From: Terriglobia bacterium
GTDB taxonomy: Bacteria > Acidobacteriota > Terriglobia > JAJPHL01
Length of the DNA stretch: 64,000 nucleotides
Direction of reading: 5' to 3'
NCBI GenBank assembly: GCA_021325275.1
Contig: JAJPHL010000068.1
Coordinates: 1 to 64,000 of the forward strand
Below, piece after piece: positions 1 to 64,000 of this stretch. The position numbers and the translations under genes are program-made. Under the pieces are notes generated by a model. The model was given only the letters and a program-made list of their open reading frames with translations. It was not told the DNA's origin and ran no database searches. How positions within the stretch are numbered: the stretch's first letter is position 1; every line of letters begins with the position of its first letter.

Positions 1-30
1 ATCTGCGTTAATCTGCGTTCATCTGCGGTT
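1..30. repeat. short tandem repeat, period 10 bp
   Basis: Three successive 10-mers of the form ATCTGCGTT(A/C/-) fill the first 30 bases, the last ending CGGTT. The array is cut by the window edge, so its real length is unknown. The period equals one helical turn. It lies directly upstream of the first promoter-like hexamer and gene; no function can be assigned. Confidence 0.5.
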
Positions 31-49
31 CCGTTTTTTCCGCTCCGTT

Positions 50-55
50 TATAAT
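50..55 (+). promoter_or_regulatory. -10 promoter hexamer of the aldo/keto reductase gene
   Basis: A perfect TATAAT lies six bases before the ATG at 62, so a normal start point would fall at or next to the start codon and give a leaderless or near-leaderless mRNA. No good -35 hexamer is seen 16-18 bases upstream, which weakens the call. Confidence 0.4.
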
Positions 56-61
56 GGATCA

Positions 62-1006
62 ATGCCCACCAAGCAGCTTGGTTCCACCGGCATCCAGGTC
101 TCAACCTTATGCCTGGGTGGAAATGTCTTCGGTTGGACCGCCGACGAATCCACGTCCTTCGCGATTCTTGACGCCTTCGTCGACGCCGGTTTGAATTTCG
201 TCGATACGGCTGACGTTTATTCCGCCTGGGCGCCGGGACACAAGGGCGGAGAATCGGAAACCGTGATCGGCGCGTGGTTCGCGCACAGCGGCAAGCGCGA
301 CAAAGTTGTGCTGGCCACCAAACTTGGCAAGGAAATGGGCGGCGACAAGAAAGGACTGTCGCGCGGCTACATGATCCGCGCCGTGGAAGCGTCGCTTCAA
401 CGCCTGCGCACCGATTGCATCGACCTCTATCAATCGCACGCCGACGATCCCGACACGCCGCTCGAAGAAACGCTCGAAGCATTCGCGCAATTGATCAAAC
501 AAGGAAAGGTCCGTGCGATCGGCGCATCGAATTACTCGGCGCCTCGTTTGGAAGAGGCGCTCGGCGTGAGCGCCGCGCACAAATGGCCGCGCTACGAATG
601 CTTGCAGCCGCACTACAATCTGTGCGAACGCGGCTACGAGCGCGATCTCGATCCCGTATGCCGGCGCGCGGGCATCGCCGTGATTCCGTATTTTTCGCTG
701 GCGGCGGGTTTTCTCACTGGAAAATATCGCTCCGAGGCCGACCTCGCGAAGAGCCCCCGGGGGGCCGGCGTGAAAAAATATTTGAACGATCGTGGATTCG
801 CGATCCTTCGCGCGCTCGACGAAATTTCCGCGCGCCTCCACGCGACCCCGGCGCAAGTGTCGCTGGCGTGGTTGATGGCGCGCCCGGGAATCACCGCGCC
901 GATCGCTAGCGCTACGAGCTTGGCGCATCTCCAAGACTTGATCGCCTCCGTTTCGTTGAAACTCGACGCGCAGGACGTCGCCGCGCTGGATCGGGCCAGC
1001 TCTTGA
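62..1006 (+). CDS. aldo/keto reductase
   Basis: A 314-residue cytoplasmic NADPH-dependent oxidoreductase of the aldo/keto reductase fold, full length for the family. The N-terminal half shows the family signature around FVDTADVYSAW (Asp and Tyr of the catalytic tetrad), then LATKLGKEMG (catalytic Lys) and YQSHADDPDTP (catalytic His). The C-terminal part has the usual nucleotide-contact region ending in a leucine-rich helix. The closest general type is the YajO/Tas-like group that acts on small aldehydes and ketones; the substrate cannot be read from sequence. The downstream MFS gene overlaps its stop by four bases (TTGA), so the two are probably co-transcribed. No SD is visible before the ATG, which fits the very close -10 hexamer. 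Confidence 0.93.
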   Translation: MPTKQLGSTGIQVSTLCLGGNVFGWTADESTSFAILDAFVDAGLNFVDTADVYSAWAPGHKGGESETVIGAWFAHSGKRDKVVLATKLGKEMGGDKKGLSRGYMIRAVEASLQRLRTDCIDLYQSHADDPDTPLEETLEAFAQLIKQGKVRAIGASNYSAPRLEEALGVSAAHKWPRYECLQPHYNLCERGYERDLDPVCRRAGIAVIPYFSLAAGFLTGKYRSEADLAKSPRGAGVKKYLNDRGFAILRALDEISARLHATPAQVSLAWLMARPGITAPIASATSLAHLQDLIASVSLKLDAQDVAALDRASS

Positions 1007-2241
1007 CGCCGAATCGAGAGCCGAAATCCGGCTGGATGGCCCCCGCGCGTGCGTTCAATCGTCCCGGTGGATTCGGGCCGCGTTTCTGGATGCTGATCGG
1101 CGCCACGTTTCTCGGCTTCCTCGGCTTCGGCACGGTCCTTCCGTTGATGGGCCCACACGTCCGCCGCGATCTCGGCGGTTCGGATCAAGCGGTGGGCTTG
1201 GTCATCGGTATTTTTTCCTACGTCGCCCTGGCGGGACGTTTGATCTCGGGACCTCTCGCCGATCGCCGCGGACGCAAGACCGCGTTTCTTACGGGACTCT
1301 CGAGTTGCTTGTGCGCCGGCATTGCCTACTTGGCGCTGCCGGGGATGGCCGGCGCATATCTGGGCCGCGTGCTGCAAGGTTTCGGCGAAGCGTGTTTGTA
1401 TACGGGCGCGGCCGCCTGGGCTGTCGAGTTGGGCGGCATCGACCGCAGCGCGCAGACGCTCGGTTACGTATCGAGCGGAATTTGGGGCGGCATTTCTGCG
1501 GGACCCGTGGTGGGTCAGTGGCTCGGATCGTTCGAACGCGCCGCGGTGATGCAAGTGATCGCCGCGGTGGTCTCGATTGCCGTGCTCTTGCAAATTCCCG
1601 AGGACTACAAACCGTCGCCGCATGGCAAGAGGCGTCCCTGGTTCAATCGCAGCATCGTCATTCCGGGATTGGCGGTGGCGTTCGTGAACGTGCAGTATCC
1701 GGTGATGACCGGATTTCTGGTGTTGCATCTCGCGCAACACGGCGGCGGTGGACCCGCGGCATTCACCGCGTTCGCGCTGATGGTGCTGACGTCGCGATTC
1801 TTTCTGGGCGGTTTGCCGGACCGCATTCATCCCGCGATCACGTTTTACTGCGGCATCTCGGCGATGTGCGCGGGTTTGCTGTTCCTGGCGTTTTTTCCGG
1901 GACCCATTTTCGGCATTTTCTCGGCGGCGCTGCTCGGCTTGGGATTTTCGTTTCCGTGGTCGGCGATCGGTTCGGTCGTGCTTCGCCGCACGCCGGGCAG
2001 CGAGCGCGGCTCGGCGGTCAGCATGCTCAGCGCGTTTTACGACATCGCCGTGGGATCGAGCGCGTTTACCGCGGGACGCGTGGCGCAACTTTATGGATAT
2101 TCCGCGGCGTTCGGGATGGCGGCGTGCTCGCTGGCGGGCGCGGCGATCGTCGGCCGTTGGGTTTTTGCGGACGCCGGACACGAGAGTCGCGAGCCGGTGA
2201 TGGTGACGCCGGACACGTCGGAACTTGGCATGGACCTGTGA
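1003..2241 (+). CDS. major facilitator superfamily (MFS) transporter
   Basis: A 412-residue inner-membrane transporter with about 12 hydrophobic segments in two six-helix halves. The loop between helices 2 and 3 carries the MFS motif A signature (GRLISGPLADRRGRK). The substrate is unknown; drug or metabolite efflux is the default expectation for this size. The start is a TTG overlapping the stop of the aldo/keto reductase gene (TTGA), which indicates translational coupling. An internal ATG (residue 12, MAPARAF) would shorten only the cytoplasmic tail and cannot be excluded. About 20 bases separate it from the next gene. Confidence 0.9.
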   Translation: MTPNREPKSGWMAPARAFNRPGGFGPRFWMLIGATFLGFLGFGTVLPLMGPHVRRDLGGSDQAVGLVIGIFSYVALAGRLISGPLADRRGRKTAFLTGLSSCLCAGIAYLALPGMAGAYLGRVLQGFGEACLYTGAAAWAVELGGIDRSAQTLGYVSSGIWGGISAGPVVGQWLGSFERAAVMQVIAAVVSIAVLLQIPEDYKPSPHGKRRPWFNRSIVIPGLAVAFVNVQYPVMTGFLVLHLAQHGGGGPAAFTAFALMVLTSRFFLGGLPDRIHPAITFYCGISAMCAGLLFLAFFPGPIFGIFSAALLGLGFSFPWSAIGSVVLRRTPGSERGSAVSMLSAFYDIAVGSSAFTAGRVAQLYGYSAAFGMAACSLAGAAIVGRWVFADAGHESREPVMVTPDTSELGMDL

Positions 2242-2261
2242 CAGGCGTAAAATTGAAAGAA

Positions 2262-3035
2262 ATGAGGCCAATGCGGATTTCAGGACTTTTAGCGCTCGCG
2301 CTCGCGACACTGGTGTGCCTCGCGTCCGCGCAATTCCCGCCGCTTCCCGGATCGCGTCGCGAGCCCGGGCCCGAGCCAAAGGGACTCGAATTGAAATGGC
2401 TCGGCGACACCAGCGGACAAGGTTTGCCGTCCGTTGAATTGACCAACGCCTACACGTCGCCCGCCACCGCGTACATCATGCAATTCGAGCACGTCGACGG
2501 CGAGAGCGTCACCGTGATCAACTCCTGGCCGATTCAAGCGGTGCCGCGCGGCGGAACGCCGCTGGAGCCGGGACAATCGCGCATCTACACGGCGAATAAA
2601 GGTCCTGCGAAATCGAGCGGCGCGAACTCCGCGCGCGTGGTGTGCACGATTTTTGCCGATGGCCGCACCACCGGAGACGATTTGTGCATTCGCCGCTTCC
2701 TGGACAAGCGGCGGCAACTGCTGCGCGAAGATATTCCGCGCGTGCTGGACATTTTGAAAGCGGCCATCGAACAGCCCAAGATTGACGTGAAGGGCATCAT
2801 GGATCAAATGGACCAAGTGATTTTGGAGCGCTCCGATTGGGCCAAGGGGCAGCAGCCTTTTAGTCCGTTGCTCGCGGAGGCGCGCGCCTATGCGACGGTG
2901 AAAACGAGCCTCGCGTTTTTGCAAGGTCGCTATAAGGATCGCGCATATGTGGTCGAGACCTTCAAGAAACTGATCGCGCAATTGGAATCATGGCGGGAAG
3001 ATTTGCAGGCCAGCAAGCCCGAACTCGCGCCTTAA
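2262..3035 (+). CDS. hypothetical secreted protein
   Basis: A 257-residue protein beginning with a clear signal peptide (hydrophobic LLALALATLVCLASA followed by QF), so it is probably exported. The mature part starts proline-rich, then has a beta-rich stretch resembling a small immunoglobulin-like or DUF fold, and ends in charged helices. No catalytic motif or known family is recognised. An ATG three codons downstream (2271) gives the neater signal peptide and is an equally good start. It follows the MFS gene by 20 bases and ends 41 bases before the his leader peptide, so it probably closes the first operon. Confidence 0.75.
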   Translation: MRPMRISGLLALALATLVCLASAQFPPLPGSRREPGPEPKGLELKWLGDTSGQGLPSVELTNAYTSPATAYIMQFEHVDGESVTVINSWPIQAVPRGGTPLEPGQSRIYTANKGPAKSSGANSARVVCTIFADGRTTGDDLCIRRFLDKRRQLLREDIPRVLDILKAAIEQPKIDVKGIMDQMDQVILERSDWAKGQQPFSPLLAEARAYATVKTSLAFLQGRYKDRAYVVETFKKLIAQLESWREDLQASKPELAP

Positions 3036-3076
3036 GCCCGGCCAATCGCTGCGCGAATGTGCTATTCTGATCCTTC

Positions 3077-3148
3077 ATGATTCAGCCGATTCAAACTCAG
3101 CATCATCACGGCCATCACGCGGCCGCGCGCCGGGTTTGTCCTTGCTGA
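3077..3148 (+). CDS. hisL: his operon leader peptide (attenuator peptide)
   Basis: A 23-codon open frame placed where a his attenuator peptide should be, just upstream of eight his-operon genes. It reads MIQPIQTQ, then HHHGHH, then AAARRVCPC and a stop: five of six consecutive codons are histidine (3101-3118). Ribosome stalling at these codons when charged His-tRNA is scarce would control the downstream hairpins. A TATTCT hexamer at 3063-3068, eight bases before the ATG, may be the -10 of the operon. The peptide itself would have no other role. Confidence is high because the peptide, terminator and biosynthetic operon agree, although no expression evidence is available. Confidence 0.85.
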   Translation: MIQPIQTQHHHGHHAAARRVCPC

Positions 3149-3182
3149 AACACGCATGAATCGAAAGGACACGAGGCCCGGC
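3129..3182 (+). promoter_or_regulatory. predicted antiterminator pairing of the his attenuator
   Basis: GCCGGG at 3129-3134 can pair with CCCGGC at 3177-3182, and GTCC at 3138-3141 with GGAC at 3167-3170. This alternative helix uses the 5' arm of the terminator hairpin and so is mutually exclusive with it. A smaller upstream hairpin, GGCC 3110-3113 with GGCC 3121-3124, overlaps the end of the His codons. A ribosome stalled on the His codons would disrupt that small hairpin and could favour the antiterminator. The pairings are seen in the sequence; the mechanism is inferred from known his leaders. Confidence 0.6.
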
Positions 3183-3202
3183 TGAATGAGCCGGGCTTTT
3201 TT
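3176..3202 (+). terminator. his operon attenuator (intrinsic terminator)
   Basis: An 8-bp perfect stem, GCCCGGCT (3176-3183) with AGCCGGGC (3189-3196), a five-base loop GAATG and a run of six T. It lies between the His-rich leader peptide and hisI. The first possible hisI start codon (3186) is inside the loop, so the hairpin could also hide the translation start. Confidence 0.85.
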
Positions 3203-3557
3203 GTTTATGCAACTCGACTATTCGAAATTGGGCGGACTCGTTCCCGCCGTCATTCAAGATGCGGCGACGCGCGAAGTCCTGATGCTGGGATTTATGAATG
3301 AAGAAGCGTTTGAAAAAACGCTGGCGAGTGGATTCGCCACGTTCTTCAGCCGCACGCGCAATCAACTGTGGATGAAGGGCGAAACCAGCGGCCATCGCCT
3401 GCGTGTGCGCGAGGTCCTGGTCGATTGCGATAATGATTCGCTGGTGGTGCTCGCGGAGCAGGAAGGCGCGGCCACGTGTCACGAAGGCTATCGCACTTGC
3501 TTCTTCCGCCGCTTGGAGAATGGGGATCCCGTGATTGTTCTGGAAAAAACGTCATGA
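3186..3557 (+). CDS. hisI: phosphoribosyl-AMP cyclohydrolase
   Basis: Opens the adenine ring of phosphoribosyl-AMP in the third step of histidine synthesis; a cytoplasmic zinc enzyme. The protein has the typical fold core ([15 protein letters not shown]), the metal-binding segment VDCDNDS and the Cys/His region [12 protein letters not shown]. It is monofunctional: there is no fused HisE (phosphoribosyl-ATP pyrophosphatase) part and no hisE beside it. Two starts are possible. The ATG at 3186 has a GAGG nine bases upstream but sits in the terminator loop; the ATG at 3207, just after the T-run, gives 116 residues but has no SD. The 3' end overlaps hisG by four bases (ATGA). It is the first structural gene of the operon, an unusual position for hisI. 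Confidence 0.92.
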
Positions 3558-4423
3558 AACTGAAACTCGGCATTCCGAAGGGAAGTTTGCAAGACGCCAC
3601 CGTCGATCTTTTTCGCCGCGCCGGATTCCACATTCACGTGAGTGAGCGCTCCTACTTTCCCACCGTCGACGATCCGGAACTGGAATGCATGCTGATCCGC
3701 GCGCAGGAAATGTCGCGCTACGTGGACGACGGCATTCTCGACGCGGGACTCACCGGCCTCGACTGGATTCGCGAAAATCAATCGGACGTGGTGGAAGTTG
3801 CGGACCTCGTATACGCCAAGCAAAGCTTCGGCAAAGTTCGCTGGGTGCTCGCGGTCCCGGAAGCGTCGCCGATTATGGGGCCCCGCGACTTGCAGGGGAA
3901 GATTGTGGCGACGGAATTGGTCGGCGCGACGAAACGCTATCTCGAGTCGCACGGCGTGAAGGCGAAAGTGGAGTTTTCCTGGGGCGCGACGGAAGTGAAG
4001 CCGCCGGAACTGGCTGACGCGATTGTCGAGGTTACTGAAACCGGATCGTCGTTGCGCGCCAACAAACTGCGCATCGTCGACACGGTGATGGAGTCGAACA
4101 CCAAGTTCATCGCCAACAAAAAATCGTGGAAAGATTCCGCGAAGCGCCAGAAACTCGAAAATCTCAAGATGCTTTTAGAAGGCGCGATGGCGGCCTTCGG
4201 CAAAGTGGGATTGCTGCTGAACGTAAACAAGAAAAACCTGCCGGCGGTGTTGAAAGTATTGCCGGCGCTGAAACGTCCCACAATCTCCAATTTGAGCGAG
4301 CGCGGTTGGGTGGCGGTGCACACCATTCTCGACGAGCGCACGGTGCGCGACATTATTCCGTTGCTGAAAAAAGCGGGCGGGCAGGGAATTGTCGAATACC
4401 CGCTGAACAAGATTGTGATGTAA
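3554..4423 (+). CDS. hisG: ATP phosphoribosyltransferase, long form
   Basis: Catalyses the first committed step of histidine synthesis, joining ATP and PRPP. At 289 residues it is the long HisG form, with the catalytic periplasmic-binding-like lobes (starting [21 protein letters not shown]) followed by a C-terminal ACT-like regulatory domain of about 75 residues that normally binds histidine for feedback inhibition. Long-form enzymes do not need HisZ, and no hisZ is present. The chosen ATG overlaps the hisI stop (ATGA); the open frame runs further upstream but that part is antisense-like and not needed. Fourteen bases separate it from hisD. Confidence 0.95.
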
Positions 4424-4437
4424 CGCGTGATTCAAAC

Positions 4438-5631
4438 ATGCGCATTCTGGAACTGAAACAACTCGATGCGTTCTTGCGGCGGCGGCGCGTGGCGCTGGAC
4501 CGCGCCGAAGCCGTGGCGCGCCCGATCATCGATGACGTGCGGAAGCGCGGCGATCGCGCCGTGGAGGAGTACGCGCACAAGTTCGACAACTATGATGGCC
4601 CGCTGCGCTTGGGTCCAGTGGAAATGCGGCGAGCTTGGCAGGCCGTCGATGCGTCGCTGCGACGGGCCCTCCGCGAGTCGGCCAGGAATATCGAGAAATT
4701 CGCGCGCTGGCAGCGGCCGAAGTCGTGGATGCGTGCGGTGTCGCCGGGGGTTCGTGCCGGGCAAATCGTAGTGCCGCTGGCGAGCGCCGGATGCTACGCG
4801 CCGGGCGGACGTTTTCCGCTGCCGTCGACGGTGCTGATGACGGCGATTCCCGCGCGTGTCGCTGGAGTCGAGCGTGTGGCGGTGGCGTGTCCGCGCGGAC
4901 CGTTGATCGTGCTGGCCGCCGCGCATGCCGCGCGTGCTGAATCGCTCTATCCCGTCGGCGGTGTGCAAGCGATCGCTGCGATGGCTTACGGTACGCGGAA
5001 AATTGCGCGCGCCGAGCGCATCGTCGGTCCCGGAAATATTTATGTCACGGCGGCCAAGAAGATTGTCGCAGCGGAAACGGGCATCGACTTCATCGCGGGA
5101 CCAACGGAGATTGTGCTGGTCGCAGAGAAGGGCAATGCCGGACATATCGCCGCGGACATGATGGCGCAGGCCGAGCACGATCCCGCGGCCGTGGCGATTC
5201 TGCTAACGCCGTCGCGCGCGCTGGCTCGCGCCGTCGCTGCGCAAATCGGCCCGCAGTGGACGAATTGTGCGGCGGTCCTCACGCGATCGCTCGATGAAGC
5301 CATGGAGGTGTCGAACCGCATCGCGCCCGAACACTTGTGGCTCGCCGATCCGCGTTTGTTGCCGCGCGTAACCAACGCGGGCAGCATATTCCTGGGCGAT
5401 CACAGCCCGGTGGCGGCCGGCGATTACGCCAGTGGTCCCAACCACACGCTGCCCACGGCGGGCGCGGCGCGCCTCCGCGGAGGATTGTCGGTGAACGATT
5501 TTCTGAAAGTGGTCACGGTACAGCAACTGACGCCGCGAGGGCTGGCTCGCCTTGCGGCGACGGTCGTGGAGCTCGCGCGCGCCGAAGGTTTGGAGCATCA
5601 CGCGCGGTCCATCGAGGCACGTTTCAAATGA
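4438..5631 (+). CDS. hisD: histidinol dehydrogenase
   Basis: Oxidises L-histidinol to L-histidine in two NAD-dependent steps (last step of the pathway); a zinc metalloenzyme acting as a cytoplasmic dimer. The protein is 397 residues, somewhat shorter than the 430 typical of enterobacteria. Family landmarks are present: GCYAPGGRFPLPSTVLMTAIP, VGGVQAIAAMAYGT, VGPGNIYVTAAKK, DFIAGPTEI, MAQAEHDP, the Glu/His pair IAPEHLWL and DYASGPNHTLPT near the C-terminus. The start at 4438 gives MRILELKQL, consistent with the family N-terminus. It overlaps hisC by four bases (ATGA). Confidence 0.95.
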   Translation: MRILELKQLDAFLRRRRVALDRAEAVARPIIDDVRKRGDRAVEEYAHKFDNYDGPLRLGPVEMRRAWQAVDASLRRALRESARNIEKFARWQRPKSWMRAVSPGVRAGQIVVPLASAGCYAPGGRFPLPSTVLMTAIPARVAGVERVAVACPRGPLIVLAAAHAARAESLYPVGGVQAIAAMAYGTRKIARAERIVGPGNIYVTAAKKIVAAETGIDFIAGPTEIVLVAEKGNAGHIAADMMAQAEHDPAAVAILLTPSRALARAVAAQIGPQWTNCAAVLTRSLDEAMEVSNRIAPEHLWLADPRLLPRVTNAGSIFLGDHSPVAAGDYASGPNHTLPTAGAARLRGGLSVNDFLKVVTVQQLTPRGLARLAATVVELARAEGLEHHARSIEARFK

Positions 5632-6665
5632 AGCCGAATACCGCTGTTCTACAGATGGATCCCTACAAGCCGCCGTCCTCGGGCCGCGACGGCTTTCTGC
5701 GCCTCGACTTCAACGAGAATACGGTGGGCTGTTCGCCGCGTGTGGTCCGTGCGCTCATGCGCGCGCTGAATCGCGAGATGTTGACGGTGTATCCCGAGTA
5801 CGAATCGTGCCGCGCGGAGATGGCTGCGGCTTTCGGATCTTCGGGCGACGACATTCTCTTGACCAATGGCACCGACGATGCACTGCTCCTGCTGATGAAC
5901 ACATTTGTCGAGCCCTCGCACCGTATCGTGGTCGCGGAACCGTGTTTTGCGATGTATCGCTTTTACGCGTCGCTGATGGGCGCGGAGGTTATTGGAGTGC
6001 ATCGCGGGAAACGCTTCGAATTTCCCGAGGACGGCGTCCGCGAAGAATTGCGCCGCGGCGCACGCGCGGTGTTCATCGACAATCCGAACAATCCCACGGG
6101 CACGGTCGTGACTCCCGAATACATCGAGAGCTTGGCTCGCGAGTTCCCTCAGACGCTGGTGGTGGTGGATGAAGCGTATTACGACTTTTACGGCAAGACC
6201 GCTCTGCCGCTCCGTCACAAGTACACGAATCTGGTGATCACGCGCACGTTTTCCAAGGCCCAAGGACTCGCGGGCATCCGGCTCGGCCTGATCTTCGCGT
6301 CAACGGAAACGGCGGCGCATCTTCGCAAAGCTCATTCACCGTACAACGTGAACGGACTCGCGGTGGTCGCGGGACTCGCCGCGCTACGGGATCGCCAATA
6401 CCCGCGCCGGTATGCGAAAGCGATTGTCGCGGCGCGCAAATATCTCGAGAGGGAACTTCGCCGCCTGAAAATCGATTACATCCCGAGCGCTGCGAACTTC
6501 GTGCTGGCGCAATTCGGCGAGCGCGCCATTGAAATGCGCGACGCGCTGCGCAGCCGCGGCATCCTGGTCCGCGATCGCAGCTACGAGGCTCCGGGATGGG
6601 TCCGCGTGACGGTGGGAACGATGCCGCAAATGAAACGTCTCGTTCGCGAACTGGAGCGACTGTGA
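5628..6665 (+). CDS. hisC: histidinol-phosphate aminotransferase
   Basis: A PLP-dependent fold-type I transaminase of 345 residues that converts imidazole acetol phosphate and glutamate to histidinol phosphate. Recognisable features are the substrate-entry region LDFNENTVG, the PLP-binding DNPNNPTG, VVVDEAYYDFYG and the Schiff-base lysine in RTFSKAQGLAGIRLG, with the phosphate-binding Arg near the C-terminus. The start overlaps the hisD stop (ATGA) and its own stop overlaps the GTG of the HAD gene (GTGA), so it is embedded in the his operon and the assignment rests on both family and context. Confidence 0.93.
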   Translation: MKPNTAVLQMDPYKPPSSGRDGFLRLDFNENTVGCSPRVVRALMRALNREMLTVYPEYESCRAEMAAAFGSSGDDILLTNGTDDALLLLMNTFVEPSHRIVVAEPCFAMYRFYASLMGAEVIGVHRGKRFEFPEDGVREELRRGARAVFIDNPNNPTGTVVTPEYIESLAREFPQTLVVVDEAYYDFYGKTALPLRHKYTNLVITRTFSKAQGLAGIRLGLIFASTETAAHLRKAHSPYNVNGLAVVAGLAALRDRQYPRRYAKAIVAARKYLERELRRLKIDYIPSAANFVLAQFGERAIEMRDALRSRGILVRDRSYEAPGWVRVTVGTMPQMKRLVRELERL

Positions 6666-7333
6666 AAAAGCTGCTGGTTTTCGACATGGACGGCGTGCTG
6701 GTGGAAGTGCGCGCGTCTTATCGAGAGGCCATCATCGCGACCGTTGCGCAATTCGGCGGACCGGCACTCGATCAGCGCGACATTCAATTTCACAAGAGTC
6801 GCGGCGGATTCAACAACGATTGGCTGCTGAGCTGGACACTGCTGAAGGAAAACGGAATCGAGGTGCCGTATCAAACCGTGATCGACGCGTTTCAGTCGAT
6901 CTATCGCGGTGCGAACGAAGACGGATTGATGCTACGCGAGCGCTGGTTTCCGGCGAACGGATTGTTGGAACGGCTCGCGGAAAAACATCGCTTCGCGCTT
7001 TTCACCGGCCGCTTGCGTGAAGAGGCGCGTTGGGCGCTGAAGCACTTCGGTTGCCCCCATGCGTTCGATCCACTCGTCGGCATGGATGATGTACAGCAAG
7101 AGAAACCGAGTCCCGAGGGACTGCTGAAGATCATGGAGCAGACCGGCGAACGCGATTTCACTTACGTCGGCGACACCGCCGACGACTTGCGCGCCGCGAA
7201 TGGCGCGGGCGTGCGATTCATCGGAATCGCCGCGCCCGATTTGCCCGATCGCGACGTGTTGCTGAAGCAATTTCGCGAACTCGGCGCGGCGGCGGTGATT
7301 CCCGACATCAACTCTTTGGAAGAAGTCTTATGA
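6662..7333 (+). CDS. HAD-superfamily phosphatase, candidate histidinol-phosphatase
   Basis: A 223-residue haloacid dehalogenase-like hydrolase with motif [10 protein letters not shown] at the N-terminus, motif II TGR in [10 protein letters not shown], the Lys of motif III near [10 protein letters not shown] and motif IV VGDTADD. The general type is phosphoglycolate phosphatase-like. It starts with GTG overlapping the hisC stop and overlaps hisB by four bases, so it is tightly coupled inside the his operon. HisB here is only the dehydratase and the window shows no PHP-, HisN- or HisB-N-type histidinol-phosphatase. By position this enzyme is therefore the best candidate for dephosphorylating histidinol phosphate. 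That role is inferred; activity on other phosphates is possible. Confidence 0.85.
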
Positions 7334-7923
7334 AGAAGCGCAGCGCGACGGTGGAACGCAACACGGCGGAAACGCGCATTCGCGCCCGCCTGGTGATCGA
7401 AGGCCGCGGGCGGTACAAGGTCCGCACAGGCGTGCGTTTTCTCGACCACATGCTCGAATTGTTCACCAAGCATGGCGGATTCGATCTCGAGTTGCATGCC
7501 GACGGCGACCTGGATGTCGATCAGCATCACACGGTGGAAGACGCGGGGATCGTGCTCGGCCAGGCGTTCGATCGCGCGCTCGGCGACCGCCGGGGAATCA
7601 ACCGGGCCGGATATTTTCTGATGACCATGGACGAGGCGCTGGGCCTCGCAGCCGTTGATTTGGGCGGGCGTCCGTATTTGGTGCTCGCTACGAAAGTGCG
7701 TCATCGTCTGGTCGGCGATCTGCAAGTGGAATTGCTCGAGGATTTCTTCCAAGGCTTTGCGGTGCAAGCGCGCGCCAACGTGCATTTGAAGGCGCTCTAC
7801 GGCCGGTCGTCGCACCACAAGATCGAAGCGATCTTCAAGGCGTGGGCGCGCGCGATGCGCACGGCGTGTTCGCGCGACCGCCGCATGGCCCGGGAACTTC
7901 CCAGTACGAAAGCATTGTTATGA
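7330..7923 (+). CDS. hisB: imidazoleglycerol-phosphate dehydratase
   Basis: A manganese-dependent dehydratase of 197 residues that converts imidazole glycerol phosphate to imidazole acetol phosphate. Both metal-binding His/Glu repeats typical of the duplicated fold are present: [12 protein letters not shown] with [10 protein letters not shown] in the first half and [20 protein letters not shown] in the second. It is monofunctional, lacking the N-terminal histidinol-phosphatase domain found in E. coli HisB. The ATG overlaps the stop of the HAD gene and its stop overlaps hisH, both as ATGA. Confidence 0.95.
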
Positions 7924-8492
7924 TCGCGGTGATCGATTACGGCGCGGGCAATTTGTACTCCGTCACGAACGCGCTCGACCTCTTTGGAACAGCGTACCGG
8001 CTCGCTAAAACCCCCGGCGACCTCGCGGAATCGTCGGCGATTCTACTTCCCGGCGTCGGGCATTTTGGACAAATGATGGACGCGCTGGCGCGTCTCGGCA
8101 TAATTGAACGTTTGCGCGAGAAGCTGGCGGCGCATACGCCGTACATGGGAATTTGTCTCGGGATGCAGGCGCTCTACGAGTCGAGCGAAGAAGCGCCGGG
8201 CGTCGCGGGCCTCGGAATTCTCAAGGGAAAAGTTCTCCGCTTCCCGGCAGGAGAAAAAATCCCGCACATGGGTTGGACGGAAGTTTCCGGGCGCAGCTAT
8301 TACTTCGCGCATTCCTACTATGTGCCGGCGGACGCCGAAGGTTCCTCGGCGACGGCCCGGCACGGAATTGATTTCGCAGCCATGGTGAGGCGAGGAAATC
8401 TCTTCGGCACCCAGTTTCATCCGGAAAAATCGGGCGCCGCCGGCATCGCGCTGCTAAAGGAGTGGGTGACGTCGTGCCAGCCAAGCGGATAA
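7920..8492 (+). CDS. hisH: imidazole glycerol phosphate synthase, glutamine amidotransferase subunit
   Basis: A class I glutaminase of 190 residues that supplies ammonia to HisF. It starts [15 protein letters not shown], carries LPGVGHFG (oxyanion strand), the nucleophile Cys79 in MGICLGMQ and the His167/Glu169 pair in FHPEKSG. The ATG overlaps the hisB stop (ATGA) and the hisF start lies inside its last codons, as expected for the two subunits of one heterodimer. Confidence 0.95.
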
Positions 8493-9217
8493 TCGCGTGT
8501 CTCGACGTGAAAGATGGACGCGTCGTGAAGGGTGTCGAGTTCGTCGCGCTGCGCGACGCCGGCGACCCGGCGGAGTTGGCCGCGGTGTACTCGGAAGCCG
8601 GCATCGACGAAGTGGTTTTCCTGGACATCACGGCGTCGTCGGATCATCGCGATGCGATGGTCGACGTGGTCGCGCGTACCGCGAAACGGGTGTTCATCCC
8701 GCTGACGGTTGGCGGCGGCGTACGATCGGTTGCGGACGCGCGTCGCTTGCTTCGAGCCGGCGCGGATAAAGTCAGCGTGAACACGGCGGCGGTGGAGCGT
8801 CCTGCGTTGATCACGGAGTTGTCGGAGGAATTCGGCGCGCAAGCGGTTGTGTTGGCCATCGACGCCCGCGAACGCACGGTTTTCACGTACGGCGGACGCC
8901 GTGAGACGTCACTGGATGCGGTCGAGTGGTCGCGCGAAGGCGAACGCTTGGGTGCTGGCGAAATCTTACTGACCTCGATGAATCATGACGGCCGCAAGAC
9001 CGGCTTTGCGATCGCCCTGACACAAGCGATTTCCACGAGCGTGGGAATTCCGGTGATCGCCTCGGGCGGCGGCGGAACGCCCGAACATTTTCGCGACGTC
9101 CTGACCGAAGGCCGCGCCGACGCCGCACTCGCGGCGTCCATTTTTCACTATGGCGAGATGGCGGTGCCGGTGTTGAAGGAATATCTCGCGGAGCAGGGCG
9201 TCGAGGTCCGAAAATAG
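8474..9217 (+). CDS. hisF: imidazole glycerol phosphate synthase, cyclase subunit
   Basis: A (beta/alpha)8-barrel cyclase of 247 residues that forms the imidazole ring, releasing AICAR. Both catalytic aspartates are present, Asp11 in ACLDVKDG and Asp130 in VLAIDARE, along with the phosphate-binding VGGGVRS and SGGGG. The GTG at 8474 is chosen because AAGGAG lies about 11 bases upstream and the family N-terminus is [10 protein letters not shown]; an in-frame GTG at 8462 would lie on the SD itself. It overlaps hisH by 19 bases and is the last his gene. HisA, its usual neighbour and barrel relative, is missing here. Confidence 0.94.
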
Positions 9218-9223
9218 ATTGTG

Positions 9224-9250
9224 CAATTATGCATTCCAAATGCATAATTG
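9224..9250. promoter_or_regulatory. AT-rich perfect inverted repeat (possible operator)
   Basis: A 12-bp perfect inverted repeat, CAATTATGCATT and AATGCATAATTG, with a 3-bp spacer, in a 40-bp gap between hisF and the ATPase gene. It is far richer in A+T than its surroundings and lacks a T-run, so an operator for the ATPase gene is more likely than a terminator. Confidence 0.5.
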
Positions 9251-9257
9251 TAAGAGC

Positions 9258-10484
9258 ATGTCTCGCCGCTACATCCCGCGCGCCTTGGAGAAAGTCCTCG
9301 TGAAGGCCGGGCGCGAATTCCCCGCCGTCGTTCTCACCGGACCTCGGCAGTCGGGCAAGACCACATTGTTGAGGCACGTCTATGGTCCAGCGTGCCGGTA
9401 CGTTTCGCTCGAGGCCCCGGACGTTCGCGCCGCCGCATTGGCCGATCCGCGTGGATTCCTGGCGATGCACGCGGCCCCCGTCATTTTCGACGAGGTTCAG
9501 TACGCGCCGGAATTGTTGCCTTACATCAAAGAGAGCATCGACGAACACCGCAACCGTTCGGGACAATTCTTTCTTACGGGCTCGCAAAATCTTCAACTGT
9601 CGGAAAACGTCAGCGAATCGTTGGCGGGTCGCGCCGCGTTGCTGCGTCTGTTGCCTGTTTCGCGGCGAGAGGAATTCGGACAGGCCGGCGATCCATTGCC
9701 TTGGGAAAGGGGCAAGAACGCGCCGGGCAGGGTCCGAGGCGCCACAACCGCGTCCCTTTGGAAGAGTTTTTTGCGTGGAGGGTTTCCGGAGCTGGTAGCC
9801 GGACCGCGCCGCGATCTGTACCTCTGGCACTCGAGCTACGTCCAAACTTACCTTGAGCGCGATGTTCGATCGTTGCGCCATGTGGGCGACCTGGTATCGT
9901 TTCAGAGTTTTTTGCGGACGCTCGCCGCGCGCACGGGACAATTGCTAAACCTCTCCGACGTAGCTCGGGACCTGGGAATTGCGGTGAACACGGCCAAGGC
10001 GTGGCTTTCCGTTCTCGAGGCGACGTTCCAAGTGATCGTGCTCCGTCCGTATCACGCAAACGTCGGAAAGCGCCTCGTGAAAACTCCCAAGGTCTATTTC
10101 ACGGACGTCGGTACGCTGTGTTACCTCGCGGGTTTGAGGGATCCGAGCCACGCCGCGGCGGGTCCCATGGGTGGCGCGATTTTCGAAAACGTCGTGTTGC
10201 TTGAAATTGTCAAAGCGTTGATCAACCGCGGAGAAGAACCGCGCATCTATTTCTGGCGCACCTCGATCGGCGAAGAAATCGACTTTCTGGTGGAGACCGG
10301 CGGCCTGCTGGTCCCGCTTGAGGCGAAGCTCTCGTCGACGCCGCGCCCCGCGATGGCCAATGCCATCCGCGCGTTTCAATCGGCGATGGGCAAAAAGGCG
10401 GCCGCGGGCTTGGTGGTTCACCCGGGAAACGTTCGCTTGCCCCTCGCTCCCGGGGCTAGCTCGCTGCCTTTCGCGAGTCTTTGA
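9258..10484 (+). CDS. ATP-binding protein, AAA domain with C-terminal DUF4143
   Basis: A 408-residue P-loop ATPase. The Walker A motif GPRQSGKTTLL lies at about residues 28-38 and Walker B in VIFDEVQYAPELLP. Arg/Asn-containing sensor segments (FFLTGSQN) follow, and the C-terminal half is the DUF4143 nuclease-like region, including the family signature around SYVQTYLERDVR. Proteins of this type are common solitary accessory genes, often patchily distributed and suspected of defence or toxin roles; the true function is unknown. The ATG at 9258 is preferred because the palindrome lies just upstream and the protein then begins SRRYIPRAL, typical of the family. It converges on manC, three bases away. 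Confidence 0.85.
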   Translation: MSRRYIPRALEKVLVKAGREFPAVVLTGPRQSGKTTLLRHVYGPACRYVSLEAPDVRAAALADPRGFLAMHAAPVIFDEVQYAPELLPYIKESIDEHRNRSGQFFLTGSQNLQLSENVSESLAGRAALLRLLPVSRREEFGQAGDPLPWERGKNAPGRVRGATTASLWKSFLRGGFPELVAGPRRDLYLWHSSYVQTYLERDVRSLRHVGDLVSFQSFLRTLAARTGQLLNLSDVARDLGIAVNTAKAWLSVLEATFQVIVLRPYHANVGKRLVKTPKVYFTDVGTLCYLAGLRDPSHAAAGPMGGAIFENVVLLEIVKALINRGEEPRIYFWRTSIGEEIDFLVETGGLLVPLEAKLSSTPRPAMANAIRAFQSAMGKKAAAGLVVHPGNVRLPLAPGASSLPFASL

Positions 10485-10487
10485 GAA

Positions 10488-11573
10488 TTAGAGAAGATCC
10501 TCGCGGCGATGCTCTTCCAGCCACTTCACAACCTTCGACACATCCTGTGAGCGATCGCGGCGCGCGACAAGCAACGCGTCCGGCGTGTCGACAATGATCA
10601 AGTCTTCCACGCCGATCGTCGCGACCATTTTCCCCGGCGCGTCGACGTAGTTGCGCTTCGATTCCACCAGGTAGCCCTGGCCGCGCAGCGCATTGCCGGC
10701 GCTGTCGCGCTGCACCAATTCGTACACCGCGTTCCAGCTTCCCACGTCGTTCCATCCAATGTCGCAAGGAATGCCGGCGACGTTGCGGGCGTGCTCCAGC
10801 ACCGCGTAGTCGATGGAGATGTTTTCGCAAAGCGGATAGAGCTTTTCCACCGATTCGCCGCTGGCGATTTCCTGCAAGATCTCGGCGGTCTTCGGCAGGT
10901 GGCGGTCGAGCGCTTCCAAAATGGTCTGCGCGCGCCACACGAACATGCCGCTGTTCCAGTAGTGCAGTCCGCTTTTCACGAAGCGCTTGGCCATGGCCAG
11001 GTCGGGCTTTTCGCGGAAGCGTCCCACACGATACAACTTGGGATTTCCAGTCGCCGAAACGCGTTTTTCAAACTGAACATAGCCGTATCCGGTTTCCGGC
11101 CAGCGCGGTTTGATGCCTAACACCACGATCGACCCTTGCACCGCGCCGGAAATGGCGGTCTGTAAAACTTTCAGGAATTTGTCTTCGCGCGAGATCAAAT
11201 GATCCGCGGGGAAAACGCCCATTACCGCGTCAGGATGACGCCGGCGCACCATGTGCGCGGCGTAACCGATGGCCGGCGCGGTATTGCGTTGAACCGGCTC
11301 GGCGATAATCTGTGCCGGTGGAACGCCCGGCAATTGTTTGACGATTTCGTTGCGAAGATGGCCATTGGTGATCACCCAAATCCGTTCCGGCGGGACCATG
11401 GGACGCAAGCGCGCGATGGTTTGTTGAATCAACGTGTGCGGACCGAGCACGGCCAGCACTTGTTTGGAGCGCCGCCGCCGGCTGCGCGGCCAGAATCGCG
11501 TGCCACGGCCGCCCGCCAGAATCACGGCGTGGAACGCGGGCGAATGAGCCTCGGGATGGAAAGCTTCGTTCAC
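10488..11573 (-). CDS. manC: mannose-1-phosphate guanylyltransferase
   Basis: Makes GDP-mannose from mannose-1-phosphate and GTP, a precursor for cell-surface polysaccharides. The 361-residue protein carries the nucleotidyltransferase signature ILAGGRGTRFWPRSR near residue 20, the FPADHLI metal/nucleotide site and the substrate loop around VEKLYPLCENISIDYAVLEH (split Glu/Asp contacts). It lacks the C-terminal phosphomannose isomerase domain of the bifunctional AlgA/WbpW type, which agrees with a separate manA 28 bases upstream. Last gene of the coaD-aspartate aminotransferase-manA-manC run. Confidence 0.93.
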   Translation of the reverse strand: MNEAFHPEAHSPAFHAVILAGGRGTRFWPRSRRRRSKQVLAVLGPHTLIQQTIARLRPMVPPERIWVITNGHLRNEIVKQLPGVPPAQIIAEPVQRNTAPAIGYAAHMVRRRHPDAVMGVFPADHLISREDKFLKVLQTAISGAVQGSIVVLGIKPRWPETGYGYVQFEKRVSATGNPKLYRVGRFREKPDLAMAKRFVKSGLHYWNSGMFVWRAQTILEALDRHLPKTAEILQEIASGESVEKLYPLCENISIDYAVLEHARNVAGIPCDIGWNDVGSWNAVYELVQRDSAGNALRGQGYLVESKRNYVDAPGKMVATIGVEDLIIVDTPDALLVARRDRSQDVSKVVKWLEEHRREDLL

Positions 11574-11601
11574 GATTTCTCCTGGTCGTTCAAGCTTTGT
11601 C

Positions 11602-12390
11602 CTAACAGGGATTCACCAAAAGCGATTTCGTTTCCTCGGTCGCATGAAACGACGTCGGCGAGGAAATCCGCCAGACTTCTCGCGGCGCGTATCGCTGGCC
11701 GCCGATGGTTCCCGCTCCGTTCAAAACAATCCAATGTCCCGCGGGAATTTCCCGCGGCTCTCCCGGCGGCGCCGCAAAACTCTCCACGCCAAAATAACGG
11801 CCTCGAAACGGAAGATTCACCAATCCCGCGCCCGGCGCCAGTCCGCGTTCCGCCATCACTTCGAGCGCGCGATCGAGATGCAGTTCGCGCGGCTTTCCGC
11901 GATCCAAGCGGTTGTAGTCGTACAGGCGATACGTAATGTCGCAAGTCTGTTGAATCTCGCAGATCGTCAACCCCGCCCCCATCGCGTGTACGGTTCCGGC
12001 GGGTACGAAAATGGTTTGGCCGGCGTGCACGTCGAGCCAATCCAAATCGCGTTCCAGCATGCCGTTCCTCGCGGCGCGCTCGACACTTTCCCGCGAAACC
12101 GCTCCCGCTCCTGCTGCAAACCCGATGGCCACGCGCGCCCCGTGCGTCGCGTCCATCACGTGCCAAATTTCGGTCTTTCCGCGACCCCCGCGGTGAGCTT
12201 CGTGCTTTCCGGCGTAAGCGTCGTCCGGATGCACTTGGACCGAAAGTTTATCGGCCGTGGTGATGAACTTGATCAACAACGGCCCCGCATCGAACCAAAT
12301 TTCCCCGATCCGCAAACCTGCGTAGACGCCTTCGGTCTGCAAAACGCCCCAGACCATGTCACGCGGTTTGGCTTCCAGACGGACCGGCAT
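11602..12390 (-). CDS. manA: class I mannose-6-phosphate isomerase
   Basis: A cupin-fold zinc isomerase of 262 residues that interconverts fructose-6-phosphate and mannose-6-phosphate. The zinc ligands are visible in LSVQVHPDD and KTEIWHVMDA, and in the segment FVPAGTVHAMGAGLTICEIQ. The start at 12390 gives MPVRLEAKPRDMVWG and lies one base after the stop of the aminotransferase gene. The open frame continues upstream, but only as a shadow of that gene. It is shorter than E. coli ManA and matches the compact Bacillus-like type. Together with manC it converts fructose-6-phosphate toward GDP-mannose, leaving phosphomannomutase to be found elsewhere. Confidence 0.92.
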   Translation of the reverse strand: MPVRLEAKPRDMVWGVLQTEGVYAGLRIGEIWFDAGPLLIKFITTADKLSVQVHPDDAYAGKHEAHRGGRGKTEIWHVMDATHGARVAIGFAAGAGAVSRESVERAARNGMLERDLDWLDVHAGQTIFVPAGTVHAMGAGLTICEIQQTCDITYRLYDYNRLDRGKPRELHLDRALEVMAERGLAPGAGLVNLPFRGRYFGVESFAAPPGEPREIPAGHWIVLNGAGTIGGQRYAPREVWRISSPTSFHATEETKSLLVNPC

Positions 12391-12391
12391 T

Positions 12392-13579
12392 TCAGAACGC
12401 CGCAAAAAACTTTCGCATGCGGTCCAAGCCTTTCGACAAATCCTCCATCGACGTCGCGTACGACAGCCGGAAATGCTCGTTGGTTCCGAACGCTTCGCCG
12501 GGAACCACGGCCACACCGGCTTCTCGCAGCATGCGCGAGCAAAGATCGCTGGCGGTTTTCGTTCCGTTCATCCGCAGATATTTTCCGATGTTCGGATAAG
12601 CGTAGAACGCGCCCGAGGGCATCGGGCACGCGAGGCCGTGGATGGAGCGCAATCCTTCGACGATAAAGTTGCGGCGCTTCTCGTACTCGCGGCGCATCGC
12701 GTCGACCGAATCCATCGGACCTGCCAGCGCAGCCATGGCCGCTTTCTGCACAATCGACGTGGGATTCGACGTCGAGTGGCTTTGCAGCTTCAGCATTTCG
12801 CCGATCAGTTCCTTCGGCGCAAGCGCGTAGCCCAATCGCCAGCCGGTCATGGCGAAAGTTTTGGAGAGCGATCCCGCCACCACCAGGCGCGCGCGCACTT
12901 TGGGATCGGCGGCGGCTAGTTTTCCGAGTGAAAACGGCTTGCTGCCGTAGACCAAATGGCAGTAGCACTCGTCGGTCATCAGCCAAATGCCGCGGCCGGT
13001 CACCAGGTGTGCAATTTCTTCCATCACCTCGGGACGCACCACCGCGCCCGACGGATTGTTCGGCGAATTCAGGATCATCAACCGCGTCTTCGGCGTGATT
13101 GCTTTCTCCACCGCCGGCACGGTGAGCTCGTATCCGTCTTCTTCCCGCGTGGGCACGAAGACGCACGTGCCGCCGCAGTATTCCACCATGTCGCGGAAGC
13201 TCACCCAATAGGGAACGGGAATGATCGTTTCGTCGCCCGCATTCAGCAATGCCGACACCGTGTTGAAAATCGCGTGCTTGCCGCCGACCGTCACGATCGT
13301 CTCGGCGGGCGTGTACGCGCTTTCCAGTTCGCGCGTGTGCCACGCACAAATCGCTTTCTTCAACTCCGTCGTGCCGCCGGCCGGAGTATAGCGCGTGAAG
13401 TTCGCGCCGATGGCCGCCACGCCCGCCTGCTTGATGTGCTCGGGAGTGGGGAAATCGGGCTCGCCGGCGCCGAAATCGATGAGATCGACGCCTTCCGAAC
13501 GCAGGCGATCGGCCTCGATGGTTACGGCGATAGTGGAAGAAACGCGGATGCGGCTGACGCGGTCGGAAAATGTATTCAT
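12392..13579 (-). CDS. pyridoxal-phosphate aminotransferase, aspartate aminotransferase type
   Basis: A fold-type I aminotransferase of 395 residues, closest to the class Ib aspartate/prephenate aminotransferases. Features: GAGEPDFPTPEHIKQAG near residue 38, TVGGKHAIFNT, ILNSPNNPSGAVV (PLP ring contact), MTDECYCHL and the Schiff-base Lys in GSLSKTFAMTGWRLG. The expected reaction is aspartate plus 2-oxoglutarate to oxaloacetate plus glutamate. Its ATG overlaps the coaD stop by four bases, and one base separates its stop from the manA start. A second member of the family is encoded at 39341-40516. Confidence 0.9.
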   Translation of the reverse strand: MNTFSDRVSRIRVSSTIAVTIEADRLRSEGVDLIDFGAGEPDFPTPEHIKQAGVAAIGANFTRYTPAGGTTELKKAICAWHTRELESAYTPAETIVTVGGKHAIFNTVSALLNAGDETIIPVPYWVSFRDMVEYCGGTCVFVPTREEDGYELTVPAVEKAITPKTRLMILNSPNNPSGAVVRPEVMEEIAHLVTGRGIWLMTDECYCHLVYGSKPFSLGKLAAADPKVRARLVVAGSLSKTFAMTGWRLGYALAPKELIGEMLKLQSHSTSNPTSIVQKAAMAALAGPMDSVDAMRREYEKRRNFIVEGLRSIHGLACPMPSGAFYAYPNIGKYLRMNGTKTASDLCSRMLREAGVAVVPGEAFGTNEHFRLSYATSMEDLSKGLDRMRKFFAAF

Positions 13580-14073
13580 GGAACCGGAACTTTCGCTTGC
13601 AAACGATCGAAAACGGCCGCGGGCACCAAGTCTTCGATCTTGCCGCCTAAAAGGTAAATCTCCTTTAGCAAACGTGAACTCACAAACGTGTAGTTGAGCG
13701 CCGGCAACAGAAACACGGTCTCCACATCGGGCGCCAACCGGCGATTCATCATGGCCATCTGCATCTCGTACTCGTAATCGGAGATGGCGCGAATGCCGCG
13801 CAAAATCGCCGTCGAGCCGGTTTGCTTGGCGAAATCCACGAGCAGCCCGTCGAAAGCTTCGACCGAAACATTCGGATGCTGCGCAGTGACTTCACGCAAC
13901 ATCTCCAGGCGTTCCTTCAAGCTGAACAGCGGGTTTTTGTCGGGATTCCGAAGGACGGCGACCACCAATTCGTCGAAGATCCGCGCGCCGCGCTCGATTA
14001 AGTCCAGGTGACCGTTGGTGATGGGGTCGAAGGTACCCGGAAAGATCGCGCGCGTGAATTGCGTGTTCGCCAT
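13576..14073 (-). CDS. coaD: phosphopantetheine adenylyltransferase
   Basis: Catalyses the penultimate step of coenzyme A synthesis, transferring AMP to 4'-phosphopantetheine. The 165-residue protein has the nucleotidyltransferase signature FPGTFDPITNGHLDLIERG at its start, the substrate loop ILRGIRAISDYEYEMQMA and the ISSTxxR-like region here written TFVSSRLLKE. It is full length for the family. First gene of the minus-strand run that continues into the aminotransferase through an ATGA overlap. Confidence 0.95.
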   Translation of the reverse strand: MANTQFTRAIFPGTFDPITNGHLDLIERGARIFDELVVAVLRNPDKNPLFSLKERLEMLREVTAQHPNVSVEAFDGLLVDFAKQTGSTAILRGIRAISDYEYEMQMAMMNRRLAPDVETVFLLPALNYTFVSSRLLKEIYLLGGKIEDLVPAAVFDRLQAKVPVP

Positions 14074-14200
14074 GCCCGGCCCCCACTACACTTTTGCATG
14101 ATAACGTTTTTGCAGTGTGTTTGCAAGGGTTTGCTGCTTTTCGGGGCAGCGGCCTCCCGGCTGGGAAAAAACCTGCTAAAAATCGAAACTTTGGCGAAGA

Positions 14201-15214
14201 TCAGGGCGTGTTGCGAGCCAAAACGATTCTCAGTTGCGGCGCGTCGGTTTGGGCGATCTCGAAACCGAACCCGCGCGAATACTCACGGCCATTCCAAGTT
14301 ACGCTGACTGGCGACGGTTTCACGGTCAACGGTGCGCGGTTGCCATCCGCGCGGCGCAGTGGACCGATCATGACGAAATACTGGAACTCGGGAAGCACTC
14401 CTTTGATCACGAACGAGCCATTGTCGGCAGTGACGACGGAAAACTCGCGCCCATGGCCCGAGTACAGTGTCACGGTCAACGGTGCGGGCTTGCTGCCATC
14501 CTCCACCACGACCATGCCGGACACTTCCATCGGCTTGACTTCCAGCATTTTCAAGGTTACATCGCGCGCCTCGCCCGACTCCGATACGACCACCGTTTGA
14601 CCCTGGAAGTCGCCGGTCTTAGTGTCAGAATGGTTTTCCGCCGTGATCACGTATTTTCCCGGCGGCACGTGCGGAAATCGAAATTGCCCGTTGGGCGCGG
14701 CGTCTCCCCACAGCGTCCAGCCATACTCGAACGGGGTGATGCGAATGCCAGCGCCGCGGAGCCCGGCCGCCATCGGCGTGCGCCCATCGGGCATGATTAC
14801 GCGTCCGCTGAACGCGACTCCCTGATACATCGCGGCGTGAAACTCGATCGTTTGCTCCACACCGTCGACGAGCGTGATCACCTGCGACCGTGCGCGTTCC
14901 AGCACGCCGCCCGAAGGGTCGCCGGCGTAGTATTGCGCCATGTATCGACGATCGATGTCGGGCACGTTGCTCGTGACCAGACGCACATAGTACCGGCCGG
15001 CGTGGTGGCCGGTGATGCGAAATGCGCCGCGATCGTCGGTCATTCCTCCCTGCCACCCAGTGGGTATGGCCGCCGTGGCTTCGTCCGCTGGTTCCAGAGC
15101 GATGAAGGCGCGATAGATTGGGAATCCATCTTGATCGACTAGCGTTCCGGAAAACACGGTGCGCGGCTGCGGGACCGGTTGCAGGAACGCAAGAAAGAAT
15201 ATGAGCGCGGTCAT
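14201..15214 (-). CDS. carboxypeptidase regulatory-like domain protein
   Basis: A 337-residue exported protein with a short hydrophobic signal (MTALIFFLAFLQPV). It is built of beta-sandwich repeats of the carboxypeptidase-regulatory-like type, each with the pattern G-x-V-x-D-x-x-G-x-P followed by a D-x-x-G-x-F strand (GTLVDQDGFP with DDRGAFRITG, SGRVIMPDGRTP with NGQFRFPHVPPGKY, SGMVVVEDGSKPA with DNGSFVIKG). Such proteins are very abundant in acidobacteria and are thought to be surface or envelope structural/binding proteins; no enzymatic residues are present. The start at 15214 overlaps the stop of the related upstream gene by one base (TAATG). Confidence 0.8.
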   Translation of the reverse strand: MTALIFFLAFLQPVPQPRTVFSGTLVDQDGFPIYRAFIALEPADEATAAIPTGWQGGMTDDRGAFRITGHHAGRYYVRLVTSNVPDIDRRYMAQYYAGDPSGGVLERARSQVITLVDGVEQTIEFHAAMYQGVAFSGRVIMPDGRTPMAAGLRGAGIRITPFEYGWTLWGDAAPNGQFRFPHVPPGKYVITAENHSDTKTGDFQGQTVVVSESGEARDVTLKMLEVKPMEVSGMVVVEDGSKPAPLTVTLYSGHGREFSVVTADNGSFVIKGVLPEFQYFVMIGPLRRADGNRAPLTVKPSPVSVTWNGREYSRGFGFEIAQTDAPQLRIVLARNTP

Positions 15215-16509
15215 TATTGGTTCCTCGGCCGGCACGTCACTTCGATTTCGAGCTTCGATCCCGGCGGCACGGGATAGTCGAACGTCCCATCCTTCAATTC
15301 GACATTGTTCAAGCGCATTGTTCCCACGTCGAAGCCTGGAGCTTTGATTGCATGGACCGTCAACGTTACCCGGCCGGGATAGATCTTGCTCAGCGCGAAC
15401 GAACCGTCACTGGCGTTATCGGCCGAGGTCCACATGGTTGTGTTCTCGGCGTAAATCTTGGCGGACGGCGAGCAGCCTTCGCCGGAAACAAGTTTTCCCG
15501 CGATCTCCGGCAGCGGTTGCACCTCCACTTGCAATCCAGCGACGTCGTGGCTGGGAATCGTGATCTCGGTTCGCGTGCCGAACACCGGTCTCCGGTCTTC
15601 CTGCGAACGCGAAGTTTCGGGGCCCTCCTCGGTCACTGCCGTCATGATGTAACGCCCAGGCAGAACGTTCTCGAATGCGAAGCCGGACTGCATGACATGG
15701 GAGCTTAACCTGTCGTTCTGCGGATACTCCCGGTCGGCGACGCGACGCAGCGTGACCCAGTGTTCGCGCTTCCGGCCCGCCTCGAGCGGCGTCGCCGGCG
15801 CAGTGACGATACCCGTTACGCGAACGCCCTTCAAGCGGAGGATCTGAATGTCGGCGCTGGCCTGTTGTCCTTCGGAGACCTGCAAGCCTTGCGCGTCGGA
15901 CTCGTCGAGCGTGGCCGGGAAATAGGTGGCGTGGTCCACGCTATTCTGCGCTCGCGGGAACGCTTGAATGTAATACGTTCCCGGGATCAGGAACGCGATG
16001 CGATATTCACCCAAATCGTTGGCCGGTTCGCTCCCGCCGGTGTTAGGCTCGGGCACGGCACGCTCGGTCGATCCCGGACGTCGCCGAAATACCCTGACGC
16101 TCGCTTGCGCCACGGGTGCGCCCGTCGCGTCGGTGATCCTGCCGCTAATCGCCGCGTAGGCGAAAAGGCGAATCACGTTCGGCGGCTTCGTCGCGTCTTC
16201 CTTCGTGGGATCGCGTCCTGTCACGACCACCGGACGCGCGTTTTCCCAGACGGTTGAATATCCCGGGCGCTCTGCTTGCAGTCGAAAGCCGCCGAGAGCT
16301 GGAAGAGTTGCGAACAAAAAATGGCCCTGCTCGTCGGAGAATGTATAGAGCGGGTCGAGATTATCGGGAGTGAGTTTGACTCGCGCCTTTGCGATCAGCT
16401 GATTGGTGTAGACGTCGATGACCACGCCTTCCACGCGTCCGACTATCTTTTGCGCGGGCAATACCATGCTGCCCAGAACAATCAAAATGCCGGCGAGACG
16501 AGTTGGCAT
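15214..16509 (-). CDS. carboxypeptidase regulatory-like domain protein
   Basis: A 431-residue exported protein with a signal peptide (MPTRLAGILIVLGSMVLPAQ). It contains at least three carboxypeptidase-regulatory-like beta-sandwich units: VEGVVIDVYTNQ with DEQGHFLF, SGRITDATGAPVAQASV with DLGEYRIAF, and a C-terminal unit with DGSFALSKIYPGRVTLTV. It is a distant paralogue of the next gene downstream. Both lie at the end of the long minus-strand run that includes two membrane/TPR paralogues. Function is unknown; an extracellular scaffold or carbohydrate-contact role is the usual guess for this architecture. Confidence 0.8.
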   Translation of the reverse strand: MPTRLAGILIVLGSMVLPAQKIVGRVEGVVIDVYTNQLIAKARVKLTPDNLDPLYTFSDEQGHFLFATLPALGGFRLQAERPGYSTVWENARPVVVTGRDPTKEDATKPPNVIRLFAYAAISGRITDATGAPVAQASVRVFRRRPGSTERAVPEPNTGGSEPANDLGEYRIAFLIPGTYYIQAFPRAQNSVDHATYFPATLDESDAQGLQVSEGQQASADIQILRLKGVRVTGIVTAPATPLEAGRKREHWVTLRRVADREYPQNDRLSSHVMQSGFAFENVLPGRYIMTAVTEEGPETSRSQEDRRPVFGTRTEITIPSHDVAGLQVEVQPLPEIAGKLVSGEGCSPSAKIYAENTTMWTSADNASDGSFALSKIYPGRVTLTVHAIKAPGFDVGTMRLNNVELKDGTFDYPVPPGSKLEIEVTCRPRNQ

Positions 16510-16539
16510 CGGAACCCTCTTGTCGCGAGGATAGCACGA

Positions 16540-18855
16540 TCACTTCACGCCAAACGCCGCCATTTGCTGCTTCAGTCGCACCATGGTCCGCGCCGCCGCG
16601 CCTTCCTCCATGCCGAACACTTGCGCTTGGCGAAACGCCGCCAGCGCCGCTTCGCGATTGCCAATCTGCCAGTTGGCGTCGGCGGTCGCGACCAACAGCG
16701 GTCCTTGGACCTTGGGATCGGTGTCGGCAATGTGCATCGCCTGTCCCAGCACTGCAATCGCGTCGTTCGGCCGCAGCATTTGTACCAGCGCCATACCTTG
16801 GAGCGTGAGGCAGCGAGCCACCAGGCCGCGTCCCATGGTTTCCGCTTCGCCGTGAAAAGGACTCTCCGCCAAGATGCGATCGGCGGCATCGTACGCCGCC
16901 TGCGGACGCCCCGCCAACAGCGCCGTGTCGGCGTAGGGGATCCATTCGTCCCAGGCGTCGGAGCCGGAACGCGCGGCGCCCTGCGCGTACGCTTCCATCG
17001 CTTCGTCGTAGCGCTGCTGCGCTTTCAAGATTCCGGCGAGCGTGTCGTAGGTGATCGGCGCGGGGCGCATGGCGATCGCCTTGCGCGCGTACGTTTCGGC
17101 GTCGGCGAACTTGGCTTGCGATCCCAGCGCCGCGGCGTACGCCTGATACCAGGTGGGATCGCCGTCGAACAGCACACGTGCGTGGTCGAGCGCGTCGATG
17201 GCCTCGGGGCCGCGCTTCAAACTCAGATACAACGTTCCGGCGCTCATCCAAAAATGATAGCGCTGGGTTTTGGATGTGGAGCAGGGCGGCGGCGCGAGTT
17301 TCACCGTGGAGCAATTCAGCGCCGGCGTGGTCACGTCGGTGGATTTTACGAAGACCGCGGCCTTGTCGTCGAGATACACCATTTTGAAGAGCGGCGAATC
17401 GCACATTTTGTCGAAGCGCGTGCCACGATAGCCGACGAATCGGTCGACCGACATCACCACCGTGCGAACGTTCCAGCCGTCGATCGCCATTTGCCAGTCG
17501 GGACGATCGAGCGTTTCGGCGGTCATGTTCATTTGCTGGAAAAAAAGATCCAAGCCGTAAGGAATCGCGCGGCCGTCGATGAAAACGGGATAGCGTCCCG
17601 CGCGGCCGTCTGCGCGCGGACCGAGACGCCACAGCAAGAATCCGCCAAGCGCGTAGTCGGCGTAGATTTCGCGCGGCAAATGATTCGCTTCGATGAACGC
17701 AGCCGCGCGTTCCGGCAACCAGTACGATTCGCCGGCGCCGAAATGCGCCAGCGTCAAATGCGTGTGATTGTAGCGATCGGTGATGTAAGCGCTCGATTGC
17801 CAGGCGACGGCAGCGATGAGGAGCGCGGAGGCCGCGAGTGTGGCGTAGTTCTTCGTCTTTGGCACGGCGCGCTGATGATCGCCGAAATCCAGCAACTCGG
17901 GCCCCACGATCGCCGCGGCAATCGCACTGATTCCATAGAATCGCGTGTAGAGAATCGCGCCCGCCGCCGAGCCGATCAGCAGCAGTCCTCCCCACACTCC
18001 GGCCGAGAAGCGCCGCCGGCGGAAAAATCCTACCACGGCGCCGGCGAGCGCCAGAGCCATGAGCCACCACAAATGATTGTCGGCTTCGGCGAGATTCAGC
18101 CAGTCGCGCGCTACGGCCCACGACACCGCGGTGCGTTTCCATTCATTGATGAATTGCGAATGCGCCGACATCACGCCGCCTTGCGCCAGGATCGCCCCGT
18201 AGATTTGCCACGTCCAGGGATTCACGAGCGTCGCGAGGAGCGTGAGCGACGCACACGGAAGCAGGCGATGCGGGCGCACCATCGCGAATCCGAAGACCAG
18301 CGCCAGACCATAGATGAATCCGGGATGCAGATTCACCCACACCAGCATCAGCGCCGGCAAAATCCAAATAGTACGCGGCGTCTTTTCTTCTGCGCGCCGG
18401 CGCAAAACGTCCCACAGGATTTTCAGATAGATCGCGGCCAGGAGGGTCGAGAACATGTTGGCGCGCACCAGAGTGGAGAACGCCACCGACGGCACAGCGA
18501 GCGCCGCCATCACTCCTCGCGTGATGCCGCCACGCCAAACGAGTAAAAGCGCGATCGCGCCGCACACCGCGGGCGACAGCAACGACAACAACGTCGCGCC
18601 GCCAAGGGTCCACAGCTTGTAGAAGAGCAAGCACGCGCCCACTGGATACGTCCACGGCTGGCCTTTGGCCGTGTACGAAAAAACCTCCGTGCGCATCACG
18701 TGACCCGATTCCAGCATGTATCGTCCCGACGCCATTTGCCACCACATGTCGGGATCGTCCATGCTGCGATAACCGGCCAGCGTGCCATACACCACGACGG
18801 CAGCGAGGGCCGCCGCCAAAACGCCGCGGGTCAGTTTTTCGAGCGGCGTCATCAT
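16540..18855 (-). CDS. polytopic membrane protein with C-terminal TPR repeats (GT-C-like)
   Basis: A 771-residue protein. The first ~370 residues form about ten membrane helices. The first periplasmic loop has the acidic motif DDPDMWWQMASGRYM, reminiscent of GT-C glycosyltransferases. A soluble region follows (PREIYADYALGGFLLWRLGP, VFIDGRAIPYGLDLF) and then several TPR helices (AIDALDHARVLFDGDP, ADAETYARKAIAMRP, YDEAMEAYAQGAARSG). The ATG overlaps the stop of the upstream paralogue (ATGA). The pair is a tandem duplication: length, domain order and the central motifs are shared. A lipid-linked sugar transferase is plausible but unproven; no gene symbol applies. Confidence 0.75.
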   Translation of the reverse strand: MMTPLEKLTRGVLAAALAAVVVYGTLAGYRSMDDPDMWWQMASGRYMLESGHVMRTEVFSYTAKGQPWTYPVGACLLFYKLWTLGGATLLSLLSPAVCGAIALLLVWRGGITRGVMAALAVPSVAFSTLVRANMFSTLLAAIYLKILWDVLRRRAEEKTPRTIWILPALMLVWVNLHPGFIYGLALVFGFAMVRPHRLLPCASLTLLATLVNPWTWQIYGAILAQGGVMSAHSQFINEWKRTAVSWAVARDWLNLAEADNHLWWLMALALAGAVVGFFRRRRFSAGVWGGLLLIGSAAGAILYTRFYGISAIAAAIVGPELLDFGDHQRAVPKTKNYATLAASALLIAAVAWQSSAYITDRYNHTHLTLAHFGAGESYWLPERAAAFIEANHLPREIYADYALGGFLLWRLGPRADGRAGRYPVFIDGRAIPYGLDLFFQQMNMTAETLDRPDWQMAIDGWNVRTVVMSVDRFVGYRGTRFDKMCDSPLFKMVYLDDKAAVFVKSTDVTTPALNCSTVKLAPPPCSTSKTQRYHFWMSAGTLYLSLKRGPEAIDALDHARVLFDGDPTWYQAYAAALGSQAKFADAETYARKAIAMRPAPITYDTLAGILKAQQRYDEAMEAYAQGAARSGSDAWDEWIPYADTALLAGRPQAAYDAADRILAESPFHGEAETMGRGLVARCLTLQGMALVQMLRPNDAIAVLGQAMHIADTDPKVQGPLLVATADANWQIGNREAALAAFRQAQVFGMEEGAAARTMVRLKQQMAAFGVK

Positions 18856-21164
18856 TTCAGGCTGAGGTGAAACATCACGCGTTTCCGGATTTCGTCGTTG
18901 CCGGCGTGGGCCATGGAATTCGCGCGATCGAGCGCCGCGCGCGCCGCCGCTTCATTGTGGCTCTGATAGTAGGCGTCGGCCAAGCGCAAATACATTTTCT
19001 CCTGCAGCGAGGTTTTCTCCGGAGCGATTTTCACGCCTTGCGAAAATGCCTCGATGGCACCGCGCGTATCGAATTGCGCCAGCAGCACGTCGCCGCGCAC
19101 GCCCATCATGCGCGCGGTCAAGGGGCGTCCCAGCGCTTCCGCCGATCCATGGAATGGACTCAATTTCAGCGCACGATCGGCGGCCATGAGCGCTTCTTTT
19201 GGCCGTCCGGCCAGCAGTGCCGTGGGCGCGAGTACCGCGTATCCCTCGTACGGCCGGGGCGTATGGGCCACCACTTCCCAATAACACTGGCGCGCCTCGT
19301 TGTAGCGTTCCTGACTCGCATAGAAATCGCCGAGAGATTGCCAGTAGCCCGATGTTGGATTGATGTCCACCGCCTTGCGAAATTCGTTCTCCGCGTCTTT
19401 CATGCGGCTCTGCATCATGCGCAACTGTGCCAGGTCGAAGTGCAGACTGGCGTCGTTGTCGAAGATCGCGCGTCCTTCGGCGATGGCGTGTTCCGCGTCG
19501 GCAGGGCGATTGAGGACGACATAAAGATGCGCCAAGTTTGCCCAATAGTAATATCTCGCGGCGCGCGACGCGTCTGCCGGCAGCGGCGGGATCGGCGCGC
19601 TTGCGCACTCGAGCGGCGGCGCGTTCATCTCCGGCGTGAGTGCGTCCGCTTTCACAAAAACCGCCGCCGTCGCGTCGAGATAAACAAGGCGCACCACCGG
19701 CGACGGACACGCCATCGGGATGGGGAGCGTGGTGTATCCAACGCCGCGGTCGAGTGACACAAGGATCGTGCGAATCTTCCAGTGATCGAACGCCGCCGTC
19801 CACTCCTCAGAGTCGGGGGCCGTGGTCATCAGGTATTGCTGCGACAAAAAAAGATCGTCGCCGTAGGGCAGGGCGCGGCCGTCGATGAAAACGGGATAGC
19901 GTGGGGCGAGCCGCCACATGACAAAACCACCGAGCGAGTAGGAATGATAAATCTCGCGCGGCAAATGATGATCTTCGATGAATTTTGCGGCGCGCTCCGG
20001 CGCCCAGGCCGCCTCGCCGGTTGCGAAGGCCTGTTCGCCCGGCTTCGTGAGATAAAAATCGCCGCCCACAATTGGGATGACTCGCCAGCTCACGAACGCG
20101 ACGAGCAAGGCGCATGAAGTCGCCGCGATCGCACGCGGCAGCCGGAACTTTTCCAAATCGAAGCCGCTCAGCAAATCAGGCGCTATGATCACCGCTCCGG
20201 CCGCGAAAAGTCCTTGGAAACGGAAAAACTCGAGGGCCACCGCAACCAGCCCCGCCAAAGCAAGCGTTCCCAGAATTTTTCGGCGCGCTAGCCCCGCGAG
20301 CATCGCCGCGGCGCACAACGCCATGATGCACCAAAACTCCGGGCGTGGATCGCGACCATGCCACAGGTCGTGCAACACCGGCATCGAGAGCGGCATGCGT
20401 CCCCACTCGGCGATGAATCCGCGATGCACCGGCATCGCTTCACCTTGCGCCGCGATTTCTTCGTAGACGCGCCAACCCCAAGGATTCACGAGCGCCGCCG
20501 CGAATGTCGCCAAGGTCACGGGCAGCAGCGTGCGAACATCGCGCCGGGGTGCGGTGAAATGCGATGCGATGAAATGCGATGCGATGAAATGCGAGATGAC
20601 GCGCCATCCGGCGAACGCCGCGACCATCGCGAGCCCATAGACGAATCCGGGATGGAGATTCACCCACAGCAGCATGAGCGCGGGCAGCATCCACAATCGC
20701 CGTTCGCGCTGTTCGCTAGGGTCGTTTTCCGCCGACCATAAAATTTCGAGAAAACACGCCGCCAGCACAGTGGTGAACATGTTGGCGCGGACTTCGGTGG
20801 TAATCGCGACCGATGGCACGGCCAGCGCGGCGAGCCAACAGCGCAGGAATCCTCCGCGCGCCATTGTGACCGCCGCGATCGCGGCGCCCGCGGCCGCTGA
20901 GAGGAGCGAGAGAAGCGTGAATCCGCCGGCGAGGTAGAGCAAATAGAAAATCACGCCGTTGCCGGCGGGATAAATCCACGGCGCGCCCGGCGCGGTATAG
21001 GAAAAAACTTCGGTGCGCGCGATGTGGCCGGTCGAGAACAGGTATCGGCCGGAGGCCAGTTGCCACCAAACGTCGGTGTCGTCCAAGGGATGAACGCCGG
21101 CTATGAACGCGTAGGCGATCACCGCGCCTGCCGCGATCCAATAGAGAACCGCGCGCGCGTTCAC
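18852..21164 (-). CDS. polytopic membrane protein with C-terminal TPR repeats (GT-C-like), paralogue
   Basis: A 770-residue paralogue of the downstream gene with the same plan: N-terminal membrane bundle with DDTDVWWQLASGRYLF in the first external loop, a soluble middle segment (PREIYHSYSLGGFVMWRLAP, VFIDGRALPYGDDLF) and C-terminal TPR units (DAEHAIAEGRAIFDNDA, KDAENEFRKAVDINP, YNEARQCYWEVV). The GTG at 21164 is chosen because it overlaps the upstream stop (GTGA) and makes the two paralogues almost equal in length. A small in-frame 15-bp tandem repeat adds copies of the peptide SHFIA in a cytoplasmic or periplasmic loop around residue 190-205. Confidence 0.75.
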   Translation of the reverse strand: MNARAVLYWIAAGAVIAYAFIAGVHPLDDTDVWWQLASGRYLFSTGHIARTEVFSYTAPGAPWIYPAGNGVIFYLLYLAGGFTLLSLLSAAAGAAIAAVTMARGGFLRCWLAALAVPSVAITTEVRANMFTTVLAACFLEILWSAENDPSEQRERRLWMLPALMLLWVNLHPGFVYGLAMVAAFAGWRVISHFIASHFIASHFTAPRRDVRTLLPVTLATFAAALVNPWGWRVYEEIAAQGEAMPVHRGFIAEWGRMPLSMPVLHDLWHGRDPRPEFWCIMALCAAAMLAGLARRKILGTLALAGLVAVALEFFRFQGLFAAGAVIIAPDLLSGFDLEKFRLPRAIAATSCALLVAFVSWRVIPIVGGDFYLTKPGEQAFATGEAAWAPERAAKFIEDHHLPREIYHSYSLGGFVMWRLAPRYPVFIDGRALPYGDDLFLSQQYLMTTAPDSEEWTAAFDHWKIRTILVSLDRGVGYTTLPIPMACPSPVVRLVYLDATAAVFVKADALTPEMNAPPLECASAPIPPLPADASRAARYYYWANLAHLYVVLNRPADAEHAIAEGRAIFDNDASLHFDLAQLRMMQSRMKDAENEFRKAVDINPTSGYWQSLGDFYASQERYNEARQCYWEVVAHTPRPYEGYAVLAPTALLAGRPKEALMAADRALKLSPFHGSAEALGRPLTARMMGVRGDVLLAQFDTRGAIEAFSQGVKIAPEKTSLQEKMYLRLADAYYQSHNEAAARAALDRANSMAHAGNDEIRKRVMFHLSLK
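20555..20595. repeat. in-frame 15-bp tandem repeat inside the membrane/TPR gene
   Basis: The 15-mer TGAAATGCGATGCGA occurs twice in full and once in part, encoding a repeated five-residue peptide (S-H-F-I-A) on the minus strand. The length keeps the frame, so copy-number changes would alter only loop length. The paralogue at 16540-18855 lacks it. Confidence 0.7.
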
Positions 21165-22477
21165 TTCGGAAGCTCGCACGCCGCGCCGACAAATTTGCCC
21201 GCCACTCCGCGATGGCCCGCCACCAGTCGATACGCGAGCCACGTGAAGGGACGCAGCGGCGGCGATTCCAGCGCGCCGGCGATCAAGTTGTGGTATCCGG
21301 CTTCCAGAGTTTCAATCAACGCCTGGCTGCCGCCGCAGATCGATCCGTCGGCGCGCACCCAATGCATTTGCCGGTCGACCCACGGAAGAACCTCCGGCGG
21401 AATCCGCGGAATCTCCTGATACGGACGCATCGCCACGGGACGCAGCGAAAATGCGCGGAGCCATTCGACCATGCGCCGGCAGAATCCGCAGTCGCCGTCC
21501 CAGAGAAGGAGTCCACCGTCGTTGGGCGGCGCGGCGAGCACGACGCCGGGAAAGAACTCGGGCGGCGCGCTGAAGTTTTCCCACCAATCCATCAAGCGCG
21601 AGATTCCGGCGAGCCGCCGCACGCGCGCGCCGATCGCCACCCAATCGAAAAACACCAGCAGCATCGCCGCCGACGTGAAAAGCACTTGGTTCATGAACAC
21701 CAGCGCGCCGACGTGGACCGCGAACCCCATCGCTAAAAACCAGGGACGCGATTTTTTCCAGAAGTATCCGAGAGGGAAAAGAATCGCCCACAACAAAACG
21801 ATCGCCAGCAACGGACCCACGTAGCGCCGATAGGGAATCAGCCACATCGCCGCGGTGAAATGCGTGCTGTTCAAATTTCCCAGCGACGCGGCGACGAATT
21901 GCGCCGGCACATTGTCGGCGTCCAGGAATCGCCAGCCGCTGAAGCGCAGAATCAACAGTCCGTTCGACACGTAGGTCCACGCGACGAGCACGCGGATCAA
22001 GGCCACGGGATAGCGATACGCGCTGCGTGGACGCGCTACCGGCGCGCCGGCCAGCGCGTCGATGGAAAAACGATCGCCGCACGGGAGAAACGCCAGCAAG
22101 ACGAGCACGGTCAACGCGGCCATGTCGCTTTGGCTGTATCCGCCGAGCGCACTGAGCAATCCTTCGTAAAGAATCACCAGCAGCGCCGACGTTTTCACGG
22201 TGACACGCGTCCACCAGCCGGTCATGCCCATGAAAAGTGAAATCAGCAGCGCCAGTTTGAACAGCACCATGCCTTCCGTGGTGAGAAGGCGGTCAAAGAA
22301 GCGCCACGAAAGATACTGCATCACTCCTACGGGACGCAGCAGCGTAGAAGGAAGCTCGCGCAGCGCGGAGAACGACGCGTGAAACACAACCACGAGCCAC
22401 ACCGCGTGCGCGACCACTCGGATGGCAGCCAATTCCGCCGCGGGAGTTTTCTCTAAGGAGTCAGTTGCACTCGCCAT
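21161..22477 (-). CDS. HTTM-domain membrane protein fused to a DCC (DUF393) thiol-oxidoreductase-like domain
   Basis: A 438-residue protein. Roughly the first 300 residues are polytopic and match the HTTM family (horizontally transferred transmembrane domain, related to vitamin-K-dependent gamma-carboxylase), including the Trp- and Pro-rich segments MTGWWTRVTVKTS and NLNSTHFTAAMWLIP. The last ~110 residues form a DUF393/DCC domain with the signature LLWDGDCGFCRRMVEWLR. Fusion of the two is known in bacteria but the reaction is not. The ATG at 22477 has AAGG five bases upstream; it overlaps the preceding gene by 25 bases. No substrate peptide is obvious nearby. Confidence 0.82.
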   Translation of the reverse strand: MASATDSLEKTPAAELAAIRVVAHAVWLVVVFHASFSALRELPSTLLRPVGVMQYLSWRFFDRLLTTEGMVLFKLALLISLFMGMTGWWTRVTVKTSALLVILYEGLLSALGGYSQSDMAALTVLVLLAFLPCGDRFSIDALAGAPVARPRSAYRYPVALIRVLVAWTYVSNGLLILRFSGWRFLDADNVPAQFVAASLGNLNSTHFTAAMWLIPYRRYVGPLLAIVLLWAILFPLGYFWKKSRPWFLAMGFAVHVGALVFMNQVLFTSAAMLLVFFDWVAIGARVRRLAGISRLMDWWENFSAPPEFFPGVVLAAPPNDGGLLLWDGDCGFCRRMVEWLRAFSLRPVAMRPYQEIPRIPPEVLPWVDRQMHWVRADGSICGGSQALIETLEAGYHNLIAGALESPPLRPFTWLAYRLVAGHRGVAGKFVGAACELPK

Positions 22478-23016
22478 GAGGCCTTGTGTTGCTCGAAATC
22501 TCCGAAGTGAACGTACGGCCACTGGAACTCGTCGAGGCGGACGGCTACCAGCGGATCGGGCGCGTTGTCGCCGCGGCGCAAATTGTATGCGTCGCCCCAT
22601 CCGGCGAGGAGTTCGCCGAGGCTCGCGTCGGGCGGCAGCATGCGCCAACGAGCCCACAATTGCGCGTTGCGCGGATGCGGCGACCGAATCAGGAATTGCG
22701 TGTTCATCTGGATGGCGCGCGCCAGCGTCGCATTGCGATTGCCCAGCGCGTTGGTGATCGTCGACGACGGCATTTCCACAATTCGGCGGCCGCGCGTTTC
22801 ACCGGCTAGCACGTAATAGCGCACCGGGCCCGAGCCGAGCGCGCGCGGCTCGGCCGCGAATCCCCAAAACGTGACCGGATAAAAATTCAGCGCGTACAGG
22901 AACGCCCACAGGAGCGGAACGCCGAAGGCGATGGTGAGGAGCGCATTGCGAAGCTGCGCTTGACGATCGGTTTCCACCAGGCCGGCGCCGGAGTATCGCT
23001 GCATGTTTCGTCCCAT
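22453..23016 (-). CDS. hypothetical membrane-anchored protein, partner of the HTTM-DCC gene
   Basis: A 187-residue protein with one N-terminal membrane helix (about residues 24-45, LLTIAFGVPLLWAFLYAL) and a C-terminal domain rich in Trp and aromatic residues that should lie outside the cytoplasm. It is not recognised. Its last 25 bases overlap the HTTM-DCC gene in another frame. HTTM proteins are often encoded with a small single-pass companion, so a joint membrane complex is likely. An ATG at 23004 (MQRYSG) is an alternative start. Three bases separate it from the upstream phospholipase-like gene. Confidence 0.7.
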   Translation of the reverse strand: MGRNMQRYSGAGLVETDRQAQLRNALLTIAFGVPLLWAFLYALNFYPVTFWGFAAEPRALGSGPVRYYVLAGETRGRRIVEMPSSTITNALGNRNATLARAIQMNTQFLIRSPHPRNAQLWARWRMLPPDASLGELLAGWGDAYNLRRGDNAPDPLVAVRLDEFQWPYVHFGDFEQHKASWRVQLTP

Positions 23017-23019
23017 CGC

Positions 23020-24183
23020 CTACTGCTTGCCGCCCGCCTCGAAACGCCATTCCACGCGTTGATTGTCGGGCGGAACGAATTTGTCGGCCGATTGATTGCC
23101 GTGCTGTCCGTTGACGTAATACATCCAGTAGCGATTGTTCAATCCGTTGACGCGATTTCCGATCGCCGTCACGAGATCGCCGTTGGGATACGTCTTGGTC
23201 TCCACATGATGGCGTTCGCGCAGCAGCTCGAGCAGCGTTTTTCCACCGCGCCCATAAACCGTGACCGTTTCATTCAGCCATTCGTCGCCGGAGTTGAGCC
23301 ACGCGGTGGTCCACACGTCGCGCAGCATGCCGGCGGAGTCGGCCAGGCGTTGCAGCGTGAACGGCAGCGCTTCGGGCGTTTCTTTTCCCGAGGCGAACGC
23401 GCCCTTTCGATCGATTTCGTAGAGTTGCTCGACGAATCCATTGTTGCGGCGCACAAATGTTTCCATCTCCGCGACCCATGGCCCCGCGCGATGCCGCGCC
23501 GGCAACAGCGCCGGCAAATCTTTTTCGTTCACCGCGCGATCCACGAACTGGCTCTCGAAACGGGAGTGGATTCCATTGGAATCGCGGCCAACGGGAAAAC
23601 CTTTTGGATTCGGATAATCCTTCGCCCATCCATTGAAATGAACCGTGCAATGCAGCGGCTGGCCGAGGTCGGTGACGAAATGTGCCATCACGCCGGCTAA
23701 GTAGATGATGCTCTCTTCAATTTGATGGCGGATCAAACGATCGGGCTCGGAGTCTTCGCGCGTGTCGCGCCATTCGCGAAAATTGGTAGTGAGTTTCTCG
23801 GCGTATTCGGCAATCGCTACCGGCGCCGTGCCGAGATCGGAGACCGGTTTGTCGCCCACCAGACCGCGTTTGTACGCCGCGAACAGCAGCGCGTAGCGCG
23901 TGTCGGGGATTTTGTCCGGGCCCCAGTATTCGAGATCGAAATAATGGTCCGCTGGATTCAGTTGACCGAGCGCCGACGTCGTCCCGCCGCGCCAGCGGTC
24001 CGGCTCGGGACAGAGATAGACCAATCGTTCCTTGGCGGCGAGAAAGAACGCCGGAAAATCCTTAGGCAGCGCGTTGACCGCCGCGCGCGCGCTGATCTCG
24101 TGGCCTTTTTCGCCCCACGCGAAGGCCTGCGATGCCACCAGAAGCGCGGCGCAAACAAACAGGCGGGCGTTCTTGTTATGCAA
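23020..24183 (-). CDS. secreted zinc-dependent phospholipase C / S1-P1 nuclease-like protein
   Basis: A 387-residue secreted protein. A signal peptide (LFVCAALLVASQAFA) is followed directly by WGEKGHEISARAA. In the S1/P1 nuclease and zinc phospholipase C superfamily the mature N-terminal Trp binds zinc, and His in GHE is also a ligand. Other expected ligands are DHYFD and the helix HQIEESIIYLAGVMAHFVTD with LGQPLHC. The C-terminal ~60 residues (YPNGDLVTAIGNRVNG to the end) look like a DUF4430-type beta domain, an unusual addition. The TTG start at 24183 places the signal peptide at the very N-terminus and overlaps the upstream stop by eight bases; the longer frame upstream would bury the signal. 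Confidence 0.8.
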   Translation of the reverse strand: MHNKNARLFVCAALLVASQAFAWGEKGHEISARAAVNALPKDFPAFFLAAKERLVYLCPEPDRWRGGTTSALGQLNPADHYFDLEYWGPDKIPDTRYALLFAAYKRGLVGDKPVSDLGTAPVAIAEYAEKLTTNFREWRDTREDSEPDRLIRHQIEESIIYLAGVMAHFVTDLGQPLHCTVHFNGWAKDYPNPKGFPVGRDSNGIHSRFESQFVDRAVNEKDLPALLPARHRAGPWVAEMETFVRRNNGFVEQLYEIDRKGAFASGKETPEALPFTLQRLADSAGMLRDVWTTAWLNSGDEWLNETVTVYGRGGKTLLELLRERHHVETKTYPNGDLVTAIGNRVNGLNNRYWMYYVNGQHGNQSADKFVPPDNQRVEWRFEAGGKQ

Positions 24184-24976
24184 ACGTGACCCCCACGGCT
24201 GCGCCGCGATCGGCTTGCAGAAGTCGCGCCGCCGATCCGCGATTGCTGGACAGCTCCAGATATCCGCTGCTGCCGACGATGACGAAAACCTCATTCGCGG
24301 CGCTCTGCGCGTAATTCAAATTCAGCTTGGTGACTTCGCCCTTGCCCACGGCGATCTTGAAGGCCGGCGCATTTTCCGAGAACAACCGCGGCACGTCTTG
24401 CGGCGTGATGTTGGTGATGAGATTGCCGAAGCGATCCACCTTGATGACCACGCCTTGCAACGCGTTCTCACCGGCGGGCTTTGGTTTGGGCGGCGCGAAT
24501 TTCACGTAGTCGGTGACGAGGTCGCCGAATTTTTCCGATTCCACGCCTCGCGCCATCCATCCGACGATCGGCGCGAAAACGTCGCGGCCCTGAAATGTTT
24601 GGCTCACGGGAGTCAGGAAATAGTGTTCCGACGTGATGTGGCGCACGCGGTGCTCCGGTTCCTGCGCGTACATGAACGAAAGCACGCCGTTATCGGGCGC
24701 CACAAACCAATGGTGCTCGCTGTTCGCCAGAATCGGGCGGCGCGCCGTGCCCACGCCGGGATCGACGATGACCAGATGGATCGTCCAATTGGGAAAATAC
24801 TTGTACGCTTGTGCGATCGTGTACGCGCCGTCGAGAATATCGTAGGGTCGAACTTCGTGGCTGATGTCGACGATGTCGGTTTCCGGCGCCAGTTTCAAAA
24901 TCACGCCCTTCAACACGCCTACAAAGTGGTCGTTGTGTCCAAAATCGGTGGTCAGTGTGACGATCTTCCGCGCCAT
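24176..24976 (-). CDS. S-adenosyl-L-methionine hydrolase (SAM hydroxide adenosyltransferase, DUF62)
   Basis: A 266-residue enzyme of the family that includes fluorinase and chlorinase; ordinary bacterial members use water and split SAM into adenosine and methionine. Family landmarks are TLTTDFGHNDHFVG at the N-terminus, DISHEVRPYDILDGAY, VDPGVGTARRP, FVAPDNGVLS, and in the C-terminal domain VIKVDRFGNLITNI. The family's SAM contacts are conserved as far as can be judged by eye; there is nothing to suggest halogenation. TATAGT seven bases upstream of the ATG on the minus strand is a likely -10, suggesting that the eight-gene run starts here with almost no leader. Confidence 0.9.
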   Translation of the reverse strand: MARKIVTLTTDFGHNDHFVGVLKGVILKLAPETDIVDISHEVRPYDILDGAYTIAQAYKYFPNWTIHLVIVDPGVGTARRPILANSEHHWFVAPDNGVLSFMYAQEPEHRVRHITSEHYFLTPVSQTFQGRDVFAPIVGWMARGVESEKFGDLVTDYVKFAPPKPKPAGENALQGVVIKVDRFGNLITNITPQDVPRLFSENAPAFKIAVGKGEVTKLNLNYAQSAANEVFVIVGSSGYLELSSNRGSAARLLQADRGAAVGVTFA

Positions 24977-25032
24977 GGGAAAGACTATAGCAGAGACGGC
25001 TGGGAAACTGGTACGCCTGATAAACTATAAGG

Positions 25033-26190
25033 ATGAGCCCGATCTACCTCGACTACAACGCCACCACGCCCGTGCGCCCAGAAGCCGCCGCGGCGATGAT
25101 GCCGTTTTTGTGCGAGGAATTCGGCAACGCTTCGAGCATTCATCGCTGGGGACAACGGGCTCGCGCGGCCGTGGAAGACGCGCGCGCGAAAGTGGCGGAA
25201 CTGGTTGGAGGACGGCCGTCCGAAATCGTCTTCACCAGCGGCGGCACGGAGTCGGACAATCTTGCGATCTTCGGCGCGGTCTCCGATGGCGCTCAGGTTG
25301 TCACGACGGCGATCGAGCATCACGCCGTGCTCAACGCGGTGGAGGCGCTGGAACGCCAGGGCACGGCGGTGACGTTCGTGCGAGTCGGGCGCTCCGGCGT
25401 GGTCGATCCGTGCGATGTTGCAACGGCCATGCGAGACGATACCGCGCTGGTAAGCGTGATGCTGGCGAACAACGAGACAGGCACGATTGAGCCGGTGTGC
25501 GAAATCGCAAGGCTCGCGCATGGTCGAGGCGTGCTCATGCACACCGACGCCGTGCAGGCCGCCGGAAAAATCCCCATCGACGTGCGCGCGCTCGGCGTCG
25601 ATTTGCTCTCGATCAGCGGACACAAGATTTACGCGCCGAAAGGCGTGGGCGCGCTATGGGTCCGCAAGGGAGTCCGCGTGCGCCCGCAGATTTTTGGCGG
25701 ACGCCACGAGCGGGAACGCCGCGCCGGTACGGAAAATGTCCCGGGCATCGTGGCGATGGGCGAAGCCGCCGATCTGGCGCGCCGGGAACTGGCGACCGAA
25801 CCCGCGCGCATCGCCGCGTTGCGCGATTGCTTGGAGCGTGGCGTGATCGAGCGCGTGCCGCACGTTACCGTAAACGGCGATCCCGCGCGGCGCGTGCCGA
25901 ACACCACGAATCTTACGTTCGAGGGCATCGAGGGCGAAGCGCTGGTGATCGCGCTCGACTTGCAGGGCATTTCGTGTTCCACTGGCGCAGCGTGCTCGAG
26001 CGGCGCCATCGAGCCGTCGCACGTGCTCACGGCAATGGGACTGAAGCCGGAAGATGCGCGCGCGACTCTTCGCGTCAGTCTCGGCAAACAGACGACCGAA
26101 GCTGACATTGCGCGCGTGTTGGAGATACTACCCGGAGTCGTCGCGCGTCTTCGCGCGATTTCGCCTGTATATCAGAAAGCGGCGTCATGA
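25033..26190 (+). CDS. cysteine desulfurase
   Basis: A PLP enzyme of 385 residues (NifS/IscS family) that removes sulfur from cysteine and holds it as a persulfide. It starts [14 protein letters not shown], has the Schiff-base Lys in [12 protein letters not shown] and the active-site Cys in [17 protein letters not shown]. The short group-I spacing around that Cys resembles NifS/IscS rather than SufS. It overlaps mnmA by four bases (ATGA), so the obvious recipient of its sulfur is MnmA for tRNA 2-thiouridine. A TAAACT hexamer six bases before the ATG suggests a near-leaderless mRNA. Confidence 0.93.
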
Positions 26191-27293
26191 GCGAAACACC
26201 AAAGATTGCCGTAGCGATGTCCGGCGGAGTTGATAGCTCCACCGTGGCGGCGTTGCTTTCTCGCCGCGAGAAAGTGGTTGGCCTCACGATGCAGTTGTGG
26301 AATCAGCGGCGGCTTGCGGGTCAACCGGGCATGCCGGAATCCGTGGAGGGGCGCTGCTGTTCCATCGACGACGTGCACGACGCGCGTCGCGTCGCCGAGC
26401 GCTTGCAAATCCCGTTTTACGTGGTGAATTACGAGCGCGGCTTCGAACGCGACGTGATCCAGCCGTTTGTGCGCGACTATCTGGCCGGGCGCACGCCGAT
26501 CCCGTGCGCGGTTTGTAACAACGCCGTGAAATTCGGCGAGCTGATCTCCACCGCGCGTCAGATCGGCGCGGAGAAAGTCGCTACCGGCCACTACGCGCGC
26601 ATCGAGCAAGGCGAAAACGGCCGATTCCTGTTGCGCCGCGCTGCCGACCCGTCAAAAGATCAAACGTATTTTCTTTTTGGACTCACGCAGGATCAGTTGA
26701 GCCGCAGTATTTTTCCGCTCGGCGGTATGACCAAGCCGGAGGTTCGCGAACTCGCGCGTCAATTCGATTTGCCCGTGGCGGAAAAGCCCGACAGCCAGGA
26801 AATCTGCTTCGTTCCCGGCGACGATTACAAGGCATTTCTAAACGCCTACCAAAAGGATCAAGGAGCGCCGCTGCCGGAACGCGACGGCGAGCTGGTCGAC
26901 ACGCACGGGAACGTCCTCGCGCATCATTCCGGCATTCACAATTTCACCGTGGGCCAGCGCAAGGGACTTGGTGTGTCGTCGCCGAATCCGCTGTACGTTT
27001 TGAAAATGGACGCCGTGGAAAATCGCGTGACCGTGGGCGCGGAATCGGAATTATGGGGAACGAAGGCGCAGGTACGCGACATGAACTGGATCGCTTTCGA
27101 TACGCCCGGCGCGCCGGTGCGCGCCGAAGTGCGCATTCGCTATCGTCACACGCCGGCTCCGGCGACGATCACGGCGCTGGCCGATGGTCGCGCGGAAGTG
27201 ATTTTCGACGAACCGCAGCGCGCGATCACGCCGGGCCAAGCCGCCGTTTTTTATGACGCAGATTTGGTGATCGGCGGCGGTTGGATCGAGTAA
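26187..27293 (+). CDS. mnmA: tRNA-specific 2-thiouridylase
   Basis: Thiolates U34 of tRNA Lys, Glu and Gln. The 368-residue protein has the PP-loop [17 protein letters not shown] at the N-terminus, the nucleophilic Cys in [14 protein letters not shown], the partner Cys in [13 protein letters not shown] and the C-terminal beta-barrel ([33 protein letters not shown]). The ATG overlaps the cysteine desulfurase stop, so sulfur donor and acceptor are coupled. Its last 43 bases overlap the end of the convergent S8 protease gene. Confidence 0.95.
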
Positions 27294-27886
27294 GTCGCGC
27301 GCCACAACGCGGCCATCACGCCGGTGACGTGCGCCACCGCAAAGCTGACGCCGCGCAAATTTCTTTCCACCGGGACGCCTTCAATCGGGCGCGGATGTCC
27401 GCAAGCGTAGTAAACGCCGTCGCGTTGGTGGCACTGATCCCACGGACAATCCCAATCGAGCATCACCGGCACCACGCCCGGCAAACTGCCGGGCAGCCAG
27501 CGCACGCCGCGATCTTCCTTCGCCGCGACAATCCGCGTGCCGCGCGCCGCCGCGCGTTCGATCGCCTCGCAGAGCAAATCCTGGTGATCGGTGTTCGGCG
27601 TGCCGAGGCTGAGGTTCACGATTTGCATGCCGTTGGCGGCGGACCAGTCGATGGCGCGCACCAGCGTTTCGACGTTCGTCGCCAGCTTGTCGTGAAAAAC
27701 TTTCACGGCGAACAACTCGGCTTCGGGCGCCAGCGCGCGAATCACCGCGGTGACCGCCGTGCCGTGGCCCAAGCGATCGACGTATTCGGTGCTTTCCCCG
27801 TCCTCGGACAGACCCACTCCACCGGCCACGCCCTGCACGTGGGGATGACGTTCGTTCACGCCGCTATCGACAATGGCAATGCGCAT
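27251..27886 (-). CDS. qhpE: small S8 (subtilisin-like) protease, candidate quinohemoprotein amine dehydrogenase maturation protease QhpE
   Basis: A 211-residue subtilase core with no signal peptide or prodomain, so it should act in the cytoplasm. The triad is Asp7 (IAIVDSG), His41 (LGHGTAV) and Ser181 ([12 protein letters not shown]). The usual oxyanion Asn of the AAGN motif is not evident (the segment reads VAAKED), and a short Cys-containing insert ([13 protein letters not shown]) precedes the Ser. Size, lack of a signal and tight linkage to an ABC exporter (one base apart) match QhpE, which removes the leader of the crosslinked subunit QhpC. The qhpADCB genes are 4.5 kb upstream on the same strand. 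A generic small subtilase is the alternative. Confidence 0.72.
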
Positions 27887-27887
27887 C

Positions 27888-29561
27888 TTATCTGTTCACC
27901 ACTGGATTTGCCGTCCGAAAGTTTCCATCCGCCAAACGAATTACGCGATCGGCCCGCGCGGCCAACTCGGCGCGATGCGTGATGACGATCGTCGTAAGCC
28001 CGCGGCGCATCTCGAGCCCTCCCGCGACGCGATCTTCGGCCGCCGGATCGAGCGCGGCCGTCGGTTCGTCGAGAATCAGCACGGCCGGACGCGCCACCAG
28101 GGCTCGCGCAATCGCTACCCGCTGCCGTTCTCCGGCCGAGAGCGCCAAGCCGCGCTCGCCCACTACGGTATCGTATCCCGACGGAAGCGCCGCAAGAAAA
28201 TCGTGAATACCGGCGGCGCGCGCGGCCTCTTGCAACTCTTCGTTGGTGGCGTCGGGACGTCCGTAGCGTAGATTGTTCGCCACCGTGTCGTGAAACAGAA
28301 ACGGCTCCTGCTCCACGAGACCGACGCTCGACCGCACGTCGTCAAGGCGCAAATCACGGAGGTCGCACCCGTCGAGGCGAATCACGCCGGAGTCGGGATC
28401 AAGCAGGCGCACGAGCAAATCCGCCACCGTCGATTTTCCGCTGCCACTGGGACCAACCAGCGCGGCCGTTTCGCCCGCTTCCACCGTGAACGTCGCGCCG
28501 TCGAGCACCGGCGCGTCGCGGTCGAAGTGAAATGTCACGTGATCGAACTCCACGCGACCCTTCACGCGGCCGTGCACCGGGCGGGGAATCGCCGCGGCGC
28601 CGGGCTTTTCGGTCACTTCGGGTACGGTGGCGAACAATTCTTCGACACGGGCCAGCGACACGCGCGCCGTCGCGAGTCCCGCGTAGAGTCCCATCATCGA
28701 CTGCACCGGCTGGAGCAATCGCATTTGATACGCCAGAAATGCGACGAACGAGCTGAGCGCCAACGTGCCGGTCACCACCAAGTGTCCGCCGTAAAGAAAA
28801 ACCAGAATCGTGCTGGCCGTGAGAATCAGGCCCGGCAGGCCGCCGGAGAGATAGGTGAGGCGCTGCATGTCCATCAGCGCGGCGATGAACGCCCCGTTTT
28901 TTTCGCGAAAACGTTCCGACTCGCGCGACTCGGCGCGCGACACAGCCGCCAGCTTCGCGCCGCGCAATGTTTCAATCAGAAAGCTGCCGATGTCGGCGCT
29001 GCGTTGGCGCATCGTGGCGACGCGAGTCTCCAGGCGTTGGCGGAAATGCACCAGCGCCCACACGCTCGCCGGGATCAGCGCCGCGCTCAGCAGGAACAAC
29101 CGGGCATTCAGCCAAATCATGAAGCCGATGGTTCCCGCGAGAAAGAGCACGTTGCCCGTCCACGCCAGAACCGTATCGGAGGCCACGCGCTGGATTTCGC
29201 CGATATCGTTGTTCAACCGGCTGACGATTTCTCCCAGGCGCGTCCGCGCGTAAAAGCGCGGCGACAGCCGCAACAAGTGGCGGTACAAATCCAGCCGCAT
29301 GTCGAACAAGATTTCCGCCGACGCGCGTGTGTAAATCAATCCCGCCGCCGTGTTCAAAAGAAAACTCGCCGCGGTGGCGCCGGCAAAAATCAGGAGTACT
29401 TGTGTGAGCCGCGCCGAATCGCGCGCCAGCAAAGCATCCAGCAGGAATTTGCTGAGATAAGGCAGCACCAGCGACAACAGTGTTCCGCACAGACTCAGTG
29501 CGGACACGGCGGCGAGCCGCGGCCCGTAGGGAACGACGTATCGAAGCGCGCGGCGCAGCAT
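27888..29561 (-). CDS. qhpF: ABC exporter (fused permease and ATPase), candidate QhpF
   Basis: A 557-residue half-transporter: an N-terminal six-helix exporter membrane domain and a C-terminal nucleotide-binding domain with Walker A GPSGSGKST, Q-loop VEQEPFLF, signature LSAGERQRVAIAR, Walker B VLILDEPTA and the switch His in VITHRAE. It has no peptidase C39 domain. The next gene, one base away, is a small cytoplasmic S8 protease. In known qhp operons the protease QhpE and exporter QhpF form such a pair, and QhpF moves the crosslinked small subunit to the periplasm. A lipid or drug exporter of the MsbA type is possible if the qhp link proves false. Confidence 0.78.
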   Translation of the reverse strand: MLRRALRYVVPYGPRLAAVSALSLCGTLLSLVLPYLSKFLLDALLARDSARLTQVLLIFAGATAASFLLNTAAGLIYTRASAEILFDMRLDLYRHLLRLSPRFYARTRLGEIVSRLNNDIGEIQRVASDTVLAWTGNVLFLAGTIGFMIWLNARLFLLSAALIPASVWALVHFRQRLETRVATMRQRSADIGSFLIETLRGAKLAAVSRAESRESERFREKNGAFIAALMDMQRLTYLSGGLPGLILTASTILVFLYGGHLVVTGTLALSSFVAFLAYQMRLLQPVQSMMGLYAGLATARVSLARVEELFATVPEVTEKPGAAAIPRPVHGRVKGRVEFDHVTFHFDRDAPVLDGATFTVEAGETAALVGPSGSGKSTVADLLVRLLDPDSGVIRLDGCDLRDLRLDDVRSSVGLVEQEPFLFHDTVANNLRYGRPDATNEELQEAARAAGIHDFLAALPSGYDTVVGERGLALSAGERQRVAIARALVARPAVLILDEPTAALDPAAEDRVAGGLEMRRGLTTIVITHRAELAARADRVIRLADGNFRTANPVVNR

Positions 29562-29577
29562 AAGTGAAAAGCGCGCG

Positions 29578-29760
29578 CTAGTGGCGGGAAAGTCTTCCCA
29601 TCGCCTGTGCCGCGCTCAATCCAAAGAGATAATACCGCCGCATGCAGTGTTTGCAGCGCACCGGATGGAGAAATACAAAACGTAACAGGATGCTTTCGAT
29701 CACGCCGCGACGATGACTGAGGCTAACTTGGGAGCTCTTGCATTTCGGACAACGCCGCAT
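29578..29760 (-). CDS. small zinc-ribbon protein
   Basis: A 60-residue basic protein with two CxxC pairs (RRCPKCKSS at the N-terminus and VRCKHCMRRYY at about residue 35) separated by a hydrophobic stretch, suggesting a zinc ribbon perhaps lying at the membrane. It starts 15 bases after the TlpA-type gene stop on the same strand and ends 16 bases before the exporter gene. The function is unknown. I recall similar short proteins as common in acidobacterial genomes, but this is from general familiarity and not a search. Confidence 0.65.
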   Translation of the reverse strand: MRRCPKCKSSQVSLSHRRGVIESILLRFVFLHPVRCKHCMRRYYLFGLSAAQAMGRLSRH

Positions 29761-29775
29761 TTCTTCCGAATTCTA

Positions 29776-31764
29776 TCATTGGCCCGTCGTCGAGCCGCCT
29801 CCGATTTTGAACTTAATTGGTACATTGCATCCGATTGGGTGGCCCAGGCGGTTAAAAGCGTTCACGCGCCAATAGTAGTCGCCAGGACTTAAATCGACAT
29901 CCACTTGAATGCTATTCGCCTTGATCTTGTCGTTGTCTCCCTGGCGGAAATCGGCCTTGTAACCCGGCGCGATGTGCCAGACTTGCACGTTGTAACCGGC
30001 CGCGTCCGGAAACGGATTCCACTTCAGCGTGGGACGGCGCTCGAAAACCAGTTGCTCGGGGCGCGGCGACACCGGCTCGAAAACTTTGCAGAGAAACGAG
30101 TCGGGAGCCGTGGCGTGCCCGCCGGGCGGCATATTGTAGTTCACGTAAAGGCCGATCATGAACTGTTTGGGGTCCAGCGGCTCCATCAAAATGCAGCCGG
30201 TTCCGTCGGGCGCGCCGTCGATGGAAAAATGTCCATTGGAATCGGTGACGCCGGGCCCGACTTTTTCGGGTGTGTTGCAATCCTTGGCGAAGACACGCAC
30301 GCCGGCCACCGGCTGTTCGTTCCACAGCACGCGCCCCTCGACGACGCCGGGCGTGAACTTGGTGAGCGTTGCGGTGATGCGCGCTTCCGATCCTGCTTGG
30401 GCGGTGATTTCGCGATTCCAGGTGCGAAAACCGCTGCTGGTGATCCTCAGCATGTGCTTGCCGGGCAGAATCCGCACGGTGGCCGGAGCATTGCCGATGA
30501 AATTTTGATCCAGGTAAATGTCGGCGCCATCGGGCGTCGAGGTGATCTGCAAGGCTTCCTTGTCCCCGAGCGGAGTGTCATTGCTCACCGGAGCCGGTGC
30601 CTGTCGCGGCGCCGGCGGCTGCAGACGTTCCACCCGCGGCGGAGCAGAGGCGGCTTCCACTTGGGTTGGCGCCGAGCGCGGCGGCATGGCAGCCGGAGCC
30701 TTTTCCATTGTTCCCGTAGTGTTCGCAGCGGCGACTACCGGCGCGGGATTTGCCGTTCCACCGGACGCTTTCTCCACTCGGCGAACATCTTTCACTAATT
30801 TCGCGGCGGCGTCGCCCAAGTGCGACACCGAATCCAAGCTCGATCCAATCACCAAGCTGCGCATCACGCCTTCGGTATCCATCAAGATGTAGGTGGGAAT
30901 CGGCTGTACGTTGAACATGCGGCGCAAGCGGCCGTCTTGATCGTGCGCTTGCGGCCAATCCATGTGATGCTCGGCGATGAATCGATTCCAATCCTGCGGG
31001 TTGGAATCCACACTGATGCTGATCAGCACGAATTGATCGCGCGCGTAGCGCTTGGCCAGCGAGCGGATCGTCGGCAGCGAGTCTTTGCACGGCTGGCACC
31101 ACGTAGCCCAGAAATCGAGCAGCACCACTTTGCCTTTCACTTCGTCCAGCGTGACGTACTCGCCGTCTTTAGTGACCAGCGAGAAATCGGCGGGCGCGAA
31201 ACTCTGCCGCGCGCGCCGCGGGTTGTCGATGAGCGCGCGTGCCGTCTTCGCTTCCGGCGTGTCCGGCGCGCGCTTCAAATACTCCATCAACACGGCGGCG
31301 CCCTCGGCGTCGCGGACTTCCTTCATCAACTCGCCGCCCAGGTTGTAATACGTGTTGGCATTGTTGGGATTCAATTGCATCGCGGCGCGAAATTCCATCT
31401 CCGCTTCCTGGCCATGGATTTTTCCGTCGGGCATCATCGCGGAGAGTTCCACGCCGATCATATTGTGCGCCACGGCGCGCCACGCATCGTCGGGGGAAAT
31501 CTCGAGCGCCTTGCGCGCGGATTCCAACGCGTCTTTATGCGCGCCGATCTTCTGGTAGGCGTGAGCGAGTTGGAAATAGCATTCCGCGCAGGCCTTCTCG
31601 GTTTTCAACACCCGGCGAAACTCGCCGATTGCCTCTTGAAATTGGTTACGGCTCAGCGCCTGGCGCGCGCGTTCCATGTGATCCTGCGCGTCGGCCGACA
31701 TTTGCTGGGCGAGCGCCGCGGGTGCGACAGCAATCACGCACGCGGCTAAGATTGGTCCTCTCAT
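29776..31764 (-). CDS. secreted TPR-thioredoxin (TlpA-like)-PEGA protein
   Basis: A 662-residue exported protein with a signal peptide ending in ALAQQ. Order of parts: TPR repeats (about 25-180), a TlpA/AhpC-like thioredoxin domain with LLDFWATWCQPCKDS (about 190-325), a Pro/Ala-rich linker, a PEGA unit (ITSTPDGADIYLDQNFIG), a carboxypeptidase-regulatory-like unit (VVEGRVLWNEQPVAG) and a C-terminal fibronectin-like strand region. The CxxC site suggests disulfide or thiol chemistry outside the cytoplasm. It lies between the two qhp blocks, and a periplasmic thioredoxin could serve their cysteine-rich or heme proteins; that is only an inference from position. A strong SD-like GGGGGGA precedes the ATG. 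Confidence 0.82.
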   Translation of the reverse strand: MRGPILAACVIAVAPAALAQQMSADAQDHMERARQALSRNQFQEAIGEFRRVLKTEKACAECYFQLAHAYQKIGAHKDALESARKALEISPDDAWRAVAHNMIGVELSAMMPDGKIHGQEAEMEFRAAMQLNPNNANTYYNLGGELMKEVRDAEGAAVLMEYLKRAPDTPEAKTARALIDNPRRARQSFAPADFSLVTKDGEYVTLDEVKGKVVLLDFWATWCQPCKDSLPTIRSLAKRYARDQFVLISISVDSNPQDWNRFIAEHHMDWPQAHDQDGRLRRMFNVQPIPTYILMDTEGVMRSLVIGSSLDSVSHLGDAAAKLVKDVRRVEKASGGTANPAPVVAAANTTGTMEKAPAAMPPRSAPTQVEAASAPPRVERLQPPAPRQAPAPVSNDTPLGDKEALQITSTPDGADIYLDQNFIGNAPATVRILPGKHMLRITSSGFRTWNREITAQAGSEARITATLTKFTPGVVEGRVLWNEQPVAGVRVFAKDCNTPEKVGPGVTDSNGHFSIDGAPDGTGCILMEPLDPKQFMIGLYVNYNMPPGGHATAPDSFLCKVFEPVSPRPEQLVFERRPTLKWNPFPDAAGYNVQVWHIAPGYKADFRQGDNDKIKANSIQVDVDLSPGDYYWRVNAFNRLGHPIGCNVPIKFKIGGGSTTGQ

Positions 31765-31851
31765 CGCGTCCCCCCTTTTTCCGGGATTCTACCACGATAG
31801 CGCCGGGAGCTGACGTCAAGGGACAGCAATTACGCTATGATGGACGGCGCT

Positions 31852-33318
31852 ATGAAAAAGATTCTCGCCCTGTTGGTTGTCTTATCCGCCGCCGCCCAGG
31901 CGCCGAGTTCGAATGTCGTGGAGCGCCGTTTTGCGGAGATTCGCAAGAATCCGCTCGAACTTCACGCGTTTCTCTATCGCATGCCGAAGGGCGGCGACCT
32001 GCACAATCACCTTTCCGGCGCGATCTACGCCGAGACATTCTTGAAAGCGGCCGCCGACAAAGGGTTGTGCCTCGACACCAAGGCGCTGGCGATCGTCCCT
32101 GCGCCGTGCAGCGGTGGATCGGTGGATGCCAAGCAGGCGCAGACCGACAACGATCTGCGGAATGCCATGATCGACGCTCTGTCGATGCGCAATTTCGTGC
32201 CCGGTAGGGAATCGGGCCACGACCATTTCTTCGCCACGTTCGCGAAATTTGGTGCCGTGAACAGCAACGACTTTGTGTCGGAAATCGCGCAGCGGGCCGC
32301 CGATCAAAACGAATCGTACGTGGAACTGATGTCGCTATCAGGCGGCGGCGCGATCAACGCGCTCGGTGTGTCCACGGGACTCGACACCGATTTTGCAGTG
32401 ACATATCGCAAGCTCGAGCAATCGCCGAATTTCGCAAGCCTGGTCAAAGGATTGAGCACGCGCGTCGACGACATGGAGCAGATGCGCCGTGCGGCGCTGC
32501 GCTGCGATTCCGCACCGAACTCGCCGGCCTGCCGCTTGCAAGTTCACTACGTTTATCAAGTCCTGCGCGAGTTTCCCAAGGCCGGCGTTTTCGCGCAAGT
32601 GATGTGCGGATTCGCTGCCGCCGCCGCCGATCCGCGCATCGTCGGCGTGAATTTCGTGCAGCCGGAAGACGGCGTCACGTCGATGCGCGACTACCATTTG
32701 CAAATGCAGATGGTCGGGTACGCACGCAAGATTTATCCTAAGGTGCATCTCACTCTGCACGCCGGCGAGTTGGCCCTGGGACTGGTGCCGCCCGACGGAC
32801 TGACCTTTCACATTCGCGAAGCCGTCGAGATCGCCCACGCCGAGCGCATCGGCCACGGCGTCGACGTGACGTACGAAACGAATCCCGAGGCGCTGCTCAA
32901 GGCGATGCGCGACCGCAAGGTTGCGGTGGAGATCAACCTCACGAGTAACGACGTGATTCTCGGCATCGCAGGCGCGGACCATCCCTTTCCGTTGTATCGG
33001 AAGGCCGGCGTGCCGGTGCTGCTTTCTACCGACGATGAAGGCGTGTCGCGCGCCGATCTCACGCGCGAATACGAGCGCGCGGTGTCGACGTATCACGTGG
33101 GCTACGCGGAACTAAAGGATCTGGCGCGCAACAGCCTGGAGTTTTCCTTCGCGCCGGGCGCGAGCTTTTGGGAGAGCGCGAAGTATCAGGCTCCCGTGAA
33201 GGCATGCGCCGCGCGGCAGAGCGCGCCATGCAAGGAGTATCTCGAAAAGAACGAAAAAGCGCGGCTCCAAGCGGATCTTGAGGATCGTTTTGAGGCGTTT
33301 GAGAAGTCGATTCATTGA
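31852..33318 (+). CDS. secreted adenosine deaminase-like protein
   Basis: A 488-residue amidohydrolase with a signal peptide (KKILALLVVLSAAAQAPSS). It carries all metal and catalytic landmarks of the adenosine/AMP deaminase family: GGDLHNHLSGA (HxH), LTLHAGEL (His and catalytic Glu), ERIGHGVDVTY (His) and LLSTDDEGVS (Asp-Asp). Its size and secretion resemble the ADGF/CECR1 group, which deaminates extracellular adenosine. The ATG at 31852 is chosen because it starts the signal peptide; the in-frame ATG at 31837 overlaps a TATGAT hexamer (31836-31841) that may be the -10. It is divergent from the TlpA-like gene. Confidence 0.85.
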   Translation: MKKILALLVVLSAAAQAPSSNVVERRFAEIRKNPLELHAFLYRMPKGGDLHNHLSGAIYAETFLKAAADKGLCLDTKALAIVPAPCSGGSVDAKQAQTDNDLRNAMIDALSMRNFVPGRESGHDHFFATFAKFGAVNSNDFVSEIAQRAADQNESYVELMSLSGGGAINALGVSTGLDTDFAVTYRKLEQSPNFASLVKGLSTRVDDMEQMRRAALRCDSAPNSPACRLQVHYVYQVLREFPKAGVFAQVMCGFAAAAADPRIVGVNFVQPEDGVTSMRDYHLQMQMVGYARKIYPKVHLTLHAGELALGLVPPDGLTFHIREAVEIAHAERIGHGVDVTYETNPEALLKAMRDRKVAVEINLTSNDVILGIAGADHPFPLYRKAGVPVLLSTDDEGVSRADLTREYERAVSTYHVGYAELKDLARNSLEFSFAPGASFWESAKYQAPVKACAARQSAPCKEYLEKNEKARLQADLEDRFEAFEKSIH

Positions 33319-33327
33319 TTGATGGTA

Positions 33328-33356
33328 TTGACACGTGTTGTCATATATGACAACAT
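33328..33356 (+). promoter_or_regulatory. promoter and palindromic operator of the HigBA-type toxin-antitoxin pair
   Basis: TTGACA at 33328-33333 is a perfect -35; the -10 expected 17 bases on is the weak CAACAT (33351-33356). Between and over it lies a perfect 20-bp palindrome, TGTTGTCATATATGACAACA, at 33336-33355. An operator overlapping the promoter is what autoregulated toxin-antitoxin pairs normally have. An SD (GAGAGGA) follows before the toxin ATG. Confidence 0.7.
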
Positions 33357-33370
33357 TCTTGAGAGGATGA

Positions 33371-33724
33371 ATGGCTGACGCCCGGAAAACCCGCCCGATT
33401 TCTTGGGTTCGGCCGGCGCTCCGGGACTTTGAAGACTTTCCCGCGGAGGCGCAGTCAATCGTCCTGACCGCGCTGACGGTCGTGGCGGAAGGCGGCACGC
33501 CGGACATTGCCAAGCCAATGCACGGTCTCGGCTCTGGGGTCTTTGAGATCGCAGTTCCGTTCCGTGGCGATGCTTTTCGCGTGGTTTACGCCTTGCAGCT
33601 TGCGGATGATGTGTTGGTGATACATGCGTTCCAGAAGAAATCGACGCAGGGCATCAAGACGTCCAAGCGCGACATCGACTTGGTAAAGGAACGTTTGAAG
33701 AGATTGAAGGAGGATCATCGATGA
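33371..33724 (+). CDS. RelE/HigB-type toxin (phage Gp49-like family)
   Basis: A 117-residue protein of the Gp49-like HigB group of type II toxins, expected to be a ribosome-dependent mRNA endonuclease. The conserved core is seen in FEIAVPFRGDAFRVVYALQL and the C-terminal VIHAFQKKSTQGIKTSKRDI, which is diagnostic for the group. The toxin gene precedes the antitoxin, as in higBA, and overlaps it by four bases (ATGA). A promoter with a perfect palindrome lies directly upstream. Confidence 0.9.
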   Translation: MADARKTRPISWVRPALRDFEDFPAEAQSIVLTALTVVAEGGTPDIAKPMHGLGSGVFEIAVPFRGDAFRVVYALQLADDVLVIHAFQKKSTQGIKTSKRDIDLVKERLKRLKEDHR

Positions 33725-34050
33725 AGCGCGAAAAGCTGGATATCGTACGCGGCAGCGGCAATGTGTTCCGCGATCTCGGACGCGCCGATGCCGACGTAAA
33801 GCAGTTAAAGGCGCTCCTAGCCGCCGAGATCATCAAGGCGCTCGATCGTGACGAATTGACCGTCCGGGCCGCCCACGCGCGGACCGGTTTCGCCGCCGCC
33901 GATTTTTCGCGTGTCCGAAACGCGGATCTTGCCAGGTTTACGGCGGATCGATTGATGTCGATGCTGAACCGCCTTGGCTCGCGGGTCGAAGTCAGGATCA
34001 GCGTGAACCGGACGGGAAGGCCGCCTGTGGTACGTGAAGCGCGGGTTTAG
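33721..34050 (+). CDS. HigA-type antitoxin with XRE helix-turn-helix
   Basis: A 109-residue protein with a helix-turn-helix of the XRE/HigA type in its middle part (about residues 40-75, LTVRAAHARTGFAAADFSRVRN). It should neutralise the upstream toxin and bind the palindrome at 33336-33355. The ATG overlaps the toxin stop. Its stop lies within an 8-bp stem hairpin (AGCGCGGG 34038-34045 with CCCGCGCT 34055-34062) shared with the end of the convergent qhpB gene; the hairpin lacks a T-run. Confidence 0.85.
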   Translation: MKREKLDIVRGSGNVFRDLGRADADVKQLKALLAAEIIKALDRDELTVRAAHARTGFAAADFSRVRNADLARFTADRLMSMLNRLGSRVEVRISVNRTGRPPVVREARV

Positions 34051-34060
34051 GTCGCCCGCG

Positions 34061-35155
34061 CTAGCGATTCCCTGAAACGATCGCGAGACCGGTGGTCATG
34101 TCCGAATCCAGCGTGATCGTGCGCAGGTACTTGTACGTGGCCGCTTCGTAAATATCAATCGTGTTACCGGCGACGAAGATGTAGAGAAGCTTTCCGTTCG
34201 AGCTGGTCTTCATGCTCATGCGCGGGCGCCCCGGGAATTCCACGCGATTCAAAATCTTGTGATTCACCAGGTCGAAGCCCCAAAATTCATACTTCCCGAT
34301 TTCTTGATGCAGGCCGTACGCCAACTTCCGCCCGGGTGCGAGCGCGAAACGCAATCCTGTCGCCGGGCCGAGCGCGTAAAAGTCGACGCTCTTCTTCGCC
34401 AAGTTGATCCGCGCGATTCCCATGATGCGGCGATTCTCCACCGCGTCCGACACGGTGAAGATGCCGGTAAAATATCCCGGTTCTTCGTAATCGTCGTCGG
34501 TGGAGTTGAAGTTGATGCGCCCGAATCCGTCTTCCAGCGGACGCGACAACTCCCACTTGTCGACTTCCTTGAAGTCGGTGGTGTCGTAGACGTAAATGTC
34601 CTCGGAGAACACGTAAAGATACTTGCCGTCAGGTGAAAATTGCAAGCCGACCCCGCCCTCGCGCTCTTCGCCCTTCGGCCACGGGACGGTGCGCATCACT
34701 TTGTGCTCCTTCAAATCGTATTGGAAAAACGAAACGCCGCCGATTTCCCAACGGTCTTCCAGTTTCTTCATCGCGTGCGTCATCACGATCGCGAAACGAT
34801 GCTGCGGATCGGCTTCAAATTGACGGATCATCACGCGCTTGCCGGGCTCGGCGAAGGAAATCGTGTCGACTACCTCGCGCTTGGCCACGTCGATGACTTC
34901 CACATCTTGATAGCTGCTCGATTGCACGTAGATGCGCGTTTTGTCCTTCGAGAGCGTCATGCTTTCGGGATAGCCGGTCTTGGTGGGAATGAAGCCGATC
35001 ACTTTTTCAGTGGCTTCATCGATCACCAGCACGCGATTGGGACGCGCGCCGAGGAACATGATGGCGTTTCCACCGCTGAGCGGTTCGGCCGGTGCGGCCC
35101 CCAGTGCCAAACACGCCAGGGCGATGGCGGAAAGTGCGATGAGCAAACGTTTCAT
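34061..35155 (-). CDS. qhpB: quinohemoprotein amine dehydrogenase subunit beta (propeller)
   Basis: A 364-residue exported protein with a signal peptide (LLIALSAIALACLALGAAPAEP). The mature part is a series of four-stranded blades of a beta propeller, seen as repeats of the VLVIDEATEKVIGFI and YVQSSSYQDVEVIDVAKREVV kind. In QHNDH the beta subunit is a seven-bladed propeller that helps build the active-site cavity on the gamma subunit in the periplasm. Alone the sequence could be any YVTN-type propeller; the assignment rests on the qhpA-D-C-B order, with qhpC 12 bases upstream. Confidence 0.87.
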   Translation of the reverse strand: MKRLLIALSAIALACLALGAAPAEPLSGGNAIMFLGARPNRVLVIDEATEKVIGFIPTKTGYPESMTLSKDKTRIYVQSSSYQDVEVIDVAKREVVDTISFAEPGKRVMIRQFEADPQHRFAIVMTHAMKKLEDRWEIGGVSFFQYDLKEHKVMRTVPWPKGEEREGGVGLQFSPDGKYLYVFSEDIYVYDTTDFKEVDKWELSRPLEDGFGRINFNSTDDDYEEPGYFTGIFTVSDAVENRRIMGIARINLAKKSVDFYALGPATGLRFALAPGRKLAYGLHQEIGKYEFWGFDLVNHKILNRVEFPGRPRMSMKTSSNGKLLYIFVAGNTIDIYEAATYKYLRTITLDSDMTTGLAIVSGNR

Positions 35156-35167
35156 GACGTTTTCTAT

Positions 35168-35494
35168 TTACGGGAAAATCAAATCAATCTTGCGCCAATC
35201 TTTTTGTGCGGAAGCGCATTTGCCGGTCCAGTCGGGCGCGTGATTCAACTGGTCGGGCACTTGCGCGGGCCAGAAGCAGCCGTTGTGACAATCGAACAAA
35301 TCGCGTTCCACCGGCGTGCACAGGCCCGCGGTGCCGCCGCTCGAATCGGTTTCCCATCCCGGCGAGAAAATGAAAGTGCAACCCAACGGAATGTGCGGAC
35401 CCGACTGCGGCGCGGGGCCTTGCGACAACGCAACCACGTCATCCGGCGGGGCGATTTTGCGAGCTTTCGAGTTGATGGGCTTCAAATGTTTCAT
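35168..35494 (-). CDS. qhpC: quinohemoprotein amine dehydrogenase subunit gamma precursor (CTQ and thioether crosslinks)
   Basis: A 108-residue precursor with a leader of about 30 residues lacking a Sec signal, then the crosslinked catalytic subunit. The residues that form the internal thioether links in characterised enzymes all align without gaps: Cys39-Glu48, Cys59-Asp65, Cys73-Asp81 and the Cys69-Trp75 pair that becomes cysteine tryptophylquinone. Motifs are SPGWETD, LCTPVERDL and CFWPAQVPDQLN. The residue before the CTQ Trp is Phe (Trp in the known enzymes as I recall them), and there is one extra Cys near residue 92. The qhpD maturase lies 7 bases upstream and qhpB 12 bases downstream. 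Confidence 0.93.
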   Translation of the reverse strand: MKHLKPINSKARKIAPPDDVVALSQGPAPQSGPHIPLGCTFIFSPGWETDSSGGTAGLCTPVERDLFDCHNGCFWPAQVPDQLNHAPDWTGKCASAQKDWRKIDLIFP

Positions 35495-35501
35495 AAGATC
35501 C

Positions 35502-36923
35502 TCATGCGAACTGCTGCAGGTACTCGGGATTCTTCACCGCGATCTCACCGTAAATCTCCAAACACGTAGCGGTCCAGCCGCGGATCCATTCACAGTAATG
35601 AAGATTCGCGTGCGACGTGTCGCCGTAGCGCGTGTGTGCCTCGTGATAGCATCCGCCGGCGCACAGCGGACGCGCCCAACACTCGCGGCAGTCGGTCTTG
35701 TGATCGATGTGGTGCTTTTCCAGCAATCCGATCTGCACGAGCGAATCGATGCCATTGCGCACGTCGCCGAGTTTGTGCGCGTCCGATCCCGCGAAGCGAT
35801 GGCACAGGCCGAGATCGCCGTCGGTGGCGACGCCGAGCAATCCCAAGCCCGCGCCGCACGGATACGCCTTGCTCATGCCTTTGTGGATTTCCTCGATCGT
35901 GTCCTTCACGTTGGAAAATCCATGATGGCGATTCGCCAGCGCTGCTTCAAGAAAATCGGCGGCCAGATCGCGGAATTGTCCCAACATCGAGTCGAAGCCG
36001 TCGCCCGAGATCGCGTACTCGCGTCCCGGCGACGTGGTGACGGGCGCGAAGCCCACTTCCCAGAATCCGATTTCGTCGTGGAGATGCCGGTAAATCTTGC
36101 GGATGTCGAGCGTCTGCGAGGTCAGCGTAACGCGCGCGCCGATGGGCCGGCTGGTGTGCCGCCGCAGCAACTCGCGGATTTTCGGAATCACCGTGTCGTA
36201 GCTGCCCGCGCCGTTCGCGAAAACGCGGAAACGGTCTTGCAACTCACGCGGACCATCCATCGAAATGGTCACGCCGATGCGATTGTCGACGAGAAACTCG
36301 ATGACCTCGGGGCGGAGCAGCGTGGCGTTGGTCGTGAGGCTGAAGTCGATGTCTTTTCCGAGTTCCGCGGCGCGGCGGCGCGCGTACGCAACGGTCGATT
36401 GCACCACGGGAAAGTTCAGCAACGTTTCGCCGCCGAAAAACGTGAGATGCGGCAGCGCGATTCCCGCCGAGGCGTCGAGCAGGAAGTCTACGGACTCGCG
36501 CGCCGTCTGCTCGCTCATGAATTTCGGCTGGCGGCCGTTTTCCGTGTTGACGATTTTGTCCTCGCCGTATTCGTAGCAGTACGTGCAACTCAAATTGCAC
36601 TGATTCGTCACGTTCAGCACGAGCGTGGTGAGCGGAACTTTCGGGATGGCCGGCCGCCCGGACGTTGCGGCGGGAGCCGGCGTCGCGATGGCCCGGACGC
36701 GCCGTAGTTCCGCGATGGTCTCCGCTAATTCTTCAGCGGGGAATTGTGCCGCGAGCCGGCGCACCAACTCTTCGCCCGGCAATGGACCGCGTTCCAACTC
36801 CGTGATCACCGCCGACGCCGCGCCGTCCAAGCGAAAAACAGCCGCCGACGGCGCCAGGTACAAAAAATCCTCGTGGGCCGCCGCGAAGCGGTGGAATTCG
36901 CCGAGCGAGAGCTGCGTGTTCAC
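35502..36923 (-). CDS. qhpD: radical SAM/SPASM maturase of quinohemoprotein amine dehydrogenase
   Basis: A 473-residue radical SAM enzyme that would install the Cys-to-Asp/Glu thioether links in QhpC. The first ~100 residues are an N-terminal recognition region; the SAM cluster motif CNLSCTYC (Cys109, 113, 116) follows, then the barrel (FFGGETLLN, SLTTNATLL, TISMDGP). The C-terminal SPASM-type region is rich in Cys (YPCGAGLG, LCHRFAG, CRECWARPLCAGGCYHEAH, LHYCEW), enough for two extra iron-sulfur clusters. The GTG at 36923 overlaps the qhpA stop (GTGA), and the resulting length is close to known QhpD. The longer frame upstream is a shadow of qhpA. Confidence 0.92.
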   Translation of the reverse strand: MNTQLSLGEFHRFAAAHEDFLYLAPSAAVFRLDGAASAVITELERGPLPGEELVRRLAAQFPAEELAETIAELRRVRAIATPAPAATSGRPAIPKVPLTTLVLNVTNQCNLSCTYCYEYGEDKIVNTENGRQPKFMSEQTARESVDFLLDASAGIALPHLTFFGGETLLNFPVVQSTVAYARRRAAELGKDIDFSLTTNATLLRPEVIEFLVDNRIGVTISMDGPRELQDRFRVFANGAGSYDTVIPKIRELLRRHTSRPIGARVTLTSQTLDIRKIYRHLHDEIGFWEVGFAPVTTSPGREYAISGDGFDSMLGQFRDLAADFLEAALANRHHGFSNVKDTIEEIHKGMSKAYPCGAGLGLLGVATDGDLGLCHRFAGSDAHKLGDVRNGIDSLVQIGLLEKHHIDHKTDCRECWARPLCAGGCYHEAHTRYGDTSHANLHYCEWIRGWTATCLEIYGEIAVKNPEYLQQFA

Positions 36924-38713
36924 TTTCCACCCTCCACTTCCGGTGTATCCCAACGCATGTAGAGCGGCACCGTTACCAGCAAATGCGCGCGGGCGCGCAG
37001 CGGCGGCAGATCTTTGCCGTCTTTGTCCTTGCCGGTACGAGTGAGCACCGCCACCACCCACACGTCGCCGACATTGTTGGCGTTGCGCGGACGCTGTGGG
37101 TTTGGTCCATCGACGTTGGGCGTGAACAATCCGTTTTGATCGATCGTGCCGACATATTTAATGTCGTCGTCGCCGTAGGTGGCCGCGTATTCCTCCACGC
37201 TCCACGTGACTTTCGTCATCGGCCCGAGTTCGAGATCGTCTTTCGTGTCGGGCTTGCCGTCGGGACCATAGTTGTAGGCAATCACTTCGAATTGCTGAAA
37301 TTGCTTCGGGAAATTCGCACCGCCCAGGCGCGCCATGCCCGCCTGCGGCTTCACGCGGATTTCGTCGACCTTATCGAAAACCACCGCGCCGCGTTCCTTC
37401 ACCACGCCCGAGACGAACAAGTCGCGGTAGCCGATCTTGGCGTCGCCGGCGATGTTCAACTCGACTTTAATTTCGCTTGGCGTCGCGGACACCAAGCGCG
37501 CCACTTTTACGCCCGCGCCGAAATCGATATCGCCCGCCGCGACGTTGGCAGGCAAGTTTGCTCCAAAGATTGTGTACGTGCCGCTGCCGCCCGTCGCGAG
37601 CGTCGGATGATCCATGCCCAGCACGACGGGTCCCGCGCCGATGCGCGTCATCTCCACTTCCAGACCCATCTCGTCGTACGCGCCCGTGTACCAACGTCCC
37701 TTGATCGATTGCATGTTGCGATCGATGAACATTACTTCGCGCAAACCTTCTTGATCGGGGCTTGCTTGATTTGAAGCAGCGCGCGTGGAGCGTCCGCGCC
37801 ACTGGAATCCCGTGTACACGATCACTTTCCCTTCGCGCGATGCAGTTTCGCCGCTGCGCGCCGAAGTTAGCTTAGTTGAAGTTATGAACTCGTCGTCGGC
37901 GCCGTCTTTCGCGCGAATCGTCATGGTGCCGAAGATTGCGCCCTTGCCCGGCTGGGTTCCTGCGATCGCCCACGTTCCCGTGATCCGCGCCGGCCGCATG
38001 TTCGCCGACCACGCCGACCACTCCGGCGTGATCAGCGGAAACGCGCCGCTCAAGTTGGCGATCGCTTTGTCCATTGGGTGGCGATTGTCGGGCGGACGGC
38101 CGTCGGGTCCCGGCGTGGTTTGCGGCGGACCAAAACGGCGGAACGCCTGGAAATCGGACAGCGGATAGTAGCCGCGATGCATGGCCACAAGCAATTCCCA
38201 ATCCGATTTCGTGCGTCGCTGCGAAATCACGCGGCCCATCGAGTGGCACGAGTGGCAAGTGTTCTCGGTATCTTTATCCGAGTAGTGATAGTCGATGGAT
38301 TGCTTTTCTACTTCGAACGCCGCGGGGAGCGCTTCTTCCGGCGCGAGTCCATGATTGTTGGCGAGGTATCGTAGAACCTGCCGAGCTGTCTCCGGATCGA
38401 GTTGCACGCCGTTGAGCGAGACCATGCGGCGAATGGTTTCCTGCCAGCCTTCGGGCGTAGTGCGCCGCGCGGAGATGCGCGTCATGCGTTTTTTCTCGTC
38501 GCTCTTGTGACACGATCCGCACGCTTGGCGCACGACGTCGCTGGTGACGGGAATGCCGTCTTCCTCGGGCGGCTTCGGTTTCGCTTCCTTGGATTGATCC
38601 GCGGTCGCGGCCGGATTGGCCGGAGGTGTGGTTTGTTGCTGCGAAAATCCAAGAAGTGGAAGCGAGATTACGGCGGCGAAAATCCAAGGCGTTTTACTTC
38701 GAGCAACCCTCAT
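36920..38713 (-). CDS. qhpA: quinohemoprotein amine dehydrogenase subunit alpha (diheme cytochrome c)
   Basis: A 597-residue exported protein. A signal peptide (IFAAVISLPLLGFS) is followed by a Pro/Ala-rich linker and two CxxCH heme c sites, Cys65-x2-Cys68-His69 (RQACGSCHK) and Cys153-x2-Cys156-His157 (NTCHSCHSM). Several beta domains of the QHNDH alpha type follow (IFGANLPANVAAGDI, PTLATGGSGTYTI). The hemes take electrons from the CTQ cofactor of the gamma subunit in the periplasm. It is somewhat longer than the roughly 500-residue mature form known from proteobacteria, partly through the linker. The ATG at 38713 starts the signal peptide; an upstream in-frame ATG would place 25 charged residues before it. 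Confidence 0.9.
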   Translation of the reverse strand: MRVARSKTPWIFAAVISLPLLGFSQQQTTPPANPAATADQSKEAKPKPPEEDGIPVTSDVVRQACGSCHKSDEKKRMTRISARRTTPEGWQETIRRMVSLNGVQLDPETARQVLRYLANNHGLAPEEALPAAFEVEKQSIDYHYSDKDTENTCHSCHSMGRVISQRRTKSDWELLVAMHRGYYPLSDFQAFRRFGPPQTTPGPDGRPPDNRHPMDKAIANLSGAFPLITPEWSAWSANMRPARITGTWAIAGTQPGKGAIFGTMTIRAKDGADDEFITSTKLTSARSGETASREGKVIVYTGFQWRGRSTRAASNQASPDQEGLREVMFIDRNMQSIKGRWYTGAYDEMGLEVEMTRIGAGPVVLGMDHPTLATGGSGTYTIFGANLPANVAAGDIDFGAGVKVARLVSATPSEIKVELNIAGDAKIGYRDLFVSGVVKERGAVVFDKVDEIRVKPQAGMARLGGANFPKQFQQFEVIAYNYGPDGKPDTKDDLELGPMTKVTWSVEEYAATYGDDDIKYVGTIDQNGLFTPNVDGPNPQRPRNANNVGDVWVVAVLTRTGKDKDGKDLPPLRARAHLLVTVPLYMRWDTPEVEGGK

Positions 38714-38724
38714 ACTGACTTGGG

Positions 38725-38753
38725 ATATTGCCACAACCGACTCGATTGAACAA
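38725..38753 (-). promoter_or_regulatory. predicted promoter of the qhpADCB operon
   Basis: On the minus strand TTGTTC (38753-38748) and CAATAT (38730-38725) are separated by exactly 17 bases. The -10 lies 11 bases before the qhpA ATG, leaving a very short leader. Confidence 0.45.
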
Positions 38754-38819
38754 GCGCGGATTTTGCCGGCGCGAAGGTCGATCGTCAATTTTCAGACATT
38801 GGTTTCCAACGGCATAGCC

Positions 38820-38842
38820 AAAATCCGCATGCTGCGGATTTT
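38820..38842. repeat. perfect hairpin-forming inverted repeat
   Basis: A 10-bp perfect stem, AAAATCCGCA and TGCGGATTTT, with a TGC loop. It has an A-run on one side and T-run on the other, so it could end transcription in either direction, although it lies upstream of qhpA and 500 bp before the next gene. The same region from 38714 to 39340 (627 bp) holds no convincing gene. Confidence 0.5.
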
Positions 38843-38912
38843 GACACTGCGGTTTTTTTTATCCATCGAATCACGCGGTTAGAACTCGCGGCGCGCCCAG
38901 ACGATGGAGCGG

Positions 38913-39018
38913 TGTGTCACAATGGATCAATGCGCGCGATTGCTTCGCGCGCACTTGAACCGACGCATGGACGCGCGAACAGTAAAATTACAAAACGAAC
39001 CTACCGAGGGGTCAAACC
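38913..39018 (+). repeat. dispersed intergenic repeat, copy A
   Basis: About 105 bp whose two ends recur in inverse orientation at 54904-54999: a 13-bp block TGTGTCACAATGG (38913-38925) and a 24-bp identical block starting AAAATTACAAAACGAACC (38984-39007). The middle diverges and differs in length by about nine bases. Short open frames crossing it, with peptides such as KLQNEPT, are by-products. The rest of the intergenic region (39019-39114) shows nothing recognisable. Confidence 0.7.
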
Positions 39019-39114
39019 GATTCCTTGCAATAGTTTCGGAGGCCCTCCGATACCAGTTGGTAACCTTGTCGGTGAGCGTTCTTGGCGACCCACTACGGGT
39101 GTTGGTTTTCCGTT

Positions 39115-39291
39115 GTCAGAACCATTCGCGGTAGCGAATGGGCTCGCTGGCCTATCCATGCCGTGCACGTTTCTGACAAGCGGAAATTAGCACGACTCGG
39201 AAGACAGTACTTCACCTGTTAGCGTTCGTCCCAAGCGGCTCCGCGAGCGGACAAGCGAGCGAGCCCATTCGCTACCACGAATGGTTCTGAC
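39115..39291. repeat. inverted-repeat element (REPIN- or MITE-like)
   Basis: 34-bp arms at 39115-39148 and 39258-39291 are inverted copies of each other with one mismatch. Each arm contains its own short palindrome (CCATTCGC and GCGAATGG around GGTA). The 109-bp centre is not coding. The layout, two inverted palindromic units around a short core, is that of REP doublets mobilised by RAYT transposases or of small non-autonomous elements; no transposase is in the window. Confidence 0.7.
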
Positions 39292-39340
39292 CGCCGCGAC
39301 GTTGCCGCCTTCTCGCGCTCGCGGGTGTACACTGATCGTT

Positions 39341-40516
39341 ATGAGACTCGCTGAGAGAATGTCGCGTTTGGGGACCGAGAATGCGTTTGAAGTTTTCAAC
39401 CGGGCCAAGAAACTGGAAGCCGAAGGTCGCGATATCGTCCACTTAGAGTTGGGCGAGCCCGATTTCGCGACACCCGCACACGTGATCGCCGCCGCCAAGA
39501 AAGCCATGGACGACGGCTGGACGCACTACAATCCTCCTCAAGGACTCCCGCAATTTCGCGAGGCCATCGCGCATGAAGTCGCGACGTCGCGCGGCATCAA
39601 GGTTGCGCCGGAAGAGGTGGTGGTCGAGCCGGGCGCGAAGCCGATTATTTTTTACGCCATGTTCGCGCTCGTCGAGCCGGGCGACGAAGTAATTTATCCG
39701 AATCCCGGATTTCCGATCTACGAATCGGTGGTGAATTTTCTCGGCGCGAAGCCCGTGCCGCTGCCGTTCCTCGACACGCCAACGGGATTCCGCCTGGACA
39801 TGAATCGACTAGCCGATCTCATCACCGATCGCACGCGCATGCTGGTGTTGAACTCGCCGCACAATCCCACGGGATCGGCGATGCCGCCTGAGGACGTCGC
39901 GACGGTCGCGAAATTGATCGGCAATCGCGATATCACCGTACTTTCTGACGAGATTTACCACCGCATCCTTTATAAGGGCAAGCACTCGAGCATCGCCGCG
40001 CAGCCCGGCATGCAGGAACGCACCATCATCCTCGACGGATTTTCGAAAACGTACGCGATGACCGGCTGGCGTTTGGGCTACGGCGTGATGCCGCGCGAAC
40101 TCGCGCTGGCCGTCACGCGCCTGGGTATCAACAATCACTCCTGCACGGCGGCGTTCACGCAAGTGGCCGCTGTCGAAGCGCTCCGTGGACCACAAACCGA
40201 CGCCGAGCGCATGATCGCGGAATTCCGCCGTCGCCGCGACTTCATCGTCGCGGCGCTGAATCGCATTCCGGGATTCACGTGTCACGAGCCGGAAGGCGCG
40301 TTCTACGTTTTCCCGAGCATCAAAGGTACGGGGCGGACGTCGCAACAGATGGCGGATTTTCTACTGGAAGACGCCGGCGTCGCGGGTCTGAGCGGCGCGG
40401 CGTTCGGAAAGTACGGTGAAGGATACCTGCGGTTTTCCTACGCGAACTCGATTGAAAACATCGGGAAAGCGATGCAGAAAATCGAAGCGGCGGTGACGGC
40501 CAAAGCGCACGCGTAG
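39341..40516 (+). CDS. pyridoxal-phosphate aminotransferase, class I/II
   Basis: A 391-residue fold-type I aminotransferase with LELGEPDFATPAHV near residue 37, VEPGAKPIIFYAMFALVEPG, LNSPHNPTGSAM (PLP contact), SDEIYHRILY, the Schiff-base Lys in DGFSKTYAMTGWRLGYG and the C-terminal Arg in YLRFSYANSIENI. It is related to the aspartate/alanine type enzymes and to the gene at 12392-13579, but not a recent duplicate. Substrate is unknown; an aspartate, alanine or aromatic acid role is possible. The ATG at 39341 is seven bases after a TACACT hexamer, suggesting a near-leaderless mRNA. It stands alone between repeat regions. Confidence 0.87.
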   Translation: MRLAERMSRLGTENAFEVFNRAKKLEAEGRDIVHLELGEPDFATPAHVIAAAKKAMDDGWTHYNPPQGLPQFREAIAHEVATSRGIKVAPEEVVVEPGAKPIIFYAMFALVEPGDEVIYPNPGFPIYESVVNFLGAKPVPLPFLDTPTGFRLDMNRLADLITDRTRMLVLNSPHNPTGSAMPPEDVATVAKLIGNRDITVLSDEIYHRILYKGKHSSIAAQPGMQERTIILDGFSKTYAMTGWRLGYGVMPRELALAVTRLGINNHSCTAAFTQVAAVEALRGPQTDAERMIAEFRRRRDFIVAALNRIPGFTCHEPEGAFYVFPSIKGTGRTSQQMADFLLEDAGVAGLSGAAFGKYGEGYLRFSYANSIENIGKAMQKIEAAVTAKAHA

Positions 40517-40528
40517 CGCTCAATGTTT

Positions 40529-40767
40529 AGGTCGCTCTTTTCAGAGCTCGAATGTCTTTTGGCTGCGACCAGGCGTCGCTTCGCTAAGGCCGGAGCGTTT
40601 TTTGCTCCGGCGTAAGCCTGGGTAACCGTGCGGTAGAACGGAGCGCTGAGAGCGCGATTCAAAAAACCAGAGCGACGCAGGCGAATGAGGTTTGGGTCGT
40701 CCTTTCAGGACTCCAATTCATAATCCAACGCGACCCAGGCCTACGCCGGAGCAAAAGACGCTCCGGC
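40529..40767. repeat. duplicated, inverted-repeat-rich intergenic element
   Basis: Within the 409-bp gap between the aminotransferase and mazE. Arms at 40589-40623 and 40733-40767 (35 bp) are inverted copies with two mismatches; each holds a hairpin GCCGGAGC...GCTCCGGC. In addition the segments at about 40529-40611 and 40693-40767 follow the same order of motifs (a GGTCG...TTTCAG...CTCnAAT block, then GCGACCnAGGC, then the hairpin), so the unit seems to be duplicated. It is non-coding and probably a REP-type mobile repeat. Confidence 0.6.
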
Positions 40768-40869
40768 TTCGACCTGGGCTGTCATAGCGCGCTCCTTCGG
40801 AGCTGAGTTTTCACACGGACTCCAAAGTATCGAGAATTCAAACCGAAACACTTCCGTGTAGTTGGTCCG

Positions 40870-40918
40870 TTGACCCTCGCTTGGCGAGCGTGATACGTTA
40901 CATGTAACCAACGGAGGT
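40870..40918 (+). promoter_or_regulatory. mazEF promoter region with palindromic operator and strong RBS
   Basis: TTGACC (40870-40875) is a fair -35; the -10 about 17 bases on is poor (ATACGT). A perfect 12-bp palindrome GTTACATGTAAC lies at 40897-40908, followed by GGAGGT (40913-40918) seven bases before the mazE ATG. The palindrome is placed where a MazE or MazEF autoregulator would bind. Confidence 0.5.
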
Positions 40919-40925
40919 GCCTTGA

Positions 40926-41165
40926 ATGTCTCTCCCTTCCCATACCAAGCGTCCCCGCGCCACGTCCTCGCGGATCAAAGTAGCGGCTCATCGCAAGCGG
41001 CTACGCCGGCAGGGTCTGCGGCCGATTCAAATCTGGGTGCCCGACGTTCATTCGCGGACGTTTCAATCGGAAGCGCACCGCCAGTCGCAGGCTGTTTCGC
41101 GCAGCCGGTACGCCCGCGCGGATCAGGATTTCGTGGATGCCATCTCCGATTGGGACAATGAATGA
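40926..41165 (+). CDS. mazE: MazE-family antitoxin (DUF3018 type)
   Basis: A 79-residue basic protein of the DUF3018 MazE-like group, recognised by the central segment RRQGLRPIQIWVPDVHSRTF and the C-terminal acidic tail (DFVDAISDWDNE) that should wrap the toxin. A strong GGAGGT sits seven bases upstream. It overlaps mazF by four bases (ATGA). A second open frame on the same strand shifted by one base is a shadow. Confidence 0.88.
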   Translation: MSLPSHTKRPRATSSRIKVAAHRKRLRRQGLRPIQIWVPDVHSRTFQSEAHRQSQAVSRSRYARADQDFVDAISDWDNE

Positions 41166-41509
41166 AACGCGGCGAAATCTGGACTGTTTCCGGAGGCAAG
41201 GACTACGCGGGCAAGCCACGACCAGTAGTCATGCTGCAAGATGACCGCTTCGACGCGACCGAATCCATTACCGTGTGTCCTTTCACAACCGATCCCACGT
41301 CTGCGCCCCTGTTCCGATTGCCGATCGAGCCGAGCGAGGACAACGGCCTCAGATCGGTCTGCCATCTAATGGTGGATAAAATCGCGACGGTGCCGAAGTC
41401 GAAAGCGGGAAGGCGCGTAGGCCGCCTCGGCGACGCGGACATCGTTCGCTTGAATCGGGCGACGCTGGTGTTTCTGGGCTTGGCAGCTTCGCAGCGGAAA
41501 CGGGAATAG
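41162..41509 (+). CDS. mazF: MazF/PemK-family mRNA interferase toxin
   Basis: A 115-residue type II toxin that cleaves RNA at short sequences. It starts MKRGEIWTVSGGKDYAGKPR and has the family's PVVMLQDD and CPFTTDP strands and the helix VCHLMVDKIATVPKSKAG with the conserved Arg/Thr-equivalent residues. It overlaps mazE by ATGA and converges on the sensor kinase gene 17 bases away. Confidence 0.92.
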   Translation: MKRGEIWTVSGGKDYAGKPRPVVMLQDDRFDATESITVCPFTTDPTSAPLFRLPIEPSEDNGLRSVCHLMVDKIATVPKSKAGRRVGRLGDADIVRLNRATLVFLGLAASQRKRE

Positions 41510-41526
41510 GTGCGCGGGCGTTTCGT

Positions 41527-45000
<3,474 letters not shown>

Positions 45001-45138
45001 TTCCTTATCAGAGGATCGGCAGGAAAGCCCTACGGATGAGAGCGACATTTTGCGAAACTGGGCGGTCGTGGCTCAATTTGAATTCGGTCCCTGTGGAACT
45101 GTGAGCCAATCGTCTGCGCAGTCGCTTTGTATCTCCTT

Positions 45139-45312
45139 TTTGTATCAGGGCACGGCTTCAGCCGTGCCGACCCAGACGCTTGGAAATAGTGGGCTTTAGC
45201 CCCCGGCAAACAACGGCTGATCCTCAATCTTGCCAAGTGGAAAGCCGCAGGGGCCAAAGCCCGAAGAACAAGGCCTGCCGGCGGCACGGCTGAAGCCGTG
45301 CCCTGATACAAA
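45139..45312. repeat. inverted-repeat element (REPIN-like), perfect 31-bp arms
   Basis: Arms at 45139-45169 and 45282-45312 are perfect 31-bp inverted copies; each contains a palindrome built on GGCACGGC and GCCGTGCC. A further inner pair of inverted blocks around GGGCTTTAGCCC and GGGGCCAAAGCCC surrounds the centre. It fills much of the 443-bp gap between the kinase and the ubiquitin-like operon. The remaining bases (45001-45138 and 45313-45395) show nothing clear. Confidence 0.75.
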
Positions 45313-45395
45313 GCATAACTACCCGCAAAGGTTCGATTTCCGCAAGTCCTGTGATCGGAATTCAAACTGATGACACTACCAACTGGACCACCTTC

Positions 45396-45424
45396 TTGTG
45401 ATGCCTGGGGCGCTACGATACACT
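45396..45424 (+). promoter_or_regulatory. predicted promoter of the ubiquitin-like operon
   Basis: TTGTGA (45396-45401) and TACACT (45419-45424) are spaced by 17 bases, 19 bases before the ATG of the first gene. Both hexamers match at four of six consensus positions or slightly better. Confidence 0.4.
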
Positions 45425-45443
45425 TGACCCTCCTAGGACGGCC

Positions 45444-46529
45444 ATGCCCGACGACACCGAACTCACCGACCGCGTTGTGATCACCTCGAGCGACGTCGCG
45501 TCGGCGCCTGCGGCTGACGCTCCGCCGTCCGTGCCCGCGCCGCCACCTCCGGCGCGTATTCCTTGGTGGGCCGCGACCATCGCTTCGGTGCTGGCGATTT
45601 GTCTTCCCCTGTTGTGCCTGTTTGCCTTGGCAATGCGCATCGCGATGCGGCAGCGTAGCGCTCTGCTTCGCGCCCGATGGAACGCGTTGCTGGGTACGCT
45701 GCTGATCGCCAGCGGACTGGCGACCTCGCTCGGCGCCGGTTACGTTTTCGTGTTGCGCACCGCGCGTCGTCAGGTGAATACGCCGGTCGTGCTGGGACTG
45801 TTGTCCCACGATTGGAGCGATTCGTTTCCGGAATTGCCCGTGGCGCAACCGATGACGCCGCAGGACCTCGTGGCGCGCATGAAGCCGCTGATTTTTATCG
45901 CCATGCCCGATCCCGGCGGCGTGCTGCTGAACGAAGCGTATCTGGCCACGGGACCGCTGGGAGCCGCCGTCATGTTGATGGCCGACGATCAAGGATATTT
46001 GCTGGCGACCAATCGCCACGTCGCCGAAGTGCCGGGCTTCGGATTCATCGGAAATAAAGATCGCTTGCTGGTGATTTCCAGCCAAGGCAGCACGGCGTTT
46101 GCCGAGATCGTGGCGCGCCATCAAAACATGGATCTCGCGTTATTGTGGGTGCCGCGTCACGGCGGCAGCGCGCGTTTCCGTCAACCGATTACGCGATACT
46201 CGAAGATCGCCGTGGGCAGTCCGGTGTTTGTGATCGGCCATCCGCAGCGCCTTTTCTTCACGCTGAGCAGCGGGCTGGTGTCGCGCTTGGGCGGAGATAA
46301 TACGGTGCAGCTTTCCGCGCCGATCAGCCCCGGCAACAGCGGAGGACCGGCGTATGATAGCTTGGGTAATCTGGTCGGCGTTGTGACGTTTACAGTGGAT
46401 AAAGAAATCACGCCCAACGCGGAGAATTTGAATTTTGCCACGCGCGCCGACGCTTTTTTGTCGGAAGATGGATGGACTTTCCGGGACGACGGGAAAATGA
46501 TTTTGAAGAGATTCATTCAAGCAAATTAA
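45444..46529 (+). CDS. membrane-anchored trypsin-like serine protease
   Basis: A 361-residue protein with a Pro/Ala-rich cytoplasmic N-terminus, two membrane helices (about 42-66 and 81-104) and a chymotrypsin/HtrA-like protease domain. The triad is His192 (LATNRHVAE), Asp230 (NMDLALL) and Ser299 (ISPGNSGGPAYD). There is no PDZ domain, unlike DegP/DegS. First gene of the ubiquitin-like operon, 29 bases before the ubiquitin-like gene; it could process a component or act as an effector on conjugated targets. With two helices between N-terminus and domain, the protease is probably on the same side as its N-terminus, but topology is not certain. Confidence 0.85.
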   Translation: MPDDTELTDRVVITSSDVASAPAADAPPSVPAPPPPARIPWWAATIASVLAICLPLLCLFALAMRIAMRQRSALLRARWNALLGTLLIASGLATSLGAGYVFVLRTARRQVNTPVVLGLLSHDWSDSFPELPVAQPMTPQDLVARMKPLIFIAMPDPGGVLLNEAYLATGPLGAAVMLMADDQGYLLATNRHVAEVPGFGFIGNKDRLLVISSQGSTAFAEIVARHQNMDLALLWVPRHGGSARFRQPITRYSKIAVGSPVFVIGHPQRLFFTLSSGLVSRLGGDNTVQLSAPISPGNSGGPAYDSLGNLVGVVTFTVDKEITPNAENLNFATRADAFLSEDGWTFRDDGKMILKRFIQAN

Positions 46530-46558
46530 GCTTTCATCGCAGGACTAGGAACTCCCTC

Positions 46559-46843
46559 ATGGCTTCGATCAACGTTACCGTTTACGACTCCACGGAAAAT
46601 AAGCGCGTCCCGGTGGAACTGCCCGACGACGCGCCGGCGAATCGCATCATCGCCGTTCTTATCGACAAACTCCAACTCCCCAAGACCGGTCCCGATGGCG
46701 CGCCGCTCAGCTACAAGTTTCATCACAAGAATTCCGGCCGGCAGATTCAGGATTCACAAACACTGAATGCGTCCGGCGTGAAAGAAGGCGATATTCTCCG
46801 GTTGCAACCTGAAATCACTGCCGGCGCCGCGAGGGAGAACTAA
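46559..46843 (+). CDS. ubiquitin-like protein
   Basis: A 94-residue protein with the beta-grasp pattern of ubiquitin-like folds: strand INVTVYDS, strand RVPVELPDD, helix ANRIIAVLIDKLQLP, strand LSYKFHHKN, then GRQIQDSQTLNASGVKEGDILRL, which mirrors the R-x-L-x-D-x-x-T-L-x-x-x-G-V-x-x-G-D-x-L segment of ubiquitin relatives such as YukD (quoted here in two halves of one continuous segment). The C-terminus is GAAREN with no terminal Gly-Gly; the last Gly is five residues from the end. AGGA lies eight bases before the ATG, which excludes the longer open frame. The E1-like gene follows after two bases, so this is the probable modifier of the system. Confidence 0.82.
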   Translation: MASINVTVYDSTENKRVPVELPDDAPANRIIAVLIDKLQLPKTGPDGAPLSYKFHHKNSGRQIQDSQTLNASGVKEGDILRLQPEITAGAAREN

Positions 46844-46845
46844 AG

Positions 46846-48033
46846 ATGGGCGGCGGCCCGCTCCAAGTGCTGGAAAGCGAGTTGGCAGAAGACCGTTTCA
46901 GCCGCTTTCGCCTGATCTCGTGGTGGGATCAGGAACGAATCCGCGCCGCCAAAGTTGTGGTGGTGGGCGCGGGCGCGCTGGGCAACGAAATTCTCAAGAA
47001 CCTCGCGCTGCTGGGATTTGAACGCGTGGTCATCGTGGATATCGATCGCATCGAGGAATCGAATTTGTCGCGCGCCGTGTTGTATCGCGATCACGATGTC
47101 GGCCGCTTCAAGGCGGAAGCCGCGGCGGACGCCTATCGCGTGCTTTATGACCGCGCGACTCCGGTGGCGCTGCCGAAAAACATTTTGTACGAAGTGGGAC
47201 TGGGTTTATTCCGCTGGGCCGACTTGATCATCGCGGGACTCGACAATCGCGAGGCGCGCTGGTGGATCAATCGATGCGCGTGGAAAACGGATCGTCCGTG
47301 GATCGACGGAGCGATCGAAGGACTGCGCGGCGTGGCGCGCGTCTTTCTTCCCGGGCGTCCGCCGTGCTACGAATGCACGCTGAGCGAAGTGGATTGGCAA
47401 ATCCTCAACCGTCGACTCTCGTGCAGTTTGCTCACGCGCGAGGAAATGCAATCCGGCAAGGTGCCCACCACGCCGACCACCGCCGCGGTGATCGCCGGCA
47501 TCGAAGTGCAGGAAGGATTGAAGCTGATCCACGGATTGCCGGTGCTGCAGAGCAAGGGATACGTCTTCGACGGCGTCGAGCATACCTCGTACGTGGTGGA
47601 GTACACCGAAAACAGCGAGTGCATGAGTCATGAAGTGTGCGCGCGCGTCGTGCCGATAAAAGTTCCTTCGTGGGAGATGACGCTCGCGGGATTGCACGCC
47701 GCGGCGCGCCACGAATTGCGTTCGAACGAAGTGGTTTTGGAGTTCAGCCGCGACATCGTGCACAAGTTGGTTTGCCCGCCGTGCGGCGCGGAAGAAGAAC
47801 TGTTCGCGCCGGTTGGGACCGTCGGCGCGGAACGGGCCCGCTGCCCGAAATGCGGAGGCCCGCGCGGCGTCACGGCGATTCATAGCTTTTCCGGCGCCGA
47901 AACGTTCGGCCATCGCAAACTGAGCGATCTTGGATTGCCGCTCTGGGACATGTTCACCGCGCGCTCGGCGACCGAAGAAATCGCCTTTGTGATGGACGGC
48001 GACGAAGCGCGCGTGCTCGGGAGGCCGCAATGA
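46846..48033 (+). CDS. E1-like ThiF-family adenylating enzyme
   Basis: A 395-residue Rossmann-fold enzyme expected to adenylate the C-terminus of the ubiquitin-like protein. Gly-rich motif VVVVGAGALGNEILKNL at 37-53, VDIDRIEESNLSRAVLYR (ATP-binding Asp, Asn and Arg finger, 64-81) and AGLDNREARWWINR. The crossover region has CYEC (174-177) and Cys193 in RRLSCSLLTREEM, followed by VPTTPTTAAVIAGIEVQEG as in E1 relatives; Cys193 is a candidate thioester Cys. The C-terminal third adds a zinc ribbon (CPPC 310-313, CPKC 333-336). Two bases downstream of the ubiquitin-like gene and overlapping the JAMM gene by ATGA. MoeB/ThiF roles in sulfur transfer are less likely in this context. Confidence 0.9.
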   Translation: MGGGPLQVLESELAEDRFSRFRLISWWDQERIRAAKVVVVGAGALGNEILKNLALLGFERVVIVDIDRIEESNLSRAVLYRDHDVGRFKAEAAADAYRVLYDRATPVALPKNILYEVGLGLFRWADLIIAGLDNREARWWINRCAWKTDRPWIDGAIEGLRGVARVFLPGRPPCYECTLSEVDWQILNRRLSCSLLTREEMQSGKVPTTPTTAAVIAGIEVQEGLKLIHGLPVLQSKGYVFDGVEHTSYVVEYTENSECMSHEVCARVVPIKVPSWEMTLAGLHAAARHELRSNEVVLEFSRDIVHKLVCPPCGAEEELFAPVGTVGAERARCPKCGGPRGVTAIHSFSGAETFGHRKLSDLGLPLWDMFTARSATEEIAFVMDGDEARVLGRPQ

Positions 48034-48836
48034 AGCGGCCGAAAAACGGAAACCCGGTGAAAATCGATTCGCGCATCGAGATCGGCCTGCACATTGTGCG
48101 CGAAATCCGCAGACACGCGCAGTCCTCGATGAGCGCGGAAATCTGCGGCGTGCTGATCGGCAAAGTAGACGGCAAGACCACGGTGATTGAAGCGTGCATC
48201 GCCGGCGAGAACGCCGCGCAGGGCGGTAGTCACGTGACGTTCACGCAAGACACTTGGACCCACATCTACAACATCAAAGATAAAAAGTATCCCGACGATC
48301 GCATTGTCGGCTGGTATCACTCGCATCCCGGCTTCGGCATTTTTCTCTCGGAGCACGATACGTTCATCCACAAGAATTTCTTCTCCGACCCGAGCCAAGT
48401 GGCATGGGTCTACGATCCGCACAGCGACGAAGAAGGATGTTTCGCTTGGAAGAGCGGGGAAATCGTGCGCGTGCCGGAGATTGTCTTGCGCGACGATCCG
48501 GGCGCGGACATCGGATCTCCCAAGAAGGAATCGTCGAAGAAAGAATCGAAGAAAAAAGAGCGCGCCGCCGAGACCGCCGAGGCGCACGATGAAAAAAGTC
48601 CTTGGCCGGATGAGCCGCCGCGAAGCGGATCGCGCGCCGCGCGCGTGATTGGCTTGACGCTCTCGCATCTCGCGGCGATTGTGCTCGGCTTTATTCTGTG
48701 CTGGTTGCTGATCACGCAAGTTCTGCTGGCGCCGCGCGCGTATCAACCGCCGCATTCCCAGGCGCCGCGGCTGCCGGCGCCCCAAGCGACGCCCAGGGCT
48801 CCGGCCGTCACTTCAACTGAAGGGAGTACGGCATGA
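48030..48836 (+). CDS. JAMM (Mov34/MPN) metalloprotease with C-terminal membrane anchor
   Basis: A 268-residue predicted isopeptidase. The JAMM metal site is complete: Glu37 (SAEICGVLIG), His97 and His99, Ser107 and Asp110 in GWYHSHPGFGIFLSEHD. Residues ~160-215 are a charged linker rich in Lys/Glu/Ser; a single membrane helix follows (about 222-243, LAAIVLGFILCWLLITQVLL) and a short Pro-rich tail. In ubiquitin systems such enzymes remove or process the modifier; here it could also trim the non-Gly tail of the modifier. Overlaps both neighbours by ATGA. Confidence 0.92.
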   Translation: MKRPKNGNPVKIDSRIEIGLHIVREIRRHAQSSMSAEICGVLIGKVDGKTTVIEACIAGENAAQGGSHVTFTQDTWTHIYNIKDKKYPDDRIVGWYHSHPGFGIFLSEHDTFIHKNFFSDPSQVAWVYDPHSDEEGCFAWKSGEIVRVPEIVLRDDPGADIGSPKKESSKKESKKKERAAETAEAHDEKSPWPDEPPRSGSRAARVIGLTLSHLAAIVLGFILCWLLITQVLLAPRAYQPPHSQAPRLPAPQATPRAPAVTSTEGSTA

Positions 48837-49930
48837 GTGACGATCCGCAAACTCCCGAAGGCGGCGTCCCCTCGGCGGAGACGAAGTACCCCGACGCCGG
48901 CAATCGAATCCGCATCACGCTCGACGACCTGAACAATGTCGCGACGCCCGAAGTTTCTTCCCAAGGGTACGGCACCGTCGGTGAATCTCCGCTGCCGGAA
49001 GTGGCCGCCGATCCATCGAAGGGCAGCATTTTCCTGAAGTCGTGGTGTTACCTGGGACTCGCGGGACTCGGCGGATCGCTGGTGGCGTGGGCGATTTGCG
49101 AGCCGCGTTTCCGCGACGCCGGACGTCCCACGTGGGCTAACGTCATCTTGATTCCGCTGATGGTTGTGCTGTCGTGCGTTGGCTTCGGCGTGGCCGAGAG
49201 CATCGCCGAACGCTCGCCGCGCAAGGCCGCGATTCGCGGCGCGATGGCGCTGGCCATCGGCACCGTGCTTGGTTTCTTCTTCGACTTCGTCGCCAACATC
49301 ATTTTCACGATCGGACTCTCCGTGTTGTTCCAGGCCGGCTCGGTGGTGGACCAGCACAACGCCGGCCTATGGTTCATCCGATCGATCGCCTGGGTGGTTT
49401 TCGGAATTTCGGGCGGCGTGGTGTACGGACTTGTGGGGCAATCGGGAAAGCGCTGCCTGTTTGGCATCGCCGGCGGCATGTTGGGCGCAGGTCTCGGTGG
49501 ACTTTGCTTCGATCCCATCGCGATTTTCACGGGCGGTGCGGCGCTCAGCCGTGCGGTGGGACTCGGCCTGTTTGGTCTCGCCACCGGTGTGGCCATCGGC
49601 TTAGTGGAAAGCGCGTTGAAAGATCGCTGGATTTACGTGGCCGGCGGGCCGCTGGCCGGAAAGCAATTCATTTTGTACAAACAGCTCACCACCATCGGCA
49701 GCGATCAATCGTGCGATATCTATTTGTTCAAAGACCCCAGCATTCAGCCGCGTCACGCCGTGATTGAACTGCGCGGATCGCGCGTGTTGGTGCACGCGTC
49801 GGGCCCGGTGGCGGTGCAAGGCCGCCCCATTTCAAGCGGCACGCGCATGGATTATCTGGAGTCCGGCAACTCCATGCAAATCGGGCGATACCAGTTTGTG
49901 TATCGGGATCGGGAGCGGTCCCGCAGATGA
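48833..49930 (+). CDS. polytopic membrane protein with C-terminal FHA domain
   Basis: A 365-residue protein: a soluble acidic N-terminus of ~65 residues, about six to eight Gly-rich membrane helices (70-270) and a C-terminal FHA domain (about 280-360) with the hallmark TTIGSDQSCDIYL and PSIQPRHAVIE. FHA domains bind phosphothreonine, so this is a possible docking point at the membrane that depends on a Ser/Thr kinase. No kinase gene is in the window. It overlaps the JAMM and RING genes by ATGA, so it is part of the same operon. Confidence 0.85.
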   Translation: MSDDPQTPEGGVPSAETKYPDAGNRIRITLDDLNNVATPEVSSQGYGTVGESPLPEVAADPSKGSIFLKSWCYLGLAGLGGSLVAWAICEPRFRDAGRPTWANVILIPLMVVLSCVGFGVAESIAERSPRKAAIRGAMALAIGTVLGFFFDFVANIIFTIGLSVLFQAGSVVDQHNAGLWFIRSIAWVVFGISGGVVYGLVGQSGKRCLFGIAGGMLGAGLGGLCFDPIAIFTGGAALSRAVGLGLFGLATGVAIGLVESALKDRWIYVAGGPLAGKQFILYKQLTTIGSDQSCDIYLFKDPSIQPRHAVIELRGSRVLVHASGPVAVQGRPISSGTRMDYLESGNSMQIGRYQFVYRDRERSRR

Positions 49931-50562
49931 CGGCTTGTCCCTACTGCACGGCGGCGATCAACGCGGAAGACGCGCGCCACGATTGTCCCACCTGCGGCGT
50001 GGCGCATCACGCCGAGTGCTGGGAGGAAAACGGCGGATGCACGGTGTTTGGATGCGCGTCCGCGCCGGGAGATTCTCCCGCGGTCACGGTGGCCGCGTCC
50101 GATTTAGCCGCTTTGCCGCTGTCGTCACCTCTGTCGTCAACGCGCTTCGCGCCCGCGGCCGAGCCGCAGCCGGCGGTGGCGCCGCCGCCGATGCCAGGAA
50201 GCGAGCTCAGCGGCACGCCGCCTCCTCCGCCGCCCGACGCCGAGCGCGTGACCCATTTTTCATTCGGCGGATACAATCCGCCCGCGCCGCCGCCCATTTT
50301 TCGACCCGTTCCCTTGCCGATGCCGGCCATGATTTCGGTTTCCTTTACGCCGCCGAAAAACCGCGTGACTTATGTTTTGCTGGGTGTATTCTTGGGATAT
50401 TTCGGCGCCCACAACTTCTACGCCGGATACAAAGGGCGCGCGCTGAGCCAACTGTGCATTACGATTTGCAGTTTTTTTCTGGGGTCGGTGGTTGCATGGA
50501 TTTGGGCGCTCGTGGAAGTTTGCATGGTCGATCGCGACGCCAACAATGTCCTGATGGATTAG
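49927..50562 (+). CDS. prokaryotic RING-finger protein fused to a TM2 membrane domain
   Basis: A 211-residue protein. The N-terminus is a treble-clef RING-like finger with ligands Cys4, Cys7, Cys20, Cys23, His27/His28, Cys31, Cys38 and Cys43 (TACPYCTAA, HDCPTCGVAHHAECWEEN, GCTVFGC), the pattern of the bacterial RING finger family found with ubiquitin-like genes. A long Pro/Ala linker (50-140) leads to a TM2 domain (KNRVTYVLLGVFLGYFGAHN onwards, two helices). By analogy with eukaryotic RING proteins it may act as an E3-like adaptor that places the E2 at the membrane. Its ATG overlaps the FHA gene; the operon context supports the reading. Confidence 0.87.
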   Translation: MTACPYCTAAINAEDARHDCPTCGVAHHAECWEENGGCTVFGCASAPGDSPAVTVAASDLAALPLSSPLSSTRFAPAAEPQPAVAPPPMPGSELSGTPPPPPPDAERVTHFSFGGYNPPAPPPIFRPVPLPMPAMISVSFTPPKNRVTYVLLGVFLGYFGAHNFYAGYKGRALSQLCITICSFFLGSVVAWIWALVEVCMVDRDANNVLMD

Positions 50563-50571
50563 GAGGCCTTC

Positions 50572-51249
50572 GTGAATTATTTTGTGAAGCGCGGCGAACA
50601 GGAATTTGGACCGTATACGTTAGCCGATCTCCAGAAGTATGTGGCGAGCGGCAACATCAAACCCAGCGAAATGGCGCGCAGCGAAGGACTCGACCAATGG
50701 GTGACGGTGGAGCAGATCATCGGCAACATTCCGGCGTCGCCTCCGCCCACCAGTTACGGGAGCGTGCCCAGCTACGCCGTTCCCGGCGGCCCGCAAGCCG
50801 CAGCCTCCGCGTATCCCACTCCTCCGGGACTCCACTGGGGGCTGGTGTTGCTATTCACGTTCTTAACGTGCGGACTGTTCAGTTTTGTCTGGCTCTTCAT
50901 TGAAGCCGGGTTCGTCCAAAAACTGCGAACCAGCAGCAAGCCGATGATGTTCTACGCCATCGGGATTCCCTTAGTGTTTGTGGCCAGTTTTGCTCGGGGC
51001 GCGGCGAACGGCATACAAGCAAACGCGGCAGACGGTCTGTTTAGCCTGATCGAACTGGCCGGCGCGGTGGTGATGGTCGTGGCCCACTTCAGCATGAAGA
51101 ACGCGCTGGAGGAACATTACAACGGCCCCGAGAATATCAACCTGCAATTGAGCGGTGTGATGGTGTTCTTTTTCAGCTTCCTGTACTTTCAGTATCACTT
51201 CATGCGCATTCGCACCTGGAAAACGACAGGATTGCTGGAACCGCAATAG
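50572..51249 (+). CDS. GYF-domain membrane protein
   Basis: A 225-residue protein with an N-terminal GYF_2-type domain (about 1-52, FVKRGEQEFGPYTLADLQKY, with the W of QWVTVEQI), a short Pro-rich linker and four to five membrane helices similar to DUF4234-type proteins. GYF domains bind proline-rich peptides; its neighbours (RING protein, protease and JAMM protein) all have Pro-rich linkers, so it may hold them together. It begins with GTG preceded by a perfect AGGAGG five bases upstream (50561-50566). Confidence 0.82.
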   Translation: MNYFVKRGEQEFGPYTLADLQKYVASGNIKPSEMARSEGLDQWVTVEQIIGNIPASPPPTSYGSVPSYAVPGGPQAAASAYPTPPGLHWGLVLLFTFLTCGLFSFVWLFIEAGFVQKLRTSSKPMMFYAIGIPLVFVASFARGAANGIQANAADGLFSLIELAGAVVMVVAHFSMKNALEEHYNGPENINLQLSGVMVFFFSFLYFQYHFMRIRTWKTTGLLEPQ

Positions 51250-51262
51250 GAGTTCCGCAGAG

Positions 51263-51673
51263 ATGATGACGCCACTGGAATCACCGAGGGTTCAGGCGCT
51301 GATCGCGTTGTCGGCCGCGGCATTCGCGGCGGTGATCTTGCGCGTTTTTCCGCCCTCGATGTATTCGTTTTATCCGCGGTGTCCGATTCACGAATGGTTC
51401 GGCGTTTTGTGTCCCGGATGCGGTGGAACGCACGCACTCGCCGCGCTGGCCGTGGGCGATTGGCGGGAAGCGTGGCGCGACAACGCGCTCGTGACACTGT
51501 CGGCGGTGTTCGCCGTGTTCCCGCTGTGCTTTGCGGTCCGCTGGAATCGCTGGCCGGCTTTCCTGGCAGCGCCCCGCGTGTCTCCCCTGGCGATCCGGTG
51601 GGCCTTGACGGCGGCCATGTTGTTCGCCGCCGCACGCAATCTCGACGCGCACGTCGCAAGGATGTTACGCTAA
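51263..51673 (+). CDS. DUF2752 membrane protein
   Basis: A 136-residue protein with about three membrane helices and the DUF2752 signature YPRCPIHEWFGVLCPGCGGTHA split across residues ~33-58 (CPxCGGTHA is diagnostic; the quoted stretch is the conserved face). The function of the family is unknown. It sits 13 bases after the GYF gene and four bases before the E2-like gene. DUF2752 genes often accompany TM2 and GYF membrane genes in envelope-related operons, so it may be a structural part of the complex. Confidence 0.82.
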   Translation: MMTPLESPRVQALIALSAAAFAAVILRVFPPSMYSFYPRCPIHEWFGVLCPGCGGTHALAALAVGDWREAWRDNALVTLSAVFAVFPLCFAVRWNRWPAFLAAPRVSPLAIRWALTAAMLFAAARNLDAHVARMLR

Positions 51674-51677
51674 CCCG

Positions 51678-52274
51678 ATGATGTCACCGCGAGTCCGGCG
51701 CTTGGCTCAAGACTATCAGCGCCTACAAGTACGCTTTGCCGATTGGCCGCCGATCCGCATCACCGGAACCGCCGGGTTGCCGCCGGAAGTTTATCGCGTG
51801 ACGTACGCGTTGCGCGGATTATACGTCGACCCCACGGGACAGATTCTGGCGCGCGAAGAACACGTGTTGGAAATCAATTTAAGCCTGGGATATCCGAAAC
51901 GCGCGCCGCAATGCCGGATGATCACCCCGATTTTTCACCCAAATTTCGACGACGTCACCGTGTGTACCGGCGATTTTTGGGCGGCGTCGGAACAATTGGA
52001 CGACCTAATCATCCGCATCGGCCGGATGATTGCGTATCAGGAGTACAACACGAAGAGTCCCTTGAATGGATTGGCGGCGCGCTGGGCGGCGGAGCATCCG
52101 CAATTTGTTCCCGTGGATCCACGCGAGATCGCGCCGCCGCTGATCGAGCGGGCCGACATGGAAGCGCACGCCGCCGTGCAAGTTGCACCAGCGCCCGTCG
52201 CTGAACCGGCGCCGGTGCCGGCGGAACTCCCCAGTTCCGATCCATGGTCCGCGCCGATTGTCGTTTCCGAGTAG
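51678..52274 (+). CDS. E2-like ubiquitin-conjugating (UBC fold) protein
   Basis: A 198-residue protein whose first ~150 residues follow the UBC fold: helix PRVRRLAQDYQRLQ, strands to VLEINLSLGYP, the Pro flap YPKRAPQCRMITP, the HPN motif at 87-89 and a candidate catalytic Cys96 in DDVTVCTGDFW, nine residues after the His (ten in eukaryotic E2s). The C-terminal helix region YNTKSPLNGLAARWAAEHP matches the PLN/A motif of E2s. A Pro/Ala/Val tail follows. It would accept the modifier from the E1-like protein. Retention of both HPN and Cys argues for an active thioester enzyme. The ATG at 51678 or 51681 are equivalent starts. Confidence 0.85.
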   Translation: MMSPRVRRLAQDYQRLQVRFADWPPIRITGTAGLPPEVYRVTYALRGLYVDPTGQILAREEHVLEINLSLGYPKRAPQCRMITPIFHPNFDDVTVCTGDFWAASEQLDDLIIRIGRMIAYQEYNTKSPLNGLAARWAAEHPQFVPVDPREIAPPLIERADMEAHAAVQVAPAPVAEPAPVPAELPSSDPWSAPIVVSE

Positions 52275-52293
52275 CGTTAGGAAGGCGCGTCCG

Positions 52294-52776
52294 ATGACAA
52301 GCCCCTTTTCGACGATCCCGGAACCCGATCCCAATTTCCGCCTGATTCCAGGGCTTCGGCAATCACTACTGAACTTTGCGATGGCCAACGCATCTTGCTG
52401 GATCGTGCTGGTCGTCCATGCAGGGTTTCGCGTTCCGTGGCGAGCCCTTGCGTTTCCCTATGCTGTTTTCGCGACGACTACTTTCCTGTCTCTTCCCATC
52501 ATCCAATGGGGCCGCCAGCGGCTTCTTCGCGGGTACGTCGGCACGTTCTCTCTAGTATTCGCCGGATATTTTACGCTGGGCTTTGTTCAGTTCGTGTACT
52601 TTTCCTGGCGCCTCGGTTTCGAGACTTTTCTCGAAGCTTCTCGGATCGCGTTGTTTGCGCCGGTTGTGGCCGCCTCATCTTTCGCCGGCTATTGGGTGTT
52701 TCCGAAGGTTGCGCCCGAGATGTTCCGGACTCTGCAGGCCCGTCGAAAAGCAGGGGCCGGAAACTCCCGGCCCTGA
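52294..52776 (+). CDS. hypothetical membrane protein
   Basis: A 160-residue protein with about four membrane helices (SCWIVLVVHAGF, YAVFATTTFLSLPII, TFSLVFAGYFTLGFVQFVYF, VVAASSFAGYWVF) and a basic C-terminus. No family is recognised. It starts 19 bases after the E2-like gene and its stop overlaps the next start as TGATG, so it belongs to the same transcription unit and may be an accessory membrane part of the conjugation system. Confidence 0.65.
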   Translation: MTSPFSTIPEPDPNFRLIPGLRQSLLNFAMANASCWIVLVVHAGFRVPWRALAFPYAVFATTTFLSLPIIQWGRQRLLRGYVGTFSLVFAGYFTLGFVQFVYFSWRLGFETFLEASRIALFAPVVAASSFAGYWVFPKVAPEMFRTLQARRKAGAGNSRP

Positions 52777-53216
52777 TGGGGCTGGGAAATGCGGGACAGC
52801 CGGACGGCCCCGACGGTCGTGTTTACGATCGGCCGCAGCGACGCGAACGGCAATCCGATTATCGCGATGGCGCCGCATTACGAGGAAACGTTCGGCGCGA
52901 ACAAGAACACGGTGGACAACTACAGGTCGCTGATGCCGCTCGTACCGCGCGCGTTCCGCTACAACATTACGCTGCTGTCGAAGGGGAGCTTGACGAACCG
53001 GGCGTGCAGATCCAAGGACCGTTGAAGGTCCACGCACAAATCAATTACGAGCAGTTCCCGCCGGTGTTCATTCGCTTTCTGGCGCGGACCACCAGCGCGG
53101 AAGGTCCCTCGGGCAACAACATGGGACTGGTGAACGAAGGAACGATCGACACGTTTCTGAAAAACATCAAAGCAATCGCGACCGCGGATTTCACGGTAAA
53201 CTTGACGGGCAACTAA
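52776..53216 (+). pseudogene. hypothetical protein gene with apparent frameshift
   Basis: Coding character switches frame here. From 52789 one frame gives a convincing protein start (TVVFTIGRSDANGNPIIAMA, then YRSLMPLVPRAFRYNITLLSKG), but it becomes implausible after a GGGG run at 52983-52986. The next frame then continues convincingly (ELDEPGVQIQGPLKVHAQIN and so on) to the stop at 53216. One extra G in that run would join them into a product of about 140 residues. The open frame starting at the ATG 52776 (overlapping the upstream stop) and reading straight to 53216 is uninterrupted, but its first half is Arg-rich and shadow-like. The break may be a true mutation, a slippage site or a sequencing error. 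No family is recognised. Confidence 0.55.
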
Positions 53217-53254
53217 CGCCGTGCAAACGTCGTGCAAAGCCCTGAGGTCCTCAA

Positions 53255-54346
53255 GTGAATCGAGTTTTCTTGGTCATCGGTGCAGTCATGGTCCTCGCTG
53301 CGGCGGCACAAGCACAAAGTGTGCGCGTGGATGTCGCCGGCAACCCGCCACAATTTGTTAAGCGCGTCGATCCCACGTATCCCAGGTCCGCGCTTGAGAT
53401 GCGCGTGCAAGGCGTGGTGCGCATGTCGGTGATCATCGGAGCCGACGGCCGCTTCCTGCGAGCCGAAAAGGTCTCTGGCGAGCCGCATCTGGTAGAAGCC
53501 GCGCTCAGCGCGACGAAACAATGGGTATTCGTCTCCACGGGAAAAGAAGAGTCGTTGCCCGTCACCGTTTTGTTCAGCTTCGATCAAGGCGATGACGGTC
53601 CGAATCGTCCCGATCATCTCGTGACGCAAGGCGAAGAGCTTGATTCCGAAGAAGCCCAGGCTCTGGAGCAGAGTCTTACTCGTGACGCAAACAACAAATC
53701 CGTGCGCGCGAAGCTGCTCGGGTACTACACGGTGAAAAGGAAGATTCCCGAGCGTCGCAAAATGCTGGCTTGGTTTGTCTCTCACGATCCTTCGTCAGTA
53801 GCGCTGATGACGGACCACGCCATTCTGTTCCCGCTCGGGAATTCCCTGGCGGATCCGGAGGGTTATCGGCATTTGAAGTCTCTGTGGCTCAAGTGCGCCG
53901 AAGTAAAGTCCCCTGAGAAGGCGGCATGGAGTAACGCGGTTCATTTTTTGTCTTGGCAGGATAAGCCGGAAGCCGAACGTATCCTGTTGGAACTGGATAA
54001 GCATCGAATGACGGTGAATATCCCCCCAGGTTTGCCGCCTCAGTTCCGTGAGGCCTTTTCGAACGGAGCCAACGGGATGTTCGCCAGAGAATTGGGAGCG
54101 CTTTACGCGAAGGCGCTGATGGGTCTCACGGCGAGGGACGATTCCGGAAAGCCAGTGTTTGATCCCGCCGACGCGAACAGCGAGTTCGCGCGACACGCCA
54201 TGGCAGCGCTCGAGTCGTCTTCGAGCGACCAAATGCTGGCGGCGGCCCAGAGCACGTTTTCCACCTACCGCAACGACCAAGGTGATCCGTGGGAGTCGAT
54301 TCTCGCGCGTATTCGGAAGCGCCGCGCGGAAATCGCGGGCAAATAG
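53255..54346 (+). CDS. secreted protein with TonB C-terminal-like domain
   Basis: A 363-residue protein with a signal peptide (FLVIGAVMVLAAAAQAQ) followed by an energy-transducer TonB C-terminal-like domain (about 25-110: PQFVKRVDPTYPRSALEMRV, VVRMSVIIGADGRFLRAEKV, EAALSATKQWVF). It lacks the N-terminal anchor and Pro-rich part of a true TonB. The remaining 250 residues are helical, perhaps degenerate TPRs, and are not recognised. Such stand-alone TonB-C proteins are frequent in acidobacteria. It lies 38 bases after the frameshifted gene and may end the transcription unit. Confidence 0.75.
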   Translation: MNRVFLVIGAVMVLAAAAQAQSVRVDVAGNPPQFVKRVDPTYPRSALEMRVQGVVRMSVIIGADGRFLRAEKVSGEPHLVEAALSATKQWVFVSTGKEESLPVTVLFSFDQGDDGPNRPDHLVTQGEELDSEEAQALEQSLTRDANNKSVRAKLLGYYTVKRKIPERRKMLAWFVSHDPSSVALMTDHAILFPLGNSLADPEGYRHLKSLWLKCAEVKSPEKAAWSNAVHFLSWQDKPEAERILLELDKHRMTVNIPPGLPPQFREAFSNGANGMFARELGALYAKALMGLTARDDSGKPVFDPADANSEFARHAMAALESSSSDQMLAAAQSTFSTYRNDQGDPWESILARIRKRRAEIAGK

Positions 54347-54367
54347 TCATGCCGCGACGCCGCTCCA

Positions 54368-54418
54368 CGTTATCCCGATACTCCGCAACGGCTCGAAAGT
54401 ATAGCGACTAGCAAATAG
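54368..54418 (+). pseudogene. 3' remnant of a HigA-type antitoxin gene
   Basis: Seventeen codons read RYPDTPQRLESIATSK and a stop, nearly the same as the end of the intact antitoxin at 55523-55849 (RYPDTLQRLDKIAGTK and a stop). Nothing upstream continues the similarity. It lies immediately before the intact deoxyribosyltransferase-like gene, just as the intact antitoxin lies before the decayed copy of that gene. Confidence 0.7.
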
Positions 54419-54425
54419 CCTGTGG

Positions 54426-54854
54426 TCAGTTCGAAAGCGTCGCGTTTTGTCGGATGATCTCTTCCGCTTCCGCCGGCGAGGAATATGGCGCGACTGTGCA
54501 ATTTGGATGAGTGTTGCCGGTGATGAGCAGCGAAACTTTTTTCTCCAGGTCGCGGCGATAGAGAAGGATCACTTTCTTCGACGTTGCGCCGAGCAGGTAA
54601 CCGGTTTCAAAGCCCATTCCGAACGACGATCCGGAGACTTCGGCGACAAACACGTCGCACTCCGCAAGCCATGCCATGTCGCGACGGTAAACCGCTTGCG
54701 GCCCAAGTTGGCGATCGGCTTCCCGCGCGGAGTCCTCGACCAAATGGCGCGTGAGCACAACGTGTCCCATTGCCTCGAGGATTGCCACGATTTGGCGCGC
54801 CGTGTCGACGGTGGAGCGGTCGCCGGCCACTGTAAATCCAAAGTAGATTTTCAC
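54426..54854 (-). CDS. nucleoside 2-deoxyribosyltransferase-like protein
   Basis: A 142-residue protein of the nucleoside 2-deoxyribosyltransferase/DNPH1 superfamily, which cleaves or transfers N-glycosidic bonds of deoxynucleosides or their monophosphates. It starts KIYFGFTVAGDRSTVD (substrate-binding N-terminal strand and loop), has RRDMAWLAECDVFVAEVSGS with the conserved acidic residue and GMGFETGYLLG with the catalytic Glu. The start is GTG; a TAACGT hexamer lies six bases upstream. It is encoded alone on the minus strand in a duplicated region. A DNA or nucleotide sanitation or defence role is possible. Confidence 0.8.
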   Translation of the reverse strand: MKIYFGFTVAGDRSTVDTARQIVAILEAMGHVVLTRHLVEDSAREADRQLGPQAVYRRDMAWLAECDVFVAEVSGSSFGMGFETGYLLGATSKKVILLYRRDLEKKVSLLITGNTHPNCTVAPYSSPAEAEEIIRQNATLSN

Positions 54855-54903
54855 GTTGTTACGTTATCACCCATTTGTGGTCGTAACGCATTGTACCCAT
54901 TCC

Positions 54904-54999
54904 GTTTAACCCTTCGGTAGGTTCGTTTTGTAATTTTGATATTCACGCGTCGAATGTTTTGTCCTTAATGGCCTCGCGCATCAAAACCATTGTGACACA
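54904..54999 (-). repeat. dispersed intergenic repeat, copy B
   Basis: Inverted relative of 38913-39018. The 24-bp block is at 54914-54937 and the 13-bp block CCATTGTGACACA at 54987-54999, with a diverged 49-bp middle. It lies in the 328-bp gap between the deoxyribosyltransferase-like gene and the toxin gene; the rest of that gap holds only the toxin promoter. Confidence 0.7.
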
Positions 55000-55144
55000 T
55001 CGCCGTATCATGTCAGGGCGCCGCGAGACCTAACCGGCTGATTCCATGGACCAAAAAAAACGCAGTGCGATCTCTCGTTGGGCCCTGTGGACCTCGTGGT
55101 CCTGCCGCCGATAGAAATGTTTCCTGAACACCCGGCGGATCACG

Positions 55145-55173
55145 TTGACGTCTATACGCCATTAGCGTACAAT
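55145..55173 (+). promoter_or_regulatory. promoter of the HigBA-type pair with internal inverted repeat
   Basis: TTGACG (55145-55150) and TACAAT (55168-55173) with exactly 17 bases between them: the best promoter in the window. The spacer holds TACGC-CATTA-GCGTA (55155-55169), a possible operator. The -10 is nine bases from the toxin ATG at 55183, so the mRNA would be nearly leaderless. Confidence 0.7.
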
Positions 55174-55182
55174 AGCCACCAG

Positions 55183-55545
55183 ATGGAATTCGTCGAGGCG
55201 AGCGTTTTCACCCGTCATCTCCGGACCTACATGGACGACGATGGTTATCGCTCCCTTCAGCAGCGGCTGGTTGCGAATCCGGAGGCTGGCGCGGTGATGC
55301 CCGGAACCGGCGGTTTTCGTAAGCTGCGATGGGCCGATCCGAGGCGAGGAAAAGGCCGCCGCGGCGGACTCCGAGTCATTTATTTCCATTTCTCGACCGC
55401 GCAGGTGATTTGGTTAATGACTCTCTACGACAAGGACGAGGCTGCGGACCTGAGCCCGAGCGAGAAAAAAGCCCTGAAGGCCGCGCTGGAATTGGAATTG
55501 CGAATCCGCAAGGAGAAAAACCATGGCAAAGCGAAGTATCTTTGA
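55183..55545 (+). CDS. RelE/HigB-type toxin
   Basis: A 120-residue type II toxin of the RelE/ParE superfamily (HigB-2 type). Conserved parts are FTRHLRTYMDDDGYRSLQQR, PGTGGFRKLRWADPRRGKGR and RVIYFHFSTAQVIWLMTLYD with the C-terminal KKALKAALE helix. The ATG at 55183 is chosen because the promoter -10 lies at 55168-55173 and the family N-terminus (VEASVFTRHL) fits; the longer frame runs through the promoter. It overlaps the antitoxin gene by 23 bases. Confidence 0.88.
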   Translation: MEFVEASVFTRHLRTYMDDDGYRSLQQRLVANPEAGAVMPGTGGFRKLRWADPRRGKGRRGGLRVIYFHFSTAQVIWLMTLYDKDEAADLSPSEKKALKAALELELRIRKEKNHGKAKYL

Positions 55546-55849
55546 CGAACTGATGTCAGGTGTCGCCGAGATGAAGGCTCATCGCGAAGGCAAGATCACT
55601 CTGCGGACACACAAGGTCGAGAAGAAGCAGCTTCCTCGCGTCGAGTCGCGGCTGATCTTGGATACGCGAAAGAAGCTGCATTGTTCGAGGGCGGTGTTCG
55701 CGCGGAGACTGCATATCAACGAGAGGACGCTGGAGAAGTGGGAACAAGGGCGCGCGAAACCCAACCCGCAGGCGGCCGCGTTAGTCTTGCTGGTTCGGCG
55801 CTATCCCGATACTCTCCAGCGCCTCGACAAAATTGCGGGGACCAAGTAG
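55523..55849 (+). CDS. HigA-type antitoxin with XRE helix-turn-helix
   Basis: A 108-residue protein with an N-terminal toxin-binding part (RSIFDELMSGVAEMKAHREG) and a C-terminal XRE helix-turn-helix (LHCSRAVFARRLHINERTLEKW split around residues 55-76, followed by EQGRAKPNPQAAALV). It is expected to neutralise the upstream toxin and repress the shared promoter. The last codons are duplicated at 54368-54418. Confidence 0.87.
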   Translation: MAKRSIFDELMSGVAEMKAHREGKITLRTHKVEKKQLPRVESRLILDTRKKLHCSRAVFARRLHINERTLEKWEQGRAKPNPQAAALVLLVRRYPDTLQRLDKIAGTK

Positions 55850-55857
55850 CGTAGGCC

Positions 55858-55936
55858 TCAATTTGATGGTGTCGCGCTCTGACAAATAATCTCTTCCGCT
55901 TCCGCCGGCCACCGTGAATCCGAAGTAGATTCTCAC
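55858..55936 (-). pseudogene. internally deleted remnant of a deoxyribosyltransferase-like gene
   Basis: The minus strand has a GTG start and RIYFGFTVAG, matching the first codons of the intact gene at 54426-54854, then in another frame EAEEII-CQSATPSN and a stop, matching its end (EAEEIIRQNATLSN). About 350 bases in between are missing. The junction is CGCCGGC, which occurs near both deletion borders in the intact copy, so deletion between short direct repeats is the likely cause. Confidence 0.75.
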
Positions 55937-55993
55937 GGTGTCTACGTTATCACGCGACAAGTTTGTGATACATTGGCCCCGCCGAGGTGACAA

Positions 55994-56446
55994 ATGAGCG
56001 AAGCAAACAAGAAACTTTTCCAACGTTGGATGCAAGACGTGTGGAACGAAGGCCGCGAGGCGACCATCGACGAACTGTGTGCGCCGGATGTCGTGGGATA
56101 CGGCCTCGGCGACGTCGATCCTGTGCTTCATGGTCCCGCAGGATTCAAAGTATTCTGGCGCAATCTTCGCGGCGCGCTGTCCGATCTTCGTATGACCGTT
56201 GACGATGTGGTTGCCGAAGACGATCACGTGATTGGCCGGATCGTTCTCGAAGGCGTGCATTCCGGCGACACGCTCGGTGTGCCGGCCAGCCGGCGAAAGG
56301 TCCGGGTCGCCGGAATTATTTGGTTGCGCATCGGCGAGGGCCGCATTGTCGAAGCGTGGAACAGTTGGGACCAACTAGGCTTGTTGCGCCAGATCGGCGC
56401 GCTGGCATCGCCGAATCAGGATCAATTCATGACGGCGCGGACGTAG
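55994..56446 (+). CDS. SnoaL-like ester cyclase-family protein
   Basis: A 150-residue single-domain protein of the SnoaL-like/NTF2-like fold. Features: KLFQRWMQDVWNEGR, the segment VLHGPAGFKVFWRNLRGAL, VAEDDHVIGRIVLEGVHSG and the C-terminal IIWLRIGEGRIVEAWNSWDQ typical of polyketide ester cyclase-related proteins of general metabolism. The precise activity is unknown; many such proteins act on small hydrophobic substrates. A GAGGTG lies five bases before the ATG. It is followed by a 173-bp gap before korA. Confidence 0.85.
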   Translation: MSEANKKLFQRWMQDVWNEGREATIDELCAPDVVGYGLGDVDPVLHGPAGFKVFWRNLRGALSDLRMTVDDVVAEDDHVIGRIVLEGVHSGDTLGVPASRRKVRVAGIIWLRIGEGRIVEAWNSWDQLGLLRQIGALASPNQDQFMTART

Positions 56447-56566
56447 CCGTTTGCGCATACCGCAGCTTCTTCAGCCGAAGGCAGATACCAAAAAGAAGTA
56501 ATCACGGCGTTGCCCACTTTGACGCTATTCCACGCGCTCGCCCGTCCCAGACGGCTCGGATTTTGT

Positions 56567-56572
56567 TACAAT
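56567..56572 (+). promoter_or_regulatory. possible -10 hexamer of the korAB operon
   Basis: TACAAT in the context TTGTTACAATATAAAGG, 47 bases upstream of the korA ATG. No convincing -35 at the right spacing. Confidence 0.3.
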
Positions 56573-56619
56573 ATAAAGGCAGTTCGAATCCCAGCGTCAT
56601 CCTAAGCGGAGAAAACGAA

Positions 56620-58464
56620 ATGTCTACAATGGAAGCCGTTCTCGACGAACCACAGTCTGTGGTCGAGAAGCGGCAAGTGGTCAACGATTTCAGCATCCAA
56701 GTGGCGACCGCCAACGGTAGCGGCAGCCAGACCTCCAATATGGTGCTGTTGCGCTCGATTTTTCAGATGGGCGTGCCGGTTTCCGGCAAAAACCTGTTTC
56801 CCTCGAACATTCAGGGCCTTCCCACGTGGTTCACCATTCGCGTGAACAAAGACGGCTACATCGCGCGGCGCGAAGAAATCGATTTCATGATCTGCATGAA
56901 CCCCGAGACGGCGCGCGAAGATATCGCCAATCTCGCACCCGGCACGCCGGTCATCTACGACGAGCCGCTCAAGCTCAATTTGGTGCGCGACGATTTGCAA
57001 TATTTCGCCGTACCGTTCGACAAACTCGTGGTTCCGGTGTGTCCTGAAGCGAAATTGCGCAAGCTCGTGAAGAACATGTTGTATACGGGCGTCGCGGCGC
57101 TTTTGTTGGGCATCGACATGGCGGAGATCGAGAAGGCGTTGCGCAAGCAGTTCGGCAAGCGCAAGGCTAAGGCCGCCGATTTGAACTGGGGCGCGTGCAA
57201 AGCGGGCTTCGATTTCGCCGCCGAGCACTTTAAGCCGCTGGCCTCCATGAAAGTGGAGCACATGAACAAGACGCAAAACATGGTCATCATCGACGGCAAC
57301 TCCGCCGCCGCGCTGGGCTGCTTGATGGCCGGCGTGACGGTGGTGGCGTGGTATCCCATCACGCCGAGTTCGTCGCTGGTGGAAACGTTGATCGAATACT
57401 TGAAGCGTTTCCGCGTGGACAAAGAAACCGGCAAGGCGTCGTTCGCCGTGGTTCAGGCGGAAGACGAAATCGCCTCCATCGGCATGGTGATCGGCGCGGG
57501 ATGGGCGGGCGCGCGCTCCATGACCTCGACTTCGGGTCCCGGCGTTTCCCTGATGTCCGAGCTGATCGGCTTGGCGTATTACTCGGAAGTCCCCGGCGTG
57601 GTGGTCGACGTGCAACGCGTCGGACCCTCCACGGGATTGCCCACGCGCACCGCGCAGGGCGACGTGCTGAAGAACCTGTTCCTTTCGCACGGCGATTCCA
57701 AACACATCCTGCTCTTCCCCAGTTCGGTGAAGGAAGCGTATGAAATGGCGCAGACCTCCTTCGACATGGCGGAAGAATTTCAGACCATCGTCTTTCTGAT
57801 GCTCGATCTCGACTTGGGCATGAACTATTGGATGTCCGAGAAGTTCGGGTATCCGGAGAAGGGAATTACCCGCGGCAAGGTTTTGAACGCCGAGGAATTG
57901 GAGAAAGCCGGCAAGTTTGGCCGCTACACCGACGTGGATGGCGACGGCATTCCCTATCGCACCGTCCCGGGCACGCATCATCACCTGGCGCCGTATTTCA
58001 CACGCGGCTCGGGACACAACGAGAAGGCGCTGTATTCGGAGAAGCCCGGCGATTACAAGAACAACATGGATCGTCTCGCCAGGAAGTACGAGACGGTTCG
58101 CACGCGCGGTCCCAAGCCGGAAGTGTTCGAAGCGCCCGGCGCGGAAATCGGCATCATCGCTTGCGGAACGAGCCACTGGGCCGTCACCGAAGCGCGCGAC
58201 ATACTGGCGGCGAAGGGCGTGAAGACATCCTACTTGCGGCTGAAGTTCCTGCCGCTTGGTCCGGTGGCCAAGGGATTCATCAACCAGTACAAGCGCGTTT
58301 ACATCGTGGACCAGAATCGCGACGGCCAGCTCTACGAGGTGATTCGCATGGATATTGCCGCGCAGGAATGCTATCGCCTGCGCACGGTGCGCCACTACGA
58401 CGGAATGCCGATTCCGGCGTCGTCGGTGGTAGATCAGATTCTGGAACAGGAAAAGAAATCATAA
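56620..58464 (+). CDS. korA: 2-oxoacid:ferredoxin oxidoreductase, fused gamma-alpha subunit
   Basis: A 614-residue subunit of a 2-oxoglutarate (or related 2-oxoacid):ferredoxin oxidoreductase. The first ~220 residues are the gamma domain (SNMVLLRSIFQMGVPVSGKN, GLPTWFTIRVNKDGY), the rest the pyrimidine-binding alpha domain (GNSAAALGCLMAGVTVVAWYP with the diagnostic YPITPSSSLVE, QAEDEIASIGMVIGAGWAGA, TSTSGPGVSLMSELIGLA). It lacks cysteine ligand clusters for its own ferredoxin domain. The enzyme decarboxylates a 2-oxoacid to the acyl-CoA and reduces ferredoxin, or runs in reverse. GGAGA lies eight bases before the chosen ATG. Ends 73 bases before korB. The substrate is best guessed as 2-oxoglutarate. 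Confidence 0.9.
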   Translation: MSTMEAVLDEPQSVVEKRQVVNDFSIQVATANGSGSQTSNMVLLRSIFQMGVPVSGKNLFPSNIQGLPTWFTIRVNKDGYIARREEIDFMICMNPETAREDIANLAPGTPVIYDEPLKLNLVRDDLQYFAVPFDKLVVPVCPEAKLRKLVKNMLYTGVAALLLGIDMAEIEKALRKQFGKRKAKAADLNWGACKAGFDFAAEHFKPLASMKVEHMNKTQNMVIIDGNSAAALGCLMAGVTVVAWYPITPSSSLVETLIEYLKRFRVDKETGKASFAVVQAEDEIASIGMVIGAGWAGARSMTSTSGPGVSLMSELIGLAYYSEVPGVVVDVQRVGPSTGLPTRTAQGDVLKNLFLSHGDSKHILLFPSSVKEAYEMAQTSFDMAEEFQTIVFLMLDLDLGMNYWMSEKFGYPEKGITRGKVLNAEELEKAGKFGRYTDVDGDGIPYRTVPGTHHHLAPYFTRGSGHNEKALYSEKPGDYKNNMDRLARKYETVRTRGPKPEVFEAPGAEIGIIACGTSHWAVTEARDILAAKGVKTSYLRLKFLPLGPVAKGFINQYKRVYIVDQNRDGQLYEVIRMDIAAQECYRLRTVRHYDGMPIPASSVVDQILEQEKKS

Positions 58465-58537
58465 GAGCGCCGCGGCCCGAGCGCGGCGCGTTGGCGCAGC
58501 GCAGCGGGGCACGCGAAGCGATCGAAAAGGACAAAAA

Positions 58538-59590
58538 ATGAGTACGACAGTCGCAGCACCTCCGCCGTCCGGAAAAAAAGTAAACCGCTTGGGTCTTGAA
58601 TTGCCCGTGTATCGCGGCTCGAAGACCACGTTGTGCGCCGGATGCGGCCACAACGCGATTACCGAACGCATCATTGACGCGTTCTTTGAAATGAACGTCG
58701 ACCAGTACAATGTCGCGAAGCTCAGCGGCATCGGCTGCTCGTCGAAGGCGCCGGCGTATTTCCTAGGGCAGTCGCATGGATTCAACGGTTGCCACGGCCG
58801 TATGCCTCCGGTGGCCACGGGCGCGGTCCTCGCGAATCGCGACCTGATCGCCATCGGCATCTCGGGCGACGGCGACACCGCGTCGATCGGCATGGGCCAT
58901 TTCATTCACTTGATGCGGCGCAACCTGCCGATGATCTACATCATCGAGAACAACGGCGTCTATGGACTCACCAAGGGACAGTTTTCCGCCACCGCCGACG
59001 TGGGATCGAAGTTGAAGACCGGCGTGATCAACGATCTTCCGCCCATCGACACGTGCGCGTTGGCCATCGAACTCGGCGCGACGTTTGTGGCGCGCTCGTT
59101 CTCCGGCGACAAGGCCCAGCTCCACGCGATCCTGAAGGCCGCGATTGCCCACAAGGGTCTGGCGATGCTCGACATCATCTCGCCGTGCACCACGTTCAAC
59201 GACCACGTGGGATCCACCAAGAGCTACGGCTACATGAAGGATCACGAAGAGCCGATCCACGGCGTGGAATTCGTGCCGTTCTTCGAGGACATCGCCATCG
59301 AGTACGACGAAGGCACCGAGACCGACGTGAAAATGTTCGACGGATCGACCTTGCGCCTGAAGAAACTCTCGCGCGATTGGAATCCCACCGACCGCATTGC
59401 GTCGATGAAGGCGCTGCACGAGTCGGCCGGCGACCAGAAGGTGCTTACCGGCGTGCTTTACGTTGACGAGACCAAGCCCACGCTGGTCGACATGCTGAAC
59501 TTGGTCGATCAACCGCTGTGGAACTTGCCGTTGTCGGTGACGCGTCCGCCGAAGGAAGTGCTCGATACGGTGATGGAAGAACTTCAGTAA
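58538..59590 (+). CDS. korB: 2-oxoacid:ferredoxin oxidoreductase, beta subunit
   Basis: The 350-residue thiamine-diphosphate and iron-sulfur subunit that partners the gamma-alpha protein encoded upstream. Cluster Cys are seen in LCAGCGHNAITERI and GIGCSSKAPAY; the TPP motif is GISGDGDTASIGMGHFIHL to YIIENNGVYGLTKGQ, and CTTFNDHVGSTKSYGY completes the site. An SD-like AAAGGA precedes the ATG. A strong intrinsic terminator follows 23 bases after the stop, closing the two-gene operon. Confidence 0.92.
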   Translation: MSTTVAAPPPSGKKVNRLGLELPVYRGSKTTLCAGCGHNAITERIIDAFFEMNVDQYNVAKLSGIGCSSKAPAYFLGQSHGFNGCHGRMPPVATGAVLANRDLIAIGISGDGDTASIGMGHFIHLMRRNLPMIYIIENNGVYGLTKGQFSATADVGSKLKTGVINDLPPIDTCALAIELGATFVARSFSGDKAQLHAILKAAIAHKGLAMLDIISPCTTFNDHVGSTKSYGYMKDHEEPIHGVEFVPFFEDIAIEYDEGTETDVKMFDGSTLRLKKLSRDWNPTDRIASMKALHESAGDQKVLTGVLYVDETKPTLVDMLNLVDQPLWNLPLSVTRPPKEVLDTVMEELQ

Positions 59591-59613
59591 GCGTCCTGCA
59601 TCCCGAAAAACAG

Positions 59614-59641
59614 GGCGGCGCTTCGGCGCCGCCTTTTTTTT
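59614..59641 (+). terminator. intrinsic terminator of korAB
   Basis: Perfect 8-bp stem GGCGGCGC (59614-59621) and GCGCCGCC (59626-59633) with a stable TTCG tetraloop and eight T. It lies 23 bases after the korB stop. Confidence 0.92.
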
Positions 59642-59675
59642 GCCTACACTGTGGCGGCTATGTTCAAATGTCTCG

Positions 59676-60839
59676 ATGCGGCCGGTGAGTAAGGTGAAAG
59701 TCGCGTCGGTTTTGGGAGGTCTCTTCGGCCTCATCATCGGCGTCGGGTACGCCGCGCTCACCGATAATACCGGCCGGTTTCCCCATTATTCTCTTCCTCC
59801 GGTGAGTCCCGGCGCCGCGCTCATTTTCGCAGTCGCGGTTTTCGCCGTGCACTTTCCGATGGTGGCGCTTCACGAACTGGGGCACCTCGCCGCCGGTTGG
59901 TTTTGCGGTGCGCACATTACCATGCTGGCGATTGGCCCGCTGACGTTGCGGCGCGCGGGTCGTGGCTGGAAGTTGGTCGCGAGCAGCGGCAATCGCAGCG
60001 GGGGATTCGCGGGCGTGGTGCCGAAATCGCCGGATCGCTTGCGAGAGAAGATGATCGCGATCATTGCCGCCGGTCCGTTGACGACACTCCTCAGCGCCAC
60101 AATCGGCGCGGTGCTTCTCTGGCAAGGAAAATTGAGCGGATGGATCGCGCCGGTGATCGCCGCCTTTGTGTTTTTGAGTTACCTGCTTGGGATCTCCGAG
60201 CTCGTCGTCTCGCAGGGGAAAGGAATGTTCACCGATGGCGGCCGTTTGCGCATGCTTCTGCGCAACGACGAACGCGGCGTGCGTTGGTGCGCGACGGTGG
60301 CGATCGTTTCATCGGATCAACAAGGCGTCCGGCCGCGGGATTGGGACCCGGCTTTTGTGCAACTATTGGTTCGCTCGCCCGATCGATCCTCGGATTCCGC
60401 CGCTGCCGCGCTGCTGGCATACAGTCACGCGGCGGGTCGCAAGGAAGTGCCGCAGGCTTCCGATTACATCGATCGAGCGATGGCCATCGTCAACGGCTCC
60501 GAGCCCATGCCGCCGTTGCTCAAGACGGTGACTTTGCTTTCCGCCGCGGCCTTTGAAGCCACGCATCGCCGCAATCTGGATATCGCGCGAGCGCTGTGGT
60601 ACACCGCGACCGCCGTGCCGGGCGAGCCCGAGTACCTGCGGCCTGCCGCCGAGGCCGCGATTTTTCTGGCCGAAGGCGAACAAGAAAAAGCTCGTGAAGC
60701 GGCGGCGCTGGCCTTGCGTCTGATGCCCGATCCTCCCGTGACCGGCTCTGAGAAAACGGCGGTGGAAGGTTTGCGCACGATTCTTGACGCGGCTTCGCAG
60801 CCAGTACTTTCGCGTTACAACTCCAACGAGCTCGCGTAG
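59676..60839 (+). CDS. site-2-protease-like (M50) membrane protein
   Basis: A 387-residue protein. The first ~210 residues hold about five membrane helices with the M50 zinc motif HELGH near residue 82 (MVALHELGHLAAGW) and a probable second-metal-site region around GGRLRMLL. The C-terminal ~170 residues are soluble helices resembling TPRs (ALWYTATAVPGEPEYLRPA, EQEKAREAAALAL). It may cleave membrane proteins or be a catalytically diverged relative; the usual NPDG motif is written TDGG here. The ATG at 59676 precedes the first helix; a GTG four codons later is possible. It follows the korAB terminator with a TACACT hexamer at 59645. Confidence 0.75.
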   Translation: MRPVSKVKVASVLGGLFGLIIGVGYAALTDNTGRFPHYSLPPVSPGAALIFAVAVFAVHFPMVALHELGHLAAGWFCGAHITMLAIGPLTLRRAGRGWKLVASSGNRSGGFAGVVPKSPDRLREKMIAIIAAGPLTTLLSATIGAVLLWQGKLSGWIAPVIAAFVFLSYLLGISELVVSQGKGMFTDGGRLRMLLRNDERGVRWCATVAIVSSDQQGVRPRDWDPAFVQLLVRSPDRSSDSAAAALLAYSHAAGRKEVPQASDYIDRAMAIVNGSEPMPPLLKTVTLLSAAAFEATHRRNLDIARALWYTATAVPGEPEYLRPAAEAAIFLAEGEQEKAREAAALALRLMPDPPVTGSEKTAVEGLRTILDAASQPVLSRYNSNELA

Positions 60840-60887
60840 TTTTTTCGCGCACACCGGCGATGCCACTGCGGTATTCTGGTGCGCATC

Positions 60888-63800
60888 ATGAGAAAGCTCG
60901 CTGGATTGTTCGCCTTGGCCGTCGGGATTTGTCTTGTTTCCTCCGCACCGCTTTTTAGTCAGCATGGACGTGAAAAAGAATCCGACGACGGCGGCACGCA
61001 ACGCGAACGCGCCGAGTGGTTCCTGCATCAGCGAGTCTATCCCGGCACGCAGATCCCGCCGGGCGCGCGTCTCAACGCGCTTCGGCAGCTTGAGCATCTC
61101 CGAGCGCTGGACCTGCAACATCCTCACGCGCTCTCGGCAACGCAGTGGACCAATATCGGCCCGCGCGGGGTCAACGAGGAGGGCGTGCTTTTCTCCAATG
61201 GACGCGTCGGCGCGATGGCCATCGATCCCCGCAGTGTCGGGGACGGTCACGACATCGTGTATGTCGGCGGTTCGGACGGCGGGATTTGGAAGACCACGGA
61301 TTCCGGCGCGACTTGGACTCCGGTCGCCGATAACCAGCCATCGCTCTCCATCGGTGCGCTGGCGGTTGATCCCTCCACGCCCACCACGGTCTATGCGGGA
61401 ACCGGCGATCACAATCTTTACCCCGGTGTGGGGATCTTGAAATCCACCGATGGCGGGCAAACCTGGACCAGTATCGTTGGACCGTTCAACGATCAGCAAA
61501 TCACAGGGCTGGCGATCAATCCGGCCAATACGAAAATTATTCTCGCCTCCTCGGTCCAGGGAGGAATCTACCGATCCGCGGATGCCGGTCAGACCTGGAC
61601 GGTGGCGCTCGCAGCTTCGGCCGATGCGGTTTACTTTGGCCAGGGAGGGACGGTAGCCTACGCCGCCGTCGCGCCGGGTTATGGATTCAAAACTGGCGGA
61701 CTGTACAAATCCGCAGACGGCGGCGCGACGTGGAGCGCCGCATTGGGCACGGGCGCAACCGCTCTGCCGGCGCCGTCATCGATGGTCTGGGCGCGCATGG
61801 CGGTGGCGCCTTCGGATTTGAACACCGTTTACCTGGGGTTTGAAAACAGCACCGGGGGACTGCTGGGACTCTATAAGACAGTCGACGGCGGACAAACGTG
61901 GAATCAACTCGGGCGCGTCCTCGATTATTGCAATCCGCAATGCGGGTACAGCCACTATCTCAGCGTGCATCCCACCAATCCCAACATCGTTTTTGCGGGA
62001 GGCATCGGATTGTATCGCAGCATCGATGGCGGCACGACCTGGACCGACGCGATCAACGAGAATCTGGGTGCCAACGGCGTGGATACCCATGTCGATCAAC
62101 AGGCGATGGTTTGGACACCCAACGGCGCAACTTTTTATTTTGGCAACGATGGCGGAGTCTACAGCACCAGCAGCGCCTCGCAGCCGGTGATCAACTTCAC
62201 GAATCTCAATGGCAACCTGACGCTGACGCAGTACTATCCGGGCCTGGCGATTCATCCCACCAACATCAATCAGGCCATTGGAGGCACGCAGGACAACGGC
62301 ATGGAGCGCTACAACGGCTCCGCGGTTACGGAGTGGGTCACCTGCGGCGACGGCGGATGGGCGGTCTACGATCCGGCGAATTCATCAACCATCTACGCCG
62401 CTTGCATCAGGGGCGACGTTCGCCGGTCGACCGATGGGGGCGATACGTGGACCCAAGTCGGCAACAATATCCCGCCGGGAGTGACGAACTTCATTGCTCC
62501 GCTGGTGATCGATCAAAACAGCCGCGTCTATTTTGGGACCGACACGGTCCTGCAAACAACCGACGGGGGAAATACCTGGAATCGTATTTCGCCGGCCATC
62601 GGCAACGGAACTCCCATTACTTCGTTGGCGGTCTCGCCGAACAATGCGAACACGATCATCGCCGGGACCTTTCAGGGAAAAGTCTACATAACGACGAACG
62701 CCTCCACATGGAATGACAAGACCGGCACATTGCCCGGGAGATCGGTTACACAAGTGATTGCGGACCCATCCAACGTCACGACGTTCTACGTGCTCTACTC
62801 GGGATTCAGCAGCGTGACGCCATCCACGCCCGGCCACGTTTTCCGTTCGCAAGATAGCGGCGCGACGTGGAAGAGCATCGACGGGAATTTGCCTGACATT
62901 CCGGCGGACGATCTGGCGGTGGACCCCGATATCGCCAACACCCTGTATCTCGCCACGGACTTGGGCGTCTTCGTCAGTTCCAATGGAGGAACTTCGTGGA
63001 GTTCCTTGGGGAGCGGATTTCCCAACGTCGCGGTGATGGGACTGAAGCTCCATCGGCAATCGCGCACACTACGCGCGGCAACCTACGGTCGTGGACTGTG
63101 GGATCTTTCGGTGCCGTGCAGCGGCCAAAATCCGCCGCCATCGATCACGGCGATCTCTCCCGCCATCCAGACGGCGGGATCGCCGGCCTTCGCGCTGACG
63201 GTTACCGGTTCCGGTTTCGGCCCAGGATCGGTGGTGCAGTGGAACGGTGCTTCCAGGGTCACAACCGGCACTGGCACGCAGTTGTCCGCCGCGATCACCG
63301 CCGCCGACATTGCCACTGCGGGAACGGCCTCGGTGACGGTGTTCATGCCCGCACCCGGCGGCGGCGTATCGAATCCGTTTGTGTTTGTCACGGGCGCGAC
63401 GAATCCCACGCCTACGGTCACTTCCATCAGTCCCGGCACGGTCAATGCCGGATCGGGACCGGCCACAATCACCGTGAATGGCACGAATTTTCTGGCTGGC
63501 GCCGCGGTGCAATGGAATGGCGCTCCGCACGCTTACGCTTTGGTGAATCCCACGCGCCTGCAAATCGCCGCCACGGCGGCGGATCTGGCCTCCGCCGGTT
63601 CGGCGAACATCACGGTGACGAATCCCACGCCGGGCGGCGGAACCTCCAATGCGCTGACTTTGTTTGTGACGAATCCACGCGCCGGTGTGGAGATTGCCGG
63701 GAGTCCTTGGCTATACCCCGCCTCGACGATCGCGGCCACCAGCGCGCCGCTGGGCGCGGTTCAAAAGGTCAACTTTGATAATGCCGGGAATCTGCTGGTT

Positions 63801-64000
63801 CCCGATACCAGCAACTGTCTGGTCTATCGGTTGAACGTCGCGAGCGGGAATCTCAATACGATCGCCGGCACCGGCAATTGCGTGGGCGGCGGATTGTATC
63901 GTCTAACCGGACCGGCACAAGCAGTCAGCGATTCCAAGGGCAACGTTTACATTCTCGATCAGTTTTCATTTCGCGTGGTCAAACTGAACAGCGACACATC
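60888..64000 (+). CDS. secreted sortilin/BNR-repeat protein with IPT and NHL domains (3' partial)
   Basis: An open frame starting at 60888 that runs without a stop to the window end (1037 codons visible). It has a signal peptide (LAGLFALAVGICLVSSAP) and then a propeller of sortilin/BNR type: about ten repeats of the Asp-box kind, S/T-x-D-G-G-x-T-W (STDGGQTWTS, SADAGQTWTV, TVDGGQTWNQ, SIDGGTTWTD, TTDGGNTWNR). After about residue 740 come two IPT/TIG domains (ITAISPAIQTAGS and VTSISPGTVNAGS starts) and the beginning of NHL-type repeats (DNAGNLLVPDTSN, DSKGNVYILD). It is exported, probably surface-bound, and would bind polymers or proteins; glycosidase activity is possible but not shown. TATTCT ten bases before the ATG may be the -10. 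Confidence 0.85.
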   Translation, partial: MRKLAGLFALAVGICLVSSAPLFSQHGREKESDDGGTQRERAEWFLHQRVYPGTQIPPGARLNALRQLEHLRALDLQHPHALSATQWTNIGPRGVNEEGVLFSNGRVGAMAIDPRSVGDGHDIVYVGGSDGGIWKTTDSGATWTPVADNQPSLSIGALAVDPSTPTTVYAGTGDHNLYPGVGILKSTDGGQTWTSIVGPFNDQQITGLAINPANTKIILASSVQGGIYRSADAGQTWTVALAASADAVYFGQGGTVAYAAVAPGYGFKTGGLYKSADGGATWSAALGTGATALPAPSSMVWARMAVAPSDLNTVYLGFENSTGGLLGLYKTVDGGQTWNQLGRVLDYCNPQCGYSHYLSVHPTNPNIVFAGGIGLYRSIDGGTTWTDAINENLGANGVDTHVDQQAMVWTPNGATFYFGNDGGVYSTSSASQPVINFTNLNGNLTLTQYYPGLAIHPTNINQAIGGTQDNGMERYNGSAVTEWVTCGDGGWAVYDPANSSTIYAACIRGDVRRSTDGGDTWTQVGNNIPPGVTNFIAPLVIDQNSRVYFGTDTVLQTTDGGNTWNRISPAIGNGTPITSLAVSPNNANTIIAGTFQGKVYITTNASTWNDKTGTLPGRSVTQVIADPSNVTTFYVLYSGFSSVTPSTPGHVFRSQDSGATWKSIDGNLPDIPADDLAVDPDIANTLYLATDLGVFVSSNGGTSWSSLGSGFPNVAVMGLKLHRQSRTLRAATYGRGLWDLSVPCSGQNPPPSITAISPAIQTAGSPAFALTVTGSGFGPGSVVQWNGASRVTTGTGTQLSAAITAADIATAGTASVTVFMPAPGGGVSNPFVFVTGATNPTPTVTSISPGTVNAGSGPATITVNGTNFLAGAAVQWNGAPHAYALVNPTRLQIAATAADLASAGSANITVTNPTPGGGTSNALTLFVTNPRAGVEIAGSPWLYPASTIAATSAPLGAVQKVNFDNAGNLLVPDTSNCLVYRLNVASGNLNTIAGTGNCVGGGLYRLTGPAQAVSDSKGNVYILDQFSFRVVKLNSDT

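Follow-up and report, generated by a model that had tools for sequence, protein, structure and literature searches.

Transcription attenuation of amino-acid operons is textbook knowledge for Proteobacteria; Acidobacteriota are a dominant, hard-to-culture phylum of soils. In mycobacteria, which belong to Actinobacteria, leaderless Cys-rich upstream ORFs serve as amino-acid-rich leaders controlling a biosynthetic operon, cysteine being the amino acid concerned. The his attenuator of Escherichia coli and Salmonella consists of a leader peptide with His codons, three pairings (1:2, 2:3 and 3:4) and a terminator before the his operon; the leader described here resembles it in these respects, its 1:2 pairing being a predicted fold. 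Candidate his attenuators of Firmicutes are given for the Bacillus cereus group, Peptostreptococcaceae and Erysipelotrichales (PMC9413887); they have in common with the present leader a His-rich leader peptide, a terminator and an antiterminator before his operons, and a place outside Proteobacteria. In the trp attenuator of Sinorhizobium meliloti (trpL / rnTrpL), the RNA begins with the AUG of the leader peptide and is leaderless (PMC7298713), a property predicted for the present leader mRNA as well. For Acidobacteriota, about 13% leaderless genes were predicted in all three genomes surveyed (PMC3160421), and almost no attenuators with an assigned function are available (PMC2965389).

Here, a leader before the his operon was analysed in a 64,000-nucleotide stretch of DNA from a Terriglobia bacterium (the window). 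It is with high confidence a conserved ribosome-mediated leader-peptide transcription attenuator of the his operon, and in the model presented below the his genes would very probably be switched off when histidine is plentiful.

Anatomy of the leader and of the his operon

All parts of the leader and operon listed here lie on the forward strand. The leader peptide ORF, MIQPIQTQHHHGHHAAARRVCPC, found by reading of the sequence and by ORF scan, comprises 23 codons from the ATG at 3077 to the TGA at 3146-3148 and is followed by a 25-nt spacer up to the terminator. Its codons CAT CAT CAC GGC CAT CAC (3101-3118) encode HHHGHH, with five His in six residues, and this run, the proposed sensor, is kept in relatives. 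An intrinsic terminator (3174-3202; stem AGGCCCGGCT/AGCCGGGCTT, loop GAATG, T6), detected by scan and backed by covariation in relatives, sits between the leader ORF and the first structural gene, hisI; its core stem GCCCGGCT/AGCCGGGC corresponds to 3176-3183/3189-3196, and the six T occupy 3197-3202. The 5′ strand of the antiterminator, or segment 2, is GCCGGGTTTGTCCT (3129-3142), assigned by duplex energy and the swap test described below. The 3′ strand, or segment 3, is AGGACACGAGGCCCGGC (3166-3182), which overlaps the terminator 5′ arm and was assigned by ribosome-position folding and the swap test; the duplex of the two segments amounts to -23.5 kcal/mol in the window. Finally, a hairpin 1:2 (3081-3149), in which 3081-3086 and 3092-3098 pair with 3132-3138 and 3144-3149, appears in the minimum free energy fold. 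The predicted pairings of the leader, namely 1:2, the antiterminator 2:3 and the terminator 3:4, are mutually exclusive. The region 3050-3220 folds more stably than its shuffles (z = -2.37), and its minimum free energy structure contains the 1:2 hairpin together with the terminator. The antiterminator of the window taken alone reaches only z = -1.0 against shuffles, so that its statistical weight comes from the set of 58 leaders considered below. The 23-codon peptide, the GC-rich terminator with six T, the alternative antiterminator pairing and the position directly before the his genes had all been proposed by a first-pass annotation, and each of them is borne out.

Directly 3′ of the leader, naming by NCBIfam gives the his-making genes hisI-hisG-hisD-hisC-HAD-hisB-hisH-hisF; no hisA was named in the stretch. 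hisI, encoding phosphoribosyl-AMP cyclohydrolase, is the first gene of the operon (3207-3557; NF000768, 141 bits with a cutoff of 126), and the remaining genes from hisG to hisF, including a HAD phosphatase-like gene, cover 3554-9217. The HAD-family gene between hisC and hisB (6662-7333) scores 123 bits with TIGR01548, below the cutoff of 140, and is a candidate for the histidinol-phosphate phosphatase gene. The closest HisI proteins are those of Acidobacteriota: the one other genome of the order encodes a HisI with 73% identity, and the protein of Bryobacteraceae bacterium SKYG128 is 67% identical.

The hisI ATG is located 4 nt after the T run of the terminator (3197-3209) and lacks a Shine-Dalgarno sequence, which makes the initiation of hisI unusual; an alternative in-frame ATG is found at 3186, inside the terminator loop. 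Since hisI has no clear Shine-Dalgarno sequence, part of the effect of the terminator hairpin might be on translation. A purely translational control, in which the hairpin would mainly hide the hisI start that comes right after it, is very unlikely, because a T run of the kind seen at intrinsic terminators follows the hairpins, and several relatives have hisI tens of nucleotides further down with its own Shine-Dalgarno-like motif. Control by a known riboswitch, such as a His T-box, has a practically negligible probability. Histidine T-boxes do control his operons in Firmicutes (PMC9413887), but at the gathering threshold neither the window nor any of 13 related and comparison loci matches an Rfam family (the T-box among them), and the sub-threshold Rfam matches in the leader include neither T-box nor His_leader.

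Conservation and co-variation of the competing pairings

Because the family of the window comprises this genome alone and the order just two, the comparison set was taken at the level of class and phylum. Of the 69 class-level genomes with the upstream region read, 61 carry, no more than 320 nt from hisI, an ORF in which four or more of eight residues are His, and two further class relatives have a weaker His run, so that a His-rich ORF precedes hisI in 63/69; random 320-nt stretches of the loci give 1.8% (4% at three His), a background in which true leaders are still included. The six genomes lacking the ORF are four of one family (L085-L088), where hisI is followed directly by hisD, L075, for which only 270 nt of upstream sequence was present, and L080. 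Upstream of hisI at 2013 in L080, the terminator and an antiterminator-like sequence are retained and the His run is lost; this leader is possibly decayed or re-targeted. Beyond the class, the same architecture occurs before hisI (L114-L120, L124, L264, L266 and L267), before hisD (L163, L164 and L169), before hisZ-hisG (L256) and before hisG (L152, L249-L251, L257 and L265). The first-pass annotation had regarded such an attenuator as unusual for this kind of genome; it is indeed apparently undescribed in the phylum, but inside the phylum it is normal.

A covariance model of the element, built from 37 leaders including that of the window, has a single match in the entire 6.86 Mb genome, namely this leader (E = 2.7e-8). 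It also matches in many families of the phylum, with false ones among the weaker matches; matches in L253, L258, L260, L262 and L263 were judged false or doubtful, as no convincing leader was seen on inspection. A terminator rule allowing only near-perfect stems and short loops misses most genomes of family f10, which turned out positive once their sequences were read and the covariance model was applied.

The gene upstream of the leader is on the same strand and ends at 3035, 42 bp away, which would fit a hairpin that is simply the terminator of that gene, with the His-rich ORF having arisen by chance. This explanation is barely credible and was rejected: throughout the class, the His ORF and the terminator are kept before the first his gene; segment 2 and the terminator arm co-vary; and the single covariance-model match of the genome is at his.

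Exclusivity of the pairings was addressed by folding 58 leaders according to the position of the ribosome and recording the state of the terminator 5′ arm before its 3′ arm is made. Pairing of this arm was 0.84 with the ribosome in the His run, 0.47 with the ribosome at the stop codon and 0.65 with segment 2 shuffled; the stalled value exceeded the shuffled one in 55 of the leaders and the at-stop value in 57. In the swap test, each segment 2 was paired either with its own terminator arm or with the arms of other leaders. Own arms gave -23.0 kcal/mol and swapped arms -18.9 in the 58 leaders, and none of 20,000 permutations was as good. The p-values are optimistic, since the relatives share ancestry and are not independent samples. 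Segment 2 and the arm change together between groups: they read GCCGGG/CCCGGC in the order of the window, and GACGGGC/GCCCGCC in Bryobacteraceae; a further family has TGTCAGTGGGC/GCCCGCTGGCA, and a different group of the phylum has CCGGAGGG/CCCTCCGG. Four of the eight consensus pairs of the terminator are changed on both sides. The way in which the sequences switch from family to family makes a convincing case for the competing pairings. Folding and the swap test further point to an antiterminator that would exclude the terminator and be exposed only when the ribosome is stalled on the regulatory codons. The reading as a histidine attenuator in the first-pass annotation is supported as well; covariation of the two competing pairings in relatives, the check suggested with it, was found, and the outcome named as refuting it, a lack of conservation of the His run and the hairpins, was looked for and did not occur.

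Predicted leaderless start and proposed mode of action

The window reads TATTCT-gatccttc-ATG at 3063-3079, that is, a promoter -10 box TATTCT (3063-3068) 8 nt before the leader ATG. This position is kept: 48/58 leaders have a TANNNT hexamer ending 5-12 nt ahead of their start codon, with a sharp peak at 8-10 nt, and dinucleotide-preserving shuffles give a mean of 5.0 and a maximum of 13 in 500. TTGAC is found 15-19 nt upstream of such a hexamer in 31 of the 58 leaders; the -10 box of the window is good and its -35 box weak, and the -35 box of its order-mate is good. Shine-Dalgarno-like motifs before the leader start show no excess (5/58, with 4.5 expected in shuffles). The spacing of the -10 box suggests that transcription starts on the leader AUG or no more than a few bases away, and the excess of TANNNT together with the chance level of Shine-Dalgarno motifs suggests that the leader peptide is probably made from a leaderless mRNA, with transcription in the window predicted to begin at the ATG or no more than about 2 nt from it. 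The first-pass annotation had assigned the extent 3063-3207 to the attenuator; TATTCT at the left end is better read as the promoter box than as leader RNA, and the likely leaderless start had been missed.

The same attenuator might instead have an ordinary 5′ untranslated region, arising from a promoter further upstream or from read-through out of the upstream gene, which is on the same strand at a distance of only 42 bp. Exceptions of this type occur in relatives; L163 and L169, from one other group of the phylum, have an ordinary leader with a Shine-Dalgarno-like GAAGGAG before the ATG, and L152 has a short 5′ untranslated region. For the window, such a start is nevertheless unlikely, given the peak of -10 boxes 8-10 nt before the start, their presence at 5-12 nt in 48 leaders where about 5 are expected, and a frequency of Shine-Dalgarno-like motifs no higher than in shuffles.

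The computation bears on the elements of the leader, with their order, conservation, mutual exclusivity and co-variation. With a leaderless start, the following mode of action can be proposed, in which we infer ribosome stalling, the histidine response, the site of the transcription start and the early 3′ end. RNA polymerase would start at or a few bases from the leader ATG, and a ribosome would load straight on the 5′-terminal AUG and trail the polymerase. When charged tRNA-His is scarce, the ribosome would stall on the His codons at 3101-3118 and leave segment 2 (3129-3142) free to capture the emerging 5′ arm of the terminator; no terminator would then form, and hisI to hisF would be transcribed. 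When histidine is plentiful, the ribosome would run to the TGA at 3146-3148 and cover segment 2, the 3174-3202 hairpin would form, and transcription would stop near 3202, yielding an RNA of about 125 nt. If the leader is left untranslated, segments 1 and 2 would pair and the terminator would form too.

Variants, other leaders and relation to known systems

Several further arrangements were noticed in the phylum. Tandem his attenuators, with two His-rich leader ORFs in series before hisG and a terminator for each, are found in four genomes from two genera of family f30 (L152 at 90-500, L249, L250 and L251). In L005 (3340-3570) and L026 (270-500), the His-rich leader lies between hisI and hisG, not before hisI, and comes with a terminator and a promoter-like sequence of its own. 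A strict rule for conventional single-hairpin leaders found none before trpE, ilvB or leuA in 14 genomes. On inspection, three Bryobacteraceae genomes (L194, L195 and L196) showed branched-chain-rich ORFs (e.g. ...ALILVVQVVVVIIGVGVAGLA) about 150-300 nt before ilvB, followed by a long-loop hairpin of the GGCCAC...GTGGCC-T5 type that falls outside the strict rule, suggesting Ile/Val/Leu attenuators. On the minus strand of L252 (3522-3650), an Ile-rich leader, MSHAGSTLIIAAIAIIPSREGA, and a terminator precede a threonine dehydratase-like (ilvA) gene, and on that of L254 (3647-3768), a Thr-rich leader, MGMGMLITTTTGRPIGARAVS, reminiscent of E. coli thrL, and a terminator precede an aspartate kinase-like gene. 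A His-rich ORF, LPAEARHHHRHHHHHPHR, with a hairpin just before a carA-like gene in L261 (3297-3406, minus strand) is away from the his leader of that genome and may be due to chance. A broader reading, favoured with moderate confidence, is that leaderless leader-peptide attenuation in Acidobacteriota is ancient and phylum-wide, with his as its main target and ribosomes loading on a nascent 5′-terminal AUG close behind the polymerase, and that some lineages stacked two serial His attenuators or extended the device to Ile/Val/Leu and Thr genes.

The analysis assigns a function to one attenuator of Acidobacteriota, for which the ligand can be tested and the phylogenetic range is clear. The predicted leaderless start would offer a simple natural system for studying how 70S initiation on a 5′-terminal AUG can keep close enough to RNA polymerase for termination to be decided about 125 nt later. 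A covariance model is also supplied for a family absent from Rfam: the His_leader model RF00514 (gathering threshold 49 bits) matches in 0/14 phylum genomes and recognises the E. coli control, and the element is therefore not filed under it. No earlier description in Acidobacteriota was found in the literature searched; a comparative study of attenuation, Lopatovskaya et al. 2010 (cited in PMC4833913), could contain one, and priority is uncertain.

The element is classed within classical ribosome-mediated his attenuation, as a leaderless form of it, and not as a new principle; what appears to be new is the predicted leaderless start and the phylum-wide spread, apparently undescribed in Acidobacteriota. 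In contrast to the trpL of S. meliloti, which senses tryptophan, belongs to Alphaproteobacteria and yields a trans-acting RNA and peptide (PMC7298713), the present leader gives no evidence of such products. It differs from the Firmicutes candidates in phylum and in the predicted leaderless start, which the accessible part of PMC9413887 does not report for them. Unlike the his attenuator of E. coli and Salmonella, it belongs to another phylum, precedes hisI and not hisG as the first gene, and is predicted to start without a leader sequence ahead of its AUG.
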